NCBI RefSeq assembly: GCF_947632095.1
Contig: NZ_CANROA010000001.1
Coordinates: forward strand, 178,847-242,846
Length of the DNA stretch: 64,000 nucleotides
Reading direction: 5' to 3'
Source: an uncultured Microbacterium sp.
Lineage (GTDB): Bacteria; Actinomycetota; Actinomycetes; Actinomycetales; Microbacteriaceae
Numbering within the stretch: position 1 is the first letter of the stretch; every line of letters starts with the position of its first letter. Shown here piece after piece: positions 1 to 64,000 of the stretch. The notes below the pieces were generated by a model. It ran no database searches. It was given only the letters and a program-made list of their open reading frames with translations, and was not told where the DNA came from. The position numbers and the translations under genes were made by a program.

Positions 1-1935
1 GTGATCCCGCTCGGCGTCTACGGCCGCAAGAGCCTGTGGGAGCACCTCGACGCCGACTACATCTTCGACAAGACCCGCGAGGGCTTCGCCTACTTCGAGT
101 CGAAGTTCGGCGTCGCGTACCCGTTCGAGAAGTACGACCAGCTCTTCGTCCCCGAGTTCAACGCCGGTGCCATGGAGAACGCGGGCGCCGTCACGTTCAC
201 CGAGACGTACGTCTTCCGCAGCAAGGTGACGGATGCTGTCAAGGAGCGCCGCGTCGTCACGATCCTGCACGAACTCGCCCACATGTGGTTCGGCGACCTC
301 GTCACGATGAAGTGGTGGAACGACCTCTGGCTGAACGAGTCCTTCGCCGAGTGGGCGTCCACGATCGCCACTGCCGAGGCCACGGAGTGGACCGAGGCGT
401 GGACGACGTTCAACGCGATGGAGAAGACCTGGGCCTACCGCCAGGACCAGCTCCCCTCCACGCACCCGATCGTCGCGGAGATCAATGACCTCGAAGACGT
501 CTACGTCAACTTCGACGGCATCACCTATGCCAAGGGCGGATCGGTCCTCAAGCAGCTCGCCGCCTGGGTCGGGATCGACGCGTTCTTCGCGGGCGTCGGC
601 CAATACTTCCAGAAGCATGCCTGGGGCAACACCGAGCTGAGCGATCTGCTCGGCGAGCTCGAGGCCACCAGCGGCCGCGATCTCACCACCTGGTCGCAGA
701 AGTGGCTCGAGACGGCGGGCGTCAACACGCTGGCCCCGGTCATCGCCGAAGACGCGGATGGTCTGATCTCGCGTTTCGCGATCACGCAGACGGCGCCCGC
801 CGACTACCCCACGATCCGCCCGCACCGCCTCGGCATCGGTCTCTACGATGTCATCGACGGCGCGCTCACCCGCACGCACTACGAGGAAGTCGACGTCGAC
901 GGCGATCGCACCGAGATCCCGGAGCTCCAGGGCCACAAGCGCCCCGACCTCGTTCTCCTCAACGACAAGGATCTCGCCTACGCGAAGATCCGCCTCGATG
1001 AGCGTTCGCTGGCCACCGCGATCGCGCACCTGGGCGAGATCGCCGACCCGCTGGCCCGCTCGCTCGTCTGGGGCGCAGCCTGGGATCAGACCCGCGACGC
1101 CGAGATGCCGGCATCCGCATACATCGATCTCGTGCTCGGAAACATCGGACGCGAGACCGAGTCGACGACCGTCCGCACCACGCTCGCGCAGCTGCGCACG
1201 GCGGCCAACCAGTACGTCGCGCCGGCGCAGCGCGACGCGGCCCGCGCGAAGATCGCCAACGGGCTGTGGGAGCTCGCCGAAGGCGCAGCCGCCGGCAGCG
1301 ACAGCCAGCTGCAGTTCGTCACCGCCTTCGCCGCTTCGCTGACCGACGCCGAGCAGGCGGGCATCATCGGCCGTCTGCGCTCCGGCGAGGATTCCCTCCC
1401 CGGGCTCGAGATCGACACCGACCTGTCGTGGCAGCTCCTCGTGGGACTCGCCTCGATCGGTGCGACGGATGCCGCGGCGATCGAGGCCGCACTGGCCGCG
1501 GACAACACCTCCAAGGGGGCCGAGTTCGCCGCGCAATCACGTGCGGCGCTGCCGACGTCCGCCGCGAAGCAGTCCGCATGGGCCTCGTTGATCGACAGCG
1601 CCGATCTGCCGAACACGATCGTCCGTTCCTCGGCCGCTGGGTTCGTCCACCCGAACAGCACCGAGGTGCTCGGCGAGTTCGTTCCGCGCTACTTCGAGAT
1701 GCTGCTTCCGGTCTGGGAATCGCGTACCTACCAGATCGCCAGCTACCTGATCGTCGGACTGTACCCGACCCCGCTGGCCAACGCTGAGCTGCGGGATGCG
1801 ACCCGCGCGTGGCTCGCCGAGAACACCGACGTCGCCCCGGCGCTGCGTCGTCTCGTGAGCGAGGGACTGGCCGACGTCGAGCGCGCCCTGGCCGCCCAGG
1901 TTCGCGATGCGGAAGAGGACGAAACCCAGGACTGA
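1..1935 (+). CDS. pepN: Aminopeptidase N (M1 family), 5'-truncated by window edge
   Basis: GAMEN motif and HELAHMWFGDLVTMKWWNDLWLNESFAEW zinc site; ORF open at position 1. Confidence 0.95.
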   Translation: MIPLGVYGRKSLWEHLDADYIFDKTREGFAYFESKFGVAYPFEKYDQLFVPEFNAGAMENAGAVTFTETYVFRSKVTDAVKERRVVTILHELAHMWFGDLVTMKWWNDLWLNESFAEWASTIATAEATEWTEAWTTFNAMEKTWAYRQDQLPSTHPIVAEINDLEDVYVNFDGITYAKGGSVLKQLAAWVGIDAFFAGVGQYFQKHAWGNTELSDLLGELEATSGRDLTTWSQKWLETAGVNTLAPVIAEDADGLISRFAITQTAPADYPTIRPHRLGIGLYDVIDGALTRTHYEEVDVDGDRTEIPELQGHKRPDLVLLNDKDLAYAKIRLDERSLATAIAHLGEIADPLARSLVWGAAWDQTRDAEMPASAYIDLVLGNIGRETESTTVRTTLAQLRTAANQYVAPAQRDAARAKIANGLWELAEGAAAGSDSQLQFVTAFAASLTDAEQAGIIGRLRSGEDSLPGLEIDTDLSWQLLVGLASIGATDAAAIEAALAADNTSKGAEFAAQSRAALPTSAAKQSAWASLIDSADLPNTIVRSSAAGFVHPNSTEVLGEFVPRYFEMLLPVWESRTYQIASYLIVGLYPTPLANAELRDATRAWLAENTDVAPALRRLVSEGLADVERALAAQVRDAEEDETQD

Positions 1936-1952
1936 CCTCTTCGGCACGGAAT

Positions 1953-1999
1953 CGAGCGGGCCTCGGACGCGGCGCACAGCCGCATCCGAGGCCCGCTCG
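1953..1999 (+). terminator. Rho-independent-type hairpin after pepN
   Basis: CGAGCGGGCCTCGGACGCGGC-gcaca-GCCGCATCCGAGGCCCGCTCG, 21-bp stem with one mismatch. Confidence 0.7.
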
Positions 2000-2012
2000 C
2001 TAGGATCGGAGC

Positions 2013-3095
2013 GTGAGCACCGTCCCGTTCGAGATCGCGCCCGAGCCCCGCTCGTTCCCGCTGTGGCTGGAAGAGACCCTCGGCTCGTTCTTCCGCTGGC
2101 TGGCCGAGGCCGGTGCCAACATGGCGCACGTGCTCGCAATCCTGGTCGTGAGCGTCGTCATCGCGTTCCTCCTGCGGCTCGCGATCCGCAGGATCGTGCG
2201 GCGCATCGTCAACAGTGCCAAGGTCAAGGCGAACGTCGACGACACGCAGGCGCTCGAGCGCTCGCCCCTGGCCGATATGCGGCTCGTCCAGCGCACGCGA
2301 ACACTCGGTACGATCCTGCAAAACATCGTCAATGTCGTGATCGCGATCGTCGCTCTGGTGATGATCACGACGCGGCTCGCACCCGACCTGGTCGGTTCGC
2401 TCACGCTGCTGACCGCAGCGGTCGGCGCCGGCCTCGGCTTCGGCGCGCAGAACATCGTGAAAGACGTTCTCAACGGTCTGTTCATCGTCGCGGAAGACCA
2501 GATCGGCATCGGCGACATGGTCGACATGGGTCTCGCCACGGGCGTCGTCGAGTACGTCGCCGTGCGCATCACGCACGTGCGCGATGTCAACGGCACGCTC
2601 TGGTATGTCCGCAACGGCGAGGTCACCCGCATCGGGAACATGTCCCAGGGGTGGGCGCGGGCGATCGTCGACATCGGAGTCCCGGCGAACGCGGATGTCC
2701 CCGAGGTCGAGACTGCGCTCCTCGCTGCCGCCGACAAGCTCGCCAAGGATCCGAAGTGGCGAACCCGAATCATCGAACGTCCCGAGGTCTGGGGCATGGA
2801 GTCCGTCGAGGGCGAAGCGCTGATCATCCGCGTGGTCATGAAGACGCGCGCGAACGCCATGGATGATGCCGCCAGAGAGCTGCGGATGCGGCTGAAGGGA
2901 GCGGTCGAAGGACTCGATCTCGCAGTCCCCTCTCTCGAGTCGGTGACGCCGACGGGCATCGCCGGCGCACGCCGCGTGCGCGGAGCGAACCCACCGCACA
3001 CCCGTCCGAATTCGGTCACCGGCGTTCCCCCCGCACGAGGCATCTGGCGCAAGAAAGACCCGAAGCCCCCGAGCGCACCGAAGGACAATGCATGA
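2013..3095 (+). CDS. MscS-family mechanosensitive ion channel
   Basis: GAGLGFGAQNIVKDVLNGLFIVAEDQIGIGDMV core of MscS family; GTG start with upstream TAGGAT. Confidence 0.9.
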   Translation: MSTVPFEIAPEPRSFPLWLEETLGSFFRWLAEAGANMAHVLAILVVSVVIAFLLRLAIRRIVRRIVNSAKVKANVDDTQALERSPLADMRLVQRTRTLGTILQNIVNVVIAIVALVMITTRLAPDLVGSLTLLTAAVGAGLGFGAQNIVKDVLNGLFIVAEDQIGIGDMVDMGLATGVVEYVAVRITHVRDVNGTLWYVRNGEVTRIGNMSQGWARAIVDIGVPANADVPEVETALLAAADKLAKDPKWRTRIIERPEVWGMESVEGEALIIRVVMKTRANAMDDAARELRMRLKGAVEGLDLAVPSLESVTPTGIAGARRVRGANPPHTRPNSVTGVPPARGIWRKKDPKPPSAPKDNA

Positions 3096-3544
3096 CGTTC
3101 TACGACGAGGTCGGCGGATACGCCACGTTCGAGAGGATCGTTGACGGCTTCTACCGGGAAGTGGCGCTCGATCCCGTGCTCAAGCCCATGTACCCCGAGG
3201 AGGATCTCGGTCCGGCCGCGGAGCGCTTCACGCTCTTCCTCGTCCAGTACTGGGGCGGGCCCACGACGTACGGTGAACGACGGGGTCATCCGCGGCTGCG
3301 GATGCGCCATATGCCGTTTCGCGTCGACTCGGATGCCCGCGACCGGTGGCTGCGCTGCATGCGCACCTCTCTCGACGAGATCCAGCTCTCCCCTCTGCAC
3401 GATGCAACGCTCTGGGACTACCTGGATCGAGCTGCGCATGCCATGGTGAACACCATGGAGCATCCGGGCATCCGCCCGACGCCCGCGGGGCGCACCGAGC
3501 TCCCGACTCGTGAAGTCAGTCAGGATTCGACGGAGAACACATGA
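3092..3544 (+). CDS. Group II truncated hemoglobin (globin)
   Basis: YDEVGGYATFERIVDGFYREVALDPVLKPMYPEEDLGPAAERFTLFLVQYWGGP; typical trHbO residues; 4-bp overlap with upstream CDS. Confidence 0.92.
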   Translation: MTFYDEVGGYATFERIVDGFYREVALDPVLKPMYPEEDLGPAAERFTLFLVQYWGGPTTYGERRGHPRLRMRHMPFRVDSDARDRWLRCMRTSLDEIQLSPLHDATLWDYLDRAAHAMVNTMEHPGIRPTPAGRTELPTREVSQDSTENT

Positions 3545-5199
3545 CGCACAGGCCCCTGTCCACCGACGTTCTCGTCATCGGCTGGGGGCTGTCCGGCCTG
3601 GTCGCGGCTACGGAAGCCGTCGCCGCCGGCAGACGCGTCGTGATCGTCGATCAGGAGCCGAGGAGCAATCTCGGCGGGCAGGCGTGGTGGTCCTTCGGCG
3701 GCCTGTTCCTCATCGACTCGCCCGAGCAGCGACGCATGGGGGTCCATGATTCCCTCGAGCTCGCACAGGACGACTGGTTCGGCAACGCCGCATTCGATCG
3801 CGATGAGGACCATTGGCCCCGCGAATGGGCCGGCGCCTATCTGGATTTCGCCGCCGGTGAGAAGCGCGCCTGGCTGCGCTCCCTCGGCATCGGCTTCTTC
3901 CCTGTCGTCGGTTGGGCGGAGCGCGGCGGTTACGGCGCCATCGGCCCCGGGAACTCCGTTCCGCGATTCCACATCACCTGGGGAACCGGACCGGGCATCG
4001 TGGCGCCCTTCTCGGATGCTGTGCACCGGGGCGAGGACGATGGTGTCATCACCGTCCTGCCTCGACACCGGGTGACCGAGCTCCTGAGCGATGATGGTGC
4101 TGTGGTGGGTGCCCGTGGTGTCCGGCTCGTCGACTCCCCCGCTCCCCGCGGCGTCGAGAGCGCGCGGGAGCGCGTCGGCGACTTCGAGATCCGCGCGGGT
4201 GCGACCATCATCGCGTCGGGCGGGATCGGCGGGAACCACGACCTCGTTCGCGCAGCCTGGCCAGCACGTCTGGGAACGCCGCCCGCGCGCATGCTCTCCG
4301 GCGTTCCGTCCTATGTCGACGGATCCATGCAGGCGGTCTCCACTGCGGCGGGAGCGCACCTGGTCAACGGCGATCGCATGTGGCACTACGTGGAAGGCAT
4401 CTCGAACTGGGATCCCGTCTGGCCGAGCCATGGCATCCGAATCCTGCCGGGGCCGTCCTCCCTCTGGCTCGATGCGACAGGCAAACGGCTTCCCGTTCCT
4501 CTCTACCCGGGATTCGACACGCTGGGCACGCTCGAGCATCTGCGCATCACCGGGCACGATCATTCCTGGTTCATCACGACGAGGCGGATCGTCGAGAAGG
4601 AGTTCGCCCTCTCCGGCAGCGAGCAGAACCCCGACCTGACGGGCAAGGACGTCGGCCTCCTCCTGAAGTCTCGGCTGGCGAAGGGACCGACAGGACCAGT
4701 CCAGTCGTTCCTCGACGAGGGTGAGGACTTCATCGTCGAGGACGACTTCGAAACGCTACTCCGTCAAATGGCCCGTCATGCCGGCGGTGATGTGCTCGAT
4801 GTCGATCAAGTGCGCCGCGAAGTCCGCGCCCGCGATGCACAGATCACCAACGGTTTCGGTAAAGACGCGCAGATCTCAATGCTGCGCGCGACGCGGTCCT
4901 ACCGGGGAGACCGCCTGATCCGCACCGCCGCTCCCCACCGACTCACAGATCCGGGCGCCGGGCCGATGATCGCGGTGAAGTTGCACATCCTCACGCGCAA
5001 GTCGCTCGGCGGGATCAAGACCGACCTCGACGGACGAGCCCGTGATGAGCATGACACCGTGATCCCCGGCCTGTTCGCTGTGGGGGAAGCCAGTGGCTTC
5101 GGAGGCGGTGGTGTGCATGGCTACCGCGCATTGGAAGGCACATTCCTCGGCGGTTGCCTGTTCTCGGGCCGCCAGGCGGGGCGCGCAGCAGCGCGCTGA
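3541..5199 (+). CDS. FAD-binding dehydrogenase (KstD/fumarate-reductase-like flavoprotein)
   Basis: Rossmann GWGLSGLVAATEAVAAGRRVVIVDQE; GLFAVGEASGFGGGGVHGYRALEGTFLGGCLFSGR C-terminus. Confidence 0.88.
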   Translation: MTHRPLSTDVLVIGWGLSGLVAATEAVAAGRRVVIVDQEPRSNLGGQAWWSFGGLFLIDSPEQRRMGVHDSLELAQDDWFGNAAFDRDEDHWPREWAGAYLDFAAGEKRAWLRSLGIGFFPVVGWAERGGYGAIGPGNSVPRFHITWGTGPGIVAPFSDAVHRGEDDGVITVLPRHRVTELLSDDGAVVGARGVRLVDSPAPRGVESARERVGDFEIRAGATIIASGGIGGNHDLVRAAWPARLGTPPARMLSGVPSYVDGSMQAVSTAAGAHLVNGDRMWHYVEGISNWDPVWPSHGIRILPGPSSLWLDATGKRLPVPLYPGFDTLGTLEHLRITGHDHSWFITTRRIVEKEFALSGSEQNPDLTGKDVGLLLKSRLAKGPTGPVQSFLDEGEDFIVEDDFETLLRQMARHAGGDVLDVDQVRREVRARDAQITNGFGKDAQISMLRATRSYRGDRLIRTAAPHRLTDPGAGPMIAVKLHILTRKSLGGIKTDLDGRARDEHDTVIPGLFAVGEASGFGGGGVHGYRALEGTFLGGCLFSGRQAGRAAAR

Positions 5200-5203
5200 T
5201 GTC

Positions 5204-5872
5204 TCAGGATTCGCCTCCGGTCAGGCGCACCGCCGTGAGGCCCGTGGCCATCGGTCCCCTGGCCAGCACATGTCCGCGGGAGAACGCGAGCCGGTGCCAG
5301 CGTCCCGCGGACGTGACCCTCACCTGCTCCTCACCGGAGATGAAGCCGAACGCATGAGCGGCGAAGGCCACACCGCGCGGGAGACCGAGAAGATCTTCAT
5401 CCGGCTCGCCCCAGATCGACGCTCGAAGGGAACGGACCGCTTCTTCCCCGGACCCGGCCCCCGCACCGCGTGCAACGGCGCTGATCCCCCATTGCGCGCG
5501 CTGCGCGACCGTGGAGGCCTCGAGATCGCCTGCGGGCTCCCAGCCCCCGCGCGGAGGCGAGATCCCCGCCCAGGAGGGCGACAAGCCGCTCTCCGGCAGC
5601 ACCAGCATCCTCTTCTCGTCCTCGTCCGCCATGAGTTCATCGATCACGAGATCGCAGACCAGCTCAGGATCCGCGCGGACGATCCGCATCGCGAGGATCG
5701 TCGGGGTCTGATCGAACAGCCCCTGCGGGGCCAGTGCCGGCGCCGTCAGAGCGAGCACTCCCCCGGACGCCTGCAGCCGAATGCCCTCATCCGAGGCCTT
5801 CCGTGCTCGGCCCACGAAGGTCAGGACATCACGGGCCGTATCGGGATCGGCGAGGAGGAGGCGTGCAGACAC
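5204..5872 (-). CDS. Hypothetical protein
   Basis: ORF with coding-like composition; GTG start at 5872 supported by TAGTCT 7 nt upstream; longer ORF form runs to 6037. Confidence 0.6.
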   Translation of the reverse strand: MSARLLLADPDTARDVLTFVGRARKASDEGIRLQASGGVLALTAPALAPQGLFDQTPTILAMRIVRADPELVCDLVIDELMADEDEKRMLVLPESGLSPSWAGISPPRGGWEPAGDLEASTVAQRAQWGISAVARGAGAGSGEEAVRSLRASIWGEPDEDLLGLPRGVAFAAHAFGFISGEEQVRVTSAGRWHRLAFSRGHVLARGPMATGLTAVRLTGGES

Positions 5873-5921
5873 AGGATCTAGACTACCGATGAGGCGATCA
5901 TCGGTCGCAGAAAGGGCCGGC

Positions 5922-6806
5922 ATGACCGCAGAAGCCGAGGCACGGCAATCCGTCCAGAACCTGCTCGATGTCCTCGACCTCGATGAGACCCGCGCCCGCA
6001 CCACCGAAGACATCTTCACCGGCCAGTCGCAGAGCATGCCGAGCGGACGGATCTACGGCGGTCAGGTGCTCGCGCAGTCGTTGATCGCCGCCGAGCGCAC
6101 CATGCCGATCGAACGCGCGGCCCATTCGATGCACGGCTATTTCCTGCGTCCCGGGGACTCGGCCCAGGGCCTCACGATCGCGGTCGACCGCGTCCACGAC
6201 GGACGCTCCTTCTCGACCCGGCGTTCGCAGGCGTACCAGAACGGTGTGCCGATCTTCTCCATGATCGCCTCGTTCCAGGACGAGGCCCCCGGCGTCGAGC
6301 ATGCGGCAGCCATGCCAGACGGGGTCCCCGAGCCGGAGCATATCCCCTCCGACGAGGATCTGCTGCACGACGCCCACCCGATCACTCAGCGGCTCTTCAG
6401 CGAGCGCCCGGCAGACATTCGGCACGTGGAGTCACCGCTGTACGTGACCGCTGACGGCGCGAAGCAGGCCGGCCAGATGGTCTGGATGCGCATGCGCGCC
6501 CCGATGCCGGACGACCCGCGTCTGCATCGCGCCGCTCTCGCGTTCCTCAGCGACATGACCATCCAGGAGTCGATCCTGCGCGCCCACGGCATCCCGTGGT
6601 CGACGAGGGGGCTCAAGGTCGCCAGCCTCGACCACGCGATGTGGTGGCACCGTCCGGCGCGGGTCGACGAGTGGCTGCTGTACGTTCAGGAGTCGCCGAA
6701 TGCGCGCGGCGGAAGAGGCCTGTCCACCGGTCGCATCTACACGCGCGAGGGTGTTCTCGTCGCCAGCGTCGCGCAGGAGATCATGATCCGCGTCCCCACG
6801 GACTGA
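5922..6806 (+). CDS. tesB: Acyl-CoA thioesterase II
   Basis: double hot-dog TesB motifs (GGQVLAQSLIAAERTM, HSMHGYFLRPGD, LDHAMWWH); RBS-like aaaggg before ATG. Confidence 0.9.
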   Translation: MTAEAEARQSVQNLLDVLDLDETRARTTEDIFTGQSQSMPSGRIYGGQVLAQSLIAAERTMPIERAAHSMHGYFLRPGDSAQGLTIAVDRVHDGRSFSTRRSQAYQNGVPIFSMIASFQDEAPGVEHAAAMPDGVPEPEHIPSDEDLLHDAHPITQRLFSERPADIRHVESPLYVTADGAKQAGQMVWMRMRAPMPDDPRLHRAALAFLSDMTIQESILRAHGIPWSTRGLKVASLDHAMWWHRPARVDEWLLYVQESPNARGGRGLSTGRIYTREGVLVASVAQEIMIRVPTD

Positions 6807-6838
6807 CAGTTCTCGGCCCCGTCGTCGACGGTCCGACG

Positions 6839-7349
6839 TCAGCGGTGCGCGTAGGCGATCGGCCGTCCGACATACGGGCCCCATACGCGCCGCATGTCTT
6901 CCGAGACTCGCACCGGCCGACCTGTGGCCGCATCCACGAGCACGATGACGGCCGTCGAGCGCGCGTAGAGGACGCGCGCGTCGTAGGAGGGATCGTTGAA
7001 GACCTCATAGCAGACCTCGACGCTGGATCCGCCGATCTTCCCGAACCACATCTGCACTTCGAGCGGACGACGTTGGTACGGCACCGGAGCGAGGTATTCG
7101 ATCTCCTGGCGGGCGATGAGCGTCAGAACGCCCTGCTCGATGCCGGACTCGATCACGGCTGTCGGCGGGGCGTCCTCTGTGTCGTCCGCTTTCCAGAAGG
7201 CCCGCACACGTGCCTCTTCGAGCAGCTTGAGCATCGACGTGTTGTTCACGTGGTTGAACGCGTCGAGGTCGCCCCAGCGCAGATGTATCGGCAGGTGGAG
7301 ACGGGCATCGGCCCCGGCGGATTCCGCCGGGGCCGATGCCATGTTCTCG

Positions 7350-7357
<8 letters not shown>
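6839..7357 (-). CDS. Thioesterase (4HBT hot-dog family)
   Basis: LHLPIHLRWGDLDAFNHVNNTSMLKLLEEARVRAF; start GTG 7357 or ATG 7342, abutting/overlapping ettA stop. Confidence 0.85.
7304..7340. repeat. Perfect inverted repeat (17-bp arms, 3-nt loop) covering the first codons of the thioesterase gene
   Basis: GGCATCGGCCCCGGCGG-ATT-CCGCCGGGGCCGATGCC. Confidence 0.95.
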
Positions 7358-9029
<1,672 letters not shown>

Positions 9030-9087
9030 CGAAAACCGCTCCTTAAGTAGGCGTCGAGGATCGACACTCCAGCCTACCGGCTCTGGG

Positions 9088-9600
9088 TCACCAGTCGATC
9101 AGTCGGGTTTTTCCGATCAGGCAGCGCCCTTCGGCGAGCTGGTCGACGACAATGGTGACCGGATCACCGGTCGAAGGGCCCACCTGACCCACGAGGCACT
9201 CCGCATTCCCCCAGCGGACGGAGAACTGCAGGCTCTCGGCGGCGTTTCCGACCGTCGATGCGTCTTCCGTGACCTGCATGGCCGCCTTGTCGAAGCCTGC
9301 CGCCACCAGAGCATCGATATAGGCGCGCCCGGAGGCGCGCTGGTCTGAGGCCCAGACCTCGGCCGTCACGGATTGGAAGAGCGGCAGGTTGTCCTGCGCG
9401 GTTCCATCGGGAACCAGCGCAGGACCCGACGGGACCGCGGTGCCCTCCGGCACGGGTGCACTGATCGTCGCCGTCGGCTCCGGATCGCCCGTGAAGCCCA
9501 GGTCCGGGAGGAGGGAGCATCCGGTCAACACGAGCGCACCGGCCAGCAGCACTCCCGCTGCTGCGGAGATGGAACGTACAGGGCGAAGTCGACGAGGCAC
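9088..9600 (-). CDS. Hypothetical lipoprotein
   Basis: signal peptide with lipobox LVLTGCS near N-terminus. Confidence 0.75.
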   Translation of the reverse strand: MPRRLRPVRSISAAAGVLLAGALVLTGCSLLPDLGFTGDPEPTATISAPVPEGTAVPSGPALVPDGTAQDNLPLFQSVTAEVWASDQRASGRAYIDALVAAGFDKAAMQVTEDASTVGNAAESLQFSVRWGNAECLVGQVGPSTGDPVTIVVDQLAEGRCLIGKTRLIDW

Positions 9601-9688
9601 GCTCCGATCCTACGGCGCACCCCGCCGACCGTCGCTCATGATGCGTGCGCACTCGCACTGGATTCGCCGGCTCCGTCCCGCACCGATC

Positions 9689-10198
9689 TCACGCCGGCAA
9701 ACGCCAGTCCTCGTCGGATTCGGAATTCTCAGCGGTATCGCGGCCGTCGAGCGCGACCTCCCCACCGTGTAGCTGCGAGCTCCCAGCCATGTGTCCTGCT
9801 GGATTCGAGGCCACTTCCGCCGAAGCCCCGGCGACGACGCGCGGGGATGCCGCCACGTAGGCGCTCGCTCCCCAACGCAAGTCGTGTCCGATCGAATCGG
9901 CATCGATGTCGGCACTGATCCCGCGGCGCTCGCCGCTCTCCCACTCGCGGAGCTTGAGCTTTCCCGTGACGATCACCGGGTGCCCCTGCCGCAGGGAAGA
10001 CTTCGCATGCTCGGCGAGCTGGCGGAAGGCCGACACGTTGTACCAGTTCGTCCCGGCATCGACCCATTGGCCCGACTTGTTGTCGAAACGGCGCTGCGTG
10101 CTGGCCACGCGGAAGTTCACCACGGGCACCCCGGCGCTGGTGGTGTTCCGATTCGGATCGGCTGCAACACGCCCGAGAATCGTGACGCTGTCATTCAT
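9689..10198 (-). CDS. ssb: Single-stranded DNA-binding protein
   Basis: OB-fold MNDSVTILGRVAADPNRNTTSAGVPVVNFRVASTQR; SD ggagag upstream of ATG 10198. Confidence 0.9.
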   Translation of the reverse strand: MNDSVTILGRVAADPNRNTTSAGVPVVNFRVASTQRRFDNKSGQWVDAGTNWYNVSAFRQLAEHAKSSLRQGHPVIVTGKLKLREWESGERRGISADIDADSIGHDLRWGASAYVAASPRVVAGASAEVASNPAGHMAGSSQLHGGEVALDGRDTAENSESDEDWRLPA

Positions 10199-10381
10199 TT
10201 CGCTCTCCTTCGATCGTCCGGGACCCTGCCCGGATGCCTCCCAGAATGCGTTCCCGCCGGGTGACGCCATCGCCCAGAACCCGGGACATGTGCGCAAAGG
10301 CCCCGGCGCAGGGAATCGTGCAGAACGGGTGTCGGCGCAATGTCGGAAGCCCGTCCTACGGTCGTTGCGAACGGAGGAGCC

Positions 10382-10639
10382 ATGACCAGCGCATTGAGAA
10401 CACCATCACTCCAGCCGAACATCGACTCCCCGCGAGAGCATCTGGTCCGAGCATCCGATCGGCTCTGGCGGGTCGTCGAGAATGGCACCGAACGCATCAT
10501 CGGGCACCTGCGCGTGATGTCCGCCGATGAGGGTCTTCGATATCGCGCGGAACGGCTGCACCGTCCGACCTCGACGTTCCGTCCCGTCGGCGACTTCTGG
10601 CGCGCAGACGACGCTGTGCAGTCGCTGCGCAATGGATGA
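10382..10639 (+). CDS. Hypothetical small protein
   Basis: ATG 10382 preceded by cggaggagcc RBS; ends just before tRNA-Arg. Confidence 0.65.
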   Translation: MTSALRTPSLQPNIDSPREHLVRASDRLWRVVENGTERIIGHLRVMSADEGLRYRAERLHRPTSTFRPVGDFWRADDAVQSLRNG

Positions 10640-10642
10640 CTG

Positions 10643-10714
10643 TGCCCCCGGCAGGATTCGAACCTGCGACCGACGGATTAGAAGGCCGTTGCTCTTCCGC
10701 TGAGCTACGGAGGC
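10643..10714 (-). tRNA. tRNA-Arg (anticodon TCT)
   Basis: minus-strand GCCTCCGTAGCTCAGCGG...GGCCTTCTAATCC...GGTTCGAATCCTGCCGGGGGCA cloverleaf. Confidence 0.95.
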
Positions 10715-10766
10715 GGACCTCTCTACGCTACCAGGGCGATGTCCCTGCCCTCGATAGAATGACCCC

Positions 10767-11393
10767 ATGGTATCTGCGTCCGAGAACGACCGCCTTGTCT
10801 GGATCGATTGCGAGATGACGGGACTCGACCTCGCCGTCGATGAACTCGTCGAGATCGCCGTCGTCATCACCGATTTCGAACTCCGACCGGTCGACACGGG
10901 GTTCCAGGTCGTCATCAAGCCCAGCGACTCCGCTCTGGCGAATATGAACGACTTCGTGACGAACATGCACGAGACCTCCGGGCTCATCGAAGAGATCCCG
11001 AACGGCGTCTCGCTTGCCGAGGCCGAGACGCAGACGCTCGCGTACATCCGGCGGTTCGTGCCGCAGGAGCGCAAGGCTCCGCTCGCCGGCAACACGATCG
11101 GCACCGACCGCATGTTCCTCGCGAAATACATGCCGCAGATCGACCAGTACCTGCACTACCGCAACGTCGACGTCTCCAGTGTGAAGGAGCTCTCCCGCCG
11201 CTGGTACCCGCGGGTCTTCTTCCAAGCCCCCGCGAAGAACGGCGGACACCGCGCACTGGCTGACATCCTTGAATCGATCCGTGAGCTCCGCTACTACCGA
11301 GAAGCGGTGTTCGTGGCCGATCCCGGACCCACCAGCGACGAGGCTCGGGCCATTTCGGAGCGCGCTGTGTCAAAGTTCACCTCAGACATGTAA
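10767..11393 (+). CDS. orn: Oligoribonuclease
   Basis: LVWIDCEMTGLD ... DEDDh exonuclease; HRALADILESIRELRYYRE. Confidence 0.95.
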   Translation: MVSASENDRLVWIDCEMTGLDLAVDELVEIAVVITDFELRPVDTGFQVVIKPSDSALANMNDFVTNMHETSGLIEEIPNGVSLAEAETQTLAYIRRFVPQERKAPLAGNTIGTDRMFLAKYMPQIDQYLHYRNVDVSSVKELSRRWYPRVFFQAPAKNGGHRALADILESIRELRYYREAVFVADPGPTSDEARAISERAVSKFTSDM

Positions 11394-11429
11394 TACACTT
11401 ATGGAGTTGCCTGCTTCGGCGGGAACATG

Positions 11430-11502
11430 GTGGCTATAGCTCAGTTGGTAGAGCACCGCGTTGTGGTCGCGGGGGTCGCGGGTTCAAGTCCCGTTAGCCA
11501 CC
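11430..11502 (+). tRNA. tRNA-His (anticodon GTG), G-1 at 11429, CCA apparently encoded 11503-11505
   Basis: GTGGCTATAGCTCAGTTGGTAGAGCACCGCGTTGTGGTCGCGGGGGTCGCGGGTTCAAGTCCCGTTAGCCAC. Confidence 0.96.
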
Positions 11503-11509
11503 CCAGAGA

Positions 11510-11545
11510 GATCCCCCGCCTGTATGCAGGTGGGGGATCTTTGCA
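11510..11545 (+). terminator. Terminator downstream of tRNA-His
   Basis: GATCCCCCGCCTG-TATG-CAGGTGGGGGATC followed by TTTG. Confidence 0.8.
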
Positions 11546-11692
11546 TGTGAGCCACTGTTCGGCAGAGAGCCCGGCACGCCCGGCCGTCGAGGCATGATCC
11601 ATCCGCCGTCGACCGTGATCGGTCCGTGTCTCGGCAGCGGTGGCTCCTGCCGAGCGACGACATACAGCATGGGCAATCCATAGAATCGCTCT

Positions 11693-12320
11693 GTGACCCT
11701 GACCGCTTGGCTCTCCGTGCTGGGGGCATCCGTCGTGATCAGCTTCACGCCCGGCGCCGGTGCGATCAACACCATGTCGAATGCGCTTGCTCAGGGGTGG
11801 CGCCGTTCCGTCTGGGGGATCATCGGGCAGCAGATCGCTCTGATCGTGCACGTCATCATCGTCGCCGCAGGTGTGGGGCTGATCGTCTCCCGCTCCCCCC
11901 GTGCTGTTCAACGGCATCCGCTGCGCGGGCGCGGCCTATCTCGTCTTCCTCGGCATCCGAATGATCCTCAGTCGCGTTCCCGAGCCGGCTGCCGACGATG
12001 GCCCGCTGCCGACACGCGAAGGGCGCCTATCGATGATCCGGCGCGGATTCTGGGTGAACGTGCTGAATCCGAAGGCCATCGTCTTATTCCTGGCCTTCGT
12101 GCCGCAGTTCATCCGCCTCGATCAGCCGGCTCTCCCCCAGTATCTGATCCTCATCGGGACGGTCATCGTCGTCGATGTGATCGTGATGTGGGGCTTCTTC
12201 GCGACGGCGGCCCGCCCGTTCCGCCGTCTGACCCGCACCCGCACGGGGGTGCGCACGCTCAACGCGCTCTTCGGAGCGCTCTTTCTCGGCCTCGCCATAC
12301 TCCTGCTCGTCGTCCACTGA
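11693..12320 (+). pseudogene. LysE-family amino-acid exporter, interrupted by +1 frameshift in a C6 run near 11895-11900
   Basis: N-terminal half in frame of 11693 (VTLTAWLSVLGASVVISFTPGAGAINTMSNAL), C-terminal half in frame of 11901 (VLFNGIRCAGAAYLVFLGIRMIL...); removing one C restores one ORF. Confidence 0.8.
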
Positions 12321-12347
12321 CGGCTCCGGCCCCATAGGCTGGACACG

Positions 12348-12695
12348 ATGGAGATGGATGCCACGGCCTTCGAGGAACTCGTCATCGACGAGCTCGATCA
12401 GCTGCCGGATGAGATGGTCGACGGACTCGACAATGTCGTGTTCGTCGTCGAGGACCGCCCGGAGGACGGCAGTCTCGACCTGCTGGGCCTGTACGACGGC
12501 CTCGCGCTGACCGAGCGCGGCCATTACGGCATGGGCGATCTTCCCGATCGCATCATCATCTACCGTGAACCGCACCTCGCCCAGTGCGATGACGAACAGG
12601 AGCTGCGCGATGAGGTCCACACGACTCTGGTGCACGAGATCGCGCACTTCTACGGCATCGATGATGACCGGCTGCATGAGATGGGATGGGCGTGA
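12348..12695 (+). CDS. Metallopeptidase family protein (zincin-like, HEIAHFYGIDD)
   Basis: TLVHEIAHFYGIDDDRLHEMGWA C-terminal signature. Confidence 0.88.
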   Translation: MEMDATAFEELVIDELDQLPDEMVDGLDNVVFVVEDRPEDGSLDLLGLYDGLALTERGHYGMGDLPDRIIIYREPHLAQCDDEQELRDEVHTTLVHEIAHFYGIDDDRLHEMGWA

Positions 12696-12991
12696 TGAGC
12701 ATGTCGAGTCCGGCTCCCGACCTCGATGAAGACGTCGATCTGCAGGCCGCGCCGCTGGTGCCCTGGCAGGTCGTCGTCTGGAACGATCCCGTGAATCTCA
12801 TGAGCTACGTCGTGCGCGTCTTCCGCACGTACTTCGGATACTCGAAGGAGCACGCGACGCAACTGATGCTCGCCGTCCACCACGACGGACATGCGATCGT
12901 CGCGACCGGGCCCCGGGAGACGATGGAGGTGCACGCCCAGGCGATGCACGATTACGGACTGTGGGCGACCGTGCGGAAGGCGGATGCATGA
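12686..12991 (+). CDS. clpS: ATP-dependent Clp protease adaptor ClpS
   Basis: WQVVVWNDPVNLMSYVVRVFRTYFGYSKEHATQLMLAVHHDGHAIV. Confidence 0.95.
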   Translation: MGVMSMSSPAPDLDEDVDLQAAPLVPWQVVVWNDPVNLMSYVVRVFRTYFGYSKEHATQLMLAVHHDGHAIVATGPRETMEVHAQAMHDYGLWATVRKADA

Positions 12992-13497
12992 TGGAGCGCA
13001 TGATCCGCCTCGAGATGGCGCACATCGAGGCCGTGAACCTGCGCCGGCTCGTCGAGGACCTCACCGGGCTCCTCGCCGTCGACGATCCGACGGACCCAGC
13101 ACTCGCCCGGCTGACGCCGAGCGCCTACCCGGGTGACGAGCACGCCTCCGCGGAGTTCGCTGCGCTCACCCGCACAGATCTCCTGGGGCGTCGGGCCACG
13201 GATGCCCGGGCGATGCTCGACGGGCTCGCCCCCGTGGCGGATCTCGACGACGAAGCCGATGCGATGGCTCAGGTCACGGTGGACATCACCGCGGCGCACG
13301 TCGACTCCTGGTTGCGCACACTCGCAGCGCTGCGGGTGATCATCGCGGACCGTCTCGGCGTGATCGACGACGACGACCATGATGACGACGACGATCGATT
13401 CGGGGTCTACGACTGGTTGGGCTTCCGCCTGGATTCCCTGGTCGCGCTCGCCGATGCGCTCGATGAGTACGCGGAGGATCCGCCCACCGACGACTAG
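12988..13497 (+). CDS. DUF2017 family protein
   Basis: clpS-DUF2017 synteny; RTDLLGRRATDARAMLDGL region. Confidence 0.8.
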   Translation: MMERMIRLEMAHIEAVNLRRLVEDLTGLLAVDDPTDPALARLTPSAYPGDEHASAEFAALTRTDLLGRRATDARAMLDGLAPVADLDDEADAMAQVTVDITAAHVDSWLRTLAALRVIIADRLGVIDDDDHDDDDDRFGVYDWLGFRLDSLVALADALDEYAEDPPTDD

Positions 13498-14075
13498 GGC
13501 AGAACGACCGTCACGTCGGCGAGGCTGCGTGGATCATCGCGCGCGATGTGCTTGTCCTCCTGCGTCGCCCATCGATCCCAGTGAGGACGGAATCCATCGC
13601 CATCCCGCTCGAGGGCACGGCGCTTGCGCGACGTTTCCGGAGATTCGACCCAGACGCGCACATCGGCGATCCGCGCAGATGCCGGGGTGAGGACGCCGCA
13701 CCCCTCGACGATGAGCCCGAGCGCAGGACTCACCGCGTGCGCCTCTGCTTCGCTCTGATCGTTCCAGTCCCAGCGGCGCCACGTGCTCAGCAGGCCCCGC
13801 GCATGCGGACGCAGCACATCGTGCAGAGCCTTCTCGGCGCCGGCATCCATGCCGTCCCAACCGGGATAGATCGAATCCAGCGCCACGAGCTGCGGCCGCG
13901 CTGAAAGCGGCCAGTTCGCGGTGAGCATCCGAGAAAGCGTCGTCTTCCCCGCCCCCGATCTGCCATCGATCAGCACGACCGGATTGGATGCTTCAACCGC
14001 CACCACGGCGTCCAGAACCGCGGCGGTGCCGCGCTGGAGCGCCAGGGCGAACGGATCGTTACTTCTTGAGCGCAC
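13494..14075 (-). CDS. P-loop ATP-binding protein (uridine-kinase-like)
   Basis: VVLIDGRSGAGKTTLSRML Walker A; start codon uncertain. Confidence 0.75.
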   Translation of the reverse strand: MRSRSNDPFALALQRGTAAVLDAVVAVEASNPVVLIDGRSGAGKTTLSRMLTANWPLSARPQLVALDSIYPGWDGMDAGAEKALHDVLRPHARGLLSTWRRWDWNDQSEAEAHAVSPALGLIVEGCGVLTPASARIADVRVWVESPETSRKRRALERDGDGFRPHWDRWATQEDKHIARDDPRSLADVTVVLP

Positions 14076-14397
14076 GGATGACGCGAGCCAGCGCGCGACC
14101 GGCGACGCAGACGAAAGGAATCGCTACGGCCAGAAGCGTGACGATGTTCGGTTCGAACCGCAGCCCCTCTTCTCGGCGCACGTATACGCCCAGCGGAACG
14201 GATACGCCCCCGCCAGTTCCGCCCTCTCCGCTGCCGCCTTCGGCGCTCTCCGCGCCTCCCGCACCGCCGGCGAAGCCGGACATGGTCAGCGCGACGGGCG
14301 TGATGCTCACGCCGTCGACGTCCTGGGTTTCACCGTACGCGCTCTTCACTCCGAAGGAGGCTGCTTGCTTTCCGAGTTCCACTGCGATGTTCGGCAT
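14059..14397 (-). CDS. Small protein with GerW/YtfJ-like sequence and C-terminal TM segment
   Basis: KQAASFGVKSAYGETQDVDGVSITPVALTMSGFAGGAG...Gly-rich...C-terminal hydrophobic helix. Confidence 0.7.
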   Translation of the reverse strand: MPNIAVELGKQAASFGVKSAYGETQDVDGVSITPVALTMSGFAGGAGGAESAEGGSGEGGTGGGVSVPLGVYVRREEGLRFEPNIVTLLAVAIPFVCVAGRALARVIRALKK

Positions 14398-14436
14398 GAG
14401 TCCACGTTATCCCAGGAACTCGCGCGCTGTGCGGGT

Positions 14437-15693
14437 TCACTCCAGACCATGGGATTTCGGATGCTTCGGCGCTCCGCGCCCCTCGCCACGGCCGAGGTGC
14501 CTGGCGCGCGTGATCGTCGCAGACCCGAAGCGCGCCCGGGCATCGTCGAGCGCGCCCTCAACCTTGCGCCAGTGCTCATCATCGTCCCACAGCGCGAACG
14601 CCGCCCCTCCCGCGGGGCGCAGCTTCTCGGCCCGGACGCCGATGAGGCGCACCGGATCGCGCCGGCCAATGGTCTCGAAAAGCGCCTGTGCGGCCTCTCC
14701 CATGCGCTGTCCGACCGAGGTCGGCTCGGGCAGCGTCTGGGAGCGGCTCAGCGTGGTGAAGTCGTCGAAGCGCACCTTGATCGCGACGGACGCGCACTCC
14801 CAACCGGCCTTGCGCAGGCGCGCAGCCACGCGATCGGCGAGCCGCAGCAGTTCGGCATGAAGCGTCTCGCGGTCGGTGATGTCGACGTCGAACGTCTCCT
14901 CGTGGCCGATGCTCTTCTCCACTCGGTCCGTATCGACGGCGCGATGATCGACTCCGCGCGACAGCGCGGCGATCCGCGCCCCGAGCGCCGGGCCGACCGC
15001 GCGATCGAGCATATCCTGAGGCGCTTCCCGGATGTCGCCGATCGTTCGAATGCCCCGTGCTTCCAGCGCATCCGCCGCCTTCGGGCCCACACCCCACATC
15101 GCACGCACCGATCGAGGCGAAAGGAACTCGATGGTCTGGGACTCGGGGATGATCAGCATCCCGTCGGGTTTGCAGAGCGTCGACGCCATCTTCGCGACGT
15201 GCTTGGTCGCTGCGACGCCGACGCTGCAGGTGATCCCCACTTCGGACTCCACCCGTGCCCGCACAAGGCGTGCGATCTCCCCCGGACTCCCCCACAGCCG
15301 TCGCACACCCCGCACATCGAGGAATGCCTCATCAACCGACAGCGGCTCGACAAGTGGAGTGATCGATTCGAAGACCCCCATGACCTGCCGTGACACCGCT
15401 TGATAGCGCTCGAAGTGCGGCGGGACGATCCGTGCGGACGGGCACAGTCTGACCGCCTGGGCCACCGGCATCGCCGCGCGCACACCGTATCGCCGCGCCT
15501 CGTAGGAGGCGCTCGAGACCACGGAGCGACCATCCGGTGCGCCGATGATCAGAGGCAGGCCGGCGAGCGACGGATCGTGCATGACCTCGACGGCCGCGTA
15601 GAAGGCATCCATGTCGACGTGCAGGATGCGGGTACCCGAATCGTCGGCCCCGTCCGGGGATACGACCCTGCCTCGTCCGTCACCGCGCCCCAT
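14437..15693 (-). CDS. dinB: DNA polymerase IV (Y family)
   Basis: RILHVDMDAFYAAVE, LSVDEAFLDV, SVGVAATKHVAKMAS. Confidence 0.93.
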   Translation of the reverse strand: MGRGDGRGRVVSPDGADDSGTRILHVDMDAFYAAVEVMHDPSLAGLPLIIGAPDGRSVVSSASYEARRYGVRAAMPVAQAVRLCPSARIVPPHFERYQAVSRQVMGVFESITPLVEPLSVDEAFLDVRGVRRLWGSPGEIARLVRARVESEVGITCSVGVAATKHVAKMASTLCKPDGMLIIPESQTIEFLSPRSVRAMWGVGPKAADALEARGIRTIGDIREAPQDMLDRAVGPALGARIAALSRGVDHRAVDTDRVEKSIGHEETFDVDITDRETLHAELLRLADRVAARLRKAGWECASVAIKVRFDDFTTLSRSQTLPEPTSVGQRMGEAAQALFETIGRRDPVRLIGVRAEKLRPAGGAAFALWDDDEHWRKVEGALDDARARFGSATITRARHLGRGEGRGAPKHPKSHGLE

Positions 15694-15798
15694 GCTTCCA
15701 TTCTCCCCGAATCCTCCGACATCGACGCCGGCCCGCCGGACGCACGGATGCCGGACCGATCACGAGGATCGGCCCGGCAACCGGACGTGGAGTCGCTG

Positions 15799-17331
15799 TT
15801 ACTGCGCGGCGCGCTCCAGGATCAGTTCCCGCACGCGTGCGGCGTCGGCCTGACCCTTCATCGCCTTCATGACGGCGCCGATGACGGCGCCCGCGGCCTG
15901 AACCTTGCCGTCCTTGATCTTCGCCAAGACGTCGGGCTGCGCGGCGAGTGCCTCATCGATCGCCGCGATGAGCGCGCCGTCGTCCGAGACGACCGCGAGA
16001 CCGCGGGCGTCCACGACCTCCTGCGGGGTGCCCTCGCCGGCGATGACGCCCTCGAGCACCTGACGGGCGAGCTTGTCGTTCAGCGTTCCGGCATCGACGA
16101 GCTGCTGGAGAGCGGCGACGGATGCCGGCGAGATGAGCTCGACGGCGGACTTGTCCTGCGCATTGGCCTGGCGGGTGATCTCACCCGTCCACCACTTGCG
16201 TGCGGCGGCCGGGGTCGTACCGGCGGCGATGGTCGCCTCGACGACGTCGACCAGGTCGCTGTTGCGCACGTCCTGGTACTCGAGGTCGGTGAAGCCCCAC
16301 TCGGCCTTCAAACGGCGACGGCGCGCGACGGGCTGCTCGGGCAGCGCTGCCCGGAGCTCCTCGATGAGCTCGGCGGCCGGCTGCACGGGCAGCAGGTCGG
16401 GCTCCGGGAAGTAGCGGTAGTCGTCGGCATCCGACTTCGGACGGCCCGGCGAGGTCGTGCCGGTGTCCTCGTGCCAGTGACGGGTCTCCTGGATGATCGT
16501 GCCGCCATCGGCGAGGATCTGCGCCTGGCGCTGGATCTCGTGACGCACGGCGCGCTCGACCGAGCGCATCGAGTTGACGTTCTTCGTCTCGGTGCGGGTT
16601 CCCAGCGGCGCGGGCTCCTCGCCATCGGCGACGCGCGGGCGCAGCGAGACGTTCGCGTCGCAGCGCAGGTTGCCGCGCTCGAGACGGGCCTCTGAGATGC
16701 CGAGGCTGCGCACGATGTCGCGGATCGTCGAGACGTAGGCCTTCGCGACCTCGGGGGCGCGGTGGTCCGTGCCGAAGATCGTCTTGGTGACGATCTCCAC
16801 CAGCGGCACGCCGGCGCGGTTGTAGTCGACCAGCGAGTACTCGGCGCCCTGGATGCGACCGGTCGCACCACCCATGTGGGTGAGCTTTCCGGCGTCCTCC
16901 TCCATGTGCGCGCGCTCGATCGGCACGGTGACGAGCGTGCCGTCCTCGAGCTCGACGACGACTTCACCCTCGTAGGCGATCGGCTCGTCGTACTGCGAGA
17001 TCTGGTAGTTCTTGCCGAGGTCCGGGTAGAAGTAGTTCTTGCGCGCGAAGCGGCTCGACTCGGCGATCGAGCAGCCGAGCGCGAGGCCGAGGCTGATCGA
17101 GGAGCGGATCGCCGTGGCGTTCACCGTGGGCATGGCGCCGGGCAGGCCCATGTCGACCGGGGCGATGAGCGTGTTCGGCTCCGCCGCGTGGTACTTCTCG
17201 TTCGCCGGGTTCGGGGCGCCCGAGAACATCTTGGTCTCGGTGTTCAGCTCGACGTGCACCTCGAAGCCGAGCACGGGCTCGAACATCTCGAGCGCCTTGT
17301 CGAAGTCCATGAGCTTGGCTGCGGCGGCCAT
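15799..17331 (-). CDS. gatB: Asp-tRNA(Asn)/Glu-tRNA(Gln) amidotransferase subunit B
   Basis: [26 protein letters not shown] overlap with gatA. Confidence 0.95.
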
Positions 17332-18848
17332 CAGTTCTTTCCTCCTGCGAGCTGCGGTGCGCGGGTGAGCAGGGGGGCTCCCCACGAGTCGACGAGTGCG
17401 GTCTCGAGCGCGGCGCCCACGCGGTACAGGCGGGCGTCCTCGCGCGCCGGCGCGAGGAATTGGATGCCGACGGGCAGACCGTCGTCCTCGGCCAGGCCGG
17501 ACGGGATCGAGATGCCGGGGACGCCGGCGAGGTTCGCCGGAATCGTCGTCAGGTCGTTCAGGTACATCTGCAGCGGGTCGCCGATGCGCTCGCCGAGCTT
17601 GAAGGCGGTGGTCGGTGCCGTCGGCGTCGCGATGACGTCGACCTGGGAGAACGCCTGATCGAAGTCCTGCTGGATGAGGGTGCGGACCTTCTGCGCGCTG
17701 CCGTAGTAGGCGTCGTAGTAGCCGGCCGAGAGCGCGTAGGTGCCGAGGATGATGCGGCGCTTGACCTCGTCGCCGAAACCGGCCTCGCGGGTCGCCGACA
17801 TGACGTCCTCGACCGTCGCGCCGCCCTCAGGGGTCACGCGCATGCCGAAGCGCACGGAATCGAACTTCGCCAGGTTGCTGGAAGCCTCGGCAGGCAGGAT
17901 CAGGTAGTAGGCGGCCACACCGTACTCGAAGTGCGGGGTCGAGATCTCGACGATCTCTGCGCCCTGCTGCTCCATGAGGGCGAGCGAGGCGCGGAAGGAT
18001 GCCGCGACGCCGGGCTGGAATCCGGAATCGGGCAGCTCCTTGATGACGCCGACCTTCAGGCCCTTGAGCACGTCGCCGCGGGCGCCCTCGCGAGCGGCCT
18101 CGGCGAACGACGGCCAGGCGTCGGTCAGCGAGGTGGAGTCGTTCGCGTCATGGCCGCCGATGACATCGTGCAGGAGCCCCGAGTCGAGCACCGTACGGGT
18201 GACGGGGCCCACCTGGTCGAGGCTGGACGCCAGCGCGATCGAGCCGTAGCGGCTCACCGAGCCGTAGGTGGGCTTGACGCCGACCGTGCCGGTGACGTGG
18301 GCGGGCTGGCGGATCGATCCGCCGGTGTCCGAGCCGAGTGCGAGCGGCGCTTCGAAAGCGGCCACCGCGGCCGCCGAGCCTCCACCGGAACCGCCGGGGA
18401 TCCGATCGAGGTCCCACGGGTTGCGGGTCGGTCCGTAGGCGGAGTGCTCCGTGGAGGAGCCCATCGCGAACTCGTCCATGTTCGTCTTGCCGAGCGCGAT
18501 GAGGCCGGCCGCACGGGCACGGGCCACGACGGTCGCGTCGTAGGGCGACATGTAGCCCTCGAGGATCTTGGAACCGCTGGTGGTCGGCTGGTCCTTGGTG
18601 ACCAGCACGTCCTTGATGGCCAGCGGGACACCGGCCAGCGGGTGCAGCTGCTCCCCCGCGGCACGGGAGGCGTCGACGGCATCCGCCGCGGCGATCGCGC
18701 CCTCGTTGATGTGCAGGAAGGCGTGGACGTCGCCGTCGACGGCGGCGATGCGGTCGAGGTGGGCCTGGGTGGCCTCGCGGCTGGAGAGCTCTCCGGCGTT
18801 CAGCTTGTCGGCGAGCTCGGCCGCGGTGAGGCGGATGATGTCGGTCAC
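17331..18848 (-). CDS. gatA: Asp-tRNA(Asn)/Glu-tRNA(Gln) amidotransferase subunit A
   Basis: amidase signature [32 protein letters not shown]. Confidence 0.95.
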
Positions 18849-19147
18849 TGCTCTTCTCCCAGGATCGCGGTCACGCGGAAACGGCCATCCGCGGCATCCG
18901 GTGCGTTCTGCAGCACCTGCTCATGCGTCAACGTCTCACCGACCACATCGGGACGGAAGACGTTCGCGAGCGGAATCGGGTGGCTCGTCGCGGCGACATC
19001 GGCCGTTGCGACCTCCGCGACCTTCGCGATGTTGTCGACGATGGCATCGAGCTGGCCCGTGAGCCGCGTCACCTCGTCGTCGTTCAGCTGGATACGCGCG
19101 AGCACGCCGAGATGGCGCACAAGATCAGGGGTGATTTCAGACACCAC
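18845..19147 (-). CDS. gatC: Asp-tRNA(Asn)/Glu-tRNA(Gln) amidotransferase subunit C (start probably the second GTG, 19144)
   Basis: [35 protein letters not shown]; upstream of gatA. Confidence 0.93.
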
Positions 19148-19206
19148 AACAGTCTAGAGCGCGCAGTGCGCAGTCACCGGTCGCGCGTCCCAATATGCTG
19201 TGATTC

Positions 19207-20907
19207 ATGATCACGTTCGACCCCCCGCGCCCGTGGACAGCCTCGTACGCTCCGGGAGTTCCGCAAGACCTCGGTGAGATCTCCGGTTCGCTCATCGACA
19301 TCGTCCAAGCCTCCGCACGCGACTATCCGGATGCCCCGGCGCTCGAGTTCTTCGGACGCGAGACCACGTACCGCGAGCTGCAGTCGGCCATCGAACGCGC
19401 GGCCGCCGGCCTCGCCGCCCGTGGCGTCCGCGCAGGCGACCCCGTCGCGATCATCCTGCCCAACTGCCCGCAGCACATCATCGCCTTCTACGCGATCCTG
19501 CGACTCGGCGCCATCGTCGTCGAGCACAACCCGCTCTACACCCCGCGCGAGCTGCGCAAGCAGTTCTCCGACCACGGATCCAAGCACGTCATCGCGTGGA
19601 GCAACGTCGCCCACCTCGTGCAGGAGTTCCCCGCAGACCTCGCCGTCGACACGCTGATCTCCGTCGACATCACCCGGGGAATGCCCGCCGTCATGCAGCT
19701 TGCGCTGAAGCTTCCGGTGCCCTCGCTGCGTGCCAAGCGCGCCCAGCTGACGCGCCCGGTCCGCGACGCCATCAGTTGGGAGGACATCGTCTCCCACGAG
19801 CCCCTCGCCGCCCAGCATCCACGTCCGCAGACCGACGACCTGGCGATCATCCAATACACCAGCGGCACCACCGGTGACCCGAAGGGAGCCTCCCTCACCC
19901 ACCGCAACCTGCTCGCCAATGCGATGCAGGCGGTCTCGTGCATCCCGATGGTCGAGCGCGGCGCCGGCACGGTGTTCTACGCGGTGCTGCCTATGTTCCA
20001 CGCATACGGGCTCACCCTCTGCCTGACTTTCGCGATGTCTGTCGGGGCCCGTCTCGTGCTCTTCCCGAAGTTCGATCCCGATATGGTGCTCGACGTCGTC
20101 AAGAAGCGCCCCGCGACGGTCCTGCCGCTCGTGCCCCCGATCGCCGAACGCCTCCTCGCCCGTGCGCGCGAGCGAGGCATCTCCCTCGCCGGCACCGGGA
20201 TCGCGGTCTCCGGCGCGATGGCCCTCGACAAGGAACTCGTCGAGCCCTGGGAGGCCGAGACCGGCGGGATGCTCATCGAGGGCTACGGGCTCTCGGAGTG
20301 CTCCCCCGTGCTCATGGTCAACCCCGTCGATGACAAGCGCACCGCCGGAAGCATCGGTCTTCCGATGCCGGGAACCGAAGTGCGCATCGCGGATCAGGAG
20401 GACCCGTCGAAGGATGCCGCCCCCGGGCAGCCCGGCGAGCTCCTCGTGCGCGGCCCCCAGGTGTTCTCCGGCTACTACGGTCGTCCGGAGGCCACCGCCG
20501 CGGTGTTCCACGAGGACTGGTTCCGCACGGGCGACGTCGTGACGATGGACGACGCCGGATTCTTCCGCATCGTCGACCGCATCAAGGAGCTCATCATCAC
20601 AGGCGGCTTCAACGTCGCGCCCACCGAAGTCGAGATCGCGCTGCGCCAGCACCCCGACGTCACCGATGCTGCCGTCGTCGGCCTCCCGAGCAGCCACAGC
20701 GGCGAAGAGGTCGTCGCAGCCGTCGTCCTCGATGCCGGCGCGGAGCTCGACGAGCACGGCATCCGCGAGTACGTCCGCGGCATCCTGACTCCCTACAAGG
20801 TGCCGCGACGACTCTTCGTCGTCGATGAGCTGCCGAAGTCGATGATCGGCAAGGTTCTGCGCCGTCAGGTCAAGGACAACCTCCTATCGCTCACCTCGGG
20901 CAGCTGA
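19207..20907 (+). CDS. fadD: Long-chain fatty-acid--CoA ligase
   Basis: AMP-binding YTSGTTGDPKGASLTHRNL; C-terminal K in LPKSMIGKVLRRQ. Confidence 0.92.
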   Translation: MITFDPPRPWTASYAPGVPQDLGEISGSLIDIVQASARDYPDAPALEFFGRETTYRELQSAIERAAAGLAARGVRAGDPVAIILPNCPQHIIAFYAILRLGAIVVEHNPLYTPRELRKQFSDHGSKHVIAWSNVAHLVQEFPADLAVDTLISVDITRGMPAVMQLALKLPVPSLRAKRAQLTRPVRDAISWEDIVSHEPLAAQHPRPQTDDLAIIQYTSGTTGDPKGASLTHRNLLANAMQAVSCIPMVERGAGTVFYAVLPMFHAYGLTLCLTFAMSVGARLVLFPKFDPDMVLDVVKKRPATVLPLVPPIAERLLARARERGISLAGTGIAVSGAMALDKELVEPWEAETGGMLIEGYGLSECSPVLMVNPVDDKRTAGSIGLPMPGTEVRIADQEDPSKDAAPGQPGELLVRGPQVFSGYYGRPEATAAVFHEDWFRTGDVVTMDDAGFFRIVDRIKELIITGGFNVAPTEVEIALRQHPDVTDAAVVGLPSSHSGEEVVAAVVLDAGAELDEHGIREYVRGILTPYKVPRRLFVVDELPKSMIGKVLRRQVKDNLLSLTSGS

Positions 20908-20963
20908 CGCGCCCGAGGCCTGTCGCCAGGCGGCTTCCCAGGTGAAAGCGCTACGCTCGGGAA

Positions 20964-22802
20964 GTGACTGCTGATCAAGACCAGACGCCCGACGCCCCGT
21001 CCACACTCGGATTCGAGGAGCTCGGCATCACCGGCCCCGTGTTGAAGGCCATCCGCGACCTCGGCTACGAGACGCCTTCGGCGATCCAGGCCGCGACGAT
21101 CCCCACCCTCCTCGGCGGCCGCGACGTCGTCGGCATGGCTCAGACCGGAACCGGCAAGACGGCCGCGTTCGCTCTGCCCGTGCTCGAACGCCTCGACGTC
21201 TCCCAGAAGACCCCCCAGGCGCTCGTGCTCGCCCCGACCCGTGAGCTCGCACTCCAGGTGTGCGAGGCCTTCGAGTCGTACTCCACGAAGATGAAGGGCG
21301 TCCACGTCCTCCCCGTGTACGGCGGTCAGGGCTACGGCGTCCAGCTGTCCGCGCTCCGTCGCGGCGTCCACGTCGTCGTCGGCACCCCCGGTCGCATCAT
21401 GGACCACCTCGCCAAGGGCACACTCGACCTTTCCGAGCTGAAGTACCTCGTGCTCGACGAGGCCGATGAGATGCTGAAGATGGGCTTCGCGGAGGACGTC
21501 GAGGAGATCCTCTCCCAGACGCCCGAGGAGAAGCAGGTCGCTCTCTTCTCCGCGACCATGCCTCCGAGCATCCGCCGCCTCGCCCAGCAGTACCTGCGCG
21601 ACGCGGAAGAGATCACGGTCAAGTCGAAGACCGCGACGAACACGAACATCACCCAGCGCTACCTGGTCGTCTCCTACCAGCAGAAGGTCGACGCCCTCAC
21701 CCGCATCCTCGAGGTCGAGAACTTCGACGGCATGATCATCTTCGTCCGCACGAAGAACGAGACCGAGACCCTCGCCGAGAAGCTGCGCGCCCGCGGGTAC
21801 TCCGCGGCAGCCATCAACGGCGACATCGCCCAGGTGCAGCGCGAGCGCAGCGTCAACCAGCTCAAGGACGGCAAGCTCGACATCCTCGTCGCCACGGACG
21901 TCGCTGCCCGCGGACTCGACGTCGAACGCATCAGTCATGTCGTCAACTTCGACATCCCGACCGACACCGAGTCCTATGTGCACCGCATCGGCCGCACCGG
22001 CCGCGCCGGCCGCACCGGTGACGCGATCAGCTTCATCACCCCGCGCGAGCGCTACCTGCTCAAGAGCATCGAGCGCGCAACCCGCCAGCAGCCCGCCCAG
22101 ATGCAGCTGCCGAGCATCGAGGACGTCAACACGACGCGCCTCGCACGCTTCGACGATGCGATCACCTCGGCACTGGCTGAAACCGGTCGCATCGAGAAGT
22201 TCCGCGACATCATCGCCCACTACGTGCGCAACCACGATGTTCCCGAGACCGACGTCGCGGCGGCCCTCGCCGTCGTCGCCCAGGGCGAATCACCGCTGCT
22301 GCTGGATGCCGACAACGATCGTCTCTCCGCCGCCGTCGAGCGCGACAACCGTCCCCCGCGCGAGCGCAACGACCGCGACCGTCCGGCCCGTGAGCCGCGC
22401 GAGCGTCGCGGTCGCGGCGACTACACTCCCTACCGCATCGAGGTGGGCCGCCGCCACCGTGTCGAGCCCCGACAGATCGTCGGTGCGCTCGCGAACGAGG
22501 GCGGTCTCGGCCGTGACGACTTCGGCGCGATCAACATCAAGCCGGACTTCTCGATCGTCGAGCTCCCCGTGACCATGGACCCCGCGGTCCTCGACAAGCT
22601 CAGCGACACCCGCATCTCGGGCCGTCTCATCGAGATCAAGCCCGACAACGGTCCGCGCGGCGGCGGTGCGCGTCGCGAAGGCGGCTACGAGCGTCGCGGA
22701 GGATACGAGCGTCGTGACGGCGGCGACCGCCGGGGCGGATACGACCGTGACCGCGGCAGCCGTGACGGCGGCTACGAGCGCAAGCCCCGCCACAAGAACT
22801 GA
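20964..22802 (+). CDS. DEAD/DEAH-box RNA helicase (DeaD/CsdA-like)
   Basis: AQTGTGKTAAF, LDEADEML, HRIGRTGRAGRTGDA; DbpA-like C-terminal domain and RG-rich tail. Confidence 0.93.
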   Translation: MTADQDQTPDAPSTLGFEELGITGPVLKAIRDLGYETPSAIQAATIPTLLGGRDVVGMAQTGTGKTAAFALPVLERLDVSQKTPQALVLAPTRELALQVCEAFESYSTKMKGVHVLPVYGGQGYGVQLSALRRGVHVVVGTPGRIMDHLAKGTLDLSELKYLVLDEADEMLKMGFAEDVEEILSQTPEEKQVALFSATMPPSIRRLAQQYLRDAEEITVKSKTATNTNITQRYLVVSYQQKVDALTRILEVENFDGMIIFVRTKNETETLAEKLRARGYSAAAINGDIAQVQRERSVNQLKDGKLDILVATDVAARGLDVERISHVVNFDIPTDTESYVHRIGRTGRAGRTGDAISFITPRERYLLKSIERATRQQPAQMQLPSIEDVNTTRLARFDDAITSALAETGRIEKFRDIIAHYVRNHDVPETDVAAALAVVAQGESPLLLDADNDRLSAAVERDNRPPRERNDRDRPAREPRERRGRGDYTPYRIEVGRRHRVEPRQIVGALANEGGLGRDDFGAINIKPDFSIVELPVTMDPAVLDKLSDTRISGRLIEIKPDNGPRGGGARREGGYERRGGYERRDGGDRRGGYDRDRGSRDGGYERKPRHKN

Positions 22803-22814
22803 GCTGTTCGCGCT

Positions 22815-22848
22815 GAAGCAGGACTTCCCGATCGGGAAGTCCTGCTTC
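22815..22848. terminator. Bidirectional terminator: perfect 34-bp palindrome between convergent helicase and ligA genes
   Basis: GAAGCAGGACTTCCCGATCGGGAAGTCCTGCTTC. Confidence 0.85.
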
Positions 22849-22853
22849 GTCGT

Positions 22854-25181
<2,328 letters not shown>

Positions 25182-25298
25182 CTACGAGCGGCCGCCGACA
25201 TTCTCGGCGCCGAAGACGCGCTGCCTTGCCGAAGTGGCTGATCTCCTCATAAGGTGCCGTGCAACGGCATCCGCCGAAACCATCTCAGAGGGGGAAAT

Positions 25299-26147
25299 AT
25301 GCAGAATCTCACGGTCCTGGGCACAGGCGTGCTCGGGTCGCAGATCATCTTTCAGTCCGCGTACTCCGGCAAGGACGTCGTCGCCTATGACATCAGCGAC
25401 GAGATCCTCCAGAAGCTGCCGGCACGCTGGGAACAGCTGAAGCCCTCGTACCTGCGCGATCTGCCCGATGCCACGCCCGAGAAGCTCGATGCCGCCGTGG
25501 CGCGCATCCGTGTCAGCAGCGATCTCACGGATGCCGTCAAGGATGCCGACCTCATCATCGAGGCGGTTCCGGAGCGTCTCGACATCAAGCAGGACACCTG
25601 GAAGAAGGTCAGCGCCGTCGCGCCCGCGAGGACGATCTTCGCAACGAACTCCTCCACTCTGCTGCCCAGTCGGATCGCTCCGTTCACCGACCGTCCCGAG
25701 AAGTTCCTCGCGATGCATTTCGCGAACGAGGTCTGGAAGTTCAACACCTGCGAGATCATGGAGCATCCCGGAACGGACGCCGCGGTGTTCGCTGCGGCGG
25801 TCGAGTTCGCCGAGCAGATCGGCATGGTCCCGATCCGAATTCACAAGGAGCAGCCCGGCTACGTGCTCAACTCGCTGCTCGTGCCCTTCCTCGCCGCCGC
25901 GGCGAAGCTGCACGTGAACGGCATCGCCGACATCGAGGACATCGACAAGGTCTGGCGCGTCTCCACCGGGGCTCCGTTGGGCCCCTTCCAGATCTACGAC
26001 GTCGTCGGCATGATGACGCCGTACATGCTCAACAAGGACAGCGCTGATCCCGACATGAAGGCATTCGCCGAGGAGCTGAAGACCGACTACATCGACAAGG
26101 GCTACCTGGGCACGTCCACGGGCCGCGGCTTCTACACCTACGGCTGA
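25299..26147 (+). CDS. 3-hydroxyacyl-CoA dehydrogenase family protein
   Basis: MQNLTVLGTGVLGSQIIFQSAYSGKDVVAYD NAD-binding; 3HCDH C-terminal region; RBS gaggggg. Confidence 0.88.
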   Translation: MQNLTVLGTGVLGSQIIFQSAYSGKDVVAYDISDEILQKLPARWEQLKPSYLRDLPDATPEKLDAAVARIRVSSDLTDAVKDADLIIEAVPERLDIKQDTWKKVSAVAPARTIFATNSSTLLPSRIAPFTDRPEKFLAMHFANEVWKFNTCEIMEHPGTDAAVFAAAVEFAEQIGMVPIRIHKEQPGYVLNSLLVPFLAAAAKLHVNGIADIEDIDKVWRVSTGAPLGPFQIYDVVGMMTPYMLNKDSADPDMKAFAEELKTDYIDKGYLGTSTGRGFYTYG

Positions 26148-26174
26148 CCAGTCGGATGCCGGTGCGCACGGCCG

Positions 26175-27272
26175 TCAGGCCGTAGCAGGAACCGCCGAGA
26201 CCGTCGTATCGATCGTGAACTGACCCAGAACACGAGTGCCGAGATAGAGCACCGCGGTCTGGCCAGGCGCGACGCCATCGAGCGGGACCGACGGGACCAC
26301 CCGCACACCGGCATCCGAGACCGAGGCCTGTGCGAGCACGGGCTCGGAATGTGCGCGGATCTGCACATGGCACTCGAAATCCGGTGCGAGGGGCGCGGCA
26401 CCCGCCCACGAGTACCGCTCTCCGGAGATCTCTGCGATTGCGAGAGCCTCCTTCGGGCCGACGACCACCGTGTTCGACACGGGCCGGACCTCGAGCACGA
26501 AGCGCGGTTTGCCGTCCGCGGCCGGGACCCCGAGCTTGAGACCGCGGCGCTGACCGACGGTGAACGCGTGCGCTCCCTCGTGACTGCCCACCACCGCGCC
26601 GGACTGATCGAGGATCTCGCCGTCCGCCGCACCGACCTTGTCAGCCAGCCAACCGCGGGTATCGCCATCGGGGATGAAGCAGATGTCGTGGCTGTCCGGC
26701 TTCTGAGCCACACTCAGACCTCGCTCGGCGGCCTCTGCACGAACGAGAGCCTTCGACGGGGTTGACCCGAGCGGGAAGTACGTGTGGGCGAGCTGCTCGG
26801 CTGTGAGCACACCGAGGACGTAGGACTGATCCTTCGCATCATCGGCCGCCCGGTGCAGTTCGAGTCCGGTCTCCGTCGAGACGAGGTTGGCGTAATGGCC
26901 GGTGCAGACCGCATCGAAGCCGAGTTCGAGCGCACGCTCGAGGAGGGCTGCGAACTTGATCTTCTCGTTGCAGCGCATGCACGGGTTGGGCGTACGGCCG
27001 GCCTGGTACTCGCTGATGAAGTCGTCGATGACGTCGTCGCGGAACCGTTCGGAGAAGTCCCACACGTAGAACGGGATGCCGAGCATGTCGGAGGCCCGCC
27101 GGGCGTCCATGGCATCCTCGATCGTGCAGCATCCGCGGCTCCCGCTGCGCAGGGTTCCACCGGCGCGGGAGAGCGCGAGGTGAACACCGGTGACGTCGTG
27201 GCCCGCCTCGACGGCGCGGGCCGCGGCGACCGCCGAGTCCACTCCACCGCTCATAGCTGCCAGAATTCGCAT
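26175..27272 (-). CDS. mnmA: tRNA-specific 2-thiouridylase MnmA
   Basis: [18 protein letters not shown]-loop, [27 protein letters not shown]. Confidence 0.95.
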
Positions 27273-27306
27273 GCCTCTATTCTACGAGCGCACCGGCGGC
27301 ACCGGC

Positions 27307-28476
27307 TCAACGCCCGTTCAGAGTTCCCGAGGCCCGCGCGTAGGCATCCACGATGACCGCGAGCACCGCATCCACGTCGGCATCACTGGAGGTGCGACCG
27401 AATGTGAACCGCAGGACGCTTCGCGCATCGTGCTCGCTGCGCCCCATCGCCATGACGACGTGCGACGGCTCGGCGACGCCGGCCTGGCAGGCCGACCCCG
27501 TGGATGCTGCGACACCGGCGACATCGAGGAGGAAGAGAAGGCTCTCCCCCACAGCGCCGGGAAAGAGGATATGCGCGTTGTTCGGCAGACGATCGATGGG
27601 ATCGCCGAGCAGCTCCGCCGCGGGAACCGATGCGAGGATCCCGGCGATCAACAGATCCCGCAGTGCGCCCAACCGCTGATTCTCCGTCACTCGCTCGGTT
27701 TCGGCGCACTCGAGCGCCGCGGCGAACGCCGCTGCCCCGGCGATGTCCTGGGTGCCGGCACGCAGACCCCTCTGCTGGGATCCGCCGTGCAGCAAGGGCG
27801 CCATCCGCGCCGTCCGCGCGACGATCAATGCCCCGATTCCGACGGGTGCGCCGACCTTGTGCCCGGCCAGACTCATGGCCACGAGGCCGCCTGCTGCGGG
27901 CGCATCCCCGCGCAGGTCTCGGAAGGACAGCGGCACATGCCCCAGTCCCGCAACGGCATCGAGGTGCATGGGCACCGCGGTCCGGCCCGCCGCCCGGGCG
28001 AGCGCGGCTGCGTCGTTCACCGTGCCGACCTCGTTGTTGGCGACCAGCGCCGTCGCCAGAGCGGCTCCCGGAAGCGCTGCGGCGAATGCGTCCGCGTCGA
28101 TGCGTCCGACGCTGTCGAGCCGCACCGGCACGCACTGCGCACCGTCGGCGACGAGCGCTCCGACGGTGTCCATGGTCGCGTGGTGCTCACCATCCGGGAG
28201 AACGATCGACCGGGACTTCTCCGCGCGAACGCGCCAGAGTCCTCGCAGCGCCGTGTTGATGGACTCCGTACCGCCGGATGTCAGCACGACCTCGATCGGC
28301 TCGCAGTCGAGCACTGCCGCGATGCGCTCGCGGGATTCCTCGAGCAGGCGACGCGCACGCTGACCTGCTCCATGAGTGGAGGCGGCGTTCCCCGGTTCCG
28401 TCGAGGCAGCGAGCCAGGCTTGACGCGACTCCGGGCGCAGCGGTGTCGTCGCCGCGTGATCGAGATAGAAGACCAT
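27307..28476 (-). CDS. Cysteine desulfurase (IscS/NifS-like)
   Basis: YLDHAATTPLRPE, PLP Lys in SLAGHKVGAPVG, active Cys in STGSACQAGVAEPSHV. Confidence 0.93.
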   Translation of the reverse strand: MVFYLDHAATTPLRPESRQAWLAASTEPGNAASTHGAGQRARRLLEESRERIAAVLDCEPIEVVLTSGGTESINTALRGLWRVRAEKSRSIVLPDGEHHATMDTVGALVADGAQCVPVRLDSVGRIDADAFAAALPGAALATALVANNEVGTVNDAAALARAAGRTAVPMHLDAVAGLGHVPLSFRDLRGDAPAAGGLVAMSLAGHKVGAPVGIGALIVARTARMAPLLHGGSQQRGLRAGTQDIAGAAAFAAALECAETERVTENQRLGALRDLLIAGILASVPAAELLGDPIDRLPNNAHILFPGAVGESLLFLLDVAGVAASTGSACQAGVAEPSHVVMAMGRSEHDARSVLRFTFGRTSSDADVDAVLAVIVDAYARASGTLNGR

Positions 28477-28579
28477 GTCTCAACTCTCCCCCATCACGCA
28501 CTCGTCGCGCACGTCGTTGCCGGTCGGGAGCGTTGAGGATCTCCTGCCATCGCCCCTTTCCGACAGCTAAAATCGAAGG

Positions 28580-30664
28580 GTGTCGATACGTGGGGACGAT
28601 CTCTCGACGCGGATGATCTCGATCGGCGGGCATCCGCAGCCGCACTCCGTGCTCGGACCGCACCCGGCGGCGTCCGGAACCGGTTCCCGGCGCACGGAGA
28701 TCCGCGTTCTCCGCCCTCATGCCGATGCGGTCTCGCTCGTCTTCAGCGACGGCACGACCCTCCCGCTCTCCCCTGCCGAAGACGGCCTGTGGATCGGTCA
28801 GCACGACGGCGATCCCTCCTTCTACCGTGTGCGAACGCTCCGCGACGGAAGAGCTTCGACCATCGGCGATCCCTACCGGCACGCGCCTACCCTGAGCGAA
28901 GAGGATCGGCGCCGCATCCGGAACGGGGACCGCGATCGGCTCTGGGAGGCGCTCGGCGCCAACGCGCGCCCGATCGGCACCGAGATCGGTGTCGCCTTCG
29001 CCATCTGGGCGCCCCGTGCGGAAGCCGTTCGCATCGTCGGCCCGCTCGCCGAAACCGCCGGTGCCCCGCTCGGGATGCGCCGCCTCGACCCGCAGGGAAT
29101 CTGGGAGCTGTTCGTCCCTGACGCTTCCCCGGGAACTGCCTACGCCTACGAGATCCTCACGGATGCCGGCACCTGGGTCCGTGCATCCGACCCCTTCGGC
29201 CGCCGCGCAGACGCCGCCGCCCTCACCGGATCCGTCGTCGACTTCTCGACGCACATCTGGCGCGATGGTGCCTGGATGACGAGACGCGCGGCGACTCGAG
29301 CCGTCGCCCAGCCGATGTCGGTGTACCAGCTCCACCTCGGTTCCTGGCGCGACGGCCTCGGATACGCCACGATCGCGGAACCACTGATCGAGCATGTGCT
29401 CGGCAGCGGTTTCACCCATGTCGAATTCCTTCCGTTCACCGTGCCCGCAGCGGCCGGACGTATCCGCGCGACATCGGCATACGCCCCCGATCCGCGATAC
29501 GGCACGTCCGATGAGCTCCGATCCCTCATCGACCGCCTGCACCGCGCGGGAATCGGCGTCCTCTTGGAATGGGAGCCCACCGGCATCCACCCTCTGTCGT
29601 ACGAGACCGCCATCGATTTCGACGATGCCGCGGTGCGGGCCGCCGTGACAGCGAATGCGCTCTACTGGTTCGATTCCTTCCACATCGATGGACTGCGCCT
29701 GCGCTCGATCACCGGTCTCCTCTATCTCGATCACGCCCGCGGGCCGGGCGAGTGGACGCCCAACATCCATGGCGGCCGTGAGAACCTCGCCGGCATCCGA
29801 TTCCTCCAAGACCTCAATCGCGCGGTCCACCGGAGCCATCCCGGCGCCGTGACCATCGCTGTGGAGAGCGGCCGCTTCCCCGGTGTCACCGCTGCACCCG
29901 AGCACGCCGGACTGGGTTTCACGCTCAAATGGAACGACGGCTGGGCCGAAGAGTCCCTCCGTTACATGAGGCGCACGCCCGTGGAGCGCGCCCATCACGA
30001 GGGCGAAATGACCTTCTCCTTCGTCTATGCCTTCGGAGAGAACTATCTGCTGCCGCTCGGGCACGACGAAACATCCCATCGCACGGCGAACCTGCTGACC
30101 GGACTCTCTGGGCCGGATGCTGCGAGATTCGCGGATCTGCGCGCGTTCCTCGGGCACATGTGGGGCCACCCGGGCAAGAAGCTGCTCTTCATGGGCCAGG
30201 AGTTCGGCCAGCTCGCGGAATGGACCACCGGCACCGGCTTGGAATGGGACCTGCTCGAACAGCCCCCTCACGCCGCGCTGCTGCGGTTGATCGGTCGGAT
30301 GAACGAAACCTACCGGAGCACGGCTCCGCTGTGGGAGTACGACCGCGATCGCGCACGGTTCGATCGACGCGGTGCGCCCACCTGGGATCCCGATGTCATC
30401 GCCTTCGAACGCCGTGATGCGCACGGCGGTCGTGTCCTCGTCATCAGCAACTTCGACGAGACCGAGAAGAGCCGGCTCGCACTGGACCTGCCGGTCGAAG
30501 GGATATGGGACGAGATCCTGAACACCGATGACGTCGAATACGGCGGCACCGGCAGCGGGAACGACGGATGGATCGTCAGCCGACGATCAGCTCCTGGCGA
30601 CGCGCCGCAAGCACGCATCACCCTCCCCGCACGCAGCACGCTGTGGCTGCGCTACAGGAAGTGA
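28580..30664 (+). CDS. glgB: 1,4-alpha-glucan branching enzyme (GlgB, GH13) family protein; catalytic residues appear lost
   Basis: N-terminal PHSVLGPH, ARGPGEWTPNIHGGRENLAGIRFLQDLN, GKKLLFMGQEFGQLAEW, ILNTDDVEYGGTGSGN are GlgB-like; RVDAV replaced by RLRSI and AEES by AVES. Confidence 0.88.
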   Translation: MSIRGDDLSTRMISIGGHPQPHSVLGPHPAASGTGSRRTEIRVLRPHADAVSLVFSDGTTLPLSPAEDGLWIGQHDGDPSFYRVRTLRDGRASTIGDPYRHAPTLSEEDRRRIRNGDRDRLWEALGANARPIGTEIGVAFAIWAPRAEAVRIVGPLAETAGAPLGMRRLDPQGIWELFVPDASPGTAYAYEILTDAGTWVRASDPFGRRADAAALTGSVVDFSTHIWRDGAWMTRRAATRAVAQPMSVYQLHLGSWRDGLGYATIAEPLIEHVLGSGFTHVEFLPFTVPAAAGRIRATSAYAPDPRYGTSDELRSLIDRLHRAGIGVLLEWEPTGIHPLSYETAIDFDDAAVRAAVTANALYWFDSFHIDGLRLRSITGLLYLDHARGPGEWTPNIHGGRENLAGIRFLQDLNRAVHRSHPGAVTIAVESGRFPGVTAAPEHAGLGFTLKWNDGWAEESLRYMRRTPVERAHHEGEMTFSFVYAFGENYLLPLGHDETSHRTANLLTGLSGPDAARFADLRAFLGHMWGHPGKKLLFMGQEFGQLAEWTTGTGLEWDLLEQPPHAALLRLIGRMNETYRSTAPLWEYDRDRARFDRRGAPTWDPDVIAFERRDAHGGRVLVISNFDETEKSRLALDLPVEGIWDEILNTDDVEYGGTGSGNDGWIVSRRSAPGDAPQARITLPARSTLWLRYRK

Positions 30665-30679
30665 TGCACCGGACGCTGA

Positions 30680-31624
30680 TCAGAACAACAGCGACGACAG
30701 GCGATTGCGCGCTGCCACCACCCGCGGATCGTTCGGGCCGATCAGCCCGAAAAGCTCCACGAGGCGCTCACGCACCGGCGTCCGCTCATCGGCGGGAAGA
30801 AGGCCAAAGAGGTCGAGAAGCCGCCCGAACGCGTCATCGACGTGTCCGCCGGAGATGTCGAGATCGGCGACCAAGAACTGCGCCTGGACATCGGACGGCG
30901 CCGCAGCCGCAGCGCCTCGTGCCTGCTGCAGATCGACTCCCTGCACACGGTCCAGCAGGCGCACCTGTCCGAGACCGGCGCGGGCCTCGTCGTCACGAGG
31001 GTTCTCCGCGAGGGCCTTCTCATAGGCCTGGATCGCCGTTGCGAAGTCACCGGTCTCGATCGCTGCGAACGCCTCGGCATGCAACGGAGGAAGCGGGGCC
31101 GGCTCCGACGCTCCGTCCTCGCCGGCGGTCTCGGTCGGTTCCTTCGCCCCCACCGTTCCGGTCACGCCATTCTGCGCCGCGACCTGCAAGAGCTGTTCGA
31201 CGACCTGACGGACCTGCTCCTCCGGCACAGCCCCCGTGAACATCGGCACCGGCTGACCCGCGACGAGCGCCACGACCATGGGGATCGACTGAGCGCGGAA
31301 GCTCTGCGCGAGCTGGGGGTTGGCATCGACGTCGACCTTGGCGAGCACCAGGCGTCCTGCGTGCTCGTTGACGACCTTCTCCAGCACGGGACCGAGCTGC
31401 TTGCACGGGCCGCACCATTCCGCCCAGAGGTCCACGACGATCGGGACCGTGCGCGACAGCTCGAGGATCTGACCGAACGTCGCATCGGTGACATCGACGA
31501 TGTACCCGCCGGGCTGGGCCGTCCCGGCATCCTGACCATCGGGGGCGGCTCCCGCCGCCGGACGGTTGCGCAGACTCGACAGGTCGACGGCGCCGCGAAG
31601 CGCGGCGGCAGAGATTTCAGTCAC
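30680..31624 (-). CDS. Thioredoxin-domain/TPR protein (CnoX-like co-chaperone)
   Basis: VDLWAEWCGPCKQLGPVLEKV followed by TPR region (ALAENPRDDEARAGLGQVRLL). Confidence 0.88.
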   Translation of the reverse strand: MTEISAAALRGAVDLSSLRNRPAAGAAPDGQDAGTAQPGGYIVDVTDATFGQILELSRTVPIVVDLWAEWCGPCKQLGPVLEKVVNEHAGRLVLAKVDVDANPQLAQSFRAQSIPMVVALVAGQPVPMFTGAVPEEQVRQVVEQLLQVAAQNGVTGTVGAKEPTETAGEDGASEPAPLPPLHAEAFAAIETGDFATAIQAYEKALAENPRDDEARAGLGQVRLLDRVQGVDLQQARGAAAAAPSDVQAQFLVADLDISGGHVDDAFGRLLDLFGLLPADERTPVRERLVELFGLIGPNDPRVVAARNRLSSLLF

Positions 31625-33477
31625 TTGATCACTTCCACGTTGAGGAGGTCCTGGTGCACGGCGAGAAGCTTGATCTGCTCGGTCGATCCCTGGGCCGGGA
31701 CCGCGAAGAACATCTGCAGGCCGTACGTGGTCGTCACGCCCTTCGCAGACTCCTCCACGCCCGTGAGGGCCTTGGCCTCGGGGTTCTCCCCGAACTTGAT
31801 CACTGCGTCGCCCGAGGTGGGCGTGATCTTCTCGCTGTCGACGAAGGAGACTGCGACGATCGCGCCGCTCTCCAGCGTCGCCAAGGCGACCGGGTCCTGC
31901 GCACTCGGCGCGATGTCGAAAGCGAGCGAAGTGGTGTCCGCGGCGTCCTTATCGGCCAAAGCCTGCTTGACGGCCGCACGGCTCTGAATGAGCGAGTCGA
32001 CAAGCGCGATGCTCACCGGGTCGAAAAGATCGTAGTACTCGCTCTTCTCCCCCGCATCGACGACGTCGGAGAAGGCCGCAGCGAGATCCGCCGGTGCCAG
32101 CTGCAGGAATGCTGCCGCGTTCTCGGTGATCAGACTGGTGCCGATCCAGGCCGGCGCGACCTGCGGAACCTCGGCCGAGGCCTGCATCTCGGCGATGTTG
32201 GTGACCTTGTAGTTGGCCCACGGATCGGCCTGCGTCATGGTCAGGATGACGGGAGGCACCGTGTCGTCGCTCTTGCTCTTGCTCAGCACGAGAACGGTGC
32301 GCGGCCAGGACTCGGTCGCCTGGGGCAGAAGCACCTCGATGACATCCGTGGGGATGACCGCCGGCAGGGCACGATCGGACAGGGAACCCCGCAGGGTGTA
32401 GTCGGTGGTTCGAGCTGCAAGAGCCGCGCCCGCGAGACGAGTCTTCGCGAGTTCGAGGTCGCGCGCCGCGTCCGCCTCTTCCAGCGTGGTCGAGACGTTT
32501 TGAAGGATCCTCGAGGCCTGGGCGTCGGTGACCGCCGGGGGCCGCTGGTTCTCCGGGGCGATGACGGTCTGCGTCGGCGAGGGGCTCGGGGATGACGAGG
32601 TGAAATCGGGCCACGAGTCGCTGGAGCAGCCGGCGATCATCACCGCGGCGAGACCCAGCACGGGGACGGAGAGCACGCGCCTGCGGCGCTGAGCCGTCCA
32701 TTGCCCGCGTCCGGGCTGCCCGTCCGCCGGGCGCTCGAGGGCGTCGCGGCCGGGCAGAGGATCGATCGTGAGGTCGATGGGCTCCGTCGCGGGCAGCGGT
32801 CCCGGGCCCTTTCGGCGAGGCCCGCGGCCGCGACGCTGATGGCGGATCCCGAGGACGTACATCACGAGACCGGCGAGCATCACAGCGCATCCCACGGCAA
32901 CCAGCGGGCCCGCCCACGGAGTCGTCGTGTCAAGGGGCCAGGAGACGACGACGTCCTCCGGTGCCGGAGCGGTCCCGTCACGGGCGATGAGCAGACTCAT
33001 CCCCTCGGGGAGTTGCATGTCGGTGATGAGCTGGTCTGTTTCGTTGAAGGAATGCAGCCACAGATCGGAGCCGACAGGGCTACGACCGACGACGGCTTCT
33101 TCGGCCGGCTCAGCGGCGTCCGCCTCTTCGCCATCCTCAGCCGTATCGTCGAGCTCCGGTTCGATCCCGTTGACGACGACGAGACCATCCTCATCGATCG
33201 TCGCCGAGTTGTATGCGGCATCCGAGAGCCAGGCTTCGAGATCGGCCGTGCGCCCATAGGCGACGAAGAGCTCTCCCTCGCCACGGACGAACAGCGTCTG
33301 CTGGCCCGGCTGCTCACGAAGAACAGCGCCATCCACCAGCAGATAGGGCTGCGGCTCCTCGACGACCAGCGACAGCTCCTGCGTCTCGGGCCCCATGAAG
33401 ATGGTGCGCTGAGCGATGCCCGCTCCGATGAGAAGCGTGGCCAGGATGAAGGCCACGACGGCCCATACGAAACGCAC
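31621..33477 (-). CDS. Hypothetical membrane protein with internal lipobox-like segment
   Basis: N-terminal TM, second TM around LVAVGCAVMLAGLVMYVLG, then RRRRVLSVPVLGLAAVMIAGCSSD and a long C-terminal domain. Confidence 0.75.
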   Translation of the reverse strand: MRFVWAVVAFILATLLIGAGIAQRTIFMGPETQELSLVVEEPQPYLLVDGAVLREQPGQQTLFVRGEGELFVAYGRTADLEAWLSDAAYNSATIDEDGLVVVNGIEPELDDTAEDGEEADAAEPAEEAVVGRSPVGSDLWLHSFNETDQLITDMQLPEGMSLLIARDGTAPAPEDVVVSWPLDTTTPWAGPLVAVGCAVMLAGLVMYVLGIRHQRRGRGPRRKGPGPLPATEPIDLTIDPLPGRDALERPADGQPGRGQWTAQRRRRVLSVPVLGLAAVMIAGCSSDSWPDFTSSSPSPSPTQTVIAPENQRPPAVTDAQASRILQNVSTTLEEADAARDLELAKTRLAGAALAARTTDYTLRGSLSDRALPAVIPTDVIEVLLPQATESWPRTVLVLSKSKSDDTVPPVILTMTQADPWANYKVTNIAEMQASAEVPQVAPAWIGTSLITENAAAFLQLAPADLAAAFSDVVDAGEKSEYYDLFDPVSIALVDSLIQSRAAVKQALADKDAADTTSLAFDIAPSAQDPVALATLESGAIVAVSFVDSEKITPTSGDAVIKFGENPEAKALTGVEESAKGVTTTYGLQMFFAVPAQGSTEQIKLLAVHQDLLNVEVIK

Positions 33478-33653
33478 GAAATGACTCCTTACGTGACCGT
33501 GACGCCGAGTCCGGTCTCCGCTCGACGTTTCAGCCTAGCGAACCTCTCTGTGTGTTGACTACGAGAGCTCACGCGTCGCTTCATCGGCAGGTCGGGGCGA
33601 ACGCTGTCCTCAACCGCATTACTCTGAGGTGCACCCGCAATGAGGAGTCAGTG

Positions 33654-34709
33654 ATGAAGGTTCACAATCCATTCCGCACCGCCCTGGTGGCGACCCTCGG
33701 CGTCGGCTTGGGCATCCTCCTCATCGGCAGTTTGGAAACGCTCTCGACCGTTCTCCTCTACGTGGGCACAGCACTGTTCATCAGCCTGGGCCTCGACCCC
33801 GTCATCACCTTCCTCGAGCGACGCAGACTCCCCCGTTGGGCGGCCGTGCTCGCCACGATCCTCGGAGTGCTCGCCCTCTTCGCCGGAATCGTGCTCACCG
33901 TACTCCCGATCCTCATCGATCAGATCGGCCAGCTCGTCCGCCAGATCACCTTCTTCCTCCAGAGCACCCGCCTCGACGATGTCAAGGACTGGCTCATCGC
34001 GACCTTCCCCGGCGTTCGCCGCAGCTTCGTGGACGACCTTTTCCTCAACGCCACCGACTGGCTCACCGAGAACTGGACGACCATCACGGAGAGCGTGGTC
34101 ACCGTGGGCACCACCATCGTCACGGGCCTGTTCGGCGCATTCATCGTCCTGATCCTGACGATCTATCTGACGGCGTCGACGCCGTCGCTGAAGCGGGCGG
34201 TCTATCAGCTCGTCCCCGCATCCAAGCGCGCCCGCTTCGTCGACCTCGCCGAGCAGATCACCGACTCCGTCGGTTACTACGTCATGGGTCAGATCACGCT
34301 CGGCGTGATCAACGGGATTCTCAGCGCCATCTATCTCACGATCATCGATGCGCCGTTCCCCGCGGTGCTGGCCGTCATCGCGTTCTTCTTCTCGCTGATC
34401 CCGCTCGTCGGAACGCTGACCGGATCGACCATCATCGTGCTCGTCTGCCTGATCCCGGGGCTGGGCTCCCCCGCAACCGCGCTGGCAGCCGGAATCTACT
34501 ATCTGATCTACATGCAGATCGAGGCCTATGCGATCACCCCGCGCATCATGAGCCGTGCTGTGTCCGTGCCCGGTGCCGTCGTGGTCGTCGCAGCCCTCGC
34601 CGGCGGCGCGTTGCTCGGCCTGTTGGGTGCGCTCATCGCGATCCCCGTCGCCGCCAGCATCCTGATCATCTACCGCCAGGTGCTCATCCCCCGGATGAAC
34701 GAGCGCTGA
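33654..34709 (+). CDS. AI-2E family transporter (PerM/YdiK-like)
   Basis: multiple TM helices; GLDPVITFLERRRLPRWAAVL, VPGAVVVVAALAGGALLGLLGALIAIPVAA. Confidence 0.88.
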   Translation: MKVHNPFRTALVATLGVGLGILLIGSLETLSTVLLYVGTALFISLGLDPVITFLERRRLPRWAAVLATILGVLALFAGIVLTVLPILIDQIGQLVRQITFFLQSTRLDDVKDWLIATFPGVRRSFVDDLFLNATDWLTENWTTITESVVTVGTTIVTGLFGAFIVLILTIYLTASTPSLKRAVYQLVPASKRARFVDLAEQITDSVGYYVMGQITLGVINGILSAIYLTIIDAPFPAVLAVIAFFFSLIPLVGTLTGSTIIVLVCLIPGLGSPATALAAGIYYLIYMQIEAYAITPRIMSRAVSVPGAVVVVAALAGGALLGLLGALIAIPVAASILIIYRQVLIPRMNER

Positions 34710-34732
34710 GACAGCTCAGCCGAGCAGAAGGA

Positions 34733-35020
34733 TCACGCGACGTTCCAGCAGTGGGTGTGCCAGTGACGGCGCGCTTCCAGATCAGCGGCGTCGCCCAGTA
34801 CGCCATCGGCCCGCCAGACCACCAGATGGGCGGATCCGGAACGCACCGTTCCGCGGCATCCCGGGCAGGTGTAGTCCTTCACCGCACGCTGCGCGGAGAC
34901 CGGTTGCACAGTCCACTCGTGGCCGCGTCGGGCTTCTGTCCTCTTCCACCCCGCGAGGAGCCGATCGAAAGACTCGTCAGAGCTCGAGCGCTCCGGGCGC
35001 CTTCTGTTCGCGCGTCCCAT
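34733..35020 (-). CDS. Small zinc-binding hypothetical protein
   Basis: YTCPGCRG...RRHWHTHCWNVA, conserved CxxC...HxHxxC spacing. Confidence 0.75.
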   Translation of the reverse strand: MGRANRRRPERSSSDESFDRLLAGWKRTEARRGHEWTVQPVSAQRAVKDYTCPGCRGTVRSGSAHLVVWRADGVLGDAADLEARRHWHTHCWNVA

Positions 35021-35029
35021 CGTAGCGGG

Positions 35030-35752
35030 TTACCACCAGTGGTTGTTGGTCCAGAAGGCGTAGGCCGCGGCCCAGCTGCCGTAACGACCGGTCGCATAAC
35101 CGTTCGCCCAGCGCAGATTGTCGATCGGGTTGTAACCGTTGCCCGGGACCTTGCTGCAGGGCAGCGCCTGAACGAGCCCGCAGGCGCCCGACGAGGAGTT
35201 CGTCGCGTTGGGGTTCCAGCCGCTCTCACGAGAGACGATGTAGTCGACGTAGCCCCAGTCGCCCGAAGAGATTCCGGCCGCAGCCATCCACTCCGCCGGC
35301 GCTCCGCCTCCGCTGTAATAGAGCGGCCCACCGCCGGTCGTCCCGCCGCTGTCCGACGTATTGGAAGCGGGCTCCGGCTCGGGCTCCGGCGTCGGAGTCG
35401 GAGTCACGTAGACCTCGAACGCGCCGCGCTCGACCGGAGCGAATGTCGTCCCCTCGACAGTCACCGAGAGCTGCTGGGTGTCCTTGACAGCCAGCGAGAA
35501 CGAGGTCTCGACATCATCCGCACTGGAGCCTGCCAGGGCCATGCCCGTCGGGGCCACGACAGCCGCCGCGAGTCCCAGGACCGACAGCGCCGCGAGTATG
35601 CCGGAGACCCGACGAGAACGCCGCTTCGCGCCCGGAGAAGGTGATTTTCGGGATGCGAGAGCATTGGGAGCGATAACGTCCCCCGATGATTCGATGTCAG
35701 TACCGGAAGTCACAATATCCTCAGTGTAGCCAGCTGCGCCTGAGTCCACCAT
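35030..35752 (-). CDS. Secreted lytic-transglycosylase-like protein (aggregation-promoting-factor C-terminal-like domain)
   Basis: signal anchor, PTPTPEPEPEP linker, WGYVDYIVSRESGWNPNATNSSSGACGLVQALP; alternative GTG start 35713. Confidence 0.83.
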   Translation of the reverse strand: MVDSGAAGYTEDIVTSGTDIESSGDVIAPNALASRKSPSPGAKRRSRRVSGILAALSVLGLAAAVVAPTGMALAGSSADDVETSFSLAVKDTQQLSVTVEGTTFAPVERGAFEVYVTPTPTPEPEPEPASNTSDSGGTTGGGPLYYSGGGAPAEWMAAAGISSGDWGYVDYIVSRESGWNPNATNSSSGACGLVQALPCSKVPGNGYNPIDNLRWANGYATGRYGSWAAAYAFWTNNHWW

Positions 35753-35760
35753 GAGAACAC

Positions 35761-36351
35761 TCAGCGAACCGCCAGAATCACGTCAATCGCCGCATCGAGC
35801 AGTGCGTCGACCTGCTCCTCACGATAACCCCGACGCTGCATACGGAAAGCGGCCGAGCGGAGCTGCTCTGCCGATAGGGCATCCCCATCGCGCAGGTAGC
35901 GGACGATGCGTGCCGCGACATGATCGACCTCGTCGACGCGGTACCCGAAGGTCAGAAGGCTGGTGCGCGCGAAGATCTTCCTGTTCGGCCGCGCCAGGTG
36001 ATCGAGGATGCTCTGGGCCTCACCACGAGCTCTGCTCACCCACGCCTCGGCCCCGAGATCGCGCACCGATCGTTCGCGCTCACGTGCCGCGAAGGCGTCT
36101 TCAACTCGTCCCAGCGCCGCATCGACATCGCCGATCACATAACCGTTCTTGACGAGCGGGAATGAGGCGATGCGGATTTCCGCCGCGGTGAGCTCATCGA
36201 GATCGTGCTCGAAGCTCTCCCGAGCGGCCGCGAGGAAGGTGTCGACTGCCGCACGGTGATATCCGCGCACACGACCACTCGTCACGCGAAAGGCCGTGGG
36301 CGCGTCATCCGGCTCAAAGTCCTTCACATCGGTCTCCGTCTTCGAACTCAT
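35761..36351 (-). CDS. DivIVA-domain-repeat protein
   Basis: four GY...VD repeats; ATGA overlap with cdsA stop. Confidence 0.83.
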   Translation of the reverse strand: MSSKTETDVKDFEPDDAPTAFRVTSGRVRGYHRAAVDTFLAAARESFEHDLDELTAAEIRIASFPLVKNGYVIGDVDAALGRVEDAFAARERERSVRDLGAEAWVSRARGEAQSILDHLARPNRKIFARTSLLTFGYRVDEVDHVAARIVRYLRDGDALSAEQLRSAAFRMQRRGYREEQVDALLDAAIDVILAVR

Positions 36352-37469
36352 CCCGCTACCGCCCAGGGCGACAGCAGGAAGTACAGACTCAGTGCGGGAA
36401 TCGTCGAGGGCAGGATGCTGTCGAGCCGATCGAGCAGACCGCCGTGGCCCGGGAGCCAGGAGCTCATGTCCTTGATCCCGATGTCGCGCTTGATCATCGA
36501 CTCCGCCAGGTCGCCCATCGTCGCTGTGAGCAGAATCGCGATGCCGAAGATCGCACCGGCCCACCACGGGAGCTCCAGAAGGGTGAGTGCAAGGACGACA
36601 CCCACGGCCACGGCCGCGACAACCGCTCCACCGAAGCCCTCCCAGGTCTTCTTCGGGCTGATTCGGGGAGCCATCGGATGCTTGCCGATCGCAACGCCCG
36701 CGGCGTAGGCTCCGGTGTCCGAGGCAACCGCGACGGCGATGAAGCCGAGCACCCACCACTGACCGCCCTCCTGAGCGAGCAGCATCATCGCGATACCGGC
36801 CAGGAACGGCACATAGATCTGAACCAGACCGCTCACGAGCGCATCGGAGAGGACATCGGCATATGTTCGCTCGTGCCGCGAGAACATCTGGGCGACGAGA
36901 CGCCACACGATGACGAAGGCCACCGCGAAGATGAGGGCGACCCAGTAGAGCCATGCCGGGGCGAAATAACCGGCCAGCACGAGCGCGGCTGCCGCGATCA
37001 TCTGCGGGGTCAGGTCGAGGTGGCGTCCCGAAGTGCGCAGCGCACGCGTCAGCTCGAACACACCGAGCAGAGCGATCGCCAGGGCGATGGGGACGAAGAG
37101 CTCCTTGATGAACAGCAACGACCCCAGCAGCAGGGCGCCCAGCGCGACTCCGACGAGGATCGCGAGGATCAGATCACGCCCGGTACGGGCCTTGATCCGC
37201 TCGTTCGCCTGATCCAGCTGCTCGCGGGCCTGGTTGACATGCGTCTCGAATTCGCCTCGTGCGTGGCGCAGTTGCTCGCGGACGGCGGATCCCGCCCCGG
37301 ACACCGGCTCCACGGGTTCCGGAAGCGGTGGGCGAGGCGGGATCAGGGCCTCATCGAACGTCGGGGGCTCGACGGAGTCGGGACCGATCGAATCCGGGGT
37401 CAGCTCTTCACGCGCCTCTCGCCGCGTGCGCGGGCGGTCGGCGTCGGTGTCACCACGCGAATCGCTCAT
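36348..37469 (-). CDS. cdsA: Phosphatidate cytidylyltransferase
   Basis: SDTGAYAAGVAIGKHPMAPRISPKKTWEGFGG CDP-diglyceride synthase signature. Confidence 0.94.
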   Translation of the reverse strand: MSDSRGDTDADRPRTRREAREELTPDSIGPDSVEPPTFDEALIPPRPPLPEPVEPVSGAGSAVREQLRHARGEFETHVNQAREQLDQANERIKARTGRDLILAILVGVALGALLLGSLLFIKELFVPIALAIALLGVFELTRALRTSGRHLDLTPQMIAAAALVLAGYFAPAWLYWVALIFAVAFVIVWRLVAQMFSRHERTYADVLSDALVSGLVQIYVPFLAGIAMMLLAQEGGQWWVLGFIAVAVASDTGAYAAGVAIGKHPMAPRISPKKTWEGFGGAVVAAVAVGVVLALTLLELPWWAGAIFGIAILLTATMGDLAESMIKRDIGIKDMSSWLPGHGGLLDRLDSILPSTIPALSLYFLLSPWAVAG

Positions 37470-37476
37470 ATCGTGA

Positions 37477-38031
37477 TCAGACCTCGAGAAGCTCGACCTC
37501 TTTGCGCTTGAGCGCGTCATCGATCAGATCGACGTGCTGGCGCGTGACAGCATCCAGTTCCTTCTCACCGCGGGCGATCTCGTCCTCGCCGACCTCGCTC
37601 TTCAGCGCGTCGAGCTCGTCCTTGGCCTTGCGACGGATGCCGCGGACGTGGACCTTCGCGTCCTCGCCCTTGGTGCGGACGAGCTTCACGTACTCCTTGC
37701 GCCGTTCCTCGGTCAGCTCGGGCATCGTGACCCGGACGATGTTGCCATCGTTCGTCGGGTTCGCTCCGAGGTTCGGCATGTCGCGGATCGCCTGCTCGAT
37801 CGCCTTCAGCGCCGACTTGTCGTACGGCGTGATGATCAGCGAACGGGCCTCGGGGTTCGCGAGGGACGCGAGCTGGGCAAGAGGAGTCGGCGAGCCGTAG
37901 TAGTCGACCATCACCTTCTGGAACAGCTGGGGGTTCGCGCGACCCGTGCGAACGGTGGCGAAGTCCTCCTTGGCAGCTTCGACCGCACGCGTCATGCGAG
38001 AGGTGGTTTCAGCGAGGACATCCGCGATCAC
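37477..38031 (-). CDS. frr: Ribosome recycling factor
   Basis: [47 protein letters not shown]. Confidence 0.96.
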
Positions 38032-38105
38032 GGTGACTCCTATCGTCAGTGTGTTCTTGCAATTCTACCGGGCTGCACGGCTGTGCCCCGGTCACCGGCA
38101 CGCCC

Positions 38106-38822
38106 TCAGGCGGTGACCAGTGTGCCGATCGGTTCGCCCAGAAGGGCACGCGTGACGTTGCCAGCGGGCTCCATTCCGAACACGCGCATGTCCATGTTGT
38201 TGTCCATGCAGAGACTGAAAGCTGTCGAATCGACGACCTTGAGCCCGCGCTGCAGCGCATCGCGGTAGGTCACCTTGTCGATGCGCGTCGCCGAGGAATC
38301 CTTGTGCGGGTCGGCGGTGTATACGGCGTCGACGCCGTTCTTCGCGACGAGGACCTCCTGTGCGCCGATCTCCAGTGCGCGCTGCGCAGCGACCGTGTCG
38401 GTCGAGAAGTAGGGCAGACCGGCTCCGGCTCCGAAGATGACGACGCGCCCCTTCTCCATGTGCCGCTCGGCGCGAAGAGGAATGTAGGACTCGGCGACCT
38501 GCGTCATGGAAATGGCGGACTGCACGCGCGTGGGCGCGCCCGCCTGCTCGAGGAAGTCCTGCAGCGCGAGTGCGTTCATGACCGTCCCGAGCATGCCCAT
38601 GTAATCGGCGCGTCCCCGGTCCATGCCTCGCTGGCTGAGCTCGGCACCCCGGAAGAAGTTTCCGCCGCCGACGACGATCGCGATCTCGACCTCATCGACC
38701 GCCGCGGCGATCTCGCGGGCGATCTGGCTCACCACATCGGGGTTGACGCCCAGCTGGCCGGCTCCGAAAGCCTCACCGGAGAGCTTGAGAAGGACGCGGC
38801 GGCGTCCGGTGCGTTCAGTCAT
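38106..38822 (-). CDS. pyrH: UMP kinase
   Basis: [63 protein letters not shown]. Confidence 0.96.
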
Positions 38823-38873
38823 GGGTGTGATGTCCTCTCGTCCCGATTCAAGATAGTGCCTTCTGGGCATGAA

Positions 38874-38909
38874 GAAGGGGTTCGGACCCGTATGGATCCG
38901 AACCCCTTC
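38874..38909 (-). terminator. Hairpin between tsf and pyrH
   Basis: GAAGGGGTTCGGA...TCCGAACCCCTTC, 13-bp perfect arms. Confidence 0.75.
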
Positions 38910-38916
38910 AGAATAA

Positions 38917-39744
38917 CTACGCGCCGACCTTGAAGCGCGCGAAGTCCGTCACGGTGATACCGGCGTCCTTCGCCACCTGGGCGACAGAGAGCTTGCTGTC
39001 CTTGGCGTAGTCCTGCTCGAGCAGGGCGACCTGCTTGATGAATGCAGAGACACGGCCCTCGACGATCTTGGGCAGAGCCGCTTCCGGCTTGCCCTCGTTG
39101 CGGGAGATCTCCGTGACGATCTCGCGCTCCTTCTCGACGGCGTCCGCGGGGACGTCCTCACGGGACAGGTAGGACGGGTTCGCGAACGAGATGTGCTGCG
39201 CGATGCTGCGAGCCGTTGCCGCGTCGTCACCCGAGTAGGCGACGACCACGCCGATCTGCGGGGGCAGATCCTTGCTCGTGCGGTGCATGTAGACCTCGAC
39301 GGCGTCACCGGTCACGGTGCGCACCTGGCGCAGCTCGACCTTCTCGCCGATGATGGCTGCCTCGTCGGAGATCAGGTCCCCGACGGTCTGGGCGTCGACC
39401 GACGCGGCCAGGGCCGCCTCGACCGAGTCAGCGTTGACGGCTGCAACAGCATCCGCGACCTTGTCGGCGAGCGCGATGAAACGCTCGTTCTTCGCGACGA
39501 AGTCGGTCTCGCAGGCGAGCTCGATGAGCGTGACGCTGTTGCCCTGCTCACGCGAGACGACGAGGCCCTCGCTGGTCGAACGGTCGGCGCGCTTGGCGTT
39601 GCCCTTCGCACCCTTCAGGCGGAGAAGCTCGACGGCCTTTTCGCGGTCGCCGTCGGCCTCTTCGAGCGCCTTCTTCGTGTCAACCATTCCGGTGCCGAGC
39701 TGCTCACGCAGCGCCTTGATGTCGGCGATGGTGAAGTTGGCCAT
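38917..39744 (-). CDS. tsf: Elongation factor Ts
   Basis: [42 protein letters not shown]. Confidence 0.97.
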
Positions 39745-39784
39745 GGTGGTGGCTCCTTGCTTCGTTAGGTGTGTGTACGCGGAA

Positions 39785-40613
39785 TTACTTGGCGTCGGCT
39801 GCGTCAGCGGCCGGAGCCTCTGCCGGAGCCTCGGTGGGAGCCTCAGCAGCACCCTCGGCCGGAGCCTCGAGGAGCTCCTGCTCCCATGCGGCCAGCGGCT
39901 CGGCGTCGCCCGACTCGGGGTTGTGCTTCTTCTGCAGACCCTCGGCTGCAGCATCGGCGATGACGCGGGTCAGCAGCGAGACGGAGCGGATCGCGTCGTC
40001 GTTGCCGGGGATCGGGTACTGGAAGTCGTCCGGGTCGGCGTTCGTGTCGAGGATGCCGATCACGGGGATGCCAAGCTTCTTTGCCTCGTCGATCGCAAGG
40101 TGCTCGCGCTTGGCGTCGACGACCCACAGGGCCGACGGCGTCTTGGTGAGGTTGCGGATACCGCCCAGCGACTTGTGCAGCTTGTCGAGCTCGCGCTTCT
40201 TGAGCAGCAGCTCCTTCTTCGTGAAGCCCGAAGCAGACGGGTTCTCGTAGTCGAGCTCCTCGAGCTCCTTCATGCGAGCGAGGCGCTTGGCGATCGTCTG
40301 GAAGTTGGTGAGGAGGCCACCGAGCCAGCGCTGGTTCACGTAAGGTTGGCCGACGCGCGTCGCCTGCTCTGCGAGAATCTCCTGCGCCTGCTTCTTCGTG
40401 CCAACGAAGAGGATGGTGCCGCCATGGGCAACCGTCTCCTTGACGAAGTCGTAGGCCTGGTTGATGTAGTTGACCGACTGCTGCAGGTCAATGATGTGGA
40501 TGCCGCTGCGCTCAGTGAGGATGAAGCGCTTGCCCTTCGGGTTCCAGCGACGGGTCTGGTGTCCGAAGTGAACGCCAGCATCGAGCAGCTGACGGACGGT
40601 GACCACTGCCATG
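39785..40613 (-). CDS. rpsB: 30S ribosomal protein S2
   Basis: [45 protein letters not shown]. Confidence 0.97.
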
Positions 40614-40768
40614 GTCGTCTCCTTTGTGTTGTGGCGCTCGCGCGCCGTTGAGGTTGTTTCGCGATCAGGTGATCGACTGTCCTGGTGCCCGGCGCACACC
40701 CGCCCTCTCGCGGAGAGGGACCTGTGGGAGTGAATGCCGCGACATAAGTCGCTCTGGGCACGCGTAGT

Positions 40769-40801
40769 CACCTCGATACTCGAGGTGCGACTTCCAGTGT
40801 A
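40769..40801 (-). promoter_or_regulatory. Candidate rpsB promoter (TACACT) with 5'-leader hairpin
   Basis: minus-strand TACACT (40801-40796) followed by CACCTCGA-GTA-TCGAGGTG hairpin. Confidence 0.5.
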
Positions 40802-40901
40802 CAGGATCGCGATCAATCAACTTCTCCTCCACGGCGGCAGCGTCGGCGCCGGTTCTCCACCAGCGGGGATTGGACGCGGATGCATTTCTGTTCGAGGGCC
40901 G

Positions 40902-41459
40902 ATGATCGTGCTCATGCTGTCTTCACACGGCCTTCGCCGCCCTTTCCTCGTGCTGTCGCTGTGCCTTGTTGCGCTCTTCCTCACCTCTGCCGGCGCTGCG
41001 CCGGCCCCTGCGTCCTGGCGATGGCCTCTGGACGGCCCGCGCGACGTGATCACAGTATTCCGCGCACCCTCCCATGATTTCGGCCCCGGACATCGCGGGG
41101 TCGATCTGGCCTCCTCCGTCGGCGCTGCGGTTCGCGCTCCGGCCCACGGCGTCGTCGCGTTCCGCGGCACGGTCGTCGATCGGCCCCTGCTGACGATCGA
41201 TCATGGCGGCGGGTTCGTCTCAACCTTCGAGCCGATGGATTCCGATCTCGCCCTCGGGGATGCAATCGTCGCCGGCGCAGAGATCGGTCACGTCGCCACG
41301 GGCGGCCACACACCGGCGGGTCAGCTGCATGTCGGGGTCCGATGGAACGGCGTGTACATCAATCCGATGGCACTCTTCGGAGACGCTCCCCGCGCCGTAC
41401 TGCTCCCCTGCTGCCAGGCGATCACGCCCGCGGATGGGCGAGCCGGTACGTCGCCCTGA
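40902..41459 (+). CDS. M23-family metallopeptidase (secreted)
   Basis: signal-like N-terminus; DFGPGHRGVDLASSVGAAVRAPAHGVVAFRG; start uncertain. Confidence 0.85.
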   Translation: MIVLMLSSHGLRRPFLVLSLCLVALFLTSAGAAPAPASWRWPLDGPRDVITVFRAPSHDFGPGHRGVDLASSVGAAVRAPAHGVVAFRGTVVDRPLLTIDHGGGFVSTFEPMDSDLALGDAIVAGAEIGHVATGGHTPAGQLHVGVRWNGVYINPMALFGDAPRAVLLPCCQAITPADGRAGTSP

Positions 41460-42324
41460 GCCTCTCGGACGATACGTGCGTATAGATCTGGGTGGTGCCG
41501 AGACTCGCATGCCCGAGGAGCTCCTGCACGGCACGGAGATCGGCACCGCCGTCGAGCAGATGGGTGGCGGCCGAATGCCGCAGCGCATGCGGTCCCACTG
41601 CGTCGCTTCCGACGATGGGACCCAGCGCCTCGGCGACGAGCGTGTACACGGTGCGAGGACCGAGCCTGGCACCGCGGGCTCCGAGGAATACCGCCGGTGA
41701 GGCCTGTTCGCTCCTCATCTGGAGGGCGCCTCGCCCGCGGGTGAGGTAAGCGTCGAGCGAGTCGCGCGCCGGCAGCCCGAACGGCACCACGCGCTCCTTG
41801 CCGCCCTTCCCGAGTACCCGCAGCGTCGCCCGCTCCCGATCGACGTCGTCGATATCAAGGCCGCAGAGTTCGGCAACACGGACACCGGCCCCGTACAGGA
41901 TTTCGAGGATTGCGTGATCGCGCAGCAGCACCGGGTCGCCGCTCGCCGCTGCCGCGCGACGCGAATCAAGCAGCTCGCGCATGCCGTCCTGGGACGCGAC
42001 CGCGGGCAGAGTGCGTCCACGCTTGGGCGATACGAGCCGGAGGCTGGGATCGAGGCTGATCAGCTCCTCTTCCTTCGCCCAGGCGCAGAAGGCACGTGCC
42101 GTCGACGCCCGCCGAGCCAACGTCGATCGGGCATCGCCGCGCTGCGTTGCGTGCCAGAGCCAGTCCCGCAGCGCTTCCAGATCGACGTCGCCCAATGAAA
42201 GCTCCCCGAGATGCGCTCCGAGATCGCGTAGATCAGCATCGTAGGCGCGCACCGTCGCCGGCGACAGCCGTCTCACCTGTTCGATATGGGTGAGGAAGCG
42301 CGTCACCGCCGCCCGGAATTCCAT
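41422..42324 (-). CDS. xerC: Tyrosine recombinase XerC
   Basis: GAGVRVAELCGLDIDDVD...HALRHSAATHLLDGGADLRAVQELLGHASLGTTQIYTHV. Confidence 0.95.
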   Translation of the reverse strand: MEFRAAVTRFLTHIEQVRRLSPATVRAYDADLRDLGAHLGELSLGDVDLEALRDWLWHATQRGDARSTLARRASTARAFCAWAKEEELISLDPSLRLVSPKRGRTLPAVASQDGMRELLDSRRAAAASGDPVLLRDHAILEILYGAGVRVAELCGLDIDDVDRERATLRVLGKGGKERVVPFGLPARDSLDAYLTRGRGALQMRSEQASPAVFLGARGARLGPRTVYTLVAEALGPIVGSDAVGPHALRHSAATHLLDGGADLRAVQELLGHASLGTTQIYTHVSSERLRATYRLAHPRA

Positions 42325-42343
42325 GCTTCCAGCATGCCACCCC

Positions 42344-43504
42344 TCACGCCCGCCGCCATCCTTCGGCACTCTGCGCCGCACGCCCGTCGAGGCCCAGCAG
42401 ACCGAGTATCCCGCGGACTCTGTCGACCGCGAGTCCCGACCGTGCCGCGATCTCAGCGGGCGGATGCGCCACCCTCCTGCTGAGCGCATCCAGCACCCGA
42501 ACGGTATCGGGTTCTTCACGATCCTCTGCGAATGACGGCCCGCCCTGGCAGGCTGCGCCGGCACCCATGAGCTCGCGGACCTCTTCGGCGCTGGTCACGC
42601 AGTGCGCATCGTATTCGCGCAGCAGCCGATGGCAACCTGCAGAAGCAGCACTGGTGATCGGACCCGGCACCGCCCCCAGCGGCCTCCCCAGCGACGAGGC
42701 GTGCCCGGCTGTGTTCAGCGAACCGCTGCGCCACCCCGCCTCGACGACGACTGTCGCCTGGCCGAGCGCGGCGATAATCCTGTTTCGACTCAAAAACCGC
42801 CACTTGGTCGGTGCCGCACCGCAGGGAAGCTCGCTGAGGACGACACCGGAAGATCGGATCTGGTCGAAAAGTTGTTGGTGCCCGGCGGGATACGCGCGAT
42901 CGACTCCCCCGGCGAGCACAGCGACGGTGGCGCCGCCGACTCCCAGCGCAGCGCGATGAGCCGATCCGTCGATTCCGTAGGCGCCGCCGGAGATGACCGC
43001 GGCACCGCCCATCGCGAGATCCCCGGCGAGCTCCGCCGCGACACGATCGCCGTATGCGGTTGCTGCCCGCGCACCGACGATGCTCGCGCGTTGCCGCATG
43101 TTCAGAATTGCCGGGTCGCCCCGCATCCACAGTGCTGTCGGCGCATGCTCTGCAAGGTCGTCTACAGCCGTCGGCCATGCGGCATCCCCCGGCAGCAGCA
43201 GAGCGGAACCCGCTTCCAGAGCGCCCCGCAGGGCGTCGTGCACGGCAGCCGGACGCGCACGTGGCATCCATCTCTTCCGCGCTTCGTGAAGCGTCTTCTC
43301 GGTCAAGCCGCGCTCGTCGCACGCAACGCGCAAGGCTTCCGCAGCGCCGAGGCGCTCGATCAGCACTCCGGCGACCCCGTCTCCGGGCTCCGTCATGGTG
43401 TTCCAGGCGATCCGGGCGATCGTCTCGACGGGATCCTCCCGGTCAGGGCGCAACTGACGCGCAGCGTGCAGGAGCAGGGCGTCCGACATCAGTGCGGCGA
43501 TCAT
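42344..43504 (-). CDS. dprA: DNA-processing protein DprA
   Basis: ASIVGARAATAYGDRVAAELAGDLAMGGAAVISGGAYGIDGSAHRAAL; ATGA overlap with upstream gene. Confidence 0.95.
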   Translation of the reverse strand: MIAALMSDALLLHAARQLRPDREDPVETIARIAWNTMTEPGDGVAGVLIERLGAAEALRVACDERGLTEKTLHEARKRWMPRARPAAVHDALRGALEAGSALLLPGDAAWPTAVDDLAEHAPTALWMRGDPAILNMRQRASIVGARAATAYGDRVAAELAGDLAMGGAAVISGGAYGIDGSAHRAALGVGGATVAVLAGGVDRAYPAGHQQLFDQIRSSGVVLSELPCGAAPTKWRFLSRNRIIAALGQATVVVEAGWRSGSLNTAGHASSLGRPLGAVPGPITSAASAGCHRLLREYDAHCVTSAEEVRELMGAGAACQGGPSFAEDREEPDTVRVLDALSRRVAHPPAEIAARSGLAVDRVRGILGLLGLDGRAAQSAEGWRRA

Positions 43505-45030
43505 GCGATGAGTCCTCTCTTGAGAAACAGGGCGTGTCCGAGGTGGTCGGCTCCGGGCCGGTCTGCGCCGGCGATATCGGCGAGCGTCCAGGCGAGACGC
43601 AGAACCCGGTCGTATCCGCGCAGGGTCAGCTGTCCGCGCTCGAGGGCGCGGTCCAGGGGCGCCCTGGTGACTGCGGGCACGCGCCACTCCCCCTGACGAA
43701 GCCACGCTCCCGACACCTCCGCGTTCACCCGCCAGGGAGTTGCGGACCAACGTCCTGCGGCGGCGATTCGAGCGCGCTCCACCCGTTCTCGCGCCTGGGC
43801 CGTCGTGAGGCCCGAGCCAGCAGCGCCCGTCGCGACCGAGGCCGCCACGCGCGTCACCTGCAGGTCGATGTCGATCCGATCTCGGAGCGGCCCTGAGAGC
43901 CGAGCGCCGTATCGTCGGATCGCCACGGGCGGACAGATGCATTCGGCATTGCGGACCCCGTAGTTTCCGCAGGGGCAGGGATTCGTCGCGAGGGCTAGTT
44001 GGAACTTCGCCGGGAAACGCGCGCGGAAGCCCGCGCGGTCGATCTCGATGCGTCCGGACTCGAGCGGCTGGCGCAGCGCATCGAGCGCGACGCGCGAGAA
44101 CTCGGCGGCTTCGTCGAGGAACAGAACTCCGCGATGGGCGCGCACGATCGCCCCGGGGCGCACCGCTCGCGATCCGCCACCCACGAGCGCGGCGACCGAA
44201 GCACTGTGATGGGGCGCTTCGATGGGCGGCAACCGGTCGAGCGCATCCACGTCTCCTCCGTGGAGCGAGCGGATCGCCGCGACCTCGAGTGCCGCGTCGT
44301 CGTCCAGCGGAGGCAGGATTCCCGGGAGCCGCCGTGCGAGCATCGTCTTTCCCGCGCCGGGCGGGCCGCTCATCAACAGGTGGTGCCCGCCTGCGGCCGC
44401 GACCACGAGCGCCTCGACCGCCTCGTCCTGACCGACCACGTCGACCAGGTCCAGTGCCTCGTCCTCCCGCGGGGCAGATTCTTCCCGCGCCACAGGCTCC
44501 ACGTCCGGCACGATGATGTCGGCACCGTGCCACTGCGCCGCTTCGGCAAGACTGCGTGCCGCATGCACATGGACGCCGGGCACCAGACGGGCTTCCTCGG
44601 CATTCGCGTAGGGCACGATCACGCGTTCGAAACCGGCTCGCGCAGCGGCGAACACGGCCGGCAGCACCCCGGGAACCGGGCGCAGGCGTCCGTCGAGACC
44701 GAGTTCGCCGATATGCACCGTTCGAGAGATCGACCCGGCGTCCAGAACGCCTTCCGTCGCAACAGCCGAGATCGCGACGCCCAGGTCGAACCCGCTGCCG
44801 TTCTTCGGCAGACTCGCCGGCGAGAGGTTCACCGTGAGGCGCCGTCTCGTCATGGGCAGTCCCGAGTTCGATACGGCGTTGTGCACGCGCTGCACGGCTT
44901 CGCCGAGCGCTTTGTCCGGCAGACCGACGATCCGGAACCCCGGTGTCTGATTCGACACATCCGCTTCGATCTCGACGAGGTGCCCGTCGACGCCGGTGAG
45001 CGCGACGGCCCAGGTCCGTGCTGTCCTCAT
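43501..45030 (-). CDS. comM: YifB/ComM-family Mg-chelatase-like AAA ATPase
   Basis: MSGPPGAGKTMLARRLPGILPPL; FPAKFQLALATNPCPCGNYG. Confidence 0.94.
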   Translation of the reverse strand: MRTARTWAVALTGVDGHLVEIEADVSNQTPGFRIVGLPDKALGEAVQRVHNAVSNSGLPMTRRRLTVNLSPASLPKNGSGFDLGVAISAVATEGVLDAGSISRTVHIGELGLDGRLRPVPGVLPAVFAAARAGFERVIVPYANAEEARLVPGVHVHAARSLAEAAQWHGADIIVPDVEPVAREESAPREDEALDLVDVVGQDEAVEALVVAAAGGHHLLMSGPPGAGKTMLARRLPGILPPLDDDAALEVAAIRSLHGGDVDALDRLPPIEAPHHSASVAALVGGGSRAVRPGAIVRAHRGVLFLDEAAEFSRVALDALRQPLESGRIEIDRAGFRARFPAKFQLALATNPCPCGNYGVRNAECICPPVAIRRYGARLSGPLRDRIDIDLQVTRVAASVATGAAGSGLTTAQARERVERARIAAAGRWSATPWRVNAEVSGAWLRQGEWRVPAVTRAPLDRALERGQLTLRGYDRVLRLAWTLADIAGADRPGADHLGHALFLKRGLIA

Positions 45031-45389
45031 CGCAGATCGACCAGGTGCTCGATCATCGCGGTGGCCGGATCGGCTCCGGTGATCCCGATGATCTCCAGTC
45101 TCGGCATCCGTCGGCGTGCGACATCAGGATGATCCGCCGCCCAGGCGAATGCGAGACGCCAGAGCCGATCGCGCTTTCGCCCATCGATCGCGTCGAAAGG
45201 ATGCCCGAAACCGATGCTCGTCCGGGTCTTCACCTCGACGATGCACAACACGCCATCGCTCTCGGCGACGATATCGATCTCGCCCTGACGACAGCGCCAG
45301 TTGCGGTCGAGAATGCGATAGCCGCGGGCCGTCAGGTGGTCGACGGCGCGGTCTTCACCGGCACGTCCGAGGTCGTCTTTCTCTGCCAT
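45027..45389 (-). CDS. YraN-family (UPF0102) protein
   Basis: LGRAGEDRAVDHLTARGYRILDRNWRCRQGEIDIVAESDGVLCIVEVKTR. Confidence 0.93.
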   Translation of the reverse strand: MAEKDDLGRAGEDRAVDHLTARGYRILDRNWRCRQGEIDIVAESDGVLCIVEVKTRTSIGFGHPFDAIDGRKRDRLWRLAFAWAADHPDVARRRMPRLEIIGITGADPATAMIEHLVDLR

Positions 45390-45480
45390 CCCTCAAGCAT
45401 GAGACGGGCGGCAAAGCGGTCTGTTGCCCTATGCACGATCTGCGCAGAACAAGCGAGAAGCGCTCAGATGTGGAAAGAAG

Positions 45481-45807
45481 TCACTTGCCGTCGAGCGAGA
45501 GGTCGTCCGGGAGCTCGAACTCGCGGCGCTGCAGCTCTTCCACGTTGACGTCCTTGAAGGTGAGGACGCGCACGGCCTTGACGAACCTGTCGGCGCGGTA
45601 GATGTCCCACACCCACACATCCGTCATCGACAGTTCGAAGTAGAAGTCGTTCTCGGTGTCGCGGCGGACGACGCTGACCTCATTAGCCAGATAGAACCGT
45701 CGCTCGGTCTCGACCACATACTGGAACTGCCCCACGACATCCCGGTACTCCCGGAAGAGAGCGAGCTCGAGCTCGCGGTCGTAGTCGTCGAACGCCTCGT
45801 CATCCAT
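45481..45807 (-). CDS. DUF2469 family protein
   Basis: DDYDRELELALFREYRDVVGQFQYVVETERRFYLANEV; synteny with rnhB. Confidence 0.92.
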   Translation of the reverse strand: MDDEAFDDYDRELELALFREYRDVVGQFQYVVETERRFYLANEVSVVRRDTENDFYFELSMTDVWVWDIYRADRFVKAVRVLTFKDVNVEELQRREFELPDDLSLDGK

Positions 45808-45844
45808 GATGACTCCATCCTATGAGAACAAATGGCGTTCCCGA

Positions 45845-46507
45845 TCAGAACAGCGCCGGTGGCGCGTCGGTGATCGCCCAGGACGCGCGGTGGTGCGGCG
45901 TGAGGCCGAAGTCGCGGATGGCCGCGCGGTGATCAGGACTCGCGTAACCCTTGTTGCGGTCCCACCGGTAGGCGGTGTGCGAATCATGCAGATCGGCCAT
46001 CAGCGCGTCTCGCTCGACCTTCGCGATGACGGATGCCGCCGACACCGAGGCGCAGTCACGATCCCCCTTGATAACGGAGCGGACCTGCAGCGGGACCGGG
46101 TGCACCCGGGAGACGTAATCATGGTTTCCGTCGAGGATGACGAGCGCTCCCGCGATGGAGGCTCCCTGCGCCACGACGGCGTCGATCGCGCGGGATGCCG
46201 CCAGCCCCAGGGACCGCATGATGCCGACCTCGTCCACTTCGGATGCTGTTGCCCACCCGATTGCGGAGGCCTGGACCCAGGCTGCTGCCCGTTCCGCCAT
46301 CTCCGGTCGGCGTTTCTCGGTGATCAGCTTCGAGTCGCGCAGGCCTTCGGGGATGCGACGTCGGGCCCCGGCAGCATCCATCACTGCCGCGCCCACCGAG
46401 ACGGGCCCCGCGAGCGCTCCGCGCCCGACCTCATCGAGGGCGATGATGAGGTCGTATTCCGCGAGGATCTCGCGCTCGAGCGTCAGCGTCGGTTCGATCA
46501 CCGTCAT
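45845..46507 (-). CDS. rnhB: Ribonuclease HII
   Basis: LIIALDEVGRGALAGPVSVGAAV. Confidence 0.95.
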   Translation of the reverse strand: MTVIEPTLTLEREILAEYDLIIALDEVGRGALAGPVSVGAAVMDAAGARRRIPEGLRDSKLITEKRRPEMAERAAAWVQASAIGWATASEVDEVGIMRSLGLAASRAIDAVVAQGASIAGALVILDGNHDYVSRVHPVPLQVRSVIKGDRDCASVSAASVIAKVERDALMADLHDSHTAYRWDRNKGYASPDHRAAIRDFGLTPHHRASWAITDAPPALF

Positions 46508-47232
46508 TGTGCGTCGGGGATGCCGTTGAAGATGTCATGGTGCCCATCGACCGCACTGATCCTTCCGAGCGGCCACGTGATCAGAAAGGCCTTGCCGACG
46601 ACGTTCTCCAGCGGCACGAATCCTCCGCTGGGGAGATCCTGGTGCGCACGGGCGTCCTGGGAACGGTCACGGTTATCGCCGAGCAGCCAGAGCGCACCCT
46701 CCGGCACGGTGACGTCGAAGGGATCGTTGGAGGCCTGCGTGTCGCCTTCGGGAAGGTCCAGATAGCTGAGCTCATCGATCGGCGCGCCATTGATCTCGAT
46801 CTGGCCGAGCGCGTTGCAGCAGACGACGTGGTCGCCGCCGACGCCGATGATCCTCTTGACGAGGTGGTCCTCACTGTCGGAGGTGGAGAGCCCGATCACC
46901 GTCAGCAGCTTGTCGATCCCTTCCAGCAGCGGAGGGCCGGCGGGCTTCTGCACGGCCGGGGGCAGCCATCCGCCCGGATCTTCGAAGACGACGACGTCGC
47001 CGCGCTGATATCCGGTCCACCGCGGCGTGAGCTCGTCGACCAGGATCCGGTCGTCGACCATGAGCGTGCGCTCCATGGATGCCGAGGGGATGTAGAAAGA
47101 ACGCACGATGAACGTCTTGACGAGGAAGGAGACGAGCGCGGCGATGACGATGATCACCAGGACGTCCCGCAGGAAGATCCAGAATCCACGCCGCCGCTTG
47201 CCGGGGCCGTCCGTGACGGATTCAGAGCTCAT
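46504..47232 (-). CDS. lepB: Signal peptidase I
   Basis: SFYIPSASMERTLMVDDRILVDEL; DHLVKRIIGVGGD; LLGDNRDRSQDAR. Confidence 0.95.
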   Translation of the reverse strand: MSSESVTDGPGKRRRGFWIFLRDVLVIIVIAALVSFLVKTFIVRSFYIPSASMERTLMVDDRILVDELTPRWTGYQRGDVVVFEDPGGWLPPAVQKPAGPPLLEGIDKLLTVIGLSTSDSEDHLVKRIIGVGGDHVVCCNALGQIEINGAPIDELSYLDLPEGDTQASNDPFDVTVPEGALWLLGDNRDRSQDARAHQDLPSGGFVPLENVVGKAFLITWPLGRISAVDGHHDIFNGIPDAQ

Positions 47233-47301
47233 CGAATTCCTTTTTGAGAGATCGGTTGCGCACTGGGCGCCATGATCTAGGTTCGCACACTCCCGAAGCG
47301 A

Positions 47302-47339
47302 CGAAGCACCCCGGGACGAGTTCGTCCCGGGGTGCTTCG
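47302..47339. terminator. Strong hairpin between lepB and rplS
   Basis: CGAAGCACCCCGGGACGA-GT-TCGTCCCGGGGTGCTTCG, 18-bp perfect stem. Confidence 0.85.
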
Positions 47340-47354
47340 GAGAATCAGCGGAGA

Positions 47355-47702
47355 TCAGTTCTCGCGCTTCTCCTTGATCTTCGCCTTCTTGCCGCGCAGC
47401 TCGCGCAGGTAGTACAGCTTGGCGCGACGGACATCGCCGCGGCTGACGATCTCGATGCGCTCGATCACCGGCGAGTGAACCGGGAAGGTGCGCTCGACGC
47501 CCACCTGGAAGCTGATCTTGCGGACCGTGAAGGTCTCGCGAACGCTGTCGCCCTGGCGGCCGAGAACGACGCCCTGGAAGATCTGGACACGAGAGCGGCT
47601 GCCCTCGGTGATGTTGACGTGAACCTTGACCGTGTCGCCGGGGCGGAAGTCAGGGATGTCGGAACGGAGCGAAGCCGCGTCGACGGCGTCCAGAAGATGC
47701 AT
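47355..47702 (-). CDS. rplS: 50S ribosomal protein L19
   Basis: [34 protein letters not shown]. Confidence 0.97.
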
Positions 47703-47866
47703 GATCGTCTCTCTCTGCACCCGCCACAGGTCGAATGCATGGAATATAAGGAATACGTGGGTGTGTGCCGAACGGTGCGGAAGCATCCGTGGACTCCCCT
47801 GAGGCAGAGCCTGTTCACGGCACAATCGTCCATTGTGCCATGAATCCGCCCCGCAACCAAAAGGAA

Positions 47867-48361
47867 TCAGTCCCGCCGCGCGGTGTTCTCCTGGATGATG
47901 TAGACGTCGTCGACGCTGACCGAGGGTTTCGGCGCGCCGGCCTCCTGCGACGGTGCGGAGCCGCCGACGATCCGGATGCCTCCTCCGCGCAACCGTGCGT
48001 CGTTCCACAGCTGCCAGATCATCAGCCAGAACACGCCGACGGCTGCGGCGATCGCTGCGGTCAGCAGCAGACCGAACCATTTCTGCGGGTAGAAGCCGAC
48101 GGCGATCGTCAGACCATGCCAGACGGTGAAGCCGAGCACGTCCCACCAGGAGGCCATCCGAGCCTCGCGCGCCGAGGTTCTGGCCCGCATCATCAGCGCG
48201 AGGACGATCTCTCCGATCAGCACGGAGGGTATCGCGATGAAGAGCACCCAGAGGATCGCCCAGCCACTCGCGTTGAAGACGCCCCAGCCGATCAGCAGCC
48301 ACAGCGGCAGGATGATCGCCGCGGGGAACGTCCAGCGGTAGATGAATCGGCGCAGCCACAT
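47867..48361 (-). CDS. Hypothetical membrane protein
   Basis: several TM helices; start ATG 48361 supported by TAGCAT-N7. Confidence 0.72.
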
Positions 48362-48460
48362 GCACAGCATGCTACGACCTCCACCCATGAACCGGGACGG
48401 TGTTCGCTGTGAGCAGGCTCAGCGGACATCGGGGAGAATGGAACAGACGAGAGGAACACG

Positions 48461-49243
48461 ATGATCGAACTGCGCACCCCTGCCGAGATCGACGAGATGC
48501 GAGCGGCCGGACGATTCGTCGCCGAGACCCTGGCGACACTGCGCGAGGAGACGAAGGTGGGCACGAACCTCCTGAGCATCGACAAGCGTGCGCACGAGAT
48601 GATCCGCAAGGCGGGCGCCGAGAGCTGCTACATCGACTATGCGCCCTCGTTCGGCAACGGCCCGTTCGGCAAGGTCATCTGCACCTCGATCAACGATGCC
48701 GTGCTGCACGGGCTCCCCCACGACTATGTGCTGCGCGATGGCGACCTCGTGTCGCTCGACTTCGCCGTCTCGGTCGACGGCTGGGTCGCCGACTCCGCGG
48801 TCTCGTTCGTCGTGGGCTCCGCCCGCGAGGAGGACCTGCGTTTGATCGATACGACGGAGCGCGCGCTGGATGCTGCGATCGCCGCCGCCACGGTCGGAAA
48901 CCGTATCGGCGACATCTCGGCATCCGTCGCGGAGATCGCCTACGGCGAGGGCTACTCGATCAACACCGACTTCGGCGGGCACGGCGTCGGCCGCACCATG
49001 CACGGTGACCCGCACGTCGCCAACGATGGTCGCGCCGGCCGTGGCTTCCCGCTGCGCGATGGCCTGGTGCTCGCGCTCGAGCCCTGGTTCCTGCAGACCA
49101 CCGATGAGCTCATGACGGATGCCGACGGCTGGACGCTGCGCAGCGCCGATGGTTCGCGCGGCGCCCACTCCGAACACACTGTGGCGATCACCGCCGACGG
49201 CCCGATCGTGCTGACCGACCGGAGCTTCCTCGGCGTCAAATGA
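48461..49243 (+). CDS. map: Type I methionyl aminopeptidase
   Basis: IELRTPAEIDEMRAAGRFVAETLATLREETKVGTNLLSIDKRAHEMI; GHGVGRTMHGDPHV. Confidence 0.95.
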   Translation: MIELRTPAEIDEMRAAGRFVAETLATLREETKVGTNLLSIDKRAHEMIRKAGAESCYIDYAPSFGNGPFGKVICTSINDAVLHGLPHDYVLRDGDLVSLDFAVSVDGWVADSAVSFVVGSAREEDLRLIDTTERALDAAIAAATVGNRIGDISASVAEIAYGEGYSINTDFGGHGVGRTMHGDPHVANDGRAGRGFPLRDGLVLALEPWFLQTTDELMTDADGWTLRSADGSRGAHSEHTVAITADGPIVLTDRSFLGVK

Positions 49244-49975
49244 GCGCGCGGTAGACGAACACCGCGGTGCGCATGGGCAGTTCGAAGGAGTCCTTGCCTC
49301 GCGTGGCCGGGGCGGCGTCGAGGATGCTCCCGATCTCGACGATCTTCCGCTGACGCGTCGCCTCGTCCGCGGTGAGAAAGCTACTCACCGTCAACCAGCG
49401 TGCGAGATACGCCTCACGCGTGATCGCCTCGACCCAGGCGATGTCGTGCTGGTATTCGAAGACGAATCCGGGCAGTTCATCAGCCGCGGCATCCGTCGTC
49501 GTGTCGCTCTCACCGACGGCGGGGTGGCGATGCGATGGCAGGCGTAGTCCCACGCGCACGACGGATCGGAGTGATTCCACAGCAGGCCGAGAACGCCACC
49601 GGGCTTCAGCACCCGACGGATCTCGGCGCAGGCCGGGTCTCGATCGAACCAGTGGAACGCCTGCGCGACGGTAACGGCGTCGACGCTCGCCCGGTCCAGC
49701 GGGATGTCCTCGGCGCCCGCGACACGGGTCTCGATGGCGGGGAGCTTCGCCCGCAGTACGTCGAGCATGGCGACGGACGGCTCGATCGCGATCACGCGGT
49801 CAGCGCGCTCGACGAGCAATTCGGTGAATTTTCCGGTGCCGGCGCCGAGATCGAGCACGGCGTTCACTCGCTCCGGAAGGATCGCATCCGCCGCGGCATC
49901 CGGAAATCCCGGCCGATACCGGTCGTACTCCTCGCCGATCGACTCGAACGACTTCGCCAGTTGCTGATCCACCAT
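49236..49975 (-). pseudogene. Class I SAM-dependent methyltransferase, interrupted by a frameshift near 49525
   Basis: N-terminal part (VLDLGAGTGKFTELLV...GVLGLLWNHSDPSCAWDYACHRIA) and C-terminal part (HPAVGESDTTTDAADELPGFVFEYQH...) in different frames. Confidence 0.78.
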
Positions 49976-50008
49976 GCCTCGACGCTACTGCCTCGAGGGT
50001 CGGACGAC

Positions 50009-51607
50009 TTACGCGAGCTCGATGAGCTCCTGGTACTCCTGGTTCCAGATGTCTTCGACGCCGTCGGGCAGGATGAGCACGCGCTCGGGGTTGAGCGAGG
50101 CGACGGCCCCGGGGTCGTGGGAGACCAGGACGACCGCGCCCTCGTAATGCGCGAGCGCATCGAGGATCTCCAGGCGGGAGGCCGGGTCGAGGTTGTTGGT
50201 GGGCTCGTCCAACAGGAGCAGGTTCGCGGACGAGACGACGAGGGTCGCGAGCGACAGACGCGTCTTCTCCCCGCCGGAGAGCACACCGGCCGGCTTGAGG
50301 ACATCGTCGCCCGTGAACAGGAATGATCCGAGCACGCGACGCGCCTCGGTCTCGGTGATGTGCGGAGCCGCCGAGACCATGTTCTCGAGCACGGAGCGGT
50401 CGACGTCGAGGTTCTCGTGCTCCTGGGCGTAGTAGCCGACCTTGAGGCCGTGCCCCGGCTCGAGCTGCCCCGTGTCGGGTTCGTCGACGCCGGCGAGCAT
50501 GCGCAGCAGCGTCGTCTTTCCCGCACCGTTGAGGCCGAGCACGACGACCTTCGAACCGCGATCGATCGCGAGGTCGACGTCGGTGAAAATCTCCAGCGAC
50601 CCGTAGGACTTCGACAGGCCGGATGCCATGAGCGGAGTCTTGCCACAGGCTGCGGGCTTCGGGAACCGCAGCTTCGCGACGCGGTCGACCTCGCGCACGT
50701 CATCGAGGCCGGCGAGCAGCTTCTCGGCGCGCGCGACCATTTGGTGCGCGGCGGCGGCCTTCGACGCCTTCGCGCCGAAGCGGGCGGCCTGCAGCTGAAG
50801 GGTCGTCGCCTTCTTCTCGGCGTTCGCGCGCTCCTTCTTGCGGCGCTCCTCATCGGCGGCGCGCTGGCGCAGGTAGTTCTTCCAGTTCATGTTGTACGCA
50901 TCGATGCACTGGCGGTTGGCATCGAGGTAGAACACCCGGTTGACAGTCTCGCCGACGAGCTCGATGTCGTGGCTGATGACGATGAGCCCGCCCTTGTAGT
51001 TCTTCAGGAACTCGCGCAGCCACACGACGCTGTCCGCGTCGAGGTGGTTGGTCGGCTCGTCGAGGATCATCGTCTCGGCATCCGAGAACAGGATGCGGGC
51101 GAGCTCGATACGGCGGCGCTGACCGCCCGAGAGGGTCTTCAGCGGCTGGTCGAGGATGCGATCCGGCAGCGAGAGGTTGTTCGCGATCGAGGCGGCCTCC
51201 GCCTCGGCCGCGTAGCCACCGAGTCCTTCGAAGCGCTCCATGAGGTTCGCGAACTTCTTCATGGCCTTCTCGGAGACCTTCGGGTCGTCGGATGCCATGT
51301 CCTCGGAGGCCTTCGTCATCCCGAGCTGGATCGTGCCGAGTCCGCGGGCATCGAGGATGCGGGTGCGGGCGAGCATCTCCGGGTCGCCGGTGCGCGGATC
51401 CTGAGGGAGGTATCCGAGCTCGCCCGACTTCGTCACCTTGCCGCCCGAGGGCAGCAGGTCACCGGCGAGCACCTTCGTCAGCGTGGTCTTGCCGGCACCG
51501 TTTCGACCGACGAGGCCGATCTTGTCGCCGGCGGAGACGCGGAAAGAGACGTCCTCCATGAGCAGGCGGGCGCCCACGCGGATCTCGAGATCGTGCACGG
51601 CGAGCAC
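50009..51607 (-). CDS. ABC-F family ATP-binding protein
   Basis: two ABC cassettes (VGRNGAGKTTLTKVLAG, LGLNGAGKTTLLRMLAG), SGGQRRRIELARILF, no TM. Confidence 0.92.
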   Translation of the reverse strand: MLAVHDLEIRVGARLLMEDVSFRVSAGDKIGLVGRNGAGKTTLTKVLAGDLLPSGGKVTKSGELGYLPQDPRTGDPEMLARTRILDARGLGTIQLGMTKASEDMASDDPKVSEKAMKKFANLMERFEGLGGYAAEAEAASIANNLSLPDRILDQPLKTLSGGQRRRIELARILFSDAETMILDEPTNHLDADSVVWLREFLKNYKGGLIVISHDIELVGETVNRVFYLDANRQCIDAYNMNWKNYLRQRAADEERRKKERANAEKKATTLQLQAARFGAKASKAAAAHQMVARAEKLLAGLDDVREVDRVAKLRFPKPAACGKTPLMASGLSKSYGSLEIFTDVDLAIDRGSKVVVLGLNGAGKTTLLRMLAGVDEPDTGQLEPGHGLKVGYYAQEHENLDVDRSVLENMVSAAPHITETEARRVLGSFLFTGDDVLKPAGVLSGGEKTRLSLATLVVSSANLLLLDEPTNNLDPASRLEILDALAHYEGAVVLVSHDPGAVASLNPERVLILPDGVEDIWNQEYQELIELA

Positions 51608-51696
51608 AGCAGACGTCCGTTCTTCAGAGGGATGGGGAGGCCGAGGGGCCAGCCTCCGATTCTACCGCCCTCCTCCTGGGTGGATGCCCCGACTCC

Positions 51697-52290
51697 TCAA
51701 GCGAGACCGCGGGCCGTCAGAGCCTCGGCAACCTGGTCGCCGTGCCGCAGCGCCCGCACGAGCAGAGGGAGCACCATCCGCCAACCGAGACGGACTCCTC
51801 GAGCGCGCTCCGCATCTCGCATCTGGGCCCGGAACCCCGCGATGACGGGAACCATCGCGATCACCAGCAGAAGCGTCAGCGAAACCGCATCCGCGTTCAC
51901 CCCGAACCGGCGAAGCGGTGCGAGCGCGACCCGAAGCACGTCGAGCATCTCCCCCATGGGGGTGGATGCTGTCACTGCAGCGGCTGCCAACAGGATCGAC
52001 GCCATCCGCGCCACCGCGACGACCGCAGCCTCCGCCCCGGAGAAGACCCAGAGGAATGTCCCCAGCACGAGGATCAGCCAGCGCAACTGCCAGATGCTGC
52101 GCAGAACCTCTCGGAGCCCGAGTCCGGCGATCAGGTGGACGGCGATGACCGCGAGGAGGGCGCCGACGGCGGCCACGACCGTTCCCGCCCAGATCGAGAT
52201 CACGAGACTCACGACGACCAGTGCGCACAGCTTCGCGGCGGCGGGCAGCCGATGAAGCATCCCGTTACCCGGTCGGTAGAGCGGGATCAT
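51697..52290 (-). CDS. ECF transporter transmembrane component (BioN/EcfT-type)
   Basis: polytopic; YRPGNGMLHRLPAAAKLCALVVVS; ARGVRLGWRMVLPLLVRALRHGDQVAEALTARG. Confidence 0.87.
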   Translation of the reverse strand: MIPLYRPGNGMLHRLPAAAKLCALVVVSLVISIWAGTVVAAVGALLAVIAVHLIAGLGLREVLRSIWQLRWLILVLGTFLWVFSGAEAAVVAVARMASILLAAAAVTASTPMGEMLDVLRVALAPLRRFGVNADAVSLTLLLVIAMVPVIAGFRAQMRDAERARGVRLGWRMVLPLLVRALRHGDQVAEALTARGLA

Positions 52291-52961
52291 CCGACGAGTT
52301 CTCGATACATCGTGACGATGTCGGCCGCAGGACCTGCGGCGTGCAGACGGCCGTTATCGAAGAGGAACGCCTGCTCGCAGCGCGCCGCAAGTTCGAGGTC
52401 GTGGGTGACGATGACCGTCGGGATGCTGAGTTCCTCGATCAGCAGGTCCGCGATCCGCCGCGCGTTGCGTCGATCGAGGAGAGTGGTCGGCTCATCCGCG
52501 ATGAGCAGAGGGGGCTCTGAGACGAGGACGGATGCGAATGCCAGCAGTTGCTTCTGCCCGCCGGAGAGACTGTGCACGGAGGACTCCGCGTGCGCCCCCA
52601 AACCGTAAGCATCGAGGACTTCCCCAACCCGCGTCTCGACGTCCTGCTTCGACAGGCCCCGGCCGCGCAACGACAGCGCGACGTCCTCGGCGACGGTCGG
52701 CATGAGCAGTTGCGCATCGGGCGCGGAGAACAGGAAACCGGCTCCCTGAGAGGACGGCGCGCTTCCGAGCACGCGGACCTCCCCCGCACTGGGGCGCACG
52801 AGCCCGTTCAGCAGACGCGCGAAGGTCGACTTGCCCGATCCGTTCGCACCGATCACCGCGATACGCTGCGCGGTGACCGAAACCGTCACGTCCGAAAGGA
52901 TGCGCTTCCCGTCGATGTCGACATCGACATCGGCGAGCCCCAGGGTTTCGCCGGCGTTCAG
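52287..52961 (-). CDS. ECF transporter ATPase component (BioM/CbiO-type); start uncertain, possible CTG
   Basis: IGANGSGKSTFARLLNGLVRPSAGEV; SLSGGQKQLLAFASVLV; no ATG/GTG/TTG start seen near the domain start. Confidence 0.85.
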   Translation of the reverse strand: MNAGETLGLADVDVDIDGKRILSDVTVSVTAQRIAVIGANGSGKSTFARLLNGLVRPSAGEVRVLGSAPSSQGAGFLFSAPDAQLLMPTVAEDVALSLRGRGLSKQDVETRVGEVLDAYGLGAHAESSVHSLSGGQKQLLAFASVLVSEPPLLIADEPTTLLDRRNARRIADLLIEELSIPTVIVTHDLELAARCEQAFLFDNGRLHAAGPAADIVTMYRELVG

Positions 52962-53542
52962 GACACCACCGCCTGCTGCGCGGGAGCGGGCACCGCTGCG
53001 AACGCGGCCGGGTACGCCCGGCGCAGCGCCAGAGCCAGCAGGGTCGCCAGCACGGCTTTGAGAAGATCGCCCGGGAGGAAGACCAGGCTCGACAGGGCCG
53101 TCGTCGCCAGATCGACGCCCGTGACGAAGGCCTGCACCGGGATGCCGAGGAGATAGATCGCCGGGATGCCGCCGATGAGCACCGCCAGCGCCACGCGCCA
53201 CCAGCGCCACGCGCCGGCACGGATGAGCAGCCCGATCACGATGACTCCGGCGATCCACCCCAGCAGATAGCCGGCAGTCGGACCGACGAGAACACCGAGA
53301 CCGCCGCGCCCGCCGGCGAGGACGGGAAGCCCGACCGCCGCGAGAACGATCACGATGAGAACGGCGAATGATCCGCGACGAGCACCGAGGACGGCTCCGG
53401 CGAGCATGACGCCGAGAGTCTGCGCTGTGACGGGCACACCGCCGACAAGCGGAACGGCGACCGTCCCGAGCACGATGATGAGCGCTGCGAAGACAGCGAT
53501 GCGGGCAAGATCGTTTGCGTCGAGCCGTGTACGTGCAGCCAT
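52958..53542 (-). CDS. bioY: Biotin transporter BioY
   Basis: VPLVGGVPVTAQTLGVMLAGAVLGARRGSFAVLIVIVLAAVGLPVLAGGRGGLGVLVGPTAGYLLGW. Confidence 0.94.
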   Translation of the reverse strand: MAARTRLDANDLARIAVFAALIIVLGTVAVPLVGGVPVTAQTLGVMLAGAVLGARRGSFAVLIVIVLAAVGLPVLAGGRGGLGVLVGPTAGYLLGWIAGVIVIGLLIRAGAWRWWRVALAVLIGGIPAIYLLGIPVQAFVTGVDLATTALSSLVFLPGDLLKAVLATLLALALRRAYPAAFAAVPAPAQQAVVS

Positions 53543-53554
53543 GGAGCCACCTCC

Positions 53555-53587
53555 TGAACAGTGTTCACCTGAACGGCGTTCAGTATA
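53555..53587 (-). promoter_or_regulatory. Tandem 13-bp palindromic operators overlapping a -10 element upstream of bioY (BioQ-like)
   Basis: minus strand: TATACTGAACGCCGTTCAGGTGAACACTGTTCAGGAGG; two TGAAC-N3-GTTCA sites with 2-bp spacing. Confidence 0.7.
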
Positions 53588-53601
53588 GCTGCCCGTGCGG
53601 G

Positions 53602-54762
53602 TCAGTTCGAGACCGGGCCCATGCGCGCGATGCGCTCCACGGCTTCTCGGAGAATCTCCGGACTCGTCCCGAAATTCAGTCGCACGTGACCAGCGCCCTC
53701 CGCTCCGAAAGCGGGCCCGAAATGCAGAGCGACGCGCGCCTCACGCAGAATGCGCTTGGAGGGGTTCTCGCCCCATCCGAGGGCAGAAAGGTCGATCCAT
53801 GCCAGATATCCGGCATCCGGCATCCGATAGCACGCACCCGGAAGGTGCTCGGAAAGCAGCTCCCCGAGGAGCCGTCGATTCTCATCCAGTGTGAGGAGCA
53901 AACCATCCAGCCACTGGTCGCTCTCAGCGGCGAACGCCGCGACAGCGGCGAGCATCCCGAATTGACCGGTGCGCCACTCCACCTCGATCGGCAGGCTCCG
54001 TAGCACTGCCGTCGGCTCATCATCCGCGGTGACCATCAGCGCGCACTTGAGCCCCGCGAGATTGAACGCCTTGCTGGCGCTGACGATCGCATAACCGATC
54101 GAGCGCGCGGCATCCGAAACCGCGAGAAAAGGGGTGAAACCGGGCCCCGGTTGCGCGAGCGGCGCGTGGATCTCATCCGAGACCACAACCGCGCCGTGCC
54201 GCGCTGCAGCCTCCGCCAGGATCGCAAGGGATGCTGCAGAGTGCACCGTTCCCGTCGGGTTGTGCGGGTTGCACAGCAGAACGGCACGCGCCCCCGATGC
54301 GAGTGATGCCTCGATGGCCTCGTGATCGAGTTCCCAGCCATCGCCCGTATCGCGCAGGGAGATGCGCTCGACGACTGCGCCGGCCTCCTCCACGAGGTCG
54401 AAGAACGGCGGGTAGACGGGCGTCGTGACGACCACCCGATCACCGGGTCGCGTCACCCTTCGCAGGATCTCGACGATCCCCATGCTGACATCCGCCGTCG
54501 AACGCATCCGGGCAGGATCCGGCGACCACGCGTAACGCCGCTCGGCGAAGTCCGCGAATGCGGCCGCGAGCGGCGTACGGGAGGCGACATAACCGGTATC
54601 GCTTGTGCGGACCGCCCGCTCGAGCGCCCGGGTGATGGCCGGAGCGAGCGGGAAGTCCGTCTCTGCGACGAACAGGGGCAGGACGTCGTCCGGGTATTCG
54701 CGCCACTTCTCGCTGGTGCGCTGGCGCAATTGATCCAGCGGAAGCGCGCGAACCCGTTCCAT
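53602..54762 (-). CDS. MalY/PatB-family PLP-dependent aminotransferase / C-S lyase
   Basis: LRQRTSEKWREYPDDVLPLFVAETDFPLAPAI; LLCNPHNPTGTVHS; SASKAFNLAGLKCA PLP Lys. Confidence 0.88.
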   Translation of the reverse strand: MERVRALPLDQLRQRTSEKWREYPDDVLPLFVAETDFPLAPAITRALERAVRTSDTGYVASRTPLAAAFADFAERRYAWSPDPARMRSTADVSMGIVEILRRVTRPGDRVVVTTPVYPPFFDLVEEAGAVVERISLRDTGDGWELDHEAIEASLASGARAVLLCNPHNPTGTVHSAASLAILAEAAARHGAVVVSDEIHAPLAQPGPGFTPFLAVSDAARSIGYAIVSASKAFNLAGLKCALMVTADDEPTAVLRSLPIEVEWRTGQFGMLAAVAAFAAESDQWLDGLLLTLDENRRLLGELLSEHLPGACYRMPDAGYLAWIDLSALGWGENPSKRILREARVALHFGPAFGAEGAGHVRLNFGTSPEILREAVERIARMGPVSN

Positions 54763-54763
54763 G

Positions 54764-55093
54764 TCAGATCGCGAAGCCGAGGGCGCGCATCTGGTCGCGA
54801 CCGTCGTCCGTGATCCGTTCTGGACCCCACGGCGGCATCCACACCCAGTTGATGCGGAATCGGTCGACGACCTTGTCCAGAGACTGCGCCGTCTGCTCCT
54901 CGAGCACATCGGTGAGTGGGCAGCCCGCGCTGGTCAAGGTCATGTGGATGACGAGAGCGTCGTTCTCGTCATCCCACGCCAGGTCGTAGATGAGGCCGAG
55001 GTCGACGACATTGATCCCCAGTTCGGGGTCCATGACGTCCTTCAAGGCCTCGGTGACCTCGTCGTACTTCTCCGGAGAAAGAGTCGCGGTCAT
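54764..55093 (-). CDS. Metal-sulfur cluster assembly factor (DUF59/SufT-like)
   Basis: VTEALKDVMDPELGINVVDLGLIYDLAW; LTSAGCPLTDVLEEQ. Confidence 0.92.
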   Translation of the reverse strand: MTATLSPEKYDEVTEALKDVMDPELGINVVDLGLIYDLAWDDENDALVIHMTLTSAGCPLTDVLEEQTAQSLDKVVDRFRINWVWMPPWGPERITDDGRDQMRALGFAI

Positions 55094-55102
55094 GCGCTCA
55101 GC

Positions 55103-55873
55103 CTACGCCTCGATCGGCGACGAGGGGTCGAGGAAGCGGTCGTAGCCCTCTTCCTCGAGACGGTCGGCCAGCTCGGGGCCGCCCTCTTCGACGATCTTGC
55201 CCTTGACGACCACGTGCACGAAGTCCGGCCGGATGTAGCGGAGGATGCGCGTGTAGTGCGTGATGAGCAGCACACCGAGGCCGGTGGCCTCCTTGGCGCG
55301 GTTGACGCCCTCGGAGACGATCTTCAGCGCGTCGACATCGAGACCGGAGTCGGTCTCGTCGAGGACCGCGAACTTCGGCTTGAGAACCTCGAGCTGCAGG
55401 ATCTCGTGGCGCTTCTTCTCGCCGCCGGAGAAGCCCTCGTTGACGTTGCGCTGCGCGAACTTCGGGTCCATGCGCAGGTTCGTCATGGCTTCTTTGACGT
55501 CCTTGGTCCAGCCACGGATCGCCGGCGCTTCACCGTCGAGCGCGGTCTTCGCCGTACGCAGGAAGTTGGTCACGGTCACACCGGGGATCTCGACCGGGTA
55601 CTGCATCGCGAGGAACAGACCGGCGCGGGCGCGCTCGTCGACGCTCATCTCGAGGACGTCCTCGCCGTCGAAGGTGATCGAGCCGCTCGTGACGGTGTAC
55701 TTCGGGTGGCCGGCGATCGTGTAGGCGAGAGTGGACTTGCCCGAGCCGTTGGGGCCCATGATCGCGTGGGTCTCACCGGTCTTCATGGTGAGGTTGATGC
55801 CGTTGAGGATGGGGGTGGCCCCAGCCTCGGTCTCGACCGTCACGTGCAGGTCGCGGATCTCAAGAACAGACAT
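55103..55873 (-). CDS. sufC: Fe-S cluster assembly ATPase SufC
   Basis: IMGPNGSGKSTLAYTIAGHPKYTVTSGSITFDGEDVLEM; ETDSGLDVDALKIVSEGVN. Confidence 0.95.
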   Translation of the reverse strand: MSVLEIRDLHVTVETEAGATPILNGINLTMKTGETHAIMGPNGSGKSTLAYTIAGHPKYTVTSGSITFDGEDVLEMSVDERARAGLFLAMQYPVEIPGVTVTNFLRTAKTALDGEAPAIRGWTKDVKEAMTNLRMDPKFAQRNVNEGFSGGEKKRHEILQLEVLKPKFAVLDETDSGLDVDALKIVSEGVNRAKEATGLGVLLITHYTRILRYIRPDFVHVVVKGKIVEEGGPELADRLEEEGYDRFLDPSSPIEA

Positions 55874-55874
55874 T

Positions 55875-56201
55875 TCAGACTTCCTTCGTCACAGTCGGAT
55901 CGATGAGCACGTCGTCGCCGTCGATCGTGACGACGTAGACCGGGACGGGCTCATAAGCGGGGAGATTCTGGGGAACGCCGGTGCGCAACGAGAACGCGGA
56001 GCCGTGGGCCCAACATTCCAGCGTGTCGCCTTCGACGAATCCTTCGGAGAGGGAGATGGATCCGTGGGTGCAGGTGTCGCCGATGGCGTGAACCTCACCG
56101 TCGCCATCGAGGACGACGGCCATGGGGACGCCGTCGATCTCGACGCGCAGCGCCGTGTCCTGCTCGAGCTCGCTGAGGCCGCAGGCGCGCTGAGCACTCA
56201 C
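55875..56201 (-). CDS. Rieske-type ferredoxin subunit within suf operon
   Basis: HAIGDTCTHGSISLSEGFVEGDTLECWAHGSAFSLRTG. Confidence 0.92.
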   Translation of the reverse strand: MSAQRACGLSELEQDTALRVEIDGVPMAVVLDGDGEVHAIGDTCTHGSISLSEGFVEGDTLECWAHGSAFSLRTGVPQNLPAYEPVPVYVVTIDGDDVLIDPTVTKEV

Positions 56202-57403
56202 GCGCCCACCGCCGCGAGCTCGGACTCGATGACGGCGAGCAGCTCCTCCTCGAGGGCCGGGATGCCGAGACGGTTCACGATGTCGGTGAGGAAGCCCAGC
56301 ACGACGAGACGACGGGCCTCGATCTCAGGGATGCCTCGGGCCTGCAGGTAGAACAGCTGCTCGTCATCGAAGCGTCCGGTGGCACTGGCATGGCCTGCGC
56401 CCTGGATGTCGCCGGTCTCGATCTCGAGGTTCGGGATCGAGTCGGCGTGCGCTCCCTCGGTGAGGATCAGGTTGCGGTTCGCCTCGTAGGAGTCGGTGCC
56501 CGTGGCATCCGGTCCGATGAGGACGTCGCCGATCCAGACGCTGCGCGCACCCTGACCCTGGAGCGCCCCCTTGTACAGGACGTCGCCCGTGGTGTGCGCA
56601 CCCTTGTGGTGCATGTACACCTGGCTCTCGAGGTGCTGACCCGCATCGGAGTAGGACAGGCCGTAGAGCTTGCCCTCGGAGCCGGTTCCCGACAGCTCGA
56701 CGTTCGGATTCACGCGGACGATGCCGCCGCCGAAGCTCAACACGAAGTGGTTGAGCGTCGCGTCCTTGTCGACGCGCGCCTGATGCGCCGACGCGTGGAT
56801 CGCGTCGTCGTTCCAGCGCTGCACCGTGATCACGGTGAGGCGAGAGCCCGGACGCGCGATGATCTCGACGTTCTGCGCGTACTGCGCGCTGCCGCTGTGG
56901 CGCAGGAGCACCGTCGCGGAGCTGTTCTCGAGCGCCTCGATGACGATGTGATCGTCGGAGCGCTTCCCGGCGCCCTGACCCGTGAAACCGACCATGATCG
57001 GCTCGGCGACCTCTTCATCACGTGGGATGCGCACATGCATGCCCTCGTCGGAGCCCTGCCAGGCCACCGCCGAGACGATGTCTTCGGGGATGAAGAACTC
57101 GCCGCGCGGGGCGGAGACCGCCGCGAGCGGGCTGGACACGTACTCGGCACCGGCGAGGACCTCGCGGACGATGCCGGCATCGCCGGACGCCTCGGAGAAC
57201 AGTGCCGTGAGCTGCGCGACCGGGGTGTGCTTCCAGTTGACCTCGCGACCGGTGGGAGCACCGAAGTCTTCGGGGTCGAAGGAGCGCGGACGCTCGGAGC
57301 GGGTCTGCACCGGAACGAAACCGGCGTCGGAGACCTGCGCTGCGGGGTCGATGTGCGCGTTCGTCTGCTGCGCCGTGCTCGGCGCGGGGGTGAAGGCCGT
57401 CAT
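56198..57403 (-). CDS. sufD: Fe-S cluster assembly protein SufD
   Basis: SufBD core; SASGRFDDEQLFYLQARGIPEIEARRLVVLGF. Confidence 0.93.
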   Translation of the reverse strand: MTAFTPAPSTAQQTNAHIDPAAQVSDAGFVPVQTRSERPRSFDPEDFGAPTGREVNWKHTPVAQLTALFSEASGDAGIVREVLAGAEYVSSPLAAVSAPRGEFFIPEDIVSAVAWQGSDEGMHVRIPRDEEVAEPIMVGFTGQGAGKRSDDHIVIEALENSSATVLLRHSGSAQYAQNVEIIARPGSRLTVITVQRWNDDAIHASAHQARVDKDATLNHFVLSFGGGIVRVNPNVELSGTGSEGKLYGLSYSDAGQHLESQVYMHHKGAHTTGDVLYKGALQGQGARSVWIGDVLIGPDATGTDSYEANRNLILTEGAHADSIPNLEIETGDIQGAGHASATGRFDDEQLFYLQARGIPEIEARRLVVLGFLTDIVNRLGIPALEEELLAVIESELAAVGA

Positions 57404-57404
57404 A

Positions 57405-58823
57405 TCAGCCGACCGATCCTTCCATGCCCATCTCGATGAGCTTGTTCAACTCCATCGCGTACTCCATCGGCAGCTCGCGGGCGATCGGCTCGATGAAGCC
57501 ACGCACGATCATCGCCATGGCCTCGGTCTCTTCGAGGCCGCGCGACATCAGGTAGAAGAGCTGCTCCTCGCTGACCTTCGAAACCGTGGCCTCATGGCCG
57601 AGCTGCACGTCATCGACACGGATGTCGATCGCCGGGTAGGTGTCGGAACGCGACTCGGTGTCGATGAGCAGAGCGTCGCAGACCACGGAGTTCGCGGAGT
57701 GGTGGGCTGCGGGATCGACCCGAACCTCACCGCGGTACGCCGAGCGCCCGCCACCGCGTGCGATCGACTTCGAGACGATCGACGACTGCGTGTACGGCGC
57801 CATGTGAATCATCTTCGCGCCGGCGTCCTGGTGCTGACCGGGGCCCGCGAAGGCGACCGAGAGCGTTTCGCCCTTGGCGTGCTCGCCCATCAGGTAGATC
57901 GCCGGGTACTTCATCGTGACCTTCGAGCCGATGTTCCCATCGACCCATTCCATGGTCGCGCCCTCGTGGGCGACGGCACGCTTGGTGACGAGGTTGTAGA
58001 CGTTGTTCGACCAGTTCTGGATCGTGGTGTAGCGAACGCGCGCGTTCTTCTTCACGATGATCTCGACGACGGCCGAGTGCAGCGAGTCCGACTTGTAGAT
58101 CGGAGCCGTGCAGCCCTCGATGTAGTGGACGTAGCTGTCCTCATCGGCGATGATCAGGGTCCGCTCGAACTGGCCCATGTTCTCGGTGTTGATGCGGAAG
58201 TATGCCTGAAGCGGGATCTCGACGTGAACGCCCTTGGGGACGTACACGAACGATCCGCCCGACCAGACCGCCGTGTTGAGGGCTGCGAACTTGTTGTCGC
58301 CGGGAGGGATCACCGTGCCGAAGTACTCTTCGAAGAACTCGGGGTGCTCGCGCAGAGCCGTGTCGGTGTCCATGAAGATGACGCCCTGGGCCTCGAGGTC
58401 CTCACGGATCTGGTGGTAGACGACCTCGGACTCGTACTGCGCTGCGACACCGGCGACGAGACGCTGGCGCTCGGCCTCGGGGATGCCCAGACGCTCGTAG
58501 GTCTCGCGGATGTCCTCGGGGAGGTCTTCCCACGACTGCGCCTGCTTCTCGGTCGAGCGGACGAAGTATTTGATGTTGTCGAAGTCGATGCCGCTGAGGT
58601 CTGCGCCCCACGTCGGCATCGGCTTGCGCCCGAACAGCTGGTATCCCTTGAGTCGGGTCTTCAGCATCCACTCGGGTTCGCTCTTCAGCACCGAGATATC
58701 ACGCACGACAGCCTCGGACAGTCCACGACGCGCGCTGGCTCCTGCCGCGTCAGCATCGTGCCAACCGAACTCGTACACCCCCAGACCTTCGAGCTCTGGG
58801 CGGTCGATCAACACATCCGACAT
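57405..58823 (-). CDS. sufB: Fe-S cluster assembly protein SufB
   Basis: [60 protein letters not shown]. Confidence 0.95.
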
Positions 58824-59054
58824 CACACTCTCCTTGTTGGGCCTCAACGGTGTCATCCGCCCCGGCACGCCGGAGCCCCAAAGGTTGCGAGGGTCGGGTG
58901 CCGCTGGTGGGCCTCATCACGGACGCATTCTTCGCGCCTAAACTGTCAGTGATGCCTCTTGCGCTTTCGCGCCCCGCATCACAACAATTCGATTCTACAG
59001 GTTCCCCCTGGTGAACGGGCCGTGCCCGCGCGCCGGGCGTGGGCCGGAGGAAAC

Positions 59055-60176
59055 ATGTCCGAGACCAGTTCCGCCACCGCGATCCCGACAGGAAGCAGCG
59101 CGCCGATCCTCCCCCGCCTTCTGCGGGTGCTCGCGTGGCTGTCGTTCATCGCCGAGGTCATCATCATCGGCACAGGTGGCGCGGTCCGCCTCACGGCATC
59201 GGGCCTGGGCTGCACGGAATGGCCGCTGTGCACACCGGATTCGCTCGTGCCGACGGCGGAGCAGGGCATCCACGGCATCATCGAGTTCGGAAACCGCACG
59301 ATGACCGGCGTCGTCGGCATCCTCGCGATCGCCGTGCTTCTGCTGACCCTCTTCTCGATCGCCGGCAAGCGAGCCGTCGTGCACGCGCTCTGGTCCGCCC
59401 TCTGGTCCGTCATTGCCGGGGTCCTCTGCCTCGGGCTGGCGCTGCTGGGCGGCTGGATCTACACGATGATCACCGGCGAGCCCGGGATCGCCGCGTTCCC
59501 CTTCTTCTCCCTCGGGCTGCTGGTCATGGTGATCGTCGGAGCCGTGCGGTCCTGGCGCTCGTTCGGCGAGCGGCGCGACCTCAGCGTGCTCGCCTGGCTG
59601 GTGCTCATCGGCGTCATCGCCCAGGCCTTCGTCGGCGGCATCACGGTGCTGACCGGCTTGAACCCCTTCATCGTCGGCTTCCACTACGTGGTCTCGTTGC
59701 TGCTGGTGTGCATCACGGCGGTCTACCTCGTGCGGATGCGCACGCATGACGGCCCGCGTGTCCGCGCCGTCCCGAAATGGTTCGCCGTCCTGACACACAT
59801 CACCGGCCTCGCACTCGCCGCGACGATCTTCTTCGGTGTGCTGACAACGGCATCCGGGCCGCACTCGGGCGACGAGAATGTGATCCGCGACGGCTTCGAT
59901 GCGACGGTCCTCGCCCACGTGCACGCCTGGCCCGGCTACATCCTCGCCGTCCTGGTCCTCATCCTCACCATCGCCGCGTGGATTCTGCGTCTGGATCCCC
60001 GCACCTGGCTCGTGATTCTGGTGGCGGCGATCCTCGTCCAGATCGGCGTGGGCGTCTGGCAGGCGCGCGAGGGGCTCCCCGAGATCCTCGTCGGCATCCA
60101 CATGGTCCTCGCCTCTCTCTCGGCCGCGGCATACACGGTCGTGGTGCTTCGCCTGAAGCGCTCAGCCGACGCATAA
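59055..60176 (+). CDS. ctaA: Heme A synthase (COX15/CtaA family)
   Basis: GGAVRLTASGLGCTEWPLC; IEFGNRTMTGVVG; RBS ggagg. Confidence 0.92.
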   Translation: MSETSSATAIPTGSSAPILPRLLRVLAWLSFIAEVIIIGTGGAVRLTASGLGCTEWPLCTPDSLVPTAEQGIHGIIEFGNRTMTGVVGILAIAVLLLTLFSIAGKRAVVHALWSALWSVIAGVLCLGLALLGGWIYTMITGEPGIAAFPFFSLGLLVMVIVGAVRSWRSFGERRDLSVLAWLVLIGVIAQAFVGGITVLTGLNPFIVGFHYVVSLLLVCITAVYLVRMRTHDGPRVRAVPKWFAVLTHITGLALAATIFFGVLTTASGPHSGDENVIRDGFDATVLAHVHAWPGYILAVLVLILTIAAWILRLDPRTWLVILVAAILVQIGVGVWQAREGLPEILVGIHMVLASLSAAAYTVVVLRLKRSADA

Positions 60177-60220
60177 CCGGCGCATACCTCGCGCATGGAG
60201 ACCGCGCGCAGGCTGAACGG

Positions 60221-60613
60221 ATGAGAAACACCTCCCTCCTGCGCAGTCTCCCCTTCCTCCTCCTCGTCGTGCTGTCCCTGGCATCCGTCATCGTCGGCGG
60301 TTGGCTGTCGACCGACCAGATCTCGACCATGACCACCGCCCTGCTGGAGGGCACGGCGACCGGCGTGGAGGTCTACGCCGGGCAGAGCTGGGTCGTCATC
60401 GGAGGCGCCCTCGTCGCCGCCGGATTGATCGGCCTGTTCCTCGCGTTCGCGCTGGGCGCGGCAAAGGCGCTGCTCCCCCGTCGCGCGATCGACACTCTCG
60501 ACCCGTTCGAGAGGGACGACGCCGATAACAATGCGGATGACGTCATCTCGCCGGCAGCCGCTGCTGAACGTGCGGCCGCGATCGAGAACACTCCCGCATC
60601 TCCTGCACGCTGA
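60221..60613 (+). CDS. Hypothetical membrane protein
   Basis: two TM segments; ATG 60221 in the frame of ORF 59777-60613. Confidence 0.65.
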   Translation: MRNTSLLRSLPFLLLVVLSLASVIVGGWLSTDQISTMTTALLEGTATGVEVYAGQSWVVIGGALVAAGLIGLFLAFALGAAKALLPRRAIDTLDPFERDDADNNADDVISPAAAAERAAAIENTPASPAR

Positions 60614-60627
60614 TCGTGCAGAGATGA

Positions 60628-60663
60628 GAACGGGCCGTTCCTCTCATGAGGAGCGGCCCGTTC
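60628..60663. terminator. Bidirectional terminator hairpin between 60221 gene and ctaB
   Basis: GAACGGGCCGTTCCTC-TCAT-GAGGAGCGGCCCGTTC followed by TTCTTC. Confidence 0.8.
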
Positions 60664-60675
60664 TTCTTCAGAGGA

Positions 60676-61581
60676 TCAGAACGGCAACAGCGGGTCGGCT
60701 GCGACCGCGAGGAAGATCAGCGTCAGGTAGACGATCGAGGCGTGGAACACGCGCATCGGGCGCGGGTTCTCGCCGCGCACGGCCTGACTGTAAAGACGGT
60801 GCGACTCGTAGACGAACCAACCGCCGAACACGACGGCCGAGACCGAGTAGACGAGGCCCATATCGGCGACCGGGATGAGCAGCAACGAGCAGGCGAGCGT
60901 CGCCCACGCGTAGAGGATGACCTGCAGGCCCACCTGCGGCGCGTTGCGCGTGACACCGAGCATCGGCACATCAGCGCCCGAGTAGTCGTCGCGGTACTTC
61001 ATCGACAGCGGCCAGTAGTGCGCCGGTGTCCACAGGAAGATGAGCACGAAGAGGATGATCGCCGGCCAGGCGATCGCGTTGGTGACGGCGGACCAGCCGA
61101 TGAGGACCGGGAAGCAGCCTGCGATTCCGCCCCAGATGATGTTCTGCTCGGTGCGGCGCTTGAGGATCATCGTGTAGATGACGACGTAGAAGAAGATCGC
61201 CGAGACCGACAGCGCGGCGGTCAGCAGGTTGGTCGTCGCCAGCAGCCAGACGGTCGAGAAGACCGCGAGAACCCAGGAGAAGATGAGGGCGGCACGCGGG
61301 GACACCTCGCCCGTAACAATCGGCCTGTTCACGGTGCGCTTCATATGAGCGTCCATGTCGCGATCGAGATACATGTTGAAGGATGCGGCCGACCCCGCGC
61401 TCGTCGCCCCGCCGATGACGGTCGCGATGATGAGGAACGGATGCGGGATGCCGCCGTGAGCGAGGAACATCACCGGCACGGTCGAGACCAGGAGCAGCTC
61501 GAGCACTCGCGGCTTCGTCAGCGCAACGTAGGCCTTGATCACAGACCCGATCGGACGCCTTGCCGTCGTCGCCTCAGACAT
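60676..61581 (-). CDS. ctaB: Heme o synthase (protoheme IX farnesyltransferase)
   Basis: [45 protein letters not shown]. Confidence 0.95.
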
Positions 61582-61801
61582 GGTCGAGATATCGATCGCC
61601 TCCTCAGCGCACAGTACAGACAACCCTTCCATTCTACTCCACGCGAAACGCCCGACTCACGGCGTAAGAGTCGTTTCCCGCTCCCCCGTCCAGCGCTATG
61701 CTGAAACCCACTCGCGCGCCCGGCGCTGTGCACCTGTCCGTGACGATGCGGAGGCGCCAGATATTCGGGCGCCCTCGAAAGTTGTTGGAAAGGGCACGAC
61801 C

Positions 61802-63898
61802 GTGACGGAACTGCAGTGGGATGAGATCGACCGACGTGCGGTGGATACCGCCCGAATCCTCGCGGCCGATGCCGTTGAGAAGGTGGGGAACGGTCACCCC
61901 GGTACGGCCATGAGCCTGGCTCCGGCCGCGTATCTCCTCTATCAGCACGTCATGCGCCACGACCCTGCCGACACCGACTGGCTCGGCCGCGACCGCTTCA
62001 TCCTCTCGGTTGGCCACTCCTCGCTCACCCAGTACGTGCAGCTCTACCTGGGCGGCTTCGGGCTCGAGCTCGAAGACCTCGAGTCGCTGCGCACCTGGGG
62101 CTCGCTGACTCCCGGCCACCCGGAGTACGGCCACACCAAGGGCGTCGAGATCACCACCGGTCCGCTCGGCCAGGGTCTCGCCTCCGCCGTCGGCTTCGCG
62201 TATGCGGCACGCTACGAGCGCGGACTCTTCGATCCCGAGGCGGACGCGGGCACGAGCCCGTTCGACCACTTCGTCTACGTCATCGCCGGTGACGGCGACC
62301 TGCAGGAGGGTGTGACCAGCGAGGCGTCCTCGCTCGCCGGTCACCAGCAGCTCGGCAACCTCATCGCGATCTACGACTCGAACCAGATCTCCATCGAGGA
62401 CGACACGAACGTCGCCTTCACGGAGGACGTCGCAGCGCGCTACGAGTCCTACGGCTGGCAGGTCATCACGGTCGATTGGAAGAAGTGCGGCGAGTACGTC
62501 GAGGATGTCGTCGAGCTGAACGCAGCCATCGAGGCTGCGAAGGCCGAGAGCGGCAAGCCCTCGCTCATCATCCTCAAGACCATCATCGGCTGGCCCTCGC
62601 CCGGCAAGCAGAACACCGGCAAGATCCACGGCTCCGCGCTCGGGGCCGATGAACTCGCCGCGACGAAGAGTGTTCTCGGCTTCGACCCGGAGAAGAGCTT
62701 CGTCGTCGCCGACGACGTCATCGCGCACACGCGCGGTCTCGCTGACCGGGCCGCTGTGACCCGTGCCGCCTGGCAGACATCGTTCGACGCATGGGCCGCT
62801 CAGAATCCCGAGCGCAAGGCGCTGCTCGACCGCCTCGAGTCGGGCGAGCTGCCCGAGGGCGTCGAAGGCGCACTCCCCGTCTTCGAAGCCGGCAAGGAAG
62901 TCTCGACCCGTGCCGCATCAGGCCAGGTCATCAACGCCCTCGCCGCTGAGCTGCCCGAGCTGTGGGGCGGATCGTCCGACCTCGCCGAATCGAACCTCAC
63001 CACCATCAAGAGCGCGAAGTCGTTCATCCCGGCCGAGTGGTCGACGAACGAGTGGTCGGGATCTCCCTACGGCCGCGTGCTGCACTTCGGCATCCGTGAG
63101 CACGCCATGGGTGCGATCGTCAACGGAATCGTCCTGCACGGCAAGACGCGTGCCTTCGGCGGAACCTTCCTGATCTTCAGCGACTACATGCGTCCGGCCG
63201 TGCGCCTCGCGGCGCTCATGAACGTGCCCAGCATCTTCGTGTGGACCCACGACTCCGTGGCCCTCGGAGAAGACGGCCCGACTCACCAGCCGATCGAGCA
63301 GCTCGCGACGCTCCGCGCCATTCCGAACTTCGCCGTCGTGCGTCCCGCGGATGCCAACGAGACGTCGGTCACGTGGCTGGAGATGCTCCGCCGCCAGGAG
63401 GGCCCCTCGGGCATCGCGCTGACCCGTCAGAACATCCCCGTGTTCGAGCGTGGCGAGGGCGAGGCATCCGGCGATGTCTTCGCCGCGGCATCCGGCGCCG
63501 CCAAGGGCGCATATGTCCTCGCCGAGGCCCCCAACGGCACCCCCGACGTGATCCTCATCGCCACCGGCTCCGAGGTTCAGCTCGCCGTCTCCGCCCGTGA
63601 GACGCTGGCGGCAGAGGGCATCAACGCCCGCGTCGTCTCCGCTCCCTCGCTGGAGTGGTTCGACGAGCAGAGCGAGGAGTACCGCGAGTCCGTGCTCCCG
63701 ACATCCGTCACCGCCCGCGTCTCGGTCGAAGCGGGCTCCGCCCTCACCTGGCGCGGCATCGTGGGAGACAAGGGCCGCTCCGTCGCGATCGACCACTTCG
63801 GCGCATCCGCCGATTACAAGACCCTGTTCCAGAAGTTCGGCATCACTGCCGAGGCCGTCGTCGAGGCGGCCCGCGCAACCGTCAAGGAGAACGCATGA
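61802..63898 (+). CDS. tkt: Transketolase
   Basis: [52 protein letters not shown] start. Confidence 0.96.
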
Positions 63899-64000
63899 GC
63901 ACCCCCACCGCAGACCTCGCCGCCGCCGGCGTCAGCATCTGGCTCGACGACCTCTCGCGCACCCGCATCAACTCGGGCAACATCGCCGAGCTGATCCAGT
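63895..64000 (+). CDS. tal: Transaldolase, 3'-truncated by window edge
   Basis: [39 protein letters not shown] overlap with tkt. Confidence 0.93.

Follow-up and report, generated by a model that had tools for sequence, protein, structure and literature searches.

The glgB locus and its remnant pathway

The window, the whole 64,000-nucleotide stretch that we analysed, comes from the draft assembly of a small-genome Microbacterium relative (2.50 Mb, 107 contigs, 96% complete), whose nearest named relatives, judged by glgB, are Microbacterium. It carries an altered glgB gene between a cysteine desulfurase gene and a gene for a YbbN-like thioredoxin/TPR protein (Table 1). In relatives, the gene order is ligA-mnmA-cysteine desulfurase-glgX-glgE-glgB-ybbN, and the window order is identical except that glgX and glgE are missing; the window glgB is therefore the orthologue, still in place, and synteny rules out a paralogous origin. 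The names glgX and glgE stand for the probable GlgX-like and GlgE-like proteins recognized in relatives by reading of their sequences, which led us to reject an assignment of the two lost neighbors as glgE and treS.

Table 1. Features of the altered glgB locus and of the second altered GlgB; coordinates are those of the window unless a locus is given.
Feature	Position	Strand	Detail	Basis
Cysteine desulfurase gene	27307..28476	-	conserved left neighbor	synteny
Position of glgX and glgE in relatives	28477..28579	.	cysteine desulfurase gene to glgB; both genes absent here	synteny
Promoter-like site CTGCCA-18-TAAAAT	28544..28573	+	0.3 expected in shuffles	consensus match
Altered glgB	28580..30664	+	GTG start, 694 aa plus stop; no internal stop; sole GlgB of the genome	
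Region I	29567..29578	+	EWEP (residues 330-333) for DWVP, then 25-residue in-frame deletion	alignment
Region II	29702..29704	+	Arg375 for nucleophile Asp; RLRSI for RVDAV	alignment
Region III	29861..29863	+	Val428 for acid/base Glu; AVES for AEES	alignment
Region IV	30062..30067	+	His495-Asp496, kept	alignment
YbbN-like thioredoxin/TPR gene	30680..31624	-	conserved right neighbor	synteny
Second altered GlgB	L129:7187-9364 (G312); L179 (G288)		region IV Asp to Glu; nucleophile and acid/base kept	

The losses appear to extend beyond the locus. Neither GlgA nor GlgC was found over its family cut-off in this 96% complete assembly, and the only GH13 gene besides glgB is an alpha-glucosidase-like gene on contig C49 that, inspected by eye, keeps its catalytic motifs. 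A search for glycogen phosphorylase carries little weight, since most relatives compared also show none over the cut-off. An earlier note, made from the window sequence, had suggested a noncatalytic role, such as alpha-glucan binding, regulation of a true GlgB/GlgE system, or a scaffold, and had proposed that a second, canonical glgB be sought in the same genome. We looked for one and found a single GlgB; with glgX and glgE missing from the locus and neither GlgA nor GlgC reaching its cut-off, the idea of a regulator of, or scaffold for, a GlgB/GlgE system is unsupported.

The recognizable promoter of which the earlier note spoke corresponds to one consensus match (Table 1). Its TAAAAT element (28568-28573) ends 6 nt before the GTG codon of the altered glgB, which predicts a leaderless-type start. 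An equivalent arrangement (TANNNT-6 nt-ATG) occurs at the start of glgX in 11/11 relatives (L056, L058-L060, L064, L072, L093, L099, L102, L131, and L132), in the equivalent intergenic stretch that borders the cysteine desulfurase gene, which suggests a leaderless operon promoter there. The window glgB may start from the old operon promoter or from a rebuilt one.

A GlgB without its catalytic pair

The reading of this gene as an intact GlgB-family ORF of 694 aa was borne out. The window protein matched the Pfam GlgB_N, CBM48, and alpha-amylase C domains in GlgB order, scored 498.7 bits against the curated GlgB profile TIGR01515 (cut-off, 463.95), and aligned over most of its length with M. tuberculosis GlgB (3k1d; E value, 4e-148). 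It fell below the cut-offs of the remaining GlgB equivalog models and gave no match to the PF00128 catalytic-domain model, which canonical relatives and the protein of another genus genome, G312 (see below), do match. All indels of the window glgB relative to the relative at L131 preserve the reading frame (1, 2, and 25 residues, plus a few residues close to the N terminus), and a local frameshift, sought as the cause of the divergent stretches, explains none of them.

We aligned the protein with 3k1d and 21 canonical Microbacterium sequences, in all 21 of which DWVP, HFP, RVDAV, AEES, and SHDE are invariant. In the window protein, DWVP has become EWEP, HFP is deleted, RVDAV has become RLRSI, AEES has become AVES, SHDE has become GHDE, and SWGYQ has become R--IR. 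The Arg and Val codons that replace those of the catalytic pair lie exactly where the earlier note had placed them, although its statement that the whole catalytic set is lost was too strong: the nucleophile, the acid/base, and region I are gone and the region IV His-Asp pair is kept. By the residues expected of GH13_9 enzymes, then, the window protein lacks both the nucleophile Asp and the acid/base Glu and retains His-Asp, and it is very likely no longer catalytic. Compared with GH13_9 GlgB proteins (M. tuberculosis 3k1d and E. coli 1m7x), it has the same domain order (GlgB_N-CBM48-barrel-C domain), the same predicted fold, and an orthologous locus, but it is without the nucleophile, the acid/base, the region I motif, 25 residues, and a PF00128 match.

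The structure predicted for the window protein (pLDDT, 73.9; pTM, 0.71) was closest to 3k1d (TM, 0.82/0.79). Segments with a pLDDT of <50 include residues 1-5, 207-218, 289-299, 335-344, 383-386, 396-398, 430-451, and 497-502, and most of them fall in loops of the barrel, close to what were the catalytic regions. The model of the G312 protein had a pLDDT of 75.7 and a pTM of 0.81.

Altered and lost glgB genes across the genus

TIGR01515 gave a match over its cut-off in 361 of 369 genus genomes. At 54 related loci whose motifs we inspected, DGLRVD[AG]V was present in 54/54 and the acid/base pattern in 53/54; genomes beyond these loci were ranked by score only, so that single-residue changes there would escape notice. 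The one exception, the GlgB of L012, does not match the AEES pattern and has a canonical nucleophile motif. The earlier note had taken retention of RVDAV and AEES in orthologues as a sign that the window gene is a strain-specific decaying copy or an error. Orthologues do retain both, which makes the change specific to the window lineage and does not in itself demonstrate decay.

Only the window protein and those of G312 and G288 were full-length low scorers. Six genus genomes (L031-L036), each with an unbroken match, were considered as further altered copies and rejected because RVDAV or RVDGV and AEES are kept. The low TIGR01515 scores of G125 and G283 and of the family members G435, G492, G560, G562, G573, G680, G698, G699, G771, and G776 stem from split frames or partial matches, and such motifs as can be seen in them are canonical.

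The glgB genes of G312 and G288, which are 86% identical to each other, encode GWVPARFP/DWVPAQFP, RLDAV, AED/AEN, and SHEA/SHET, respectively, at the motif positions. G312 has the same locus without glgX and glgE; neither GlgA nor GlgC reaches its cut-off in that genome, whose sole GH13 match is its own glgB. The G288 assembly is 68% complete. These proteins resemble the window protein in that glgB is kept with changed catalytic motifs (and, in G312, without glgX/glgE and GlgA/GlgC), but the alteration is an independent and milder event in which the nucleophile and acid/base survive and the region IV Asp is Glu. In three other congeners, G311, G362, and G100 (L174, L175, and L176), glgX-glgE-glgB has been removed cleanly and the cysteine desulfurase gene adjoins ybbN, so glgB is dispensable in the genus.

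Rates of change and what they imply

Using a tree fixed from five flanking genes, we found that, in amino acids, the branch of the window glgB amounted to 0.573 of all remaining branches together, compared with 0.038-0.081 for flanking genes, a proportion ~7 to 15 times theirs. For G312, the glgB branch was 0.557, compared with 0.181-0.265 for flanking genes. Selection was estimated from extant sequences by pairwise and three-point counting, a cruder approach than a branch-wise codon analysis. On the window side, dN/dS was ~0.55 (below 1, with dS near saturation), compared with 0.10-0.25 for flanking genes. Between G312 and G288, the pairwise dN/dS of glgB was 0.15 (dS, 0.51; neighboring genes, 0.10-0.36), so that strong purifying selection can act on a GlgB that is both altered and orphaned.

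The window side carries ~396 nonsynonymous differences, or 326 once the normal share, roughly estimated, is subtracted. With 0.030-0.0485 nonsense changes per nonsynonymous change, 9.7-19 stops would be expected without selection (Poisson, uncorrected three-point counts), and none was seen. Furthermore, sites invariant among canonical proteins were kept at 73/85 positions in residues 521-694 versus 198/320 elsewhere (P = 1.5e-5), or 73/85 versus 198/299 when deleted columns were left out (P = 4e-4), with the regions chosen after the table had been seen. G312 gave no such contrast between the C-terminal part and the rest (P = 0.59).

From what was observed directly (the locus, the gene losses, the residue changes, the open frame, and the rate pattern), we tentatively favor the view that selection kept this frame open after catalysis was lost, a view that concerns one genome and is in line with the earlier note's proposal of catalytic residues lost in an intact, apparently selected frame. 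We give a probability of roughly 0.55 to the window glgB being a retained pseudoenzyme under weakened but real purifying selection. The synteny, the lack of any GlgA or GlgC above its cut-off, the single other GH13 gene, the 3k1d-like predicted fold, and the parallel in G312 and G288 all argue for this reading, although the parallel is weakened by the nucleophile and acid/base that those two proteins keep. On this reading, glgX and glgE would have been lost from the locus and glgA and glgC from the genome, probably before the rest; branching activity would then no longer have been needed, and the active-site half of the barrel could have shed its catalytic residues. The protein, presumably still produced, folded, and inactive, might use its outer, better-kept domains to bind a sugar oligomer or a protein partner.

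Somewhat short of even odds, and a serious contender, is slow decay of a relic gene: hardly constrained, if at all, since the pathway was lost, it would have kept its frame open by chance in a GC-rich genome, in part because the loss of constraint is recent. Decay would fit the strong acceleration, confined to glgB among the genes compared, the occurrence of the altered form in one genome only, the fact that three congeners have cleanly lost these genes, and the known association of small genomes with an absence of glycogen metabolism through loss (PMC6686919); the fast evolution, the single genome, and the clean losses likewise weigh against a retained pseudoenzyme. Simple decay is less easily squared with ~10 to 19 expected stops and none seen, with indels that are in frame without exception, with a dN/dS of ~0.55, with retention that is uneven by domain, and with the leaderless-type start. 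Continued enzymatic activity of the protein, through a rearranged active site or a changed reaction that uses the region IV Asp and other carboxylates, seems very improbable to us: His-Asp is kept, and G312 and G288 combine an intact nucleophile and acid/base with strong selection, but the window protein is without the nucleophile, the acid/base, region I, and the loop that follows, its model is of low confidence there, and no substrate-making enzyme was found in the genome at family cut-offs. Errors of sequencing or assembly that make an ordinary glgB look altered, conceivable in a draft of 107 contigs, would have to account for hundreds of in-frame substitutions with no stop next to normal flanking genes, and we regard them as most improbable of all. 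As to whether the protein is kept for a purpose, frame, rate pattern, domain retention, and G312/G288 stand on the side of retention and the single genome, the high rate, and the clean losses on that of decay; with this form present in a single genome, present-day selection on it is not measurable.

Noncatalytic GH13 proteins are already known in plants and animals. Plant isoamylase 2 (ISA2) has replaced catalytic residues and is kept by selection (PMC12510319), and the ectodomains of rBAT and 4F2hc, heavy subunits of animal amino acid transporters, use a GH13 fold in a noncatalytic role (PMC8537225); the fold can thus be reused without catalysis. ISA2 resembles the window protein in its replaced residues but has ISA1 as an active partner and a glucan pathway that still runs, neither of which was found in the window genome, whereas rBAT and 4F2hc share with our reading only a noncatalytic GH13 fold put to an unrelated use. 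A literature search by title or abstract found no bacterial pseudo-GlgB. With two independent cases, and with other species in which the whole pathway was either lost or kept, the genus offers a natural setting in which to ask about a role of GlgB besides branching. It is a tentative and, on balance, unlikely proposition that selection has twice maintained GlgB in Microbacterium once the glycogen pathway was gone; if it holds, bacterial GlgB would have a second, nonbranching function able to outlive glycogen.

A 745-aa open frame also lies antisense to glgB (28187-30424, minus strand). Long antisense frames over glgB are present in some relatives and absent in others, as expected for GC-rich DNA.
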